Source: Setaria digitata (taxonomy: Eukaryota > Nematoda > Chromadorea > Rhabditida > Setariidae). From it: 64,000 nt of DNA. The stretch covers positions 62,001-126,000 of the forward strand of contig RCAB01000106.1 of the NCBI GenBank assembly GCA_003640385.1. The letters run 5' to 3'. Position numbers and translations under genes: made by a program. The notes under the pieces are model-generated. The model did no database searches. It saw only the letters and a list, made by a program, of their open reading frames with translations, and was not told the origin of the DNA. Every line of letters begins with the position of its first letter. The first letter of the stretch is position 1. Below are positions 1-64,000 of the stretch, in pieces.

Positions 1-2418
1 AATGAAGGCAATGTAAAGAATCAACAGTGGTACCACTACTGGCCATTTTAAGGAGGACTGAAAAGGCCTACTGGTAAAGTTGCTTTGAACGGAATAATTT
101 TTGAAAATGAACAGCTTTCTTCATTACAAACAACGTCTATAGTTGACATTTTCGCTTCAAAATTTTAAAACAATTTCATGAAATTAAAGTGACGCTGTAT
201 GAAAGATGAATTATGAAATGAAAAAGTTAACGGAAAAAATTATTGCAGGTGAGAAATTTCTTTTCTCTATTTAATGTTCATTCATATTTCCGTATTACAA
301 TGTAATATTTATGAGCAGAAGAAAATTTGAGGAACGTACAATATATTTTTAAGTATATGCAACCTTCAAGACGTAATATTCATATTTTTGCATGTTCAAA
401 AAGTTCGAAATATTTAACAAAATCAAATAATTTGAAGTCACAAAAAGTCAAAAGTCCCTAGACTTTTCAGAAATCAGGTCTCCTGACAAGGTAATCGTTG
501 AAAAACAAGAGAATTATTTTGCAGAACTCTCGATACAGTCTCTTCCATATATGAATTCGAGAAAAAAAAAAACGCTAAATTAATGCGAAGTATAGGGAGC
601 TAATACTTTATTTCACGCTTCCTAAACTCTTTCTCAGTGCTTAATTGTACTAAAGTTTCATGAATTAAACTCATCTTTGTCTTACATTCGCTCCTCATTT
701 AGAAATCATCGTTCGAACATCTATATTTGTTTCTTAAGTGAGAATTTATCCTTGCACAGTTCAAGCAGTCTTTTCTGAAGTAGCATCAAAGAGACTGTCC
801 AAATGAGATTCTTTGCGCTCAATTTTAACCGAATTTCATGAAGGTTTTACATCATAATAGTGGAAGAAGGCAATGATGAAGAACATCGCAAACATCGACC
901 AGAAATCGAGGATGCAAAAAAATACACTCGCAACATAGGAATGTAAAGCACCGCAACATACTTCGTAGTTATCGCTAGAAATTTTTTCTTGATTTCAAAA
1001 GTTAGAGGAGTTTATTAATTAATCTCTTGTCCGGATATTTTAATACTGAGAATAAATTGTCTGTTAAAACATGTGACTGCGGGTATGCTTTCGCCAACAT
1101 ATATTCAGAAGAAATCGAGTCCCTGCACAACCTGATAAGACTCCGTTGGTATTTCAAACTAGTCGTCCCTGCATTTCCTTAAAGCTCCTGTATTAAATCG
1201 CGATGACTCAAATATTACTCTGAAGTTAGGTTGCTAGGTTGCCCCTCGACTAATACCAATAAAGAAAGTCGTACAGTGACAAGATTTAATCAAACCTGCT
1301 TTCCTACCCACCTGTCATCATCACTCAATTCCTGGAGGCACATGACAACAATAACAACCGTTTACTTGAATAAAGGAATAAGAGAAATGACAACGAAACC
1401 AGCTGACCTCTACATTTTATGCACTGATAAAAATTATATACTGCATTATGTCTGAATGCTTCCTATACTATTTCGACGAAAAACCTGATTAGAAGAGGAA
1501 CTTCTAGAACGACTCACACTTCGTCAAAATATCCATTTCTATGAAGCTGAGAAGCACATAAAGTAACAATACAGTGCAAGGTGAGATAAACAGGTGGTAA
1601 CAAAATAATTAAATGAACAATACAGACAGTTTTGCCTTCTAACACGCTTGTCAAATAAGTTCCTGTATTCTGTCATCGATGAAAATATCGCCGAACTAAT
1701 CAACTGAACCGCTGGAAAATTCATGGAAGTTGGAAACGCTAGAAATATCTCCTACACTTATAAAAACATGAATTTCTAATTTCACGAAATCCCAAGCATC
1801 TCAGCAGACATTTCCTCTTAATAGATTTCACTAACTTACAGTAGCTTTAAAAAAAATCACTAAAAACCGATACGAGCTTATTTTTCAATTGGAAAACGAA
1901 GATTCAATCTCGGAGATTTTTATTCTTAAATTAGACTATCGCTAAATGTCTCCATACGGATATCTAAAGTGAAAGTAAAGGTAAATTTTATACAAAAACA
2001 TAGAAATAACGAAATTATAATAAGAGAATTAGAAATGAAGATAACATCTCTTTCACATACATTTATGATTCCCGACAAAAAAAGGCAAAAACTGACACTT
2101 TTGCATATTCTCGTAAGAAAGAAGTTCAATGCAAAACGGCTAGAAGAAAGTGATCAAAACATCAGCGGATACAAATGAATGATGTCAACACTAGTCACTT
2201 TCAATGAATGCTGCACCGAAAATAAAAATAATACCTCTGAAGGTAAATCGAAACAGACTGAACAGATGTATCAACAAGGTCATTTTACTTCATAAACAAA
2301 CAGGCAAAATGAAAAAAGAAATTTAGTGATTTCTAAACTGTTGTATCAATTCCCGCCACAAAAATGATCAAAACTAATTTTTTTGGAATCTTTAAAAATG
2401 ATCCGTAATAAATTTATA
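1..2418. other. Region without a supportable gene
   Basis: This AT-rich flank lies downstream of the two-Tudor gene. It holds only short open frames (for example 1231-1455 and 1969-2178 on plus, 1926-2129 on minus) with no recognisable domain and no consistent splice borders. The frame at 1969-2178 is rich in Lys, Glu and Arg and could be a fragment of an exon, but nothing around it supports a gene. Confidence 0.5.
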
Positions 2419-5400
2419 TTATTCAACTTCTGCTAAGTCTAACACACGTGAAACCAGTGAATTTAGAAAATCAATAATTTCATGATCCATTGCCGTACGA
2501 TCTTCACGACGTGCATTATCGAACACATCACTTTCTACAATAGAATCGAATTCTAATGCCTGGAAAAATGTACTGACAAGCAAAGTAAATTAGCCGAGCA
2601 ACTGATAATCTTCAAACACAAATATTATTCTTTTTATTTCGTAATGTGACAATTCTAAAATGACTGACATGGCTTTATTTTGTTCACAGAAAAATCTGAC
2701 GACCAAACCACCTCACTGAATCAGTGCTTTCAGAAACAACTGGTAGAACTTAGCAATCTTCTTTTTTTTTTTTTTTTTATAAGCATAAAACAGAACGCAT
2801 CTCAGGGCTAAAATAATAAGAAAGGTTAGATAAGACATGCAGCGGAATGCATCAATTTTAAGACACTGTATACCTTTAGCTGGGATTTATCAGAAATACG
2901 CTCTGGTAGAGAGATAGAATCACTGAATTCATCCCCTTCATCGGTGATTGAATTTATCCTTTGTCCAGCGGTACTCTCAACAAAATCACTTTCTAATCTT
3001 GACAGCTTTTGAACACTAGTTTCATTAACTCCAAACTGTTTTCCGATGATAGGAATAACCTGCAACAATTTCCCCAGTAATATTATTCCGTTTCGGAAGT
3101 TTACAAACGACTCTTCTAACAAAAACTGATACAAAATCTAAATTTCATTCCAAATAACCTCTTTAATAAACTATTAAATTGGGAGCAAAAAGGAGATCAG
3201 TTTTTTATCTTACATTTTCCAGAATGTTCAACATTTCTCAGCCAATTCAAATGAAAAAATTTCACTTTATAATTCAGAGTTCTGGTTTTAGTTCCTACTT
3301 GAACTCCTCAACGTCAGAAAAATTTTAATTACTCAATGAATTTATAATAAAAGAAGTGAAAAGCATACATCTGTAAAAGCTATCAAAAAATATAAAAACA
3401 AGAACTACACTTCGAAATCAACTTTTTTTTGAACAATTAAGAAAAATACAAGAATACCCCAGCCTACTTCGCTCATAATTTAAGCTATTTAATAACCACT
3501 GGTTGGTTTATCCAATCTACAACATGAAACTGCTAAACTTATTCTTTACAATATCTAATCATTAAAAGAAAAAAATCAAACCTGAGGTATCAAATAATCT
3601 TTGCTACATATAACCCGTTCTGACCCATTCATAGATGATTTTGAATCTACTGATTTTTCATCTAAAATTTTTTAAAGAATATGAAAAGCAAGGACGCTGT
3701 GAGTTATTTTACTTTCAATCTTTTATACAAATACCACAAATCACATTTCTCGGATGCATTTGTTCCAGCCAAATTAATTTATATTATACTAACTTCATTT
3801 ACTAAAATATAATTATAAAATATCGACAAGAAATCAGCAGTATAAGTAAAGCCCTTAAGAAATATGACAAGAGAGCAAATAATCAGTTTGAGACTGAATT
3901 TTTACCAAAACCCTGTCTCATGACATCAGCAGAAAAATCCGATGCTGATTCTTCGTTACTAGTTCCTTTTCCGTTAACTTCCTCGAATTTTTCCGTCAAA
4001 GTTGTACCATCAGAGAAAAAAATTTCACTTATTAGGTAACTGTTATCCTGCAATAATGGAAATGTTCTTTAAAAGCGTATAAGGAACTACACTTTCCGTT
4101 GTCGTTACATGTATTGTACAAGAGACAGCATAAAATTATGCCTGCAGAATTATAAGCCAAATAAAATATACCACATTGTATTCAACAAGAATGACTTTGG
4201 CTGGGCCAATTGCTGAACCGCTCAGTATCATTTGTTTCAGTTTCTCATTAAGCAAAGATTTGGTGAACCTGAGCTGCACCGACAAATGATGGCAAGTTCG
4301 CACTAACAATCCGTCTAAATCACCTAAAATAAAACTCATACTTCACTTGAGGTTAGACTTCCTGATCTTTCAGGTTTTATTTTCGCTAAATTAAGAACGT
4401 TCACCTCCTAGCATGTATGCTGTGTTCTTTGGGATCATTCGAAATGTTCAATTCCACAATAATATTGCCTATTAATGAAGTTTACGCCATATATGTGAAG
4501 AAATCAACTCTTCGAAGTTCTAGTAATATTGGTACATTTAAACCCACTTTTTAAAAAAATCCATTCCACCTACCACCGCATTTCTCGGCCTTATTAATAG
4601 CTAAACCAAAAAAGAGCATCTCGACATAAGTTTATAGAAATAACGTAGAAATTATAAATTACTAGTAAATAAGCAAACTATAAGATTAAACGTGAAAAAA
4701 TTGACTCACACAGTCCATTAATACCATAAAATTGGACAGGTAAATGATCAACAGAAATGCCTTCGTCAACTAATAAGCATTTCTTTTGTGTTGTGTCGTT
4801 CGATGAGATCAATGCTGCACGCTTATTTTCTTTGTTTAAAATAATTAAACCAGTAGCTGCGTTAGTTACCAGAGGAATAGCTTCGATGTTTACAAGTGCC
4901 TAAAGTTAAAGTAATTGGAAACTTAACACAATTTTTTTTTCTATTTTTAAAATCCTGAGTCCTACTGTAAAATTTATCCTATAAATTAAATATTAATAAT
5001 TAGATATTATGTATATAACTTCCTGTTAATGATGGTAAATTCTTGAACAGTGAGATGAACTTTGTAAATATCATGACTTATAACAGACCTGTTTCATTTT
5101 AGCATACAGCCTATCAAAAATACATGGTCGCGCACGAATAATCTCTCCATCAATCTCTGTGATGAGCATTTCGTATTCATGCTGTCCATCTGACAATAAA
5201 TTCATCACCGGGTAATCCCTCCATACAGCTTCTGTTTCTGCATAACCTTTTGCAACCAACCAGCCCGCCAGATCGACTCTATCCTCAACGTTATTTGTTT
5301 CATCGGTCCCCCACACATCCCCATTCAACTGCTTTTTCGGTACCATAATCTGTTATCATCACTTACTACGAATATCACAAATTTTTGTTATTTCTGACAT

Positions 5401-7202
5401 GAAGTACTCAAAGAATCTGATACACATTCCAGCCAGCCACTAATTAAAATTGTAGGCTTGCATTCTCCTTTCTCGTATAGAAAAATGGATATACCCTAAT
5501 AGGATAAACTCCATCCATGCTCGGACTACCAAAAGCAGCTTCAAACGATGTAGAAGATATCAAACTGTCGATGCATTTCTGGACCTTGTCGGGCCACTCC
5601 CTCACACCATTTCGCGGTTGCACGCCATCTATTCGGCATCGAATCCCCTGTCGAGGAGTATAAAGTATTTCCTAAACGGCAAAAAAATTGGATTGAACAT
5701 AAACGATGATAACCACGAATAGCAATGAATTCAGAAACACGCAAATAAATTGAATCACTATCTAGAAATTTTTAAAAAGCGACTTAATTTTTCGACAAAA
5801 CACAGAAATAAAAATCTCCTCAGAAAAAAGGCCCATCAGACAAAATTATTATGTTGATACAAAAGTAACTATGATTTCTGCATTGTTTGATCTTCACTCA
5901 TTGTTCTCAAATGTACCTCAAATTCAAATAAACATTACATAATCACTTTTTTCTCTTATTTTTTTTTCATATTTCAAAATTAGGACGATATGATTAGCAA
6001 ATGAAAACAGAAGTGTTACGCAAAAATCAGCGGGAACAACTTGCTTTATCCCTAGAACTATACGATTGATGATGACATGTGCTGAAAACTCCAGCTCCCT
6101 CCGCGTCTCAAAGCGACATAAAAGGACCCAACTCCATACATGCGGTAGCCATTTCCTTTCAATGTTCCATCAAGCGGCTACGACTTTAATCATCACCTCA
6201 TTTTTTGTATTGAAAAATGTTTCCCGCAATAATATTCGAAAAAAATGATGGAAAAAACTAAGGGACCATAAATCTCTCTGCAACTAGCTAGTCATGAATA
6301 AGTAATTGCAAAAAATAATTGGAGAAATCGCTTTCTCTGAATAAATAAATTCAGAACATCAAGCAGAATCTTAAGCTTTAGGAATATTATGTGCCATAAA
6401 AATGTGGCCAGCAGAACAAAGAAAATGTTTTCCATAGTCCGGCGAGATTAAAAACAAGAATTTTTGCGCTATAAAGTCAACAAAACTTATTCCTCTTTTC
6501 AAAAATACACCCATTCATTGCTTTATTTCCTACTAAAGATGACATTCCTACCCATGCTTTTAGTAATTTAAAATATACTTGCAGAACAGCAGTTCCTACC
6601 CTTTATAATTCGGCTATCACATGCTGATAAACTAAGCATATTAGAGAAATTTACATCAGGCTGTTGATCCTTATCCAGCACGAACAATTCTTCTTTTGTG
6701 CAGACGTTTTCATTGCCATAATCAACATAAACCACACGATATGATCCACTATTACTCTCCATTTCGATAATTTCTGCTCTATATGGTGATCCCTCGAAAT
6801 ATGCAATAACAACATCGCCAATTTGCGGCACTTCTACTGTTTCCTTGCTATCCACATATGCGCTGTTTAACTGAAAATACAGAATCAAATAATATAAAAA
6901 CTTAGTATTCCATGTGTCACTTTATATAAACAATGGGTGTTCGTTAGATTTTACTTGTTAAAAGAGGCTTATGTCTTTCATGCTGACAATAGTGCTTCTA
7001 AAAAACTTGAAGATGGAGAAATTACCTCCTCAAGCTGTGCAAGACAATCTGATAACTGAATAGTAAAAACAGCTTGGACATGAGCGAATTCATCGGACCG
7101 AAGCACATTCAGTGTTTCATAAAGAGGTAACAACGGTCCAACACCCCATTTAAATGGAGCAGCGAAACCCCTGAAAACAAGTCTTTCCAATCAAGGTATA
7201 TT

Positions 7203-7248
<46 letters not shown>

Positions 7249-9768
7249 AAACATCGGTTTCTAAAAACTCGAAGAGAACACTACCTTGAGATCAGAACAT
7301 CGGAAACAGAGCGCCCATTACTGAGTGTAATTGTTACATCATAGATACCTTTTATTGATTGGTGGTGGAAACGTATGCCGAGTTTTTCATTTGCAGTCAA
7401 TTCTGAAAACACCTTCCGAGCTTCCATATCAAATGCACACTGAAAAAAACTGCAGATGCAAATCAAAATATTAAAGAACAATTTTGTGAAGTTATGCCAT
7501 ATGAAACCAAGACAATTAACCAATTATTTATCTCACTATTTAAACAAATAGGTGTAACAAAATATTTCTCAGCGGTCATAAAAAAATTACTAATGGTTTT
7601 GATTAACTGATACTTGAAACATTCGATAATAATGATAGCTGTTAGGGATTCGGAGCTACAAATACATTCATTTTGGATTTCAAAAAAAAGAGGCGGAAAT
7701 ATTTTTACGATTACTTGAAGCTTGAAAAAATTACAATTCTAAAAACCCTGCGGCTTGAATTTATCGAATAAGGTATTTTAATTAAACTTAATATTCTTTC
7801 TTAAACATTTCTAAAGAAATACAGTCTTAAACACACTATCTCATAATTATTGCTTAACTTTCAATAGCAAATCACATCGAGAACACCAGCTGTTAGAAAA
7901 CTGTCACACTGACTTTGAAAGCAACTGGCATGACATCATGCAGCCGACAATGAAATGCCATCCTCCTCAAGGCACAGAACTGCTCAGGTAGAGATTCATT
8001 GATAAGATAAAGTCCAGAGGTACTGACGATCTCCACATTACCATAATCAACAAACAGGATTTTTTTCCTTAAAAATGATCAAATTTTTAACTTGATAAAT
8101 TTACTTGTTTCGTCCCACTGAGAATATGGAGAGGAAAGCAGCATCTTCAACTTCGAAATGAAAATTTGTATTTCATAAAACGAGTGATGGGAAAAGACAA
8201 ATCCTCTAAAAACAAAAGCTATACGGAAATCCTCCGAAAATGGCTAGAAAGTCAAATCTCTAAAACAGAATTTTACTAGCTGACAAAAAAAATATGTATG
8301 TATAAGTGAGACATCTCACTACTTAATGTTTTACTGTGTTGTCAAATATGCATTCAAGTTTAAAAATTCTATATTTGGTATAACATATAAAGAAATGGTA
8401 AAAAGCAGACAAAAAAGTCGAAACTCATTCAAAGTCATATCAAGATTTGGAAACAAACTTGTTATTAAATCCTTCTTCGATGATTTCTGCTCGGTAATAC
8501 TCACCCATGAAAATGGCAATGCAAGCTTGAGAAATTTCGAACGAAAACAACTTCGGAAGATTGTCTGGTAATTGTGCTTCCGACAATATCAAATGTTCAA
8601 TGCTACTTTCGTCACGATTTAACTGCACGAAAAATGACGATGGATCAGCATGTATCTAAATGTATACATTATATAAATAGGTTTGAAATTTCATATCAGA
8701 ACAAAAAATGCAGTGTAGTTTTCAGTTTTCCGAATGACGGGAATAGCTATTTCCTTTGCACTCAAGCAATGTCAAAACATACACATACTCTAGCAATCTA
8801 ACCGAATAATCAGTTGGATTTTTTAAGAATTCAAAAATTCTAGAAAAAGGAAAAAATTTTACCGATCCATCTGAACGAATACCGTCAACTAGATCACCGA
8901 ATTTGATATCCTCAAGGCTTGATGATTTGATACGATTGAATGTAACCGCTGATAACTGAGTAGTAATTGAGTTATCCGGTTTCTGAATAGACTTTCCTCA
9001 AAATTTTTGAGCTAAAAGTTTGAGTTACCAATAATAAAAGTGCACAATATTTCCAATACCTGTTATATTTACTAATGAAATTACTTTACGATCCCAAAAT
9101 CTTATAAACTAAAAACAAGAAATAGGAGAATATATCAATTAAAATGAGGACTGGAAATAATATTATAAAACAGCATCCCAATGCTCTAAAAAAAATTTTC
9201 CCTATCCCATAGATTTTGAATACTAGTCTCCCTCGAATTCCATTTATATAAATGTTATACAAAACCTAGTGAAATCAGATTTGAAAAACAGAATAAATAA
9301 AGAGAAAAAAAAAGGAAAACTAACACTTTGATAACAGTATTAGTAGTTTTAAAGCACAGTACGTAAAGAAAACGGTCCAATAAACTCCGCTGTCCCAGCA
9401 ATGACTTCAATTAGCAAAAAAAAAAATTTCGCTGAGACATGAAAGCTAAACATATGAAATCATTAAATTACCGGATAACTTGGAAGATTTATTACAGTTC
9501 CAGATCCATCAGTCTTCTCGGAATATACGCTGATTGGCAATTTCCCAGTGGCCTCAATCGACTCAGAATGCTGAAAACTCCACAGGATTAAATGTCTGAA
9601 ATTTATAAAAATGATCCAGCAGGTAAAACCATTCCTGAAGATAACAGTATTGGAAAATCAGATGCAACCATAAATGTATATCATTCATTGTGACCAGAAT
9701 TTCATTTAATATACCCGCTACCGTCTAACACATAAATCTTAATACTTATTTACCGATCCATATGACAT
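2419..9768 (-). CDS. Protein with two Tudor domains (second gene of an operon)
   Basis: Sixteen hand-spliced exons join in frame to about 809 residues: 9768-9754, 9570-9472, 8982-8863, 8655-8459, 8067-7914, 7439-7285, 7170-7026, 6870-6655, 5671-5495, 5349-5089, 4899-4710, 4323-4172, 4047-3906, 3661-3582, 3059-2874 and 2559-2419 (stop TAA). Tudor domain 1 spans the exon 4/5 junction (YYRAEIIEEGFNNK, then ILFVDYGN). Tudor domain 2 is in exon 8 (IAYFEGSPYRAEII, then VVYVDYGN) and continues into exons 9-10 as an extended Tudor fold (GIRCRIDGVQP, LAGWLVAKGYAE). The YRA and DYGN motifs are the Tudor aromatic-cage and strand signatures. Tudor proteins bind methyl-arginine or methyl-lysine and often act in small-RNA pathways; in C. 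elegans EKL-1 is a two-Tudor siRNA factor, so an EKL-1-like role is a guess. The acidic Ser-rich C-terminus has no known domain. The exon 11 donor is uncertain: 4725 is also in phase. Confidence 0.82.
7206..7246. repeat. (TA)n microsatellite
   Basis: About 20 TA units lie inside intron 6 of the two-Tudor gene. Confidence 0.95.
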
Positions 9769-9935
9769 TTCTTATGTTTCCCTCCACATTGAGATATTCA
9801 ATTCGATTTTGTAGAGGATGAATTGAAAATAAAAAGCAATAGAAAGTAAAAATTCAAACGCAAAAGAAAACAAAAATTTTCTACTTGACTATTCCTAATC
9901 AAAAAAAGCGTATTAGAAAGAATAAAGAGAGAAGA
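9769..9935 (-). promoter_or_regulatory. Intercistronic region of a probable trans-spliced operon
   Basis: Only 167 bp separate the TAA of the upstream Tudor gene from the ATG of the downstream one, on the same strand. Read on the minus strand the spacer is very U-rich just after the stop. Nematode operons typically have about 100 bp between cistrons with a U-rich stretch before the spliced-leader acceptor. I see no strong TTTCAG right before the ATG, so the exact acceptor is unknown. The operon call rests on spacing and orientation. Confidence 0.5.
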
Positions 9936-12900
9936 TTAATCAAATAAATCGTATCGTATATCGCTAAAAGATTCTACATTTCTGCCATTTTCAAGAACAC
10001 CAGAAGTTGGAGTCGGTTGTACTCCTTTAGTTTCGCTGTTGTCATCAACACAGCCGCGGCTATCGTTATTTGTTTCCCATCCCCCAACATTTATATTCCA
10101 ATTCTCCACATCTGCCTTTTTGAAATCACTGTTTAAAGGTCGATTGAATTCATCTCCTCCATTAACCATACTAGACGTCGCTACCCAACTACCCGACTTC
10201 CAGCCGCTTTTGTCAACAGCAGTATCACCACTCTGTAATCAAAATTTCTAGCTAATAAACTAAAAACTCCAATAAAACAAAAGGTAATTCAAGATAATTA
10301 ACAGTTTAACAATGCATAAAATACAAGGAAGAAACAAACATGAGCATCATGATCCAAGAACGACTGAGAGGACTCACTGCCTCCTCTTTTCCGTAACTGC
10401 CCTGAAAGAAAACCTACAAATTATATCGAAATAGTTTAAGTCTCCACTTCCTCGATATACTTCTCAGCGTTAAAATGTATTAAACCGAATTACCTCCTCT
10501 TCTAAATACACTGAGTCCAGAATTAAAATCATGACTGCTAACGGCCTTATGTTCCACAAATCGGTTACTCACGGAGCGAAGGAATCGTTCAGAAGCACTA
10601 TCACCAACTAATTTCCGATTTCCAACGGTACGACTTTCATTTCTATCAAAATCACTTTCACGATTGATTGAGCCACGATAAGTGGAACGTCCAGGTTCAC
10701 AAAAATTACGGCGAGCTACAAAGACCAGTCATGAAAGTGAAAACTATAACAAAACGCACAATCTGACAATCTAACACGTAACGCATAACCAAACTTACTT
10801 TTTCCATCATTCCTGTTTCGAGTGACTACAATGCTATTGCTATCGGAACCACTAGTTTTACTGCGGAAACTGCCCGAAAAACTTCCTATTTTACTTCGAA
10901 CCTGTTCGTCAGTGCTACCGGGTCTGCGATAATTAGCAACAGATCTCTTCCACTGACGACCTTCAATTCCTTTGCTATCAATACTTCAACTGTTACACTT
11001 TTTATATTTGTCATTAGGATGCGAAATTACTGCAGAAACTGCTCCTCAAACTTCAATCTCTATTTTTAGTACGTCAAAAACTGCTGAGTGGTACACTGTT
11101 AGCTAGCCTAAATGAATGAAGTTTGAAACAAATGCTTTGCAACAGCTACACATCGAATAGTTAGGAATATATGAGAATAAAAAACCCTCGAAAAGATTTC
11201 CGAAATGGCGATCAGGAAAATCACTTCTTGAAATGTTACCACTGTTAAAACTGTGATCTGCAAAGTAATTAGAAGTCACTCATATAAAATTATTCATTAC
11301 GACTAAAAAGTTCTATATCGCAATATCCCTCTAACAACGATACTATTTACCCTTACCTCATTTCTATCTGAAGTTCGATAATTTCTTACAACTGTAAGTC
11401 AAAAATGTGGAAATAAAGTTCTCACAACCGTCGGTATCTTCTAATAAAATCTTGACGTTTAAAGAAGCACTCCGATATACATTTGTTAACAGCATGGTAT
11501 TTCGAAGTTGATGAGCATTATCAAAATTAGATATTTGCAACATGAACGTAAAGGTGTCACGGAAAAAATATAAATAAGTAATGGGACCTTGAATTCAGTA
11601 TTTATAACAAAAAAAAAAGTCAAATTTGCTTGAAGTGAAAAGTGAAAACATACTTTGACACATGTAATTTAATGATTCATCTTCTACATCCGAAAATTCA
11701 TCCATTGTAACTGCTGCAAACTTCGATTTCAATTCCTCATTTAACAATAAAAAAAAAACCACAAATCTACAGACTATTTCATATGTATTTCACCCTAATT
11801 CAGAAGAAAGCGTAAAACAGACACGCTTTCTTCTGAATGTTGATGCACCCTATGCAGAACATAGGTAGCATCAACCTCACAACGTAAATGATAAGGCGGA
11901 GCAAGTTTAAATTTTTACCCCTAGAGCCAATGAAGCCTTATTTTGGACTGCTACTTTTCAAAATAAAACAAAAAGAAAAAATTCAAAAATAAAACATATT
12001 CACGAACCATCCACAAAAAAACATTAAGATGGAGGATAAAATGCGTAATAATGCAAAATGACCCTCTCTGAAAAAAACTAACTTTCCGGGGCAGGCAAAG
12101 TTGGCGCTGGCCTTTCACCAAGTATTACCTCCGTGAGATTTATATTTCTGCCTTTCTCATCCTTTAAAAACAAATTTGCAATAAATGACTCTCCATTCCA
12201 ACTCACACCAACTAAAACAGTAATAAGGAAATTTCTTATCGGCATAAAATGAACGCACAATCTCTTAATTTTTCTTTTTCTTTAATGGACTCTCTGTATG
12301 TAAAGAAATAAATTGTGCTGTAGCATCCTTATTAATACATTGAATTTATATGCTCGTAATAAATACCGCTCAATAGCAGTGACAATTTGCATGCCACTTT
12401 ATTATTTCAACAACTTACTTACTGCAGTGTTGAAAACACTTTGCAAATTCATGATTTCTACGAGAGTATTATTCACCCATATTTTAGAAAAAGGCGTACC
12501 TATCTGTGCACCGACAGTCTGATCAGTGAGTAAATTGCTAATCTGTTCTGAAGTTAATCGAGGACGTTTCACATCTTTAATGATCAGCTGTATAGCCTGT
12601 GGGGGAACGGATAAAAGATACGGATCTTTCAGCAGAAAAGCATCGCCGATATTGACAGAGGCCATGTTCCCATAATCAATGTAAAAAACCTGTAAAAGAA
12701 GTGGAAATGACGAAAACACTTCAGAAGTGCTCTGAATCGTTAACAGTCCACAAAATTTCTTTATTCTAAAAACAAACGAATATAGTAACGAACAAAACAG
12801 AACTTACAAAAACAGAATCAAGATCAATTTTAGAGAAGACGCAAGCTCTATAATAGCAACGATCGAGTGGATACCTATAAATATCCCTTTGCATTCTCGA

Positions 12901-14008
12901 TACTATTAAAGAAAAGTAGCAAAAAAACATAGAGAGAATATGATCCATTATCAAGGGAATAAATCAAATACTTACAACGCTGCTATGATAACACCACATT
13001 CTGGGTTACACAATGGTTCATGTCTTCGATTTTCAAGCTCTTTAAGCCTCTCTCCCACTTTTAGTATTGTTCTTGCATTATTTTGCAACTGCACAAATAC
13101 TCTTTCGCAATCTAAACAAAATAGAAAGTAGCTTGTGAAATTAAAAAAAAAACCTCACATATATTGACGTAATGGAAATATATATCAAACAAAGGAACTG
13201 TCATTCTAGAAGATGGTGCTTTAGGAAGCATCATATTATTTTATATGTTTAACCCTTCTATTTGCATTATTTTATTTCATATTACGAACTGGTAAGCGAC
13301 ACACTGCGGAGACTTCAATTCAGGAGAAGCTTTCATCAAAAAACAATCTGAAAAAAAAATGGGTTCCAATAACTATATATATATATATATATATATAAAT
13401 ATATATATAAGATGTTATATATATTACCAGCAACATATGAAATACGAGCTCGTACATATTCCCCAGCCACTACCGGTAACATTAACGGTGGTAAATTAGG
13501 CATTTGGATCCGTGTAGCTAGTGCTGTTCGGATAGGCTGATAGTACAAACCGAAATCGTCCAAATCCTTTGATACATTCTCTTGAAAAACAGTTAAGGTT
13601 AATGCAAATTCTAAAAAATTAAAAAATAAAATCTAATACGTCTGAAAGTAAAAACGTGCCTACACTTAAATTGATAAAACCGCCGATGCTGATGACATGT
13701 TATCAGCTGTACTTCGAAAGCACGTCAACAAAAATTTTGCAGCCTCTGCCTTTATCTACAAAAAATCTATTCCACAAGAACTAATGTTTTCCGAGATAAA
13801 CTTCGTCATAGATTCTCATTCACTACTATGGCACCAACCAGAAATCTAAAGACCTTTCATTTTCAGTGAATACTTGAACCGACAATGTTAACTTACTGAG
13901 AAGACACTTATAAAAGAACCCTTTCTGAACATATCTTCGTGATACTGAAGGTGATTCCATGTCAGAAACTCTACATGTAATCGATCTATCGTCGTCTGAT
14001 TCATTCAT
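9936..14008 (-). CDS. Tudor-domain protein with GW-motif C-terminal tail
   Basis: Twelve in-phase exons encode about 590 residues: 14008-13897, 13580-13428, 13111-12976, 12895-12808, 12689-12419, 12211-12083, 11713-11654, 11257-11186, 10969-10799, 10715-10494, 10401-10340 and 10232-9936 (stop TAA). The ATG follows a TTTTCAG that would serve as a spliced-leader acceptor. Residues about 60-290 form one extended Tudor domain: GEYVRARISYVAG, CYYRACVFS, then VFYIDYGN at the exon 4/5 junction near residue 163. Exons 7-11 are a low-complexity Ser/Arg/Asn/Asp linker. The last exon (residues 493-590) carries four tryptophans at about 503, 508, 537 and 544, two of them in GW dipeptides, in a Gly/Ser/Asn/Asp context like Argonaute-binding hooks. 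It lies 167 bp upstream of a second Tudor gene. The acceptors of exons 2 and 4 (CAAG, CGAG) are weak. Function inferred: scaffold in a small-RNA pathway. Confidence 0.78.
13374..13409. repeat. (TA)n microsatellite
   Basis: An imperfect TA run lies just inside the donor side of intron 2 of the Tudor/GW gene. Confidence 0.9.
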
Positions 14009-15052
14009 TCTGAAAATCCTCTCTAGTGAGAAAAAGAACTGTTGTTTAAAAATTCCGCAGCTTGAAATCATGCGTAAATTCAGCCAAGGATTTAGTCATA
14101 CTGCTACTTCCAGTAAGACTAAATAACATGAACTATAAAAATGAAACGACTTGTCTGAGGCATAATACCTCATTCAAATATTGAAGACATATCCAAGATA
14201 ATACCCTGTGGGAGATATTACTATGGAAAATTTTAAGAAACAGATTTACACAGAGTTATTAATCGATGGGTCCAGTCCAACTAATTCAATTAACATCTTG
14301 CAGGAAAAAAAGACAAGCACTTAATCTTTTGCGGAAAACACAAAAATAACGCGGCCGCGGCTGAATAAATAAATAGAAAACCATTTTTAATATTATTGAA
14401 GAATTCTCTGATCGGAATTTCCCTTCCCACTAGTCATACAAAAAACATAATTGTAGGAAGAAAGTTGAGATTTAATTCTAGCAAATAGATGACATGCATT
14501 TCCGGTTGTCATCCTACGGAACTGCCATCGAATGGCAGGATATTGTTTTTACTGCGATACATGGAAAGGATTAGGGAAGATATCAGCTAAGAAAGAATTA
14601 AATTCTGGACTAGCAAGGGCTAAACCAAAATAGACTAAGCCAAAATGAAAACTGACAATTCGAATTCGATTTTTATTACTTCCAGAAGTGATATATTAAG
14701 ATGGTCATCAGCCCTCAAGAAAGTAAGAAAGCATCGGAAAGAAATGACCTGGAGAATGGGAATTTAAAATATAATTTGGTGATGTGAGATGTTACGTGCA
14801 AGGCGCAACACACTGTTGACGATATACGGAAGGATATTCCTCCGAAACGAGGAAGCGATTTCAGAATTTGCACACGACGTGAACAGAAGTAATCAGTGTT
14901 CATGTTTTGTAGAAATCGGCCCCAAAAAATCAGATAATCAGATCATTGCGCTCAGAATCTAGATCAGTTCCGAACGGACTGTTCATCTTGTTTGGGATTT
15001 CAGATCACTACGCGTGACCTCTCATGTCACTCGTTACTGCTACTTTCAACTG
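14009..15052. other. Upstream region of the Tudor operon
   Basis: This is the presumed promoter and outron of the operon. The TTTTCAG at 14009-14016 (minus) directly precedes the ATG. A 62-codon minus frame at 14903-14715 has no recognisable features, and I see no convincing exon here. Confidence 0.4.
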
Positions 15053-15590
15053 TTAAAGCGACGCCCTCAACGCAGTATGCCAGGAGATCTGTCCGTTCTT
15101 GAGTTTACCAAACGGACAAAGTAAAGAAAGATAATTTCGCCAAAATAGGTGTCGCTGTTGTCCGTCGCAATCCCTACATTTCGAGTTATTGTCCGTCAGA
15201 ATTATCACAGGCTGATTCCTTGCAGCAGCAACTCCTGAATCTGCTGGTGCTTCCAGTAATCTTTGCTTATTTAACATTTGGATGTCAATGTCTGCCATAT
15301 CTACTGTACTTATGATCAGGAACTACGTCGAGTACCTCACACTCAGTATTGTCTCTTCGGAAACAAGCTGTAGTAGATCCTTGATGCAGACATTTCTAGC
15401 TCCTGATAAGCTAATACTTGATATCTCATCATCAGTGCACTATTCCATTATCACTTTTGGAAAGCTCACGGTTGTTTGCTAGGTGTTCGTCGACGTTTGT
15501 ATTTGACGTAATATTTTAGGAGATCACGCCGGATCTTCATGGGTATTTTATCCTGCCAGTTGTTTTTCGTGTTATCAGAGTGAACCGAAA
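15053..15590 (-). CDS. Unidentified gene, 3' exons (three segments in consistent phase)
   Basis: Three segments on the minus strand chain with matching phases: 15590-15470 (contains DKIPMKIRRDLLKYYVKYKR and ends at GTGAGC), 15416-15343 (LSGARNVCIKDLLQLVSEE) and 15291-15053 (DIQMLNKQRLLEAPADSG, stop TAA). The first is strongly basic (KYKRRR). The last ends in a Cys-containing stretch, KCRDCDGQQ. I do not recognise the protein. Several acceptors are non-ideal (ATCAAG, GGCAG), so the chain could be wrong even though each segment reads like coding sequence. The 5' part would lie at higher coordinates. Confidence 0.35.
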
Positions 15591-16401
15591 CTGTTCAGTA
15601 TGATGATTAGTTTGGGAATAAAATCATGCTTCTCTACAATATATTACCTCTTATTCGTCTTCATACTTAAAATTTTATTCCTATTCTATACTGTCTCTCA
15701 TGTCATCAGTTTTATCTTTCACTCGTGCGTCCTTACACTTCAGTTTCAAGTCGAATTTCACCTGATACGTTAATATTTGAGTTTTTTGCTATGTTTCATT
15801 TTGCCTTGATTTTTTTCGCTACATTTACTTTTCTGCTTGCTATAGCTAAGTTTCCGATCTTATATTTTATCATTTCATTGTGCATGCTCGTCGTTTTTGG
15901 TAACCATCACGATTAAAACATCCGTCCCTCCTTGTGATTTTTTAGATGTAGTTGAGTTCTGCTCTTTAAATTTGTAACTAATGAATTTATCTGCAATTTG
16001 TTGCCTAATCTAAATTCAAGCTTACCTGTTGGGCACTCAGGTGCTTTGCTTGATCTGAACTTCTCTCTTCAGATTAGTTCAGATTCGAGGTTTTTCAGGC
16101 TTATAAATTATGGAATGCCTGAAGGAGTCATGAAATTTTCTGCTAGTCCAGTAATTAAGATGAGAATATTTTCTTTTTCAAGTGTTCTTTTGAACAGTGA
16201 TAGGTGAGGATTCGTAGCTATGGAGGAGTATATTAAAGGTTAGGGATAGTGGAAGGTCATCAGTTCTTCGATACTAGTGGTATAAAGGCAGAATAAGATG
16301 GACGGAGTTTGAAGTTCATTCATGGAAAAACCCCAAGAGCAAAGTGTCTAACATATTTCATTTCATAAGCTTTTTGGATGTTGGAATTTCATTTCTCCCG
16401 C

Positions 16402-16860
16402 TTAGCTTTTCGCTTATTCCAAACGTCAAGAACTCTAGGAGTGTTAGTGGCGGTGATAAGAAAATCAGTGAGTGGATGCTGCGGAAACCTTTCAGATCGA
16501 TTCCAGCTTTACCGGACAGTGTGCATCCGTCTTAGAGTTTCTGAACTGAATTACACATTTTTGGGAAAATATTGTCTTGGAGCCGTTCCCTGCACTCTGA
16601 ATGTTTTCTAATTAGAGACATCATCTTGACTTCTGCGTGATGGTAGTAGAAAGATGACGGCTTCTTCCACGTTCAGGAGGTCCAATACGGACTCTGAATG
16701 GACGTGTAGCATCTCTTCTCACACGTTCAATTTTATTATGCAGGGAGCGTCCCATCAAACGGCATTATTTGACTTTTTGCTGAAGGAGGACATTCCGACT
16801 GCGCCAAAAAGATGTAGTATTTTTTGACATATTACAGCATGTGATATTAAGGGAAACTTG
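16402..16860 (-). other. Open coding-like segments, unresolved (possible decayed gene)
   Basis: On the minus strand one frame at about 16830-16640 reads MSKNTTSFWRSRNVLL, then hits an in-frame TAA, and continues in the same frame with LHNKIERVRRDATRPFRVRI and GPPERGRSRHLS before a TGA. A second segment (about 16485-16402) follows a TTCCGCAG acceptor-like site and ends RVLDVWNKRKAKREK and stop. The basic composition looks like protein, but the internal stop means either an unrecognised intron or a pseudogene. No family recognised. Confidence 0.3.
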
Positions 16861-17451
16861 GGACGAGTGAAGGTAGAACTTCGCGATTTCTTATTCTGAA
16901 CAGAACGGATATCAAAAATTTGCTTTGTAGAAGCATATTCGAAAATATGTCCTAAATCAATTCTTTTCCATTTCTCTAACAGCTTTTCCTTATTTTCGCT
17001 AAAATGTAAAATTTTCTTTCAGTTTTCTAAAGCAGAAAATGCTGCATTATATAAGTACGAATGTTTCCATGGGTGACAAGTAAATCCCAGTACCTGGAAT
17101 TAATTCATTTCTTCCTAAACTAGCCGTGTAGTTTAATCTAATGTATCGAAATCTTTACTCTTTCCTCAGCTGCAAATATCATTCCCACTGACAGCTGCGA
17201 ACTAAATCAACACAACTAACAGTTTGTCTCAGGTGAGCGGAAGATGTGCTGAGTCGTTGAAAAAGCAGCTAGCAGTAGTAATTTCTAATTAGCATCGTTT
17301 CGGTAGTAATTTCTAATTAGCATGAAATCCCCTCATCATAGCATTTGAGAGTGCACAAATCGTCTCGTTGTACTTAACCTCCCGAAGTTATTTTAGAACA
17401 CTGAAGAGACTGGTAAATACCGGGGGAATTCTTGAGTGAAATTAATCCCAC

Positions 17452-18452
17452 CGCAGTAAAAGAATGGCGAAGCTCCCAGAGCGAGGTAAGCTAATATCCG
17501 CTTTATGCAAACTGTCATTACAGATCGTCAAATCGATTTGCCCCATTGTCTAACCAAGCATACTTCTTCCTTTGCCTCCTCACCCTCACTCTCCATGCTC
17601 TCCCTCATTTTTCGCACATCTTTTAAGCCTTGTCCTCTCTGCTTCCACTATATTCTTAGCCGAGAGGTAACTGTTATGCAGCACCTCTCCGATCCAGAAA
17701 TTTCTTTTCATCTTATCATTTTCACAAGTACTTCAACTGATAAGAAGTTTTGTGGAGCCATGCAGAGATGAGGGAGGAATAGCAAGTAACGCTAGATCTC
17801 TCCTGTGATCCGGAATCCGGAAGGAGAGTTAAAAAGAGTTACCTTTAGCTTTAGGGATGATGTGGAAGTGAACTTAATTGAAACGAAATAAGTTCCGATA
17901 AAAGGTATATTTTATGGAAATACGTTCTATTTATCATTCTGTTTGACTTTTACATTCAAAAAAGATTTGAAAAAATTGAAGCGTTTCTACGAAGTGATGC
18001 GTGCAGTTGTAAAACTTAACGATGACGTTTAACGGTTCAAATTTATTGCAAAAGTAATAATTATTTCATCGGAATAGATCCTTCTTTTCTTCCCTATATG
18101 CATATAATAATACATCATTTCGAGTAACTGAATATTGGTTCACCTTTAAAATTCACACCAGAATGTTGAATATTGGCGACTTGTTTGTCAGCAAGAGGAA
18201 AAATGTGCTAATTCGAAATCAGTAGAACTTAATGATTAGTAATATCTAAATTCTGATTACTTATTGAAGAATATATGGATTTCAACTTGTCGAACTTCCG
18301 TCTCTGTCCAATCTTGCATCATTCCATGCGGTCAGCATTAGATATCGCGATAAATCTTATTAGTTCTTAAAATTGCTCATCAGTTATCTTTACTTTTCAG
18401 CCGTATTTTCACCGGTCTTTGCCTTTATTCTTCCGTCAATATTTTCTTCCAT
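17452..18452 (-). CDS. Unidentified gene, 5' exons (three segments in consistent phase)
   Basis: Three minus-strand segments join in phase: 18452-18394 (starts MEENIDGRIKAKTGE, donor GTAAAG), 17730-17590 (KMKRNFWIGEVLHNSYLSAK, then Glu/Arg/Lys-rich, donor GTGAGG) and 17511-17452 (LHKADISLPRSGSFAIL, preceded by GACAG, donor GTGGGA). The chain is open for 86 codons and must continue at lower coordinates, possibly into the segments at 16.4-16.9 or 15.0-15.6 kb. The plus strand is also open here (17505-17771) but reads Ser/Leu/Phe-rich, the usual shadow of a Glu/Lys-rich gene. No domain recognised. Confidence 0.35.
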
Positions 18453-18644
18453 GAGAATTATTCGAACAGTTTATCCAAAGATTTCCGTAGTCTTGCAGCT
18501 TTTCTAAGGCAAAGGTCCAAGTATATTGGACTCAGACATCGCATTTAATTATGCAGAAAAACTGAAGTACAAAAGATTTCGTTCTGAGCTTTAAATATAT
18601 GGTCATCAGGATCTTATGGGAGGAATCCCGGGGAAATTCTTATA

Positions 18645-18832
18645 TTACTTCCTCAAGTTCATATGCGCTGTATAGATAATTCCTTTTTTGCTTCTGTCAT
18701 TGTTTCGATCCCATTCATTGTTAATAAATTTAAGAATCGGCATATCTGAGCAGCGAATAGATATAAGGTTTGTGAAGTTTCTATTGAGAATATTCGTTTG
18801 ACATTTTAAACTTTCAAAAGCTTGAAACTTGA
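18645..18832 (-). other. Possible isolated exon
   Basis: This minus-strand open segment is flanked by AG-type acceptors (ATTCAAG and TTTCAAG near 18830) and a GTAATA donor at the end (18650). It reads FINNEWDRNNDRSKKGIIYT near its C-terminal half. It has no recognised homology and may belong to the unresolved gene(s) of the 15-21 kb block. Confidence 0.25.
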
Positions 18833-19549
18833 ATATCAAAACGCAACACTTTATTTTTTTTCTTTCCTACTTAACAAAATTTCTTGAAAATTTGAAAAGT
18901 GCGGCTCTTCGTTTAAAAAAAAAAAAAAGGAAAGATGAAATGTAGCAAAAGTAATTAATTATCACGTTATACATAATTTCCTATTTTTTCAGCACATTTA
19001 GTTGATTAGATTTTTTTCTTCGATATTTTTATCCCTGATTAGAAAATCAGATGGAAAATATCAGGCATCTTTCATTTTACAGGGAATAATATTTGTCAAG
19101 CTGCTATATCTGACTATTTTATGAATTCTTATATAAAAGTTGCCATTTCTTTAATGCTCAATGTTCCAAGTATTTAATTTCTAATTATTGGTAAGCTGAT
19201 ATTTTGTAAGCAATGGTGTGGGATTTAAGAGGATTTCATTGTGTCTGTTAGGTAAACCTTGAAAAGTTAAATTACAATTCTGGCAGTTTTTATAAGAAAA
19301 TCAAGAAGCCGAAGTTGAGGATTATATATATTAGTGAGTGTTGTGCATTTTTGAAATGCAATTTCAGTACTAGTTTAGGATTCTAGATTCTTTTTCTCGC
19401 CAGTTCTACTTAATATTATATTCTTTACCAAATAATTTTCGGAGGGATATGATATTTGATGTAAATATCATCAAATTTATAGGACTTCTTTCACATCCAA
19501 GCAAACATCTGTGCAGCTTACTTTTACCATTTGAAATACTGGCATCTCT

Positions 19550-19697
19550 TTATATAGGTAAATGAATATGGAAGATAGTATAAGTTCCCTGAATCACTTT
19601 AGCATTATCCAGGCTGATTACTAGAGCTGGAATGGCTGCATACATCTGTAACCACTGTTCAAAAATCCGTTCCACTATGCGGTTGCTCGATATTTGA
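19550..19697 (-). other. Coding-like open segment ending in a stop
   Basis: This minus-strand frame reads RIVERIFEQWLQMYAAIPAL and then VISLDNAKVIQGTYTIF before TAA. It begins just after a TTTAAATAG that could be an acceptor. An overlapping frame immediately upstream (ISDRLYICSGVLNL) is preceded by a good TCTTCCAG acceptor, so the true splicing is unclear. No family recognised. Confidence 0.3.
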
Positions 19698-20158
19698 AGA
19701 TTTTTTTCTATTTAAATTCAGTACGCCAGAGCAAATGTAGAGACGGTCAGATATTCTGGAAGAATTGAGAAATTTACTTGATTAAAGTTAGGAAGGTAGT
19801 TTTGCCAGATTTCCAGGAATAGGCAGTGCAAGCATTCAGGTCATTGTGAATCAGACACAGACATGAAATAAAGTGCAGTTGCACATTTGAGATATTAAGA
19901 CCATCAGTTGTGGATATATCAGAATAATGGATTGGTGATATTCAACCCTTCAATGGGTGCATACATCATTATGGCTAACATTCAACTCAATTCTCAAAGC
20001 TTTTCGTGTTCTTAAGTCAGTCACGACATTCCGAGTGAAGATTGGAATGCTTAGTGTTAGTTCACTGTGTCCGTTATGACTTCATTACCTATCATAGGAT
20101 TCCTCAACCCCTGGTCTCCTCAGTCTTTTTCGTATTGCTGTAAATGTCACATACCTAC

Positions 20159-20274
20159 CAGTTTCTTAATAAAATTGCCTGAGGAAAGACATTGCAGTTC
20201 AGTTGGTCTAACAACAACCGCCAATTCAGCAGATCATTCCGACTATATTTTCTTTTTCCCCAACTTATCTCAAC
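20159..20274 (-). other. Possible exon with YxxxxLL motif
   Basis: This minus-strand segment is bounded by TTTACCTCAG upstream and GTAGGTATG downstream. The only open frame reads EISWGKRKYSRNDLLNWRLL, then LDQLNCNVFPQAIL. The opposite strand is also open (20067-20279) and also has a GT at its edge, so strand choice is not certain. YSRNDLL fits the eIF4E-binding pattern Y-x4-L-hydrophobic, but a single short motif proves nothing. Confidence 0.28.
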
Positions 20275-20389
20275 CTGAGGTAAATTTTTTTTGTCGTTAT
20301 TTTAGCAATTTTCACTGTTCAAAGTCATTTGATTTCGACCTTTTATAGCGGTGACACAATTGACGGAACATTCGCTATATTTTTTGAAC

Positions 20390-20919
20390 TTAAGCAAATT
20401 GGTATAGCTGCAGAAGTTCAGCAATCACTTCATCATATTTGATATTAATGTTAGTGTCAGTGTTTTCTCTCATCTTTGTCATTAGTATTTTCTGCTTACT
20501 AAAATTCAATTTTTCCAATACAGTTTTTTTCTCGTTTTGGTAGAAAATTTACTATTGTGTTCCATTATCTTCCGCAAATGAAAGTGTAATATACGGTAAG
20601 AGGATGGGCCATTATTAGATTCAGGATGTTTCAGTTTCAGTTCAGTTTTCATCAGTTCTTGGAATAGGAAAAATGGAAAATTCGTTAGGGGGAAGCTTAC
20701 TTTTAGGCCTTTTGCTTGTCACAAAAACTAATTTCGAACAATTCTCAAGTGTCATTTGAATTGTAATGTGTCCGGTTCTGGCTGTTGTATATACTGTTTG
20801 AATTTTGAAGCACTGTCATTTTGTTGCGAGTGTGGAGGGCGAGTCATGCAGCTGGTATCCAATTTTACTGTAACGGAAATACTTGATGAAATTCGTAATT
20901 CTATTGGATTATTTACCAT
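20390..20919 (-). CDS. Possible small multi-exon gene, unidentified
   Basis: Segments on the minus strand: 20919-20795 (starts MVNNPIELRISSSISV, donor GTATAT), a short KRPK piece near 20715, a KLMKTELKLKHPESNN piece near 20650, and 20498-20390 after a GAATTTTAG acceptor (KQKILMTKMRENTDTN, then KYDEVIAELLQLYQFA, stop TAA). The first three junctions agree in phase; the last does not, so an exon or border is missing. A plus-strand frame (20756-20989) overlaps the first exon and reads as a Cys-rich protein, which could be the true coding strand instead. Confidence 0.25.
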
Positions 20920-21100
20920 CCGCTCTCGTTTGAGCAGATGTTCAGAGGGCCAAAACAATGGTGGTGACACAGACGACGGACGACTTTAGTTAGGAAAAAT
21001 AGAGTGAAATTGAAGAGATGGGATGTCGAGATTGGGGTCAAAGTTTGTTGGGATCGGAGCCAGGTCCTTCACCCAGTGACCGATCGTGTTTGCTTATCGC

Positions 21101-22702
21101 TCAGACACAGCTCGGTACCACAGGGTAGATGAACAAGCTCATGCAATGATAAGTTAGTTCGGTTTGGATGTGCTGCTTTCCGAAATTCTTCATTCCAGGA
21201 TCAGTGATTTTTCCTTGTAAGTTGTCCAATTTGTACTCTGAAATAAAAAAATAACCAATTGAAAAATTTCAATAGTTCTCATAAAAATGGCAACAAAAGT
21301 AACCTACTGATACTACTAATCACTGATAAGAAAGTACACAAATGTGATATCTGTATTTTGCCAGTGAAATCTCAGATTAAAACCGAAATTCATAAAGAAA
21401 TGAAAAATCTATCCGGCGAGTGAACTCATCGGATGCCGGTTACTTTTAAAGTAAACGTACACCGTTTCAACAACACGAAATTTCCATTATTCTGTCATAA
21501 TCCATTTAAACGTTTACTCACGTAACAACCCACACGTTAGAATTGCCTATGTAATTTTGGTAACCCAAAAATAGTTTGCGTCAATAGTTTCTCGATCTCT
21601 GTCCTCAGCTCTAAACTTCCTCAGTAATTACCTTGAAGAAATGTATTATAAAGGGGTATATATAAACTTCCTTTTATAATGCAAGTAGTTTGATTTACTT
21701 TTAGCACCAAAGAAAACCTCAACGATTCTTAAAAAGATGAGATATTCATAAAGAAAGATTTACTTAAGCCCATTTCATTTCCAACAAATGCACTGAGCGG
21801 TATAATTCGTCATGAAGTAATAAAACTCTGAAACGAAATTGAATGGAGAGGTGCTTTCAAAGGAGGCTTACAAGTCGGTATAATAATTTCACGAAAAAAA
21901 GTATTATGGAAGGAAATGTGTCCTATAATACCACCCAGTCTAGATAAATCGATTACTAATCACTTTGTTTCCTCTTAAATGAGCTTTTTCAAATTTTATT
22001 TCCAAAGAAATTCGGCTCTCAAAGTAACAACTAGTTTAATTTTAAGCATTGGCTCTTCGGGTATTTTCAAGGTTATTTCTCTCATATAATAGATTTCAAA
22101 TATTTGGCCTCGATAGTTTCTGATCAATATTATTAAAATTGATATCAAATTTGAATAGTTTAATTTACGCTGTAGACGGGATCAGAATACGGTAAATTTG
22201 TGGAAAAAAGGTTGCGCGATAACCAATAGCTTCTTCCCTAAATGTAGGTGAAGTATTTTTATTCTCGATAACTCTCACATAATCACAATTGTAATGATAT
22301 GTATTAGGCAAATAATAATGATAAAAGTGAAAGAAACACAAAATTATCTAATTCATTAGGTAAAGAACTACACTAGCTGTATGCTGACTGATAAGATTTG
22401 TAGTCTATTTAGCATGATTTCTCTCTTGAGAGCTTCCTGTACAATGTGAATGCTCACACTTGCTCAGATGGTAGACAGATATGTCAAACTTTCCTTATAT
22501 TGTGGTTAGACAAGTCAGATGTTTAATAACCCCACTGATAAGCGCGTTTACCAGTGTGAATCAGTTAAACAGGTAAGTAATAAAGACGAAAATCGCAACA
22601 GCCTACCTTGACTACCATAATGCGAGATGGAGTTGTAGTGTTCCTTGGTGAAAATGCCCAAAATGCAGGGAAATTCACATTCTGACGGGCTGTGCGCAAC
22701 AT
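21101..22702 (-). CDS. Possible two-exon gene for a 76-residue protein
   Basis: Exon 1 (22702-22607) starts at ATG about 45 bp after an ACTTTCAG spliced-leader-like acceptor and encodes 32 residues (MLRTARQNVNFPAFWAFSPR, then NTTTPSRIMVVK), ending at donor GTAGGC in phase 0. Exon 2 (21235-21101) encodes YKLDNLQGKITDPGMKNFGK and 24 more residues to a TGA. The acceptor is TTTCAGAG; using the first AG instead gives a shorter 15-residue end. The intron is about 1.37 kb and could hide another exon. The basic, aromatic N-terminus could be a mitochondrial presequence. I do not recognise the family. Confidence 0.35.
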
Positions 22703-23566
22703 ATCACCGCTACAGGGATTGCAACCGGTGAAAACTTACTTGAATTAGTCTGAAAGTTCACTTAGCTATAGAACTCTGCGAAATAAAGCCCAGCGATACT
22801 TCTAACGAATGATAATGATTGCTTGCACAGCTCCAATGCAGACAGACTTATATCAATGATAAGAATAGTTCAATTTCACCTTTAATTAAAATTCAATCTT
22901 GAAGCAGTCAGTCAGCGACCACAGGTTACAGAAGATGGAAAACAGTAGCACCAGCAAACTTCCATGTTACGATCTGGTCAGTTTAACGTTCTAGAAATGT
23001 CCAACCTCCTCGAAAATATCTTCGGATGCAAAGAAAAAGTCAATCAGATGCCTAAAAACAAGACTTTTCGTTCGTGTACATTAAGGCTATGCATGATTAC
23101 TGTAACTAATGACAACAATCCCTGAAATAATGATTTAATTAGCAATATAATCTTGAGACAAAAATCCGTTAAGGATCATTTATGAATATGATGAATACAA
23201 GTTCACCGGTAACAATGGTAAGACCGAATTTAGGCTAATCAATTATCTTGTCAAGTTATATTTTTGTTCCTTTCCTTTCATGTTATTTTATAACGTAATA
23301 ATTAGTTACAAGTACTCGAGTCTATCGTACTCTATTAATTGGAATATAGCAAACAAATTATAATGGAATTGGAAAGAAGTGTGGTTGGAAAAATCGGATG
23401 AGAAAAATGAATTGAAATTTATTTTTCTTTTTGAATCCAATTTGACATTCTCTCTCCTTCTTCTTCCTCCTCAAATGATGCTTATATTTGCCGAATTTTA
23501 TGATTCTCCGAACACTGTAACATTAATGAGCTCTTTACTTTTTTCTTCTTCCCTCCCTCCTCCTCC

Positions 23567-23588
23567 TCTCTCTCTCTCTCTCTCTCTC
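23567..23588. repeat. (TC)n microsatellite
   Basis: Eleven TC units lie within a longer pyrimidine tract (about 23440-23590). Confidence 0.95.
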
Positions 23589-26500
23589 CGGTACTGCTTT
23601 TTACCCATTATCCCTAGTCTGTTTACTCTCTTCTTAATTCTTTATTATTGATAAGGCATATATCATCTTACTGATAGTGATAAAAAGGAAAAAAAATTAC
23701 TTTTATAACGAAAGGTAAAAACTTCAAAAATTATCCTCCACGATGAATTGTTCTTTATGGCTAAAATTTCAAATGTAAAATGAATGCTGCGAAGTTGTTA
23801 TAACCCTTAATTATTAGGAGAAACTAGAAGAAGGTAATGAAAACTAAAAAAAAAAAATGCTATAACCATAATTGTTAGTGTTAATAGGAAAGGGAGGAAA
23901 ATACAAATACTTTCCATTTTAGGAATATATTTTTATTAGTTTGTTTCCTGTCGAAGGTAAAGCATGAACAAGCTCAAATCACTCATAATTATTTGAAAAA
24001 AAAAAAACAAATTTAACTTTAGTAAATTAATAAATGAAACAGAAGGAGAAAAAAATCTAGTTGCTAGAATCGAACCGAAACTAGTGTTTAAAAAAAAAAA
24101 AAACATTTACTTGTTAACAAGTCGCCAAAAAAGTTTAAGATGGTAAACTAAATTAAACTGTTAAATAAGATCAGTCTAGGACTTCAAATTTGACTGAGAA
24201 GTATTTGATTGAAGATTTTCCAATCTTCATGTCTCCAAACCGTAAAATTTCACAGTAGATGTAAAACGGACGAGTTCTACAAATGATCGTTAAAAAATTC
24301 AATGTCAACATTTCGTTTAGTTAAGTTTAAGCCGGAAAGTCAAATTTCTTTATAACTATTTCTGAGAAAAAAAAAATTTTTGATGAAAAGGCATTTCACC
24401 AAATTTTTTTTTGCCGTATTTTGATTTTACTTCCAAATGTTGTAAATATTTGCCTTTAGTTAAATTCATTTTATAAGATGATTTTTTTCTCTTTTTTTTC
24501 AAAGACTTTGGAATTCTAATTTCAGTTATTCGGTATAAAGCCAATAATTCTGGTGTGATATAAATTCTATTCACTATGGACTGAAAATCCATAAAAATGA
24601 TGGGAAGGTGGAAGGTAAAAACAGCAGTGATAGGAAGGAATGAAGGAAATTTCACAGGGAAACTAAGATTCATTGTGATTCAATTTTTAATTCTTGTTTA
24701 TCATCTGGTCCAGTGATAATATCAGCTAATATTTATGCGAGCATGAAAACTATTTATTTTCTTCGATTATACAGTACAATTCTAAGAATCCATCGATAAT
24801 CTAAAACTATAAAAAGAGACTTAAGTGAAAAAAAGATTTCAGCAAATGGCATTAAAAAGATTGAAATACTCGAAGGGAGAAAAAAGTGATAAATTAAAAG
24901 AAGAATGCTTTTTTCCTCTATGACTCGATTCCATTTCAGCGGTATTTTGTAACCTCCAAGTTTACATATAATTTACGGCTCATTAAGCTGAAAATGTTCT
25001 ATCATTTGTGAATCTGAGAATACTATGCAAAATTTTAAATGTCCCATTAAGATTTGAAAATAAATTGAAGCCTAAAACCTTAAAGCAATTGCAAACATCA
25101 TCAGCACAGCAACAGCTTTATCACTTTGTAGCCTTGAAAATTATCAAACTCAAAGTAGTAATATTTGTATATAAATAGTTTTCTCCTGGCTATATTTTCA
25201 AGAAATTTAAACTCCAAAGATTAAAAAGCAATCAAGTTTTGGAAGGAAAACAAAACTACACTGCTTAAAAAATAATGCTCATGCATTTGCAATCTAATTG
25301 CTATTAATTTAAATATTCGGAAACAGAAGAATAAGATTAAATTGTCGAATGCTTTGGTCTTGCACCACTATACAGTGGAATTTAAAATTTTGAAAGTTAG
25401 AATTAGTCTGGGAAACATCTAATTTATATGTAGCATAACAATCTAAGTGCTATTAATTCAAATGAAAAGAATAATATCAGCCTGTCAAGTGCTTTCATAC
25501 TTACATATCTAATACCATACGGTGAAATTTAAAATCCTCTAACCGTCAAAGTATTATTACCTCAGATGAATTTTTCTTCCTTAAGCTTTTGAATCGAGTT
25601 TGTTGAGTATTTTGCAATGAAAAAAAAAAGGGAACTAAAAGGTATGCGCATTTAGATGCCTGCAAAGGCAAAATTTTGTTTGCACTTCAAAATGGCAAAC
25701 AAATCTTAAATTTATCAGTCTTGATGTTCAATTTTATAAATTTGTCCATACAGTGTTTCAAAATTCAACACTTCATGCAGATCTTAAAAAAACAGAAAAA
25801 AACAAAATTTGAACAAGATTATCTAGGTGTAAAAAAAAGTCACAAAATCATTAAGATATAAATCACTAATATTTGAAAATTGGTGTGTAACGTGAATGAA
25901 ATTTTTTTTTCAAAGAGTTTATAAATGTGAACTCTTAAGTTTGCTCAACTCAGCTGAAGAAAAATTGCAAAACGAAGAAAAAGAACAAGGAAATCATCGT
26001 AGTACAAAAACTTTGGCAACTGATAGTTGATAATTAGTAAGAACTTAAAAGAATTTACAGACATGAAGTGTTCTTTTTCTCGACTCATTCGTTTTTAAAT
26101 ATGAATTTATTGGAAGGACATAGAATACTTCGTATAGATGACGGATTTAAATTTCTATAAATCTGTACAGAGATAACTTTGTGTGATTATCATTGAGATG
26201 ATTTGTTCCCTTTACAAAACTTCATCAATACTTTTTACCATCTTCCATTCATAACTCCCAACCACACACCTTCACCTGCTTCATACAATCATATATATGT
26301 CTACATTTAAGCAACCTAGAAAATATTTGAAATGCAAAAATTAACAAATTTAAAATTCTTTGAATTGAGAAATTTGAAACTGTCAGATCGTGCTACCACT
26401 GCTGCTGCTGCTGTGGCTGTTGCTGTAATGTCAGTCATTTCTCAGCTCTGAACTTGTCCATTATGAAAAGTATTTGGAAGAAATTGATGAAAAAGGGTAG

Positions 26501-26919
26501 TAGCGTTAAAAGTGGAAGATGCTACAGCTCGTAAATTATTTCCGGGATGCCGGCCCGCTTCTTTGATGCAAAAATTTACGACTCACATAAAAAATGAAAA
26601 TGAAAAAGAAAAGAAATTTTTGAGATAACAACCCCGCGAAATCTTTTTGCCAGCATCTTTTGCTTACCTGTGTCACTACTACAACTACTAGTATTCACAG
26701 TTCCCTCAAACAAAGAATAGAATGGAAGTTCATCTCCTCACCTTTCTGAAAAAAACTAACAAAGGAGTTAGTTAGTTACTTCTGCATGAGGAGAGATGAA
26801 AAATTTTCATATAATTTGTCCTTTGAAATGGGCAGAAAAAACACTTTTATATCTTTTTTTCCGTGTAAATTGCACGGAAAAAAAGACGGAAATTGAGGAA
26901 AAATGAAAAAAGAAGAGAG

Positions 26920-27066
26920 ATGGAACAAATGGAATACGATATCGGAGATTCGGAAGAAGAAGAAAGGCCACCACCACCACTGAATGATGTCGTTGTCGTC
27001 GTTGTTGATTGCCGGCTGGTGGACCGGCCGACCAACCGATTGTGTTTGTTTCATTCGGATGGATGA
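26920..27066 (+). CDS. Small ORF in a GC-rich island
   Basis: A 48-codon frame starts at ATG (MEQMEYDIGDSEEEERPPPP), then LNDVVVVVVDCRLVDRP, and ends at TGA. It is the only GC-rich patch in an 11-kb AT-rich stretch. Acidic and proline runs come from triplet-like repeats (GAA, CCA, GTC), so it may be only a repetitive 5' leader. The minus strand is open too, but it reads as Phe/Ser low-complexity. Confidence 0.2.
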   Translation: MEQMEYDIGDSEEEERPPPPLNDVVVVVVDCRLVDRPTNRLCLFHSDG

Positions 27067-29046
27067 ATTCGTTCGTGTCTTCCACTTGAAAAGGAAGAGG
27101 AAAAAAAGAATGAAAGGAAATTTATTGGGAATCATATCGTTTCAATTTCAGTAATGGCACTGATGGAATCTCCATGAAGCAATGAACAACAACAACAGAA
27201 AGGCATAAAATTCGGAGGAGAAAAAATGAAAGAAAAAAGGCAGGAAGGAAGAAGAAAGAAAGGAGTTGAATGTGGGAAAAACTCATTTTGATAAAAGTCC
27301 AGGACATGCTGGTGTTTTGCGCTTCTGGGTTTCTGGATGAATGCTAAATGGATGGTACAAAATATTTTGAAAGGTTAATTTGTGGCACAATCAGTGTGTT
27401 GTCTATGCTATTGTAATTTCTCCTTTAGATTGAAAAATTTACTTGTCATTTCGTCAATTTGCAAAAATAAAGAGTTTTGAATTGCAAACTCTTTGTTCAC
27501 TTTTTGGACTTCCATTTTAAAAAAATTTCCCCTTTTCTCTTTATCGTGAATATCTTAATGGCCATAGATGGGGTCATTTTTCAGGTGATATTAGTTTAAT
27601 ATATAAATACAGCGACACGTTCAGAAAACGGAACAAAATACGCACGCATGTTTGCATATGAAGACGTGAATACGTATAACATAAGCATACATAAACGTGA
27701 CTTGGGAAAAGAATGGTTTTATATTAAAATTTAGTTGGTACCTGATACTAAAAGAGTGAGTTGAGTCGTATTACCCTCTACCTGGAAGATTATCAGCCAT
27801 ACGCATACGATGTAAGCGTAGATACACGTACGCAAAGCACACACGTGAAAGAGTGATTTTATTTTTGCAAAAATGAAAGGATCGAATGGGTGGAACGAAC
27901 CGTATGTCCCTGGTGCGCCACTATATTTTATTTTATAGCTTTTCAGATAAACGAAGGGACCACACATGGCGAACGGTATTTTCCAATAAATTATATGGAA
28001 CAGAGGAAGAGGGGAGAAAAAAGAGGAGAAGAAATGGGTGAGATAATAGTATTGAGGAAATTTTTTTAAGTTAGTAAATGGCTGAGAAAGTTGGCCGCGA
28101 TGAACAATTTAGCAATTAAGTAAATGTTCAAGTTTTATAAATTAGGAAAATCACCATTACTATTGATACAAATGCATTCTTCATATTCTCTTTGCTCCCT
28201 TCTCTAATGAAGCCGTGCAGAGATAGCTTCTGTTCGAGAGTGGAAGATCTTTAATTAAGTGTGGTTGGGAAATTCATGAGTTGACAAGAATTTATCCCTA
28301 TTTTTCTAAGACAAATACAGTAATCCCAAGAAGGCAGTATGATTTAGTGATAGCAACGAAAGGTTTAGCTTATTAATAAGCTGTTGTGGCGGCATTTCTT
28401 ATAAATTTGGCTGAAATGCGAAAAAAATTGAAATGTTCAGTAATCTTGCGTTAATTAATTAACTAGTTGTCCCCAATTTCTCTGTAGTGGCTGAAATATA
28501 GCATTATATTCAATATGCATGATGTGAACTGTGAAGGCTACAAATTAAATCTAAAAATTTTCACTTCTGACTTTCAGGACGTAAGTTTATCTAAAACACT
28601 GTTACAAATTAAGTCCCAATCAATTTACCGTACAAAATTTATATTTGACACACAAATGATTGATTATATTATTACACTTCAGATATATTATGTGGAAAGT
28701 GAATTAAAATTAATGCTCAACAGTCCTACGGTAGTTTCGGTTGCTGCACTTATAATAATCCTAGTATGCATAGATAGTCTGCGAAATTAAAGGTAGCATT
28801 GGCTACTATAATTGATTTCCGGTATCCGGTTACCATAAGAAATTAGTCCAACGTAACTGTACATATTCATTCAATTCCGTTAATATGCTTAATAGTCTCC
28901 ACCATATGCGAATTAATAAAAAAAAGTCTATAATAACAGGCATGAAATTAAATTTTAATCCGGTTCGACCCATCAAAGATATTCCACGTTGTCTCGGAAA
29001 GCGTAAATTTCGATCTATTTGAAATTCCCAGTAACACTTTTTCGTC

Positions 29047-29075
29047 ATATTCCAGCACAAAAAGTGCTGGAATAT
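29047..29075. repeat. Perfect 12-bp inverted repeat
   Basis: ATATTCCAGCAC and its exact reverse complement are separated by AAAAA, so the sequence can form a hairpin. No gene is nearby. Confidence 0.85.
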
Positions 29076-30780
29076 CATATATGCATCAGCACAACAATTT
29101 TAAAAAAAAGATTTAAATTCCGAATCAAAAAGTGAAATTTTTTTTCAATAAATGACTAAAAATTTTATGGAATAAAATAGCACTGTGGTATTAAATGTGG
29201 AGAAGAAAAAGGAAATAATCGTTGTTTGAAATGAAAATTTTAAGAAGCATTATAAAAGCAATCACATCCGTTGGATATGATGGTCAAATTATAGGGCTTT
29301 GAGGGATAAAGTGTAGCCTGGATAGGATATCTCAACGGGATTCAGTCTCGTCGAGACTTCTCTGGAATGAGATTATTTATGAAGGGCATATAACGGTGGA
29401 TGATTGCAATCAGATGTAAAATACTCTTTTGGAAAAAAAAGCAAGTCACTTTTTTATGGACCATAACTTCACTTTTATTTGCAACTCACATAGTTTGGAC
29501 ATAAATTAAATAGAAGGCAGAACTGCCTCCGTGACCTTCACTACTTGACCTTTCCTTCTAGTTGATTAACTAACTGAATGAAGCAGCATCAAAATTATTT
29601 GCAAGGAAATATTCACAAAAAACAAACAAGCAAGAAAAAGGAATAAAACGAAAGAGTTTAGATATCAAATGAATGATAAATATAAACGATAGGAATGAAA
29701 AATAGAAAGAAATAAAAGTAAACAAATGAAACATTACGAATAATCAAACGAGGAAAACGATCATTTTCCACTGATTTCATAAATAGATTACGCGAAATAT
29801 AATCGGCAATCGTAATTTTGTATTAGCTACTCCAATGAAATAAAATATTCAAATATTTGTGTTCACTTCTTTTCTTATATTATTGTTATTTATATTTCTT
29901 ATATTATTCATTTCTTATATTAATTACCAAATTTTCCTTTTTCTCACTTGATTTCTAAACTTATTTCATATTTTCATGAATACTTTTGGCAAGAAAAAAT
30001 ATCTGTGACATTTTCCGATTCTGATTTACATCAAACTTTAGTTGCCTTATCAAAAATACAATTCCATCCGATGAAACCATTCCATTTAATCAATTAATGA
30101 CTCGATCAACCCTGAATCATACTCAAGTATAATGAACGGCATGTGTCATCACCATCAACATTCATTATCGATCAAATCATTCCAATCAATTCTGATCATA
30201 CTAAAATGTTAATTATTTAACAAGCAACACAAACCAACATCATCCGCTCAACTGTTAGCAAAATATTTTCCCATTAAGCACGTTTATAATTATTAATTTC
30301 AAATTATGATATTTAAAATATACTTATGCAAGAAGCTTAGTAAAATTACTGAAAATAAAAGAAAAAGCTAACTGCAAAAAATTCAAATAGTAGCAGAAAA
30401 AGTGTGTGTATAACAATCAGAAGAAAAAGGGAAGAGTGAAACTCTCTGGATACAGATGTGACTAACAGATCTGAAAAAAGGACTTTCTTCTGTTAAGTAA
30501 TTTTTCGGTAATTCATTTCCTTTTTTCTTAACCAAAGATCTTCAGCTCGTGCATTGTAATTAGTGAAACTGAGCGGAATAATTAGCAAGCATTCCTGATT
30601 GGATTATATCAAATATGTCTTTTTCATTTGTTTTATTTCTAGAATGAAAATTCATATGAATGTGTCAGCCGGAGAAAGAGAAAGGGGGAGAGAGAGAGTT
30701 AAAAGGGGAGAAAAAAATGGATGAAAAGATAAACAGAAGCGCTAACAGAAAGTAAATCCGGCAATCAAGAAGTTCATTTT

Positions 30781-30798
30781 TTCTCTCTCTCTCTCTTT
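30781..30798. repeat. (CT)n microsatellite
   Basis: A CT run follows a purine-rich stretch (GAGAGA at about 30672-30700) 100 bp earlier, so the two could pair. Confidence 0.9.
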
Positions 30799-31551
30799 CC
30801 CTCTTTTTTATAAACTTCCACAGGGACGGGAGAAGATGGGAAAAGTTTGAGGTGTTCGGCTAAACATCAAAAGGAAAGAGTTGAACAATTTAATGTTAAT
30901 GGCTACCCCTTTCCATCTCAGCCATATATACTTGGTGTATCCCATTGCATTGTTTGCATTTCCTCTGACACAAGTACTTAGCAAAATCTCTCTTGTGACC
31001 CCGAATTGACCTTCTCCTCTCCATTACTCATTCATTAATTGAGTGAAAATTTCGCTCAAATTTTACTTCCTACAAAATTGCATAAATTAGCAAAGTGATT
31101 TTTGATTAACACACAAAATTAATTGATCTTTCAGAAGCTAGAAATAAAAACTTCCATTCTACTTCAAAATTTCAACACTTTTCCTAATTTACACATGTCT
31201 AGAAAATATATGCAGTACCCCCTTCTCACATATTTGTTTACCACACTTCAAATCAATGACTACTTAAAAAATCAGGTGAATTTCAATTTGCCACCATTTC
31301 CGGTTCATTTGGCATTTAGCAAAAACTAATATAATGGATGTTAATTGCTGAAACAAAGAAAAAAATACGTTCACCACTTGATCGATTGACTTAACATCCA
31401 CCAAATCATTGCTGATATCATGAGATTTATGATGTAAAATGATAAAAAAAATCGAAATTCTCAAATGTTTTAAAATAATCTTTCAAACTGGCCGCAAAAT
31501 AAATGGAGCAAATAGATATAAGTGATAAGCGGAATTTCTTTTCGCCCCTCG

Positions 31552-31572
31552 CTCTCTCTCTCTCTCTCTCTC
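31552..31572. repeat. (CT)n microsatellite
   Basis: A CT dinucleotide run is followed by C-rich pyrimidines. Confidence 0.9.
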
Positions 31573-32887
31573 CCCCTCTCCCTCCGTTCTTGCCAAATCA
31601 TTCGTTTCCTTCTTCTCCCTCTGAAACTGTAATATTAATCTTATAACTCAGTATAGTTCGCGGAATGATGAAAAGTTTTGTATATACATATCGATTTGAC
31701 AGCAACTGCCTTGTTGTTGCTACATAAATAATAAATACTTTTTGAAGTGAAGAAAAATTCCTTTGAGAAGTACCGCTTATCAATTTATCATATCAATCCT
31801 TGCATCTTTTCACCTTAGCGTAATTTACTCATACCTTTTTTTTCCAGTCATTCTTTAGCATTTATAGAATTCCTTTTATCAAGCTCCACACCCATTCACA
31901 CTGATCTCTTTGAGTCGTGTTAGAAGCGAAAAAGTGAAAAAACACCGAGAACTTTTCCATTTCCAATTTACAAAAAATAATCAAATTAAGTGAGGATGAA
32001 GAACTGAAGAGAAACAGACGAGACTGCTGAGAGGGAGAGAAATTTCAGTGCAGAATGGAAGATAAATTAAAATGGAATAAAAGAAATGGAATTAAGGAAT
32101 TGTCAATACTCAATTCAATAGCTTTGTCATTAATTCGCTCCATGGGGTGACAATGGCAGCCACACAACATGAGAGGACGGAGATGTGTGTGTCCATTACA
32201 GTAATCCTACAGGAGACGTCATTATCTCATTTCAGTTGTCTTTTTTTAAAATTTGATTTCCGTAAATTAATTTAAAGAAAAAATCCATCTTTGAAATGCT
32301 CCTAGTAATTAAAAAGTGAAAACTTTTCGTATATTTTCAGCAAAATTTTTGAAACTAACCAACCATCAAATACATTGTTTTTTTTTTGTTAATTTGATTT
32401 TTGCAAATAAATTTAAAAAGTCCACTTTTTAATTATTTTAACAACTTTCCGAAATTAATCAACTAGCAAATATGTCTTTTTTTTTTAATACACAGTAAAA
32501 AAAAGCAGTAATTTAAGATGGTGGCGAAACAAAAAAAACATTTCTGATTCGACATTATGGAAATTTCAAATTTGTTGTTAAAATCACAATTATTTAAAAT
32601 ACTGAGACCATTCGACAAAAAAAAAGAAATTATTGCTAAAATTTGGAAACTTCCAAATGACTGTTAAATTTTATGGACTTCAGAGTTCCATTACTGAGAT
32701 GCCAAAACTTTCCGATAATTACCAAAACCAATAACAAAAATTTAAGCATTTCAGGACCGCTAAAGCTTAGGAAGTTCTGAAGCACTACTAAGAATTACTT
32801 TGGCCAAGTAATTCTAAAAAAAAGAAATATTTTCTAATTAATATCTTGCATCATTATTCTTCCTCGCATTAATGCTAATAATACATA

Positions 32888-33101
32888 CAATCAACCTTAA
32901 TTAGTTAGATTTTACCCAACTGAAACAAATACTTCAATTTTATCAGTAACATAATTTGCATTACCCACATTGAAGCAGTTAAAATTATAATATNCCAATC
33001 AACCTTAATTAGTTAGATTTTACCCAACTGAAACAAATACTTCAATCTTATCAGTAACATAATTTGCATTACCCACATTGAAGCAGTTAAAATTATAATA
33101 T
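32888..33101. repeat. Near-identical 106-bp duplicate around a single N
   Basis: Copy 1 is 32888-32993 and copy 2 is 32996-33101, with N at 32994. They differ by one base (CAATTTTATC versus CAATCTTATC). The arrangement indicates two contigs with overlapping, allelic ends joined without merging, not a biological tandem repeat. Confidence 0.9.
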
Positions 33102-33764
33102 TTCGTTCGAGCAACACACTTACTTTGTTAAAATTACAGATTTTTTTCAATGAATTTACAAAAAAGTAGGTTAATTAATTACCAGCAAGTCACTTGTATC
33201 AGAAAGATCTTGATGTATCAAATTTTTTTTGCTATATGTCACATTTCCGAGCAGTTAATTAAGTATTAAATTAAGTAATAGCAGCAATTAATGGGTAAAA
33301 GTTTGTTAGAATAAATACGTCACATTAAGTAAGCTAACTGTAATACTTAACTTTCCCTCTAGGAGTAATACGTCAAATCATAAATAATTACGTAAAAAAA
33401 AAAGGAAGGCAAAACTATGATTACCCAACTAGTACACCACCTTTTCCCTAATTAAGGTAATATATTGGAATTTGAGGTGATCTCTGAACTCACCTTGTCT
33501 GGGGTTGCCAGCTATAATTGAAAATTCGTCCACAGGCATAATTAAATTCACTAGCATTTCTGTTTTTAAATTAGAAATGATGACGAATTTCATGATAAAC
33601 TGAAATGTTAATACAGTTTTCGTTTTGGTTTTCAAAAATTCTCGACAGCTTCTGTTTATACAATTTATCCCTTAATCGTTTGAACAGCTTGCCATATAAT
33701 TTTTACACAGCATTCAATATCTTAGTAATTACCGCTTCCTTTTAATGAATAGATTGATAAAGTG

Positions 33765-33817
33765 AAATTTCATTGCGCCGAGTAAAAATGAAAAAATTAC
33801 TCGGCGCAATAAAATTT
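33765..33817. repeat. Hairpin with a GC-rich stem
   Basis: TTGCGCCGAGTAA (33773-33785) and its exact reverse complement (33797-33809) are separated by 11 A-rich bases. Flanking bases extend the pairing to about 19 bp with one mismatch. It lies 300 bp from the tRNA gene and next to a TATATA run. Confidence 0.85.
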
Positions 33818-34061
33818 TATATATATATATATGAATGAGTTGGATTAAGTTTTTTTCTGATAATGCATGATGGTAAAAAAGTTGACCATAAAGATCACCA
33901 TTCAAAAGATATTGGCAAATGGTACTAACAAATATTACAATATCAGCTTAGATATGTCTACTTCCCAATTAATAATGATAATTTAAAAAGAATTGAAGGA
34001 ATGAATGATATAATATACAAAAAGGAAAACAAAAAGACGACACAGTAAATGATATTTGTCA

Positions 34062-34546
<485 letters not shown>

Positions 34547-36583
34547 CTGTATGTTTTGTACAATTTATAAATAAATAAGAAGCAAGTGTACTAGCATTCA
34601 AAGAAAAGAAGGTACTTTAACCTTCCATTAGCTAACAGTGGTGGTGACACTAACCAGTGGTATATTCATGAAGAGTTAAGAGAAAATATTGCAACTGGAG
34701 ACTTTGTATAAGAGAATATAAATGGCTGGACTAGAAGCTCATCCATCCATCTATGCAATTAAAACATTTCGAAATCCCTTCAACCTATTTAATTCGGTCA
34801 TTAATTATTCCTATACAACATCGACAAGCGTCACAAGAAGTGAAAATGACAATGACAAGCTGGAAGGAATATTTGTCCACCTGGTAATCAATTTCATAGG
34901 ATTTTTTCGATTCGACCGTTATTAAATTAACAATACTCTTTTCTTCTCAACTCTATGGATCCTGACCTCTACAAAAGTTTATCACAGAAACAATAATAAC
35001 GCAGCTCCAACAGTTCAGTAAATTTTTTCTCACTAACAATGCTAAAATATTGTACACTCAACTCGGCTCTTTTATAAAATGCTACGACACTGAATTTCTC
35101 ATCCTCGACTGTAAAAATTTACACAAAAAAAAACTCTCCTAAATGGATGCAACTTCATACAATCAGCTGATAATATAAGTTTTTATTTATAAAACTAGAG
35201 CTATTAAAACCAGTTCAATAATTTTTTCTTGTGCAGTGCGGAAACAATATCAAAACTGACTAGTTTATCCAATTTAAATTGAAGATAGAAGACACAGCTA
35301 GTAAAAATTCAAACAAAAAGAGATAATTTTAACACAACAAGATTCAAAATACATGGAATAAATTAAAGAATAAATGAAGGAAAATTTGGCAGGAAACTAA
35401 ATAACATGAAAATAAAGTCAAAATATAGCAATCGTGGCACAAACGATAAAACACTTGAAGCAATCCCACTAGTTCTGTAATCCTCGAGCGGAGACGTTGT
35501 AGATCCTCGTTCCCATTAACAACAGTTCATGTGTAACTGGTAACTAGCATGGGAACCTGCTCCTCATGAAAGACTCTGATTTCATTTCGAGGAGACACAA
35601 TAAGCTGTGTACAAGGAAAATGTTCTTGCGTGACAGACGAATACACGACGAGTCGGATAAAGCTGCTTTTTTAATATAGCATCAATATATGATAAATACG
35701 AACCAGGTGAGGAGTAAATTATTGCGCCGTGATCTCAAAGCTCAAGTGGCGAGACAATTCACTGCAGGGAAAAAGGACGGATGAAGGAAATGTAAAGACA
35801 ATGAAGTCAGGCCAAATAAAGAAACTATGGAGAGAATACAGCAACAGCATAACTCTCTTCTATCTGTTCCTTCCATCAACTGAGATGTCAGAAACAGTAT
35901 TACGAATAAATGGAAATAAAATAGAATATGAGTCTGATCAGTGGACATAAGCGCAGCAACGAGTGCTATTTTGAATGGATGAAGTATATAGCACACTTTG
36001 CAATGATCAGCTCCACATATATGCAGGCAATGACCCCCAACTGTGAAGGATATGTTGAACAAGGGTACAGAAGTATACTGTATGAAATATCTCACAATCA
36101 AAGGTAATACTGTTTCTGACACTAGCAAAAATAAGTGAAATTTAATAGACATCTCTCTTGATACTATCTAATTTTTCCAACAGATCAGAATGGGGAGCTG
36201 GTGAGAACAAGGCTCACCAAGACCTAAACATCCAGCATTCACTCTCACTGTCATTTTCTTAATCTAACAGCAAATGATAACTACAAAACGAAGAGACAAT
36301 TCATCCCCAAAAAAAACAAAGTAACACCAGACTGCTGCAATCCCAAGAGACCCGCAACGCATCATAATATTTCATGGCTGAGTTCATCCATCACTGCTTT
36401 AAGATTCAAAAGAGTTTTTCTATTTCTCATGTGTTCCTTCTACAGTGACTCTTTTTGTTTTAAACTATTTCCTAATTATCATATCATTAAGAACTAATAT
36501 AGAGTAATATGAAACAAAAAACAAAATATCACCACAACATATGGAATAGCTCTGAACCATTCAGAGGAAAGTTTTTGCCATAT
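34547..36583. other. Region downstream of the YTH gene, no supportable gene
   Basis: A GC-richer patch at about 35480-35660 is open in all three minus frames but lacks a good acceptor. The plus frame 34722-34925 and the hydrophobic minus frame 35742-36152 show no domain or splice support. Confidence 0.4.
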
Positions 36584-39500
36584 TCAGTACCGATGGCGAT
36601 TTGAATGTCTGCAATGGAATTCAAAGTTGGATTTAATTAGTTTTCCATGCACTGAAGGGACGCAAAGAGTAATTAAATATAACAACTGACAGTTATCCTA
36701 TATTGTTTCTCACAAAAATTAACTATGCGTCGTTTATTGAGCTGCTGTGTCTCAATAATCTTACAGCAATAAAATTAAAAGACCTCAACAAAGACAGCGG
36801 GATTTATTTTTATATGGATGATTAAACCCAACAAGAACAAGAAGCAAAAAGAAATATGCACATCTGATGCTACATACTGTTTAGCTTGTGTCTAATATTC
36901 CTGTATGCTGAAATTCACCAGCAGTACAATCAATATGTCAACGTTTCGTAGCTAACATGATAAAAAGAAACTTTCTGAACATGAAACCATGCGGTGAAAT
37001 GAATATAAAAGAAAAAAATTTCATTAAAAATTCATTAAAAAAATTTCTTTTCATCGTTTTACATCTCTAAATTCATTTTCTAAAAAATTCTCAAGTTCTC
37101 AAAAAGTTTAAAAACTAGAAATGAGAAAACTGCATATTACCTTCGAAGCCGATCATGTTCTTCATGAGAATTTTCACGCCAACCACTTTTAGACGAACCG
37201 TGATTTGAATAAGAATCATATTTGTGCGCAGACGGTCGCTCTAAGTTATGTCTCTTCTCATGACTGAAATAAAAAAAGTATATGTTAGAAAAGCAGAAAA
37301 GAAAAATTACAGAAAGAAAACTGAAAAAGCTACTTTAGCGACTTAGAACGGTGACGGCGACTGCGTATCAAAGGACGACGCCTTGGTGATAATTTCTTTG
37401 GCGAAGCACGGCGCTTTCTTAAAGATGACGACAAACGAGTACTGCTATATGATGGATATGAAACCGCAACATCCATCAGTGGAAGCGGTCGGGACGGACT
37501 CTGTAAGCGGAGAAAATAATTTCAGATATCGAATTTATTCATAAACTAACAGAGTAGAAGAAGCATTCAGCAAATGTTAGAATGGTGGGATTTATAAAAA
37601 TCAGGATAATTTGTGGGAAGCGTATTTTGGCCAAGGCACAGATAAGATCAAAACAGTTAAAACCACCGTTAAAAAAAAAAATCTTTTTTTTTAAGCCTTT
37701 CAAACCTAACTTATTTAATTTGAATACGCACATAATTTTCTGTCCCGCAAGTCTTCCTGCTTCGGCCATTATATCTAGTGGAAGATAACATCACAGCAGG
37801 AGGTCGCTCTTCACTCAGCAAATCTTTCAAAGTTTTCTTTACCGGCAGATTTCTGAAATTTTCCAACGATAAATAAAATAATTTAACCACCCTGGTATAT
37901 TAACATAAGTAAAACATTGTCTGCTCTTTTAGACAAATAGGAAACATCGATTTCCACGAAATCCAGTTGATATGGCAGTACAAACATGTCTGGAGAGAAA
38001 GCAAAAAACTTAAAATATGAAAAAGGTGGATGGAAGTTCCAATTTTTTTAAACGGTTGTTATTAAGCTCAATTTTTGGAGGCACATGACGTTACAAACAG
38101 CTATGTTATTCTATAACTGGTCAACAGTGTTTCAGAACCATCAAAACCGTTAACAGTTAAATTTTTTTTTCTTACTGACAGGAATAAGAAGTAGCATAAA
38201 ACATACTGCACAAAAAATCATTACAGAAAAAAAAATACCTCTTCGCATTCCTGAATTCAAAATACGATATTTCAGTTTCCAATAAAGATGGCAGTTTTTG
38301 CGAATTATTCCGAATTTTCATTTTCAATGCTTTCACATCTACGCTATCATCAAAAGGAAATAAGCTGCAAAGCCTCTGACCAGCTGCACGTTGTATCTCA
38401 CAACCATCTGCAGCAGCGTATATCACCTTTTCTAAAAAAATTATATGTATATAATCTAAATAAATTGCATTAAGCGCGTTTTACTAAGGTAAAGTTCAGA
38501 AAAATTACACCAACAAAGATAAAAAAGTTCAACTGTTTTGATTTCAATTTCGCATTGTGCAAGCTAGTAAGCACTGTATTGCTTTTTCATAAATTTGATA
38601 AAATGGTATGCACCGTGCATAAATAAGATATTTCCTGGTCGATTCTGCGATTGTAAACAATCAGATTTATTAACTGTCAAGTGATTCACATGAACGAGCA
38701 CAAAAGACCTGTTTTAGTAAATGCCGTGGGAAGCTAGGCTTTTGAACAAATATACCTAGTCTACGAGAGCAGGTTTGTTAAAAGAGAAAGCTTAAATTTT
38801 TAAAAATGGGATTAACTGAATTTGAAGTTCAAAGAAGCAGAGAATACTTTAAATTGAATGATACCTTTATTGAAAGGATTTCTGATGTGATCACTTGCAC
38901 TTAGTGCAAGCGGACATTTTGTAATCCACTGTAATTTGATGTTACCACCACCTTTGAAGTCAACCCATCTCATTGCTGGTTGACCTTTGTAGAGTGCTTC
39001 TGAACACATCTGTGCAAAACCTGCAAAGGATGAATGAGGAAATTTCGACGCCTACTATTTTAGTGAAGTGATTCCTTATTTCAGAAAAACACTGATACTC
39101 CCTGTATGCAGCAGATCAACAATTTATGTTAACATATTTGAGAAAATACCGGCAAAATGATCTGCATTTCGTGCAAGGAAAACCAAAATCACAACAGGAG
39201 CTCGTCGATACGCCTCAGCTAAGAGCTTCTCGACAAATGGATGAGTTGTCCACAATGATGTTTCCATCGCCAATTTGATATTTTCTTCACATGCTCGTGC
39301 TAAGAAGAATTGTGCACGATGCATCAAACATTCGATTTCAACTGACTCTAAAATGTTTCTTACTTATTGCTTAAACACAAAAATATATTAAAACTGGACG
39401 ACAGCATATTTAAAGTTATAAAAAAGAATAACTGCTTAGTTTCTTTTTCGTGAAATCTTTATTGTCTTTGATGGGATATTTTTCCTGAAAATTACCAACG

Positions 39501-42500
39501 AGAACAATGACTTACCTGCGCAAATGACAGCATCTGGTCGTTTATATTTATACGATTCCGTTGAATGTGCTCTTTTACATGATGACACAAGCTCCTTTTT
39601 CACCAAAGGCACAGAATGGCAACGAGATGGTTCTGCTACCTCTTCTGCAAACTTCAAACAATCGACTGAAATCTATGAAAACACCGAGTTAAAGCAGCCC
39701 AGTACAATAAATGAATTGAATAGAATGTTTTCCGAGATTGAAAATAACTCTAAAATAATTCGAATAGGAACCTTGAAAAAATAGAATATTGCAGTTTTTG
39801 CACTCTGGACAGATTACCCAGAAACTATTAAAAACTAAAGCTCAACTGTTGAGGATACATTCACTTTTCAAATTACTTAAAGACAAATTAAATACCCAAT
39901 AAGCTATTTGAAACTCATTGACTTTTTTATCCCTCTTATGTCGGAAGCATTTTTTTTTGCCACTAATTTTACATAATGCACCTCCGTAGAATCATAAAAT
40001 ATCACATTTGGCTGACTTCACCACAGGTCATCCCAGAAAAAGATGAGAAAGATGATCTCTTCCAAAAAATTTCAATAATCTTTTAATTGATTTTGTTTCC
40101 ATTACCAACTTCAAGGAGAATTTCTTTATTAAACGACGATATTCTTTTTACTGAAGTAAACTATTCTACAAGCAGTGAGGAAGTAGATGATTAATTACCC
40201 CCTTCATCTAACAAAGCTATACAAAATGAAAGTTCTTTGGGCCTTTTGTTTGCACCACTAGGTGTTATTGGTTACTTCCAGCTTTATCTAATTCAAATCA
40301 GTTAAAACTTTAAATTCGGAGCTGGAAGAATTCTCTGTATGGTTTTCACAAAATTAAGATAAATTCTCACTAATCGTTTCTAACCTTCTTCGCTCGGTAA
40401 AAAAGAGAGATCAAAGAAGTGAAAAGCTCTGGGATGACAACTGTTTGGTGTGACGCTGCAACTTAACAACGTTCTGGAGGATTCTACTAGCAATCTGAAC
40501 GTTCTCAGCCAATAATATTCTCCTTTAGTTTATATTCACAATACAAAATGTAACTAAAGCTAGAAGAACAGGATAGATAAGAAGTAAAAATAACCATGCG
40601 TTTCGTTGCACTCATCTCGGACGACCAGATCCAAGTCCACATCGCCCTCATCCAGCTGATCAGAATGATTTGGCACAACGACGATGACACCATCATTGGT
40701 AACAACTTGTGCTGAACAGTATTCGAGATTGCTGTTAGCACAGATTTTTTCAGCTGATTCAGAACTAGAGCGTTTGCCTGTTTCGCAGTTGTTGTTATCG
40801 CCGCTATCATGTTCACCTGCATTTTCTGATGGTGATGATTAGGTGCCTGGTCCTGCTTGGTCAATGCTGAACAGATTTGAAGAATCTTCATTTTCTTCAT
40901 TTGCAGGTGAGGAAGACTGCATTTTTTATTTTCTTTGGGTATGCAATGACGATTCAGAGTTTAAGGTCAAAGGAAGACTTTGTTAGGGTGGAAATGATTG
41001 AGTCAACAGTCAGATGAAGAGAAATCATAATCACAAGGATTCAAATAGTCAGCCCAGAATACCAACTTGAACTGGTAGCACGTGGTGTATGGTTGCTTCC
41101 CAACATCAGACTCAAAGGTAACTGGAAAAATATTGGCCTCAGTGGGAATGAGGCTTTTGAAGAAGTGGGAAGCAGCGTTTTTAACAAGACAAGTAGAGCT
41201 GATGACACTGCTATCAGTCTGGAGAAGGAGTAGCCGGAGTTGTTGAAGGCCTTACCATCTGTCAAATTAAGCGTAACTTCGCTGGTAAAGGAATGGAAAG
41301 CCAAAGCAGTACAAGCGCTTTCTCCCACACATGAAATTCTGACAGGGACAGAGAAAACAAAGGATGGGATGGTCAAAGGTAAGTTTCATAGATGTAGGAA
41401 TGGTAGTGGTTATCGAAGTGTAGTCAACACAATAGGGGCAACAATCCCACCGAATAGCAAAGCTGAAAGAAAAAAGCGGAAATTTTTTTTTTTGGGGAAG
41501 ATTTTAAAAGCTTAAACAAGTGTTTAAAATTTAATAAATTAAGAATTCATAGACACTACTAAAATTTAAAGATATCCTGAAGAGAGAGAAGCAAGAGAGT
41601 AAGAAGAACGTTAACGATACACATACAGTCAATTATCCCAACCACTTTTGTTACATTCCAGGACGTAGAGACTTTAGGATTCACTGAAATTTTTATTTTT
41701 CGCTTATAAAAGTCATTTTTTGTTTACCTATCCGTTCAAAAAATAGAGCATGAAAAAGTAAGAAAAACAATCTCCAATAAGCGCAAACAGCGTACTGGTG
41801 TGTATCACAAAATGTATATTATCCATTTCTAAAACCTAGCAGTATTTCTTGGAAAACAAGTTATTGCCAAAATTACAAAGCTTTCCTTTACTTTTTCAGT
41901 TCTATGCCNTATCATTTCTAAAACCTAGCAGTATTTCTTGGAGAACAAGTTATTGCCAAAATTACAAAGCTTTCCTTTACTTTTTCAGTTCTATGCCTCT
42001 CCTAAGGACCAAACCTCATTCGTTAGTCTACTCAACCCAATCATAATGATGTCAAACTATTCAAGTCTATTTTTTGAACAAGCCTCCTAAATAGTAGCCA
42101 TAGATGTTTCCATTATTTGGATAACTATCTAAATAACATATTATCACAAAGAAGTCCTCAACAGTTTCACCATTTAACTATTTATGGCTTCCATCATAAA
42201 ACTAAAGTTAACCCTTCTCTAGTGTGTAACTCTTATCAAAAGTAACCAGTAAATTATGGAAATAATATAAACTAGGCGTACCAAATCTTAGCTATTCAAG
42301 CTGAAAGTGTTACCCAATATAATTCAAATTATGTCCTACCTTTCACCGATTAGCCAGCATCGGAACAATATAGCTAAACAAAGACTGACTAAACATTAAA
42401 TTAAATATGTAGAAGTTGTCAAATAATGTAAAAGTATGAAAAAATCATGTAAATCATAAAAAACAATGCTCACCATCATTGGAAGAAATTGGTGAATCAG

Positions 42501-42528
42501 AGCGCGTCCCATCCCTTGTCTCTGCCAT
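36584..42528 (-). CDS. YTHDC1: YTH-domain protein, YTHDC1 type (nuclear m6A reader)
   Basis: Ten exons join in phase to 472 residues: 42528-42474, 40825-40595, 39665-39516, 39347-39150, 39020-38865, 38431-38239, 37852-37732, 37500-37334, 37263-37141 and 36608-36584. The N-terminal 145 residues are acidic and disordered. The YTH domain spans about 159-292: FFLARACEENIKLA, SLWTTHP with cage Trp178, ILVFLARNADHFAGFAQM, KLQWITKCPLAL with cage Trp243, DHIRNPFNKG, and CSLFPFDD. Order and spacing match YTHDC1 rather than YTHDF proteins: Trp178 and Trp243 match human W377 and W428, and Asn168 matches N367. The usual SNN before it is replaced by RAC, and the third cage position is Ile or Leu. The C-terminal 100 residues are Arg/Ser-rich (SRRHRSKSLK), as in nuclear splicing-linked readers. 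Expected role: binding N6-methyladenosine in nuclear RNA. The exon 7 donor (GTGCGT), exon 2 acceptor (CATCAG) and the 25-nt last exon are the weakest borders. Confidence 0.88.
41018..41515 (+). pseudogene. Open frame with one internal stop, antisense in YTH intron 1
   Basis: One plus frame runs from after a TGA at 41015 to a TAA at 41513, interrupted only by TAG at 41231-41233. It reads YQLELVARGVWLLPNIRLKG before the stop and LPSVKLSVTSLVKEWKAKAV after it. Length and composition suggest a decayed or intron-containing gene rather than chance, but no family is recognised and no ATG of note starts it. Confidence 0.25.
41824..41997. repeat. Near-identical 85-bp duplicate around a single N
   Basis: Copy 1 is 41824-41908 and copy 2 is 41913-41997, with N at 41909. 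They differ by one base (GGAAAAC versus GGAGAAC). It lies in intron 1 of the YTH gene, so the model is not affected. Confidence 0.88.
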
Positions 42529-43458
42529 CACAATTACTTCCCTTTTCTTTGTCTTCTTCTCTAAAATTTAAACTTAATTTAGAAAACCTAAAACTAAATA
42601 TAGTGAGTGCACAGTTAGAAAACGTCACGAACATCGCTGACTAAGGCTTGATAAAGACTGGAATAACCTTAGATGATAGATTAGGGGTCAAGATGCACAG
42701 AGATAAAAAGCAACTGTTACACATTAATGAGAGTACGAGAAACGTAGAGCCTACATATGAATTGGAGAGTAGTTTAGAAGTAAAATCCACAATCAGAGGC
42801 ATTAATAACACTACGAAAAGAAATCTGCTTACTTGCTCTCTAAATGTACTTTCCTTCATTCCTAATATATCAGCTTTCAGTGCAATTCATCCAACACGTG
42901 AAGTATATAATCTAGTCCAATTCCACCGTACCATTAAACTTTAATAAGTTCTCTACAGAAAAGATCTGAGAACTTGGATAAATTAATTATTTGCACAGTT
43001 ACAAATAAAAACACTTGGAACACGCAATTTTGTTGAGCAATAAAAGATACCGCGACTCTCAGTGATACTAATGAAGAAATTCCCCAATGAGAAAGAGATA
43101 TCAGTGAAACTGATGGGAATTATTCGACGCCAATAAAAGACAATAAAAGAGAAGTGTGCCGGAACTTCCGCAATCAAGTAGATCTACCCCCACCTCCAAT
43201 ATACGGTTGCAAGGACAGTAGAACAGGAAGTGGTTAGAAGTTGATTCGCGAAAATTGATAAACAATATTTTTTACACTGTGAACTTTTATGAGAGAACGA
43301 GGAATTGAGAGAATGCTCAGCAAAGCAGATTTATTCGTCTGTATACTATTTTCTCGTCACTCTAAATCTGCAATCTTCTCTTAAACAGTTTTGTTTCGTT
43401 GATCCAAATCTTTGTTTCGCATTTCAGTTAGGCTTCTATTTGATTTGGTGCTTCGCTC

Positions 43459-43515
43459 CTGCGAATTAATTACCCTTCACGCAAGTTAATTACCCTTCCT
43501 GCAAGTTAATTACCT
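43459..43515. repeat. Three imperfect units of a ~20-bp tandem repeat
   Basis: The core TTAATTACCCTTC occurs twice and TTAATTACCTG once, each preceded by GCAAG or GCGAA. Confidence 0.8.
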
Positions 43516-45628
43516 GATAAATCAAATACCATTGTTAATAGTATGTATTCCGTTGTAATATAACTGTTGCATGCTTGATGGATTTTGTTTTACTCATTTG
43601 TAGCACTCTCACCCTTCCCACTCTACATTAATTAAGTAGCATTTTTCATTTGCTTCTAAGTATACAGAAATGATGAGAAAATAGTGCATAATTAAGGAAG
43701 AAAACTGGAGATTGAGAATGCCAGGGGGTAATATGTTACGTGACCTTAATTTCAACATCTTTCGCTTTTGTAGCATTTTTTTTTTTTTTTCACATTTAAT
43801 GTATATTCATTTCTTACATTAATTTATGAAAATCAGCTGCAACAGTAGCAATAATGTAAATTTATTATTTACTCTTCACATTCGTTTCTATTATCTTCTT
43901 TTACTGCTAACAATACCTTCTTTTTTTTTAATAATTTCTTCGTCGTTTTTGATTATTTCATTTTACTTTAACATGCTGTGTAGTGCATTATTTAAAGTTG
44001 GGTGACAATAATTTGATGACTGGAAATTTAAGTGCGACTTGTGCAAGATGATGAAAAATGATTGGAGAAAAATAAGGGTTGTATGGGATAGAAAAATGAA
44101 AAGATGGGAAGAAGTGAGAGGATGGAAGAATTAGGAAATAGATCTTGGTCAGTCATCTCGCCAACGACCTGAAATAGATACCTTCCGAAACAATTACAGG
44201 TATTCAATAAAGATGACACCAAATTTCTATAGTAATATTAAACCTATTGACAGGTTTATGGTGTGCAAATTTGGCTCACAAACAGGAATATTCAGCAATA
44301 AACAGGTTACCAGTCTTTTCTCTTCCATAATTATCAAACGATGGGAAAAAAAGATGAATGAATTATGTCCCAATTTCTGCTCCGTCCATTTCTTCCTTGA
44401 TTACTTTATTCTTATAACTTCATTGTTCATTTGTTAAATAATTTCACACCTTTGTTAGTTTATTATCCTATAACCTGAAATTCCCAAGTCTTAGATTAAG
44501 GTGAACAGTGAATAGTGCATACGCTAACCATTTTGCTGATAAAAAGTTCGAAGATTACCAATTCAATAACGAAAGTCATGTTTTCGACTGTTACAATCAG
44601 TGTTTTCCATAATTGATAATACTGAAAAATTTTTCGCTAATTAATTAAGGGTTTTATGCATGCGTTGATGAGACTAATTAATAATCCCATACTAACAATA
44701 ATGAATCAGTCGATAACAAAACCGTAATAGAGAAAAACAGTAAACAATGGTATGGAGACATTAAATAAGCTGCTAAAGTGATAAAATTTATTTGATATGC
44801 ACTTTCATTAACGTGATGTTGATGTCATCAATGGAAGGAATTGAAAGGAAAAGACTTCATTAATAAGTTAGGCAGTAAATGAAATTATTTTTAGTTATTG
44901 ATATGCGGCGAACAACTTGTATCATATTTCAAGATTGGTAAACAAGTATTTTAATATTTCAATTTGGACAGCCATATGATACATATTGGAAAATTAAAAT
45001 TTATTCCTTACTGCTAAATTCATTTGTACTGTCATTTTAAAAAAAAAAAAATACTCTCAAAGATGGGTAAGATTTACTGAAAGTTGTTTTCTTTACTATT
45101 TTGCAATCGATAATCTTGTAATTCTCACTTTCTTGATAATTTCTTTGTTTCTCCCTCTACTTATCGATAGCACCTGTTAATTGCACGGCTGCTTAGATGG
45201 AACGTCCAACAATTTTCATCCCCACGAATCCATGCAGTGTCCCTTTTTTTGTGGTGTCGCTGTTTTCAGCATCTTGTAAACGAAAATTCTACTTAGAATG
45301 TAATGTTTCGACGGTATTCTTCCAATAATACGGTAGTTTTACATAGGACAAATGAAGTTAACAAAACTTCAGAAGAAATTATTTCAAAAAAAAGCTATAA
45401 AAGCTATAAGATAATGGTTTTTGTTAAGATCAGAAAGAATAACATGTAGAAATAACCTAAGATAGGCTCACTGGAGTACTTTAGGATTTTCATATTTTGT
45501 TCCATGATTTTTTTTTTTTTGTTCATCAACCCGAGTTACTCTCGTCTGAAGTCATCAATTAATGCGCTTGCTGTGTTTGTTTGCAAAATTTAAGGAGTTT
45601 TCTTAATTTAACTGGAGCGTGAAGATAG

Positions 45629-45665
45629 TTCATATATATTGTGCGTTTAACACAATATATATGAA
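45629..45665. repeat. Perfect 15-bp inverted repeat
   Basis: TTCATATATATTGTG and its exact reverse complement flank the 7-base loop CGTTTAA. Outside it, AATTTAAGGAGTTTT and ACTCTCCTTAAATT also pair loosely, so the whole could be a small non-autonomous transposon remnant. Confidence 0.85.
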
Positions 45666-46744
45666 ACTCTCCTTAAATTAAAAAATAAATTAAGAAAGAG
45701 AAATTCCTATATTTCAGAAATGAAGAAAAACATTGCAGTTGGTATGATGCGGTATTTATTCCATTTTAAATGTCATTATTTTTGCATTCTTCCTGGTGTT
45801 ATTTTGGTTTTTATCCTTTACCAGTGGTTTTTTACACTGTTGTTGGAGAAGAGTACAATAAAAGGACCAGTAAGTGAATGAAATTCAGCTTTTTGTTGGA
45901 GATTTTGATAATTTGGCCGTCACGGCTTTTTACTTTCTCACACTTTTCTGCTGAATATGTTTTGATTACCACAAATAGAATTGAGCCTCACTGTAGTTCT
46001 TTCAACGGCAGCATTTCACATGTAATAGAGCCTTAACACGCAAATTATATCATTTATCATGAAAAATTTCAAACGACTACGTAACCGACGAATATATATC
46101 ATCTTTGCCATTTTTGTTGTTTTCTAAACTAAAAAAAAAAAAAAGAAAAACAGTTCCGAAGTAGAGGAATATGGTGAACAGTGACTAAGACATTCAAATA
46201 TGACAAGCTATGAATAAATGAGGGATGAAATGAAAGATATGTGATTTACAAGATACAATTCTCAGAATTGTTGAGTTCTTTTTGGAATAATGTGGGTAGG
46301 TGTGGTATTTTACTGATAAAGAATTAAAGAAATTAGTTTATTTGAAAGGGGATTCGGCTTTCGCTTTGTGATAAATCAGATATTGAGAATCTATTCATTA
46401 GTGAATCGGATTGAATGGTTTTACTAGTAACTGTTCTGTATCAGATAATCTCCTATGATATCTACGTAAGTCACAAGATAAAAATAGAGGGATTAAACAA
46501 AGTGCTAGGCATGGATAACATATTTGTGAAAATTTTGACTGGTTTGATGGTTAATGTCCTGCAGGTTTTGATCGTGAAAACCATCCAGCTTTAACTTTTT
46601 TATTTGAATGGTTTTTTTTTTGCTTACTTATCAGTAGATTATATTATATGAAAGTTTACTGCTTGTCATTCCGGAGTCTATTAATTAACAAGTAGTGATA
46701 TTATTCGGTGACTTATTAGTTATGTAGATTTTTTTTTTGAGTCG

Positions 46745-47080
46745 TCAGATCTCACTTGTTCTGTTGCCGCTGTATCGGTATGTAAGTGATTGATATCTAT
46801 TTTTATCATTGTGCCAGCGTGAACTTTTGATGTATTTCCCATTATCGGTCGCTATTTTCTTACGCTTTTTAGCTTGTGATATGTAGTCAAATGGATGAGT
46901 GGTCTGCATGAAGTTACAATTAATTTTCAATAATTTCGTCCCAAAAACACACGGTGTTTTTTGTAAATTGCTTAGCTGCCTTGACAATGCCTTCCTAAAC
47001 TTTTGTAATCCTTGCTCTAGACTTAATCCTTTATTTCTCCCATTGAGAAACAGAACAAAATGAGAAAAGCGGGAGGATAT
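46745..47080 (-). pseudogene. ORF resembling part of DNA primase large subunit (PRIM2)
   Basis: This minus-strand frame is open for 111 codons between stops and has no obvious ATG near its start. Residues about 8-32 read FVLFLNGRNKGLSLEQGLQK. This resembles the C-terminal iron-sulfur region of the eukaryotic primase large subunit, where a FLKG-type turn is followed by GL-(T/S)-LE-x-AL and an amphipathic helix. Downstream the sequence is basic (ISQAKKRKKIATDNGKY) and does not look like primase. The region lacks the flanking Cys ligands and neighbouring exons, so a decayed fragment or a chance likeness is more likely than a working gene. Confidence 0.3.
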
Positions 47081-48636
47081 TTAAGATATTTGATGCGAAG
47101 AAAGAAGTATAATTGGTTTTAAAGAAAAAAATTATTTAATTAGCATATAGCGGTATCTTTACCGCTATTTTTTTTAATGGTTTTTCTACCGACTGATATT
47201 TCTAAACAGCTAACTTTACTGTCACAGTCTTTCTTTTTTTTTGACGGCTGATGCCACTGAAATAATTATTTGCTTCAGTTTGTCTACGAGTTAAATTTTC
47301 ATTGTCCTTGAATAGTTAGAATTTTTCAGTCAGCCTAGGTAGCAGGCAAAAGATTCCGAAAATTTCGTATCAGGTCAAGCAAATTTACGATTGTAGATTT
47401 TTTGAACCAAATTTACTGTTTATGAGGGTTTTTGGAAAATATTACTCAAAAATAATCAAACAAGTTGTGTTTTCAATCAATTTTTTAATATTTAACAAAA
47501 ATTGTCATTTATTGAGGAAATGAGATCAGAAATCCGGTGTACCACGGTCCCTGAATTATTTTTTGCCCTAAAAGCGAACTTTTTGTTCGTTAGCTTAGAA
47601 GTTGAATCTTATAGCTCTAAGTTTAATAAATTTCACCTCAGCTGCCTCCTTTTCACTCTGCTGCAAAACCGGAGTTAGTTGATTATGTCCCATCATTTTA
47701 ACATTTTTAAATTTGGGATAGAAGTTTACTAATCTGGCTAACATGTTATTCTGCTGATGAATTACATTACCATTTTTTAGCTCTTTTTTTTTTTTTATTT
47801 CAGAGAACAGATTTTAAACATTCACTTCACAAATAGCAGTTTTATAATACAATCAAATTGTATAAAAGTGAAACCGTTTCAAATTTTGCGTTATTTCCAC
47901 TTCTTCACATTATTTTACTTGAAACCATCTGGAAATGCATTTCACAAGGACATCGAGAATTATTTCTCGTATGTCTTTTATCATTGAAATTCGACAAATT
48001 ATATTGAATTCATTTAAAATTTTGAGAAATATAAGACCCTTTATTTGTATAGAGAGGAAGAAGTTGGAGCAGAAGCTAATTGTAGCAACTTCTTCGAAGC
48101 GCTGAAATCTAAACTGTGGAAAGAGGGTGAGATATTCGGAATGAAGTCTCGGAAGCAAAGAGAAAGTTTTAAAACCTGTTCAGGTAGAGTCGTTCGAAGT
48201 GTTCAGAGAACTCTAGGTAGTATTTTCACTTTTTTTTTGTAGAAGAAATGAAGGCGATCACTGCTACAGTTTAGGTCTCCCTTTATGATATTGTAATTTC
48301 CTGAAGTTGAATTGGCATTTATCAATTGTGAAATGGTTTTTTTTTTCTAAATTTTCCTCTTTCTCACTACAATGATAAATCATATCCATCAGTCGTTAAG
48401 TTTAAATCACTTATTACTTACAGCAAATATTTTAAATTTGTAATTTGAAATGCATGCCTAGTTTAGTTCAGTTGTGTTATTATTATGATAATTCTGCTTA
48501 GAATAAATCAAACTATTGGTATGTATTTGTCATTAAAGTATCAAGAAGATTTAATGAGGAAATGAATATTCATTAATCATTTTCAATCAGTTTCCAGTCT
48601 TTTCTTTCTTATAAAAAAAAAGTTGTTCACTTCCAG
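47081..48636. other. Region upstream of the GILT exons
   Basis: It should contain the missing 5' exon of the GILT-like gene. A plus frame at 48045-48242 (ends in phase 1 at GTAGTA) is open and Glu/Lys-rich but its phase does not fit the first GILT exon. A short hydrophobic stretch at 48478-48519 before a GTATGT donor could be part of a signal peptide, but its phase also does not fit. Confidence 0.35.
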
Positions 48637-49691
48637 TTGCTAAATACACAAACAAGACTGAATGTCGTTGCAAATACAGTGGACTTATCAGTTTATATCG
48701 AAGCACAGTGTCCGGATACCTCACGATTTATTCACCGACAGCTTCTACCAACATGGCAGGAACTATCCGTAACAAGTAGAATTAAGATAAAAATTGTACC
48801 TTTCGGTAAAGCGAAATGTAACCCTGCTAGCAGCGATTACAGGTAATTTCAAGTTTGTTGGAAAATAATGCTAACGATGTCAAGATATGTTTACCTTGTA
48901 CTTCGATGCTGCAAAAAGTTTTTTTTTCTTATTAAAATGGATGGATACATTTACTATGCAGAATAAATAGGAAGGTGTACAAATAAAGAAGTTGATCGAC
49001 CTTTACTAAATAGTGATTTCGCTGTGTAAAGCTTCATTGCTTATCATATTCCCTTTTTTTTTTTTCTATTTTTAGTTGTGAATGTCAACATGGACCAACA
49101 GAGTGTGAATTGAATCAACTTATGAACTGCGTCATTGAAATGATTAGAGATCCGAATCAGTATGTTCCGGTAATATCTTGCATTCAGGGAAGGCGCGATA
49201 TTCGTTCAGCTGGATTAAAATGCTTAACCAAACTTCAGATATCCACTAAAAGGTTAATTTTAAGTGTAAAGACAATAAACTCATTCTTATGTCTCTATCT
49301 TTTTGTCTTGTCACATAAATAAATAAAGAAAGAAAAACCATTCCTCAAAAACGTGATATTATTAACAGCCAGAGAAAGCTCATTAGTTACTCTTTCTCTG
49401 TTGCTAAGACAATCCTCTACTTTTTTGTCGGCCTGGGCAGTTATGATCCTAAAATACTGATAAATATACTCACCTGCATATTTCAGTATTCTGCGATGTG
49501 CTCAAGGACAAGATGGGCGAAGACTATTAGCAGAAGCAGGTGCTGAAACAGAACGTTTGCAACCACCGTTGAGTTTTGTTCCATGGATTATGATCAATGG
49601 AAAGCGCTCGAGTGATGCTTTTTACGACCTGAAAAAAAATCTCTGTGATGTGCTGGATCCTTTACCGGAGCAGTGCAATAATCAGCAGTAA
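48637..49691 (+). CDS. GILT-like lysosomal thiol reductase, 5' end missing
   Basis: Three exons, 48637-48842, 49076-49252 and 49487-49691 (TAA), join in phase to 195 residues. They hold the GILT hallmark CQHGPTECELNQLMNC (C-Q-H-G-x2-E-C-x2-N-x4-C) in the second exon and the thioredoxin-like strand SVYIEAQCPDTSRFI in the first. FVPWIMINGKRS near the end matches the VPWI-(V/x)-NG core of the family. GILT proteins reduce disulfides in the endosome and lysosome. The active-site position reads CPDT, so the second cysteine of the usual C-x-x-C is absent. A signal peptide is expected but its exon was not found; the first acceptor (ACTTCCAG) enters in phase 0. No neighbouring gene suggests an operon. 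Confidence 0.88.
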
Positions 49692-52600
49692 ACAAAATTA
49701 ATTTTTTGGATTTTTTTTTTCTTTAATTTACCGTAAATGTGAAATTCGGATTCGATCGTCATGTCATTTAGATCTTTATCAGTAATAGCTCCAAGAAATT
49801 ATTTCTCTTGTTGTACTTTATGATATAAAGATTAGTGTATGTTGTCGCAGGTAGGCTTTAATTGAAAATATGCACTTATGTATGAAATTTTTGTTTAGCT
49901 TTTAAGGAACTGGGAAAAGTGAATGCCTTAATTACGAAGTAGAAGTCCAATGAATTAGCTTTGTTTACTAATCTGCATTTCTTTTCTTCCGGTTAGATTG
50001 GTTTTGGTCTAATGTAGAATCTTGAACAATATTCGTTATTAATGTATTGGATGTTATTATGCACATATTTATCGATTTTTCTGAGGGAATTAGAAGAAAA
50101 TGTAGAACTAAACTTGCTGCTCAATTAGGGGAATGCATGGTCCTTTTCAATTGACCAGAAGAAAATTCAGAATTTTACGGTATAGTGAGGATCCCCTACC
50201 GATAAGAACAATAATTAAATTTTTGCCTTTTAAATTCTAAAAAAAATTTCCCCATTTCACTTACCTCTACAGTTCATTCCCAGTTATCACATTGCAATTT
50301 TCTTTCAGTCTCTTATTATGTGATAATCCGCAAAATTTTGTTGTACTAATTTCTATTACTCCTTCTAACTTTGAAGAAAGACTTTCTCTGAACTCAATCT
50401 AAATTGTTTTGTTCTACCAGTTACCAGTTTAGCATACTTTGTAACTATCGCATCATCGTCTTAAAATTTATATTTCTTTTTTGAGCATTCATTCTCTCTT
50501 ATAGTATCTGTTTTGTGCCTTGCTGTTCTTATTGTATATTCTCACTGCTTATAGCACTGTGTTAGAAATTATACCATTTAATTTCTTCATTTCATTCAAC
50601 TAATTCATTCCACAGATAGTTTTATCGTAATCAGGCAAGTTAAACTTGTGAGAGAACTGGTAAGTCTCATTAGAAGGCTATTATATACGTTGCAGAAATG
50701 GGAGGGTTCCTCGTGCTCACAGCATCAGATGATAAGCTGCTAGAATGGGACCAGCTGAACTGAAAAAAAAAAAAAAAAAAAAAATAATAGCATTTATGGT
50801 GATAATGGCATAGCATTTACTTGCGAGTGTGTCGTACCCCAGATGCTTTTCTGCTACATTAGGTGGTATGTTTCAAAATTTCTTTACTCCCAAACCAAAC
50901 ATCGGAGTACGGTATGCAGACTATCACTATTCGGTTGATTTGTGATAGTTGTGGAGTCGTTAGTTCTCGATGACTCAACGTTTCTTGGAAGTACTGGGGT
51001 TAAAGGAAAGATGGTGTTGGTTACGTCAGTTCATATATATCGTTCAGGGCGAGCACTCAAGTTAATTACCATTCGTTGCTGATGGCGAATTGAAATGTTT
51101 GGCCTAGATAATGTAGCGTAGAAAATTCCCAATACCTTGTCATATGCTCAAGTTATGGGTCAAATACTTACGTCCTTGCTGATACCGGGTCACTGTGCAT
51201 GCATGATACTCTCTTGCAAATATCTCTGAGCAAATGTTGCTCTCCGATTTGTTTTTGTTTATTGACATGAAACGGGTGAAATGTCGAATTCCAGAGAATC
51301 AGTTTTTGAAGATGATTAAAGTGAGAGGATTTCCGAACCATTTAGTTGCTATCTGTCGTATATATTGGTTACTGAAATCTCGGTCCATCCTAATATTTCA
51401 AGGAAATCTTAAAAGTCACATTTGCTAGATATCTGGAACTAATGTTGTAATTGTTGGCAACTTGCAGGATTTTGTGACTATTGTTAACCCATAGGGTTTT
51501 ATTTAAACTTGGAAGGTATGAATCTTTTTCTCATTTACTCTCTCCAGTTGCTACAATATTTTTACACTCAACTATGTGTCGTAGAACAATAATTTATTGA
51601 TCTTTGTCCTTCGAGTTTTAATGTGTGGGTAGTTTATTCCAAAACTCAAAGACCACTTAGATTATCTATCATGTACAATTATTATTTGCTTTGATCTAGG
51701 CTCGTTTCATTTGCCTTTTTTTCTCATATATCAGTGTCACGTGGTTTTTTAATATGTCTTTTTTATGTGTCGGCCAGGTGTCAGATGGTACATTTCAAGA
51801 CGTATCAAAAATCAGCGTAAGCAGTTTCTGCTAAAATCTGCTCCAAAAAATTTACTTTTAATGGAGCTACAAAAAATTTCAAGATCATTGACTACACACC
51901 ATTTTGACATTACTACCAAACTTCCTAAGTATACTTCCTTAATTATGAATGAATTTCAGATTGATATCATTTAGCGTTGTCTGAATTAAATCTGTTTAAT
52001 ATACTTTCTCTAATGGATACTAGAAAGTTTTTAACTGCAAAGGTTTTATGAAATCCATTATACATACCACTTAATAAATAATTGTAGGACTTATTTTAGA
52101 AATTGCTAGAAAATGATTCTTTGTGCACGATTATATTCATCCTTTCATTTGTACGTTCAGCTGTTGTTCATTGCATATATGTTGGTTACTGTGGTTTGTA
52201 TTTTCGTTATCATTGTCATTTTATCGCATAAAGTAAACAGCGGTCTTGTTTCGTGCCATCATTTTTTCCTAATTTGTTTATCAAAAGAGATTCAAAATGT
52301 TTCCTTTTTTTCTCCCTCCCCCTCCCCCACTTATAATAATATGAGGAAGCCATGAAGAAACTGATTTATCTTTATCCCGGAAAATTTTCCGGAAAATTGC
52401 ACTTTATGCAGTTCAAAAATCAGATCAACTGTTTCATTCTTTAACCATTAGATATATTGCAAAAGATTTGGATCTCCTTACGAATTAGATAACATAAAAT
52501 AGCATAAAACTCATATACATACATTTTTATCTTCGAATTGTTTGTTTTGCAAGAAGAACAAGTACCGTCTAAAGTTCCATTACCATGTCTTCCTGTGAGG

Positions 52601-53862
52601 TAGAAGTTGAAGAAGCTATGATAAGCCAGCTTTGGTTGATCTCATAGGGGAAGTGATAATGGAAAGGCTAAAATCCGAATATTGAACTTTACCTGGTACA
52701 ACTTATCGAATATTAGTGTAGAAAGCTGTTGTTGGAATACAGTCGGTTTTCCTCATTGTCGATTATTTTTTCAATTAAATTTGTAACCCTGAAAATGAAA
52801 TATTTTTCAGACAAATAAGACGTTGTAAATAGCTGTGTTGTTGTATATCCTTAATTCTTTGAGCGGAATTGGAAATTCATGGCTTATCGCTAATGTAATC
52901 CGTCAATATATTATTTAATTTGTAATCAATAGGCAAGATATCAAAATTTCCAACAATTCTCTTGGAACTTTCAGGTATAATTGTTAACTGGAAGTGATGT
53001 AAAATTTCTCCAGTTGCTTGTACGATTAGTGCAGGTACTACCTTATTTCGGGCGATGATTATAAGGAGAAAATGGTTTTCAATTACACTTGTTGGAAGTG
53101 GAAAAGATGGCTTTCAATTAATATAATTTATATCAACTTACCACACAATCTGTTTCGACAGTTGGTTTGTCAATTCTGGAAGCAATCCTGTCAATATATC
53201 TTTGATTTCTTCATTTTTCATCTTTCAGATTTTTAGATATTGGGAATAGGCTGTGAGCGGAGTAGGAAACTATGCAGCAAATGTGGTTGACTAAGTCCAA
53301 AAGTGCTCGAAACAAACTATTTGCGGCCGAATGTATTCTACACATTTAGTCTTGGAACTAAGAATTTTTTATGCTTAAAAGTTAATTTACGTCGTATTAG
53401 GCAGAATGTTTCCATTTGAGGAGAAAGTAAACGTAAGAAGCTAATCGTATATAATGACAGTACTGATTGAATCATGTCATTAGTTGCTAGAATAGCAAAG
53501 TTATGCTTTTTTTACTGTCTTTAATCGGAGTTTTTTCTTTAATTCAATAGGAACGTGTCAATTTATACCTCACTGTAACTTGGTTCTCTTTCAAAAAGGT
53601 CCAGGTTCCACTTTTTTTTGACTCCAGTCTGAACTATCTCCTCTCATTCTTTGTAATATGAAATTTTTCACAGGGACGTTGAATAAGGTAGAAAGAATTG
53701 CTTGTTTTTAGGATTAGTCCCTTAAAAAGGATCTTAGAATTCCAATGAGAAAGATTCGCTAATATTGCATAAATTTTACTTCCATCACGTCCTTTCGTTC
53801 AAGATATTGAGGTAAAAATTTCACTGCTAGGCAAGTGTTTCAGCATAAGTGAATTCATCAAA
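49692..53862. other. Intergenic region between GILT-like gene and rab-7
   Basis: No exon chain was found. Open frames at 51234-51428 and 51765-51974 (plus) lack splice or domain support. A run of about 22 A at 50762-50784 follows a GC-richer stretch of about 150 bp. The last 150 bp, before 53863, should hold the rab-7 5' UTR and promoter. Confidence 0.4.
50762..50784 (+). repeat. Poly-A tract, possible retroposon tail
   Basis: A run of about 22 adenines follows a segment (about 50640-50761) that is less AT-rich than its surroundings. It could be the tail of a retroposed RNA; no target-site duplication was identified. Confidence 0.4.
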
Positions 53863-55888
53863 ATGTCAGCATCGGCCAGTGGTCGCAAAAAAGCTCTCCT
53901 GAAGGTGATAATACTGGGTGATTCGGGTGTTGGTAAAACATCACTTATGAACCAGTATGTGAACAAGAAATTCAGTAATCAATACAAAGCAACAATTGGC
54001 GCTGATTTCTTGACGAAAGATATATCAGTTGGTGATCGAACTGTTACTATGCAGGCTGGTCAACTTCTTAATTGATTCTTTAAAAATCAACATTGAATTT
54101 AGAATCCTCTTTGATACAGTTAGATTACAGATGAATTCCAGTGATATATTTGGATATCTTCCACCCGCTATCTAAAGGATTGTTTGGTGAAAAGATTGAA
54201 ATAGTTTCGGAAAGTTTATTTGATCCAATGGTGTCTTGATATTGTTTTGCATTTAAGGATTTTGTTTGTAGGAAGACTTTTTGTCATGCGCAGAACTGAA
54301 GCTTATTCTGACACTTTTTTCCCCGTAGATTATTTTCGTCTCTTTTGAACATTTCTACAGCCTCTGTTTGTGTCATCATAGACCAGTGGTTAAAATGTGT
54401 TACATAGGTGACTTATGAATTTAAGAACTGATAATTAGATTATGAGTTATAATTGTATTATCAGAATTTATTCTTTTGCAGATTTGGGATACAGCTGGAC
54501 AAGAACGTTTTCAGTCCCTGGGTGTTGCATTCTACAGAGGGGCAGATTGTTGTGTACTTACTTACGATATCACTAATGCCAGTTCTTTTAGAAGTCTTGA
54601 ATCATGGAGAGACGAATTTTTGATTCAAGCAAGGTTCATTAATGTTTTTTTTTTAAATCTATTTTCTACATTAATTTCTATTGAAAGTTAAGTTTTCGTA
54701 TCCTAAACGTCAATTAAAAAGTATTTTCATATGAATTCGCTAATAATTAAATTGACCAATTATTTTACTGGTTTTACTTATCAACAAGTCGAATTTTTTT
54801 TTTAAAAAATTTCGGATAATTTCGGGGTTAAAGTTGCAAAATTGCACAGAGCTATCCCAAAGAATCTTGCATTAAAATTAATAATAGTGAATGCTTTATA
54901 TGAGCAAAGAAACTCTGGAAGGGTCAATGATATCATTTAGAAATTTATGTTAAGGTTTTTGTATTATGTGCTTTTTGATGTCAGTTTTAATGTTTAAGTG
55001 TGAAATATATTGCGGGAATATCAAACAAAGTTTTTTGTAGCAATGCAAAATTTATTTTTGTAATTGAGCAATGAAAATATTGGCCAGGGAAGAAGCTATA
55101 ACAGAACTTATCTAAGTTTCCCAACTTGTATCTAATTAAAGTTTTTTTTAGTCCACGTGATCCAGAACATTTTCCATTCGTATTATTGGGTAATAAAATT
55201 GATCTAGAAGCTAAGCGCGCTGTTAGTGCCAAGAGAGCCCAAGCGTGGTGTCAGACAAAGAACAATATCAAANCTTTCCATTCGTATTATTGGGTAATAA
55301 AATTGATCTAGAAGCTAAGCGTGCTGTTAGTGCCAAGAGAGCCCAAGCGTGGTGTCAGACAAAGAACAATATCAAATATTATGAGGTTAGAAATTCAGTG
55401 GCTTTTATAGGCCTCTTCCGGCTGTCCAGAGTTTGGAATATTGATATGATTTATGTTGAAGTTGGGAGTCTCTTTATATCAAGTATTTAGTGTTTTTTTG
55501 TTTTCATCTGTTCAATTTCTCAATGTTATCGTCATCGACCGCAACCGTTTTGCATTTTCTTTCTTAAATGCTGGCTAATTGCTAAGTTGCCGAAACTATG
55601 AACATCTATTATTAATAGAGTTATTCATGTGCAAGCTGTAAAGTGTCATCTTCAAATCTCGCGTTTTTATGAGTCTTTGCTTTATCTATTTAAATTGGGT
55701 AATCGCTGATTTATTATCTTTAGGTATCGGCTAAAGAAGCGGTGAATGTAGAGCAAGCATTTGTTGAAATTGCCCGTGATGCTTTAAAGCGTGAGGCGCA
55801 AGATGTGCAAGATTTTCCAGAATTCCCGGATCAAATACGCTTGGATCATCGAGAAACAACACAGCCGTCCGCTGGTTGTAACTGCTGA
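53863..55888 (+). CDS. rab-7: Rab7 small GTPase
   Basis: Exons are 53863-54054, 54482-54633, 55152-55385 (containing an assembly duplication) and 55724-55888 (TGA). With one copy of the duplication removed the protein is 212 residues, the normal Rab7 size. Visible motifs: P-loop GDSGVGKT (residues 19-26), switch [10 protein letters not shown], switch [19 protein letters not shown] for guanine recognition, VSAKEA, and a C-terminal CNC for geranylgeranylation. The [11 protein letters not shown] and [10 protein letters not shown] segments are typical of Rab7. It controls late endosome and lysosome fusion and phagosome maturation. Intron 1 appears to begin with GC rather than GT: CAG at 54052-54054 is followed by GCTGGT. 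Introns 2 and 3 have GTTCAT and GTTAGA donors. The frame through the N at 55273 is artefactual. Confidence 0.97.
55171..55376. repeat. Near-identical 102-bp duplicate around a single N in a rab-7 exon
   Basis: Copy 1 is 55171-55272 and copy 2 is 55275-55376, with N at 55273. The only internal difference is AAGCGCGCT versus AAGCGTGCT, a silent change in the Arg codon. The same exon sequence is present twice, so the assembled gene is falsely interrupted. Confidence 0.93.
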
Positions 55889-58459
55889 AAATTTCAAGAG
55901 AGCCTGGTTGCATTTAGAGTTGAATAAAAGACAGTTCCATCTTTTAAAGCTATTTGTATACATTAAATATTTCCATTTTACCCTCAAGAACTGGATATGT
56001 GTTTATAATTTTATAACCGATTTGTCATAGTTCTTAATCCATGCATGTTCTGTCAATGGATACTTCATAAATTACGGAATAACAGTTCACAATTCCAACT
56101 TTCATCTCGCAATAGGGTTGAATTTGAATAGAAAGAGCGTCTTATTATTATACCTTTTTAAACTAATGCTTGTCAAGTTTTTATTGAAAAGAATTAAGGG
56201 AAAAAGTTCTAGCTTTCTCAAATATAGAACTTATAGACCGTTTATTTAACGTTAATACAATCCATCAATTTTTTTCTCTGTACTTCTGTAACAAATGTAA
56301 AAAGTCTATTTTTTTTTTTTTGCAAATATTTGGATTTATGCAAAGTTCTGCATGTTCCTGCATTCTGTTTTCACAGGAAAACTTAAAATAAAGAATACAA
56401 TGCTTCCTTTGTTTTGCTGTGACTTTTTGAAACTTTTGTAATTACATCAATGTTTGGAGACGTTTTCCGCTCATTTTAAAGTTTTCGTAAAATCTTTTTT
56501 TTAAGCCAGACGCATTTTTGCCACTTTCTCTTCAGTTTGGTGCTTTGCAGAGAAATAAATATTTCTACAAACCAGGCGGTTTTTTTTCACGAATTTCTGA
56601 ACAATTCTTCAAAATTTACCGACAAGCATCAATTTCTGGCAAGGATTCCGATTATGGGTCATTTTCCATAAACGATAACAACTTCATAACATTTCTTACC
56701 ATGAATACACAAAATTAAAGTGTTATCAAGCAAAGTTAGCAATTTTTTCTCTCCATATTGGTATAAATAGTTTCTTAATTATAACAGTGCTAGTATACCT
56801 TTGGAACGATAAGACAAGCTATGGGAATACTTATGAAGATGATAATAGGTAATAGAATTTATCAATATCTATTCCTTGCTCCATTGTTCATTATGGACTC
56901 ATGAATTACTCATGGAAAACATAACCTGCTATTTCATTCAGTTCAACTTTTAAATACCTGTTTTCCAGTATTATTAGCCTTACATACATCATTTCACTAC
57001 CTATTATTACCATCGTTTCGACATTTTCTAAATTAACTTAAGAAAAAAAATTAGTACAAAAAAGATAAGCAAAATATTGGTATATCTATCCGATTAGACA
57101 GCAATGATCTTGCTTATAAAGTCCCGAAATACTTCTTATCCAAACATTTTGGTGTTTGTCCCAGTTGGAGCATCAGAAAAACGTAAGTCAGCATGAACGA
57201 AACCAGCTAACGAAATCAATAGAATATATCATCAAATTAAGTAGAATAAGATTTAAAAATTCGTATTTTTCACATTTTTCCTTATTTTCTTAATTTTTAT
57301 GGCTAAATTAATCAATCACCTAGAAGAAAATTTTAATAGAGCAGGAAATTTAATAATAATTTCACTTACCGTAGGAAGAAGCGAACGTTTGACAACGAAA
57401 AACCCACCAGAAGTAAAAATTATTGGCATTGTTTGAAGCTGATACATGAACATTAATACTTTAGTCTAGAATGGTGAAAATTTTTACTTAAGAAAAAAAG
57501 AGTAGATGTGTTTTAAAATAGTTTTACTGCTTCGTAAGTTCCTTTTTTTAAGTATCTTTTCAAACTTCAATATTTGCTTTTTTCACGTAAAAAGAAAGAA
57601 AGAAACTTTAATAATTCATTCTCTTGTCTAAAAAACAAAACTGCACCATTATTCTATAAACTAATTGAACAAAACAATTCTCCAAGAAACGAACCGCTAG
57701 TAAAGCATTGGAATTCTTTCGCATCTCTTTTTCGAAAATTTCCGGGCACATTGCTGTTATCTTTTCATTCTGTAAAGCAATATCATTTTGATGATCAAGT
57801 ACTAATAATTTAGGTGAAAATGAAAGTTTCGAGAATTCTTTTGCAAATAACATCGTAAATATTTTTTAGAAAAAAAGGATGAAACAAAAAACAAAGTTCT
57901 AAGAATTAATAATATCATAATATATTGCCGTAACTGATACCATTATCATCTTGTGCTGTTTAAGACGATTGTGCTGATAACAGTTATTCCACATTATCAC
58001 TTCATTATCTTTTTTACATCACAGCAATTTCTTAATTTTTCGTTTTAGCACTAATTAATCCTGAGATATTATTATATTGCCTTTTTTTCGAGATATAAAT
58101 ATGTTAATTTCAGAACGATATATAAATATATTAATCGAGAACTTAATCACTTAATGCTTGCTGACTTAGCAAAGCAAAATTATCGATAAAAACTTCTTCA
58201 AGATGAAAGAAAAAAGAAAAAACTATAAAAATTTTCGTGCATAAAAAATAGTATCATAATGCTTGTAAAGCGTGTTATCATGATATTAAATTGGAAATTG
58301 GTTAGATTGAAATGAACATAAGGATATTTAAATCAAGCATTACAAAAGCAGAACTATCATAATATCAGGGCAAATAAGTAAAAATGTTTTCAAATTTATG
58401 GAAAAGCACGAAAAAATATATGGCCAAAAGGAATACATTTTTTTCCTTTTTTCTTTTAT
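55889..58459. other. Intergenic region downstream of rab-7
   Basis: It starts with the rab-7 3' UTR. The best poly-A signal, AATAAA, is at 56387-56392. The rest is AT-rich with small open frames (56518-56718, 57574-57813) that show no domain. Confidence 0.45.
56387..56392 (+). terminator. Likely rab-7 polyadenylation signal AATAAA
   Basis: A canonical hexamer lies about 500 bp after the rab-7 stop and is followed by T-rich sequence. Nearer weak variants are possible. Confidence 0.4.
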
Positions 58460-61400
58460 TTAACTTCGACTAATAATAATTAAGAAAGAGTGAGGAACCT
58501 TTTCGTAATTTAGGTAGGCTGGTAGTATAAATGATAACATCGAAAAAATAATTTGGCCAACAAATGCAATAAATAATGTCGCTTCGAGCCAATTCCAATG
58601 CTGACTTTTCAAATTTTGCAAATAAGCATAGAGTAAACAGGATAGTTCAATTAAGCAAACTGTTTGAACATAGAATGCAATGTATTTGAAATTAATTTCG
58701 ATAATATTTGATGCTTTTTTCAAAATCTGAAAAATTCTTTCAAACATTTCAAAAAATAAAGAGATGAAATTGTGAAATGAAATAAAAACATAAAAAATAA
58801 TTTATGCTGCTCAGAAAAAGAGGCAAAAAGTCTTGAAGATAATGAATGCATCGATTGAAGCAGCAAATTTGCTGTAACTTTATTCAATTTTTAATTAAAC
58901 ACTGCAAAACTAGGTTTGCTTTAAAAAAAAAACTTTTTTAATATTTCAAAAGACTACTCCTCTTAAATAGTTGTATTTTTAGATTTCAAATAACCATTTC
59001 GAGAATTGTTACATAATTTTTTTCGTTTTTTTTTTGAATTTATGACGATAAATAATAAATGAGGGATAGTCTTGTTGATTATTTTAAAAATATAAAGGAA
59101 AAAAATTTGAATATTTTTAAAATAAATTGTTAGTTGTCAACGGCATTTTAATGATAATATGATTAAGTTATACTGTATTCTATAATATGACATAATTATC
59201 ACACCAAACAATGATAATGCCTTGGAAAAATTTATCTATTCAGGTTTTATCATCATAAAGGAAAAGCATCATCATTTATCACCACAAACAACTGCAAAAG
59301 ATAATACTTTAATAGTGATAACCTGATATCGCTTCTGGAATGATTCCACTTTAATTAATGCATTTTCAGATTTCATCCTGTTAAAAAGTACTCATTATGC
59401 GTTTTTTTTATCTCCATTTTAAATGATTAATAATCGTTTTTCTTCTTTTTCATCAAATCCATATTCCTTCCTTCTTCTAATCTACTGTTGTTTTATTTTA
59501 TACTCCATCTACTAGCCCTTAAATGACACTAAATCGTGCAATTTAATTTTACTGCTTTTGATAGAAATTCTTGGCTACAGTTTTTATTGTAACATGAACA
59601 TAAAGCTTACGTGAGAATTCAAGCTTAAATTATAAATTTTAACGTCTAAAAATTAGAGTTAAATAAAACTAACGAGTAAAAATGACAAAAATGATTAATA
59701 TTAAACATCATGCTAATTGATTTTCTGCCACTGATAATTGGATTGTTTACTGAACACAAATGTTAAATCCTTCACTAAATTCGACAACTTTATCACTCGA
59801 ATAATTATAATTATTGAGGCTTCGAATCTAAACCAGCCAAATGTAAGATATATTTCCAACAGTAACCACTCTTATTATGTTTGGATGAAATATTAATGTC
59901 ATATTTCTGAAAGCTAATTCAAAGACGAAAGAAGACTGAAATTGAACTTACTTATCATCGAGCATTATTCCAACGCGATACATATCGTCTGTAAACTTAT
60001 CCAAACAGTATGCCAGAATGTAACTTGGCAAGACGTAAATTGCCGTACAAGTCATTAGGACTGATTGTGTCATAAATGCTATGTAGCAATCAATGAAAAG
60101 GTGAGCATCATGAAACGCATCCGCAACGTATCGTTCACGTATTATCTCTGTGACATTGATGAGTTTTGGTCTTTTGTTTCTAATTTAAACATTTCAATAA
60201 GGCATAATTCTATCTTAATGATTCTTTACATTTTAAATAAGAAAAATTCTTTTAAAAGTATTAGAATTTTATTTCAGTCTATATTATATGTTTTAGGGAG
60301 AGTGGACTAATTAATTATTCTTTATTTCATTTATTCATTCGAAGAAAATGAATCCGACAATATGAATTGCCCTAAACTGCTAGAATTATTTCGACACTTG
60401 CTAATTGGACTTGCAAATGAATCAATAAAACAAATTTATCTAGTGAGAAAGCAGTAGTGATGCAATTTAAAAACTTCAATTTTGAATGCAAACGCTTCGT
60501 TGAAATTTTGCTTCTTCCACTGTTTTTTTTTTTTTTTTTAATTTTAATTAGAATGTAAAAATGCAAACTGCAGTCGTAAAGGACGGTGATGCAAGAGCAT
60601 GCCAAAATAGCAGCAACCATTATTTTGGATATTTGCCGTATTTTTTTTGAATGATAAAAATTTTGATCAAATAATGATACTTGACTGATGACATTTTCGT
60701 TTAGTATTACCAAATTTTTTTGTATAAAAAATAAAAACCATGCGCAAATGCCACCACTGCAAATATGTTTTAAAAAATTTTATTTTACAGATAATTTCAT
60801 TTTATGAATTACAGCTTAGGATTTTATTAACAAAGAAATAGTTTTGTTTTAATTTTTTTTTTTTTTTTTGCACTTTCCTTTATATGAAACGAATATGTTG
60901 AAATTGAAGATTTTTCGAGTAGAGCTACGAAATGAAATTAAAAATAATTTGAAAACAAAAAGTTTGTTTTTTAACTAAATTTTACCTTGCGAAGAAGAGT
61001 GCATTTGCAACAGCAAATGCAAATTGTGCTGTAAATCCATCATATGAAAGTAATAAAAGCTTATGTACTGTATGATAGTTCTATAATAATTAACAATGTT
61101 AACATGCACAAAAGAATCTTTCTCTCAACCATTTATAATAACTATGAAAAGCTTGATTGTTATCAGTTTTAAGTCTTTTCTTTCTTAATTACACAGCGAT
61201 AGTTTTTACAACAACAAAATAATTATCTTTGATACTCACTAATTTAATCACTTTCTTTTTTCTCACTTCCTTTTTGCTTTTCCAGCTAATGTAAATGTTA
61301 TTTGAAGGTAATTACGGCATCACGAACAGTGTTATCACTGTACTAATTCATCCAAGGAATCAATTTGGTTACTTTACTCTGAATATTATGCATTCACTGC

Positions 61401-63983
61401 TAGCTTTCTCATTTTAATCATTTCTTTTCTATTTCAAAGCACTAAGGAACGTTCTTATCATTCCATTGACACTTGCAGTGTGATAATCACTACTGCGTCA
61501 ATTTCTGCAGCAAATAAGCTTACTTACCAAGCAAATCAGCACAGAAATATTATAAGCTAATAATGGCTTTTGCAAACGAACATTGTTTGTGGCATTTGTA
61601 AGGCCCAGTAATTTCATATATGTAATTAATGGCTGAATCATTGATTCAACCAAATTTTTCATCTCTTTCTTCACCTTTTTTTCATCGTTTTTCGTCATTT
61701 TCCTATTTGCTGTTATTTCTTCAAATTCTGATGCATCTGTAATTTACATGGCATCTGAGATGATAACCTAACATATTCACTTGCTACTGTCAGTGATAAA
61801 CTTACCAAACGTAATTGACAAAGAATCTTCTGGTACTGCCAATGGCACCGATGCAATTGCTTCTGTATTGCTTGTTTGCTAAAAAATTGGAAAGAAAAAA
61901 TAGAGCAAAAAAAGGAAAAACTCCCAATCTTTTAAAAAACTTACAAAAATATTAGACCAAGTTGAAAAGTTCACTCATATTTCGAATATTTTCAATTACA
62001 CTTACGATTTGTTCATTTTTAAAATATTTTGCAACCATCGTTTCATTGCTTTTTTCAATTCGACTTATAACATTCATTATTGTACACTTTTTTCTAAGTT
62101 ATACCGAACAATTCATCGTTTCTAAAGTTTCACCATTTCTTTTAACAAAATTTAGTAGTAAATGGGCAGTGAGGGAACTAAAAGAATTAAAAGTAACTGA
62201 ATAAAAATGATTAACTGACTATTCATAGCATCTTTAACCAAAAAATATAAGGAATACATTCACGATAACAATAATATTATGAAAGAAACATATGATATCT
62301 AAAAAATTGATATACATGACCGTTTGTTGGTTTTTGTCAAAAATTTAACTGATTATCAAGAACTTACAACACAACCAAACTTAAGAAATCACGTAAAAAG
62401 TTATTAAAATAAAGATTAGCATAAAAAAGAATTAACTTTCTTTTTGTTCACAGCACTTTTCATTAAAAAAGAAATGATTTCAAACAATTATGAAATATTT
62501 TTGGATTTCATAATTGCTTGAAATTATTTCTTTTAAAATAAAAAAAAACCAAAAAAATAAAATCTCGTTTAAATAAAAAATCACTTTTAAAAACCTATTG
62601 GAAAAATCTAAATACATTTTAAGCGTCTCCATTACTTTATTGAAATATGTAGAAAAAAAAAAAGAAAAAACAAAGAAAAAAGTTGATGCTGAAGAATTTT
62701 TTTTTGTTTCCGTTAGTCCATTTAAAGGCCTTCTAATCAGAAAACATGAAGCACTCTTGACTCCCATCTATCAACAACCACTTTCTATAATTCTTTCTTT
62801 TTTCCTGAAGCTTCTGGTGCTAGTAAAAGAGATAATAAATAAATATTCATGAAATGAAAATTGCTAAAATAAATGCGTGGAAAACTATCATAATCAGCTG
62901 GATGCATAAGTTTAACAGATGTAATTTCACACTGGCAAGGGAAAATTGTATTTAATTTCATTTCTCTTTTTCAGTGAATTCTTCTTAAAAGGATAACAAC
63001 GAAAAAAAAGAGAAAAAAGAAAATATTCTAGAAAAAAAAAACAAGAATCCATTTATCATTTTCAAAATACAAGGAAAAAATATATTTTAAACTTACAATA
63101 TTGTTTAATGAAAAGAATAAAAGGGACGGAAAAACAAGAATTTGTACAAAAAATAAGTAATATCTATCCTATCCTTTTAATTAATTAAATACTTTTTCAT
63201 TTAACAGTGTGTTCACTGATTTGATTTCCACTTTTAATTAAACTTCTACTCAAAAATTACAAATTCTTAATTGCTTCGATCGAGACAACTATTTCGCTTT
63301 AATCATTATAAATAGTGATTTATCAATTAAAGCAATCTTTGCAATTATTAATATTTCATTTCTCTTCTAACAGTCTGTATTAAAAAGGCATTTGTTACCT
63401 GGTTCCGCCTTATCAAAAAAAAAAAAAAAATCCTCAGATTGTTATCATTCATCTTCGAATCCTCCATTGATTCTTGCACTGCTAATTGTTTATATGCTAA
63501 CAAATAAATTAGAATAATTAACAGTAAAGTAACAAAATGTCATTAAAATATAGTGAAAATATGATTTATGTGATAAATTTATAACACCGGTTTCGCAAAG
63601 TAATTTTTTACGTCGTGGTCGATTTATTGAGGTTCCAGATTCTGACGAGATTTCATCCGTGATACGACATCTACAAGAATATTTTAGCACTCGCACTAAT
63701 TAAAAATAGCGTTAATTAATCATTTGGTAGCTAGATATAATATGCAAGAATTATTTAGCGTAGAGATAACATCTGGGCATGCAATTATTTTAATCATCAA
63801 TAAGATTGATAACGATTTTTAAATTTAAACCTTGAAAAATGCTTTATCAATAACGCTGATGAGAATGAAGTTTCAAAAAGAAAATTTCAAATGCTTGAAC
63901 TTTATTCTGTACTTGAGATAAAGCGAAAAATAAAGGAAAATAAAAAGCTGATACCTGGTACGAACTTTGGTATTAACATCCAT
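58460..63983 (-). CDS. Multi-pass membrane protein, possibly a chemoreceptor
   Basis: Eight exons join in phase to 346 residues: 63983-63955, 63670-63588, 61862-61806, 61736-61528, 61080-60986, 60179-59952, 59906-59834 and 58726-58460 (TAA). The N-terminus is hydrophilic with a basic patch (RPRRKK) and a Lys/Glu-rich stretch (KNDEKKVKKEMKNLV). Hydrophobic spans occur at about 112-126, 133-155, 190-214, 243-258, 272-293 and 304-330, so five or more transmembrane helices are likely. A charged loop (VTEIIRERYVADAFHDAH) precedes the third. The layout resembles nematode gustatory-type (GUR) or serpentine receptors, but the insect-receptor C-terminal TYhhhhhQF motif is not visible and I cannot assign a family. 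Introns 5, 7 and several others are long and AT-rich. The exon 7 donor (GTTTAG) is weak. The other joins use good TTTCAG or TAG acceptors. Confidence 0.68.
62467..62534. repeat. 30-bp inverted repeat in intron 2 of the membrane-protein gene
   Basis: Left arm 62467-62496 and right arm 62505-62534 pair over 30 bp with two mismatches around an 8-base loop. It could be a foldback element or form a stem in the pre-mRNA. Confidence 0.8.
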
Positions 63984-64000
63984 TATTTTATTATTAGTAA

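What the first reader, a model, noticed from the sequence alone, without database searches (positions are those of the whole stretch)
36584..42528. A complete YTHDC1-type m6A reader in a nematode genome
Seen: ten exons in perfect phase encoding a YTH domain with both cage tryptophans (178 and 243) and an Arg/Ser-rich tail. Known: C. elegans has no YTH-domain protein and no METTL3/METTL14 writer, and worms are often described as lacking this m6A mRNA pathway. Inference: this lineage keeps, or regained, a nuclear reader, so either an m6A writer also persists or the domain reads something else. The usual SNN before the conserved Asn is RAC, which could change specificity.
Basis: partly seen in the sequence, partly recalled or inferred. 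Interest (0 to 1): 0.8.

Follow-up and report, generated by a model that had tools for sequence, protein, structure and literature searches.

The report
YTHDC1-like m6A reader in filarial worms
A filarial worm genome carries an intact gene for a protein of the kind that reads methyl marks on RNA; its relatives share it with an altered binding pocket, while the main enzyme pair that writes those marks was not found in this genome, although nematodes are said in print to lack the whole system.

Summary
Ten exons on the minus strand (42528 to 36584) splice in phase into a 472-residue protein with one YTH domain (Pfam E 1e-24; best solved relative YTHDC1). Residues 23-465 are letter-identical to a Setaria digitata UniRef entry, so the window is filarial, not host contamination. 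Corrections: the second cage Trp is W230 (human W428), not W243; the tail is rich in R and S but has no excess of RS/SR pairs. Homologues occur in at least four infraorders of suborder Spirurina, so the gene was retained, not regained. Two facts sharpen the case. First, searches of the genome yield no METTL3 or METTL14, only METTL4, METTL16 and WTAP; its SAM-synthetase gene has the METTL16/METT-10 splice-site motif UACAG|AAAC. Second, the worm pockets keep both Trp and the base-reading Asn but lost the third cage wall (Leu to Gly or deleted), the G-1 pocket and Arg475. Most likely: a nuclear YTHDC1 orthologue that outlived METTL3/METTL14 and now reads METTL16-type marks (about 0.45); the main rival is an Mmi1-like reader of unmethylated RNA. 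Binding is untested. New variant of a known kind.

The parts
42474..42528 (-). exon 1, start codon, MAETRDG...
   Evidence: the start MAE- is shared with D. immitis, O. volvulus and W. bancrofti models; the S. digitata UniRef model starts elsewhere
40595..40825 (-). exon 2, acidic N-terminal part (alternative in-frame acceptor at 40816)
39516..39665 (-). exon 3, conserved YKYKRP segment before the domain
39150..39347 (-). exon 4, YTH domain with N168 (human N367) and cage W178 (human W377)
38865..39020 (-). exon 5, YTH domain with cage W230 (human W428), F233, G235 and structural W243
38239..38431 (-). exon 6, end of YTH domain (A271 at human R475, D272 at human D476)
37732..37852 (-). exon 7, tail
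   Evidence: identical in P0001
37334..37500 (-). exon 8, Arg/Ser-rich tail
   Evidence: composition
37141..37263 (-). exon 9, tail
36584..36608 (-). exon 10, last residues and stop; absent from the S. digitata UniRef model but matched by HSSRHRY, HSNRHRY and similar ends in four relatives

Best explanation
It is a functional nuclear YTHDC1 orthologue kept by vertical descent in Spirurina, in a lineage that lost METTL3/METTL14. Shown: an intact gene, a YTHDC1-type domain, both cage Trp and the base-reading Asn, METTL16 with its known target motifs in the same genome, and no METTL3/METTL14 found. [quoted passage not shown] About 0.97 for the gene's identity, 0.85 for absence of METTL3/14 in this genome, 0.45 for METTL16-type marks as main ligand.
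For: Domain and orthology: (YTHDC1 92.8 bits, YTHDC2 64.1, CPSF30 50.6, Mmi1 46.0, YTHDF at most 29.9). Spread: 14 homologues, 19; 17 of 19 carry an organism name, all Spirurina (four looked up, the rest by recall). Selection: between Setaria and 9 models of other filariae the domain is 91-96% identical, the rest 62-78%. Pocket: W377 in 16 of 16, W428 in 15 of 15, N367 in 15 of 16, D476 in 15 of 15. Writer: PF05063 at E up to 10 hits one gene only (3 exons), METTL4 by best match (E 2.8e-18 to the Methyltransferase-like protein 2 chain 7cv6, against 0.015 for METTL3); METTL3 and METTL14 queries give nothing up to E 10, while a human YTHDC1 query (best E 6.8e-5) and a human METTL4 query (best E 1.5e-5) find their genes. 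METTL16: PF05971 in four pieces of one region, three over the cut-off, with a CNPPF stretch among them. Targets: U6 with TACAGAGAA; SAM-synthetase intron end TTACAG|AAACAG, the motif UACAGAAAC that C. elegans METT-10 methylates (PMC8208822, passages), found once in 94,004 bp scanned on both strands, flanked by a possible 6-bp stem. METTL16-YTHDC1 link: PMC8208822 cites a proposal that METTL16 marks on MAT2A recruit YTHDC1.
Against: The third cage residue (human L439) is Gly or deleted in 15 of 15, and mutating any of the three cage residues to Ala is reported to disrupt binding (PMC6356822, passage). R475 is kept in 0 of 16, and the G-1 pocket residues L380 and N383 in 0 of 16. In C. elegans the splice-site mark is reported to act by blocking U2AF35, in a worm said to have no YTH reader. 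The hairpin is more stable than shuffles at 30 nt (z -2.20) and 65 nt (z -2.03) but not at 41 nt (z -0.46), and in the predicted fold the target A is itself paired in a short inner helix rather than free in the loop. Searches had no genome with known METTL3/METTL14 as positive control. No binding, expression or m6A data; both structure predictions failed (pLDDT 34.4 and 41.0).
Confidence: 0.45

Rival explanations
1. The domain no longer reads m6A and binds unmethylated RNA with another surface, as Mmi1 does in fission yeast, which lacks METTL3/METTL14. The conserved segment just upstream (YKYKRP...CAES) could take part, as the extension before the Mmi1 domain does.
For: Same setting: S. pombe lacks METTL3/METTL14, Mmi1 keeps both Trp and has His in place of the third wall (PMC6356822, passages). 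In the worms the third wall is Gly or deleted in 15 of 15 and R475 is kept in 0 of 16. The upstream segment is kept in similar form from filariae to ascarids. Mmi1 uses an N-terminal extension for RNA binding (PMC6005420, abstract and passages).
Against: Mmi1 lost the base-reading Asn (to Ala); the worms keep it in 15 of 16. W178, W230 and D272 stay fixed over the suborder, which is not expected of an unused pocket. Mmi1 is a more distant match (46.0 bits).
Confidence: 0.3
2. A METTL3/METTL14 writer persists in filariae but is missing from this assembly or too diverged, and the protein is an ordinary YTHDC1 reading RRACH marks.
For: WTAP, a subunit of that writer complex, is present here (3.3e-10 and 1.7e-8, both over the cut-off) and has 17 database hits, 14 named (filariae and Thelazia) and 3 unnamed. 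The assembly has 976 contigs and its completeness was not measured. The METTL3/METTL14 queries had no positive-control genome.
Against: PF05063 at E up to 10 gives only three exons of one METTL4 gene. METTL3 and METTL14 queries give zero candidates while two human control queries find their genes in pieces of 33-55% identity. VIRMA also not found (no positive control). The pocket parts that suit GG-m6A-CU are lost.
Confidence: 0.13
3. It reads m6A laid down by another enzyme such as METTL4 (U2), METTL5 (18S) or ZCCHC4 (28S).
For: METTL4 is present.
Against: No known link of YTHDC1 to those marks (recalled); METTL5 and ZCCHC4 were not searched.
Confidence: 0.09
4. Host contamination, a pseudogene or a chance assembly of open frames.
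For: None beyond the one-base N gap in intron 1.
Against: 443 residues identical to the S. digitata entry, homologues of about 67-84% in other filariae, ten intact exons, the domain conserved above its flanks, only 39% identity to the human domain.
Confidence: 0.02

Closest known systems
YTHDC1 / YT521-B (human; Drosophila by recall)
   Same: Best sequence match over the whole domain (39% identity), W377, W428, N367 and D476 kept, one central YTH domain, acidic N-terminal part, Arg-rich tail.
   Different: Loop between W428 and W447 six residues shorter; L439 becomes Gly or is deleted; L380, N383 and M438 of the G-1 pocket not kept; R475 lost; K-S-N-N becomes R-A/S-C.
Mmi1 of Schizosaccharomyces pombe
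   Same: YTH protein in an organism without METTL3/METTL14; two Trp kept, third cage position altered (PMC6356822).
   Different: Mmi1 lost the base-reading Asn and binds UNAAAC with the opposite face; the worms keep the Asn, and the match is weaker (46.0 against 92.8 bits).
YTHDF family
   Same: Same spacing of 13 residues between the second cage Trp and the structural Trp (letters).
   Different: YTHDF2 has a third Trp 8 residues before the structural Trp, where the worms have Gly; YTHDF proteins score at most 29.9 bits.
C. elegans METT-10 system on sams pre-mRNA (PMC8208822)
   Same: METTL16 present, U6 UACAGAGAA, SAM-synthetase 3' splice site UACAG|AAAC with a possible stem.
   Different: [quoted passage not shown] here a reader gene exists.

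Membership tests
YTH domain proteins (PF04146) | profile match over the domain above the curated cut-off | tested here: met
   87.3 bits against 22.1, positions 3-134 of 135
YTHDC1 subfamily | closest to YTHDC1 among solved YTH proteins | tested here: met
   92.8 bits YTHDC1, 64.1 YTHDC2, 50.6 CPSF30, 46.0 Mmi1, at most 29.9 YTHDF; no tree was built
YTHDC1 subfamily | m6A cage of W377, W428 and L439 | tested here: inconclusive
   both Trp kept, third wall Gly or deleted in 15 of 15; Phe at the P431 position in 15 of 15
YTHDC1 subfamily | N367 for N1 of m6A | tested here: met
   N in 15 of 16, D in the Gongylonema model
YTHDC1 subfamily | G-1 pocket (L380, V382, N383, M438) and R475 to C+1 | tested here: not met
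   L380, N383 and R475 kept in 0 of 16 (one of these, P0017, runs into an intron at R475); M438 in the deleted loop. This lowers 'same RNA preference as human YTHDC1', not 'YTHDC1 orthologue'
YTHDC1 subfamily | acidic N-terminal part and Arg-rich tail around a central domain | tested here: met
   20% D+E before, 23% K+R and 33% R+S after the domain; no RS/SR excess
YTHDC1 subfamily | nuclear location and binding of m6A RNA | not testable with these tools
   needs experiments
Mmi1-type YTH | base-reading Asn replaced by Ala | tested here: not met
   Asn in 15 of 16; the Mmi1 state is from PMC6356822
Mmi1-type YTH | binding of unmethylated UNAAAC by the opposite face | not tested
   face residues were not compared

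The most novel reading that the evidence does not exclude
When Spirurina lost METTL3/METTL14, YTHDC1 was retuned: the parts that suit GG-m6A-CU (G-1 pocket, R475, Leu wall) were shed and a new Phe appeared at the cage, giving a reader devoted to METTL16 marks such as the m6A at the SAM-synthetase 3' splice site, that is, a one-writer, one-reader m6A circuit controlling SAM supply in filarial worms.
Probability: 0.25. Interest if true: 0.85.

Novelty: new variant of a known kind. Interest (0 to 1): 0.62.

Why it matters
That makes two questions testable: what a YTHDC1 does once its main writer is gone, and whether m6A cage geometry follows the writer's sequence context.

Tried and rejected
Contamination and pseudogene: rejected. 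METTL3 among the MT-A70 hits: rejected, all three exons lie in one gene closest to METTL4. AlphaFold models: two jobs with 13 and 16 sequences gave pLDDT 34.4 and 41.0; too poor, so no fold search was made, and the place of F233 in the pocket is inferred from alignment alone. VIRMA profile: nothing, but no genome in the control set had it, so absence is not shown. METTL3 and METTL14 protein queries: nothing, likewise without a genome known to hold them. Searches of the paper library for YTH or METTL3 in filariae, ascarids or other parasitic nematodes: six broad terms, 11 counted and 10 listed; m6A + filarial + METTL3 + Brugia, 0; YTHDC1 + Ascaris, 2 counted, 1 listed (Echinococcus splicing, by its title); METTL3 + Trichinella, 9, none on worm METTL3 by title; evolution terms, 5; N6-methyladenosine + parasitic nematode + YTH, 3; 'YTH domain' + Brugia malayi, 1, the Bursaphelenchus paper, which mentions Brugia malayi orthologues beside an FMR1/YTHDC1 branch of its reader tree; I saw passages and part 1 of 2 of its results section, not its figures. 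The protein database was searched for YTH only with nematode queries, so YTH in clade I or other nematodes is neither shown nor excluded. METTL3 in other Spirurina was not searched.

Full report
What is there. On the minus strand, ten exons between 42528 and 36584 join with GT..AG introns and consistent phases to a 472-residue protein. It has a single Pfam domain, YTH, E 1e-24. Among solved structures YTHDC1 is the best match (92.8 bits), followed by YTHDC2 (64.1), CPSF30 (50.6), Mmi1 (46.0) and YTHDF (at most 29.9). Residues 23 to 465 are identical to a UniRef protein of Setaria digitata, so the window comes from that filarial worm or a very close relative. PF04146 finds no other YTH gene in the genome: the two hits are exons 4 and 5 of this locus.

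The second cage Trp is W230, the counterpart of human W428. W243 matches the Trp of human FKIDW and is not a cage residue. The tail is 32.7% Arg plus Ser, but RS/SR pairs are no commoner than in shuffles (6 against 9.05). Exon 2 has two in-frame acceptors 9 nt apart, and relatives show both forms.

Spread. A protein search gave 14 homologues, and a second one with an alignment of 13 of them 19 (scored on the 7997 candidates sharing most words). Seventeen of the 19 carry an organism name: Setaria, Wuchereria, Cercopithifilaria, Dirofilaria (two models), Elaeophora, Onchocerca, Loa, Litomosoides, Acanthocheilonema, Brugia, Thelazia, Gongylonema, Syphacia, Gnathostoma, Parascaris, Toxocara. Two are unnamed. 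Taxonomy look-ups of four of them give suborder Spirurina, in four infraorders; the other genera are Spirurina by recall. Between the window and nine models of other filariae the domain is 91-96% identical and the rest 62-78%, so the domain is under stronger constraint. The gene is thus old in the suborder and retained. In 14 of the 19 entries a source already calls it 'YTH domain-containing protein'; I found no discussion of it in the papers I could search.

Pocket. In an alignment of 16 of the 19 proteins (P0005, P0009 and P0018 left out), the position of human W377 is Trp in 16 of 16, W428 in 15 of 15 (one model lacks the stretch), N367 is Asn in 15 of 16, D476 Asp in 15 of 15. The position of L439, eight residues before the structural Trp (the register of the third Trp of YTHDF2), is Gly in 15 of 15; MAFFT instead places the six-residue gap so that L439 is deleted, which comes to the same. 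P431 is Phe in 15 of 15. L380, N383 and R475 are kept in none of 16 (one of these, P0017, runs into an intron at R475). According to PMC6112328 (passages), L380, M438, V382 and N383 form the pocket for G at -1, and R475 stacks on C at +1. According to PMC6356822 (passages), changing any of the three cage residues to Ala disrupts binding. So the base and methyl contacts are kept while one wall and the contacts to the GG-m6A-C context are gone.

Writers. PF05063 finds one gene only, on contig 701, even at E up to 10 (three exons). Its exon peptides match the Methyltransferase-like protein 2 chain 7cv6 (a plant METTL4 orthologue by recall; E 2.8e-18) far better than METTL3 (0.015), and a human METTL4 query finds four pieces of the same gene (33-55% identity, E 1.5e-5, 2.0e-4, 0.376, 0.433; a fifth weak hit, E 3.08, lies on another contig). 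Human METTL3 and METTL14 queries find nothing up to E 10, while a human YTHDC1 query finds this locus in three pieces at 38-40% (E 6.8e-5, 0.026, 0.49). No genome known to hold METTL3/METTL14 was available as a positive control. WTAP is present in two exons over the cut-off (the profile also rang below the cut-off in 3 of 14 prokaryote controls) and in 17 database hits, 14 named (filariae and Thelazia) and three unnamed. METTL16 is present in four pieces, three over the cut-off, with a CNPPF stretch between them. The VIRMA profile found nothing, without a positive control. Completeness of the 75.6-Mb assembly was not measured.

Targets of METTL16. U6 contains TACAGAGAA. In the SAM-synthetase gene (contig 239; PDB match E 8.4e-38 for the joined exons) the intron before ETVTKTDM ends in TTACAG and the exon begins AAACAG. 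This is the nonamer UACAGAAAC that C. elegans METT-10 methylates at a sams 3' splice site, where a stem-loop is required (PMC8208822, passages). TACAGAAAC occurs once in 94,004 bp scanned on both strands (the window and four fetched regions, this one included). GUUACU can pair with AGUAAC around it; against 200 shuffles the 30-nt piece has z -2.20 (5 as stable), the 65-nt piece -2.03 (7), the 41-nt piece only -0.46 (60). In the predicted folds a further four pairs inside the stem take up part of the motif, the target A included, so the motif is not wholly in the loop. The C. elegans gene was not available for a position-by-position comparison.

Reading. The simplest account is that a YTHDC1 gene outlived METTL3/METTL14. 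The mRNA m6A writer left is METTL16, whose targets have C before and G after the methylated A; the lost contacts of the worm pocket are the ones that suit G before and C after. A proposal that METTL16 marks recruit YTHDC1 to MAT2A exists for mammals (cited in PMC8208822). The step from this to a working reader of METTL16 marks is inference. The chief rival is the Mmi1 case, a YTH protein in a yeast without METTL3/METTL14 that binds unmethylated RNA with another face; the kept Asn and Trp speak against it, the lost wall for it.

Novelty. The YTH kind is known; the variant (third wall gone, G-1 pocket gone, METTL3/METTL14 not found) is, as far as these searches show, not described. In Bursaphelenchus xylophilus (suborder Tylenchina) a 2026 paper reports no YTH reader, and names no METTL3 in the parts I saw; its METTL14a/b are described with a general AdoMet-methyltransferase domain, while MT-A70 is given for METTL4 (PMC13203692, passages and part 1 of section 3).

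Noticed in passing
G000 contig C239, about 17291 (locus L020): SAM-synthetase 3' splice site UACAG|AAAC with a possible 6-bp stem, the METT-10 target motif known from C. elegans sams genes.
   Followed up: yes
window 41826-41998: A stretch of roughly 85 bases in intron 1 is repeated almost exactly on both sides of a single N (about 41910), most likely an assembly join artefact.
   Followed up: no
G000 contig C46, about 225400-227700 (locus L017); proteins P0020-P0036: WTAP is kept in filariae although METTL3/METTL14 were not found in this genome; six of the 17 database hits are called RAB6-interacting golgin.
   Followed up: partly
window 34119-34191, minus strand: tRNA-Pro gene (anticodon TGG).
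   Followed up: no
segment before the YTH domain, residues about 125-150 of the window protein (window exon 3, 39516-39665): A segment with YKYKRP and CAES outside the YTH domain is kept in similar form from filariae to ascarids.
   Followed up: no
paper PMC13203692: The METTL14a/b named in the pine wood nematode are described with a general AdoMet methyltransferase domain rather than MT-A70, so they may not be METTL14.
   Followed up: no
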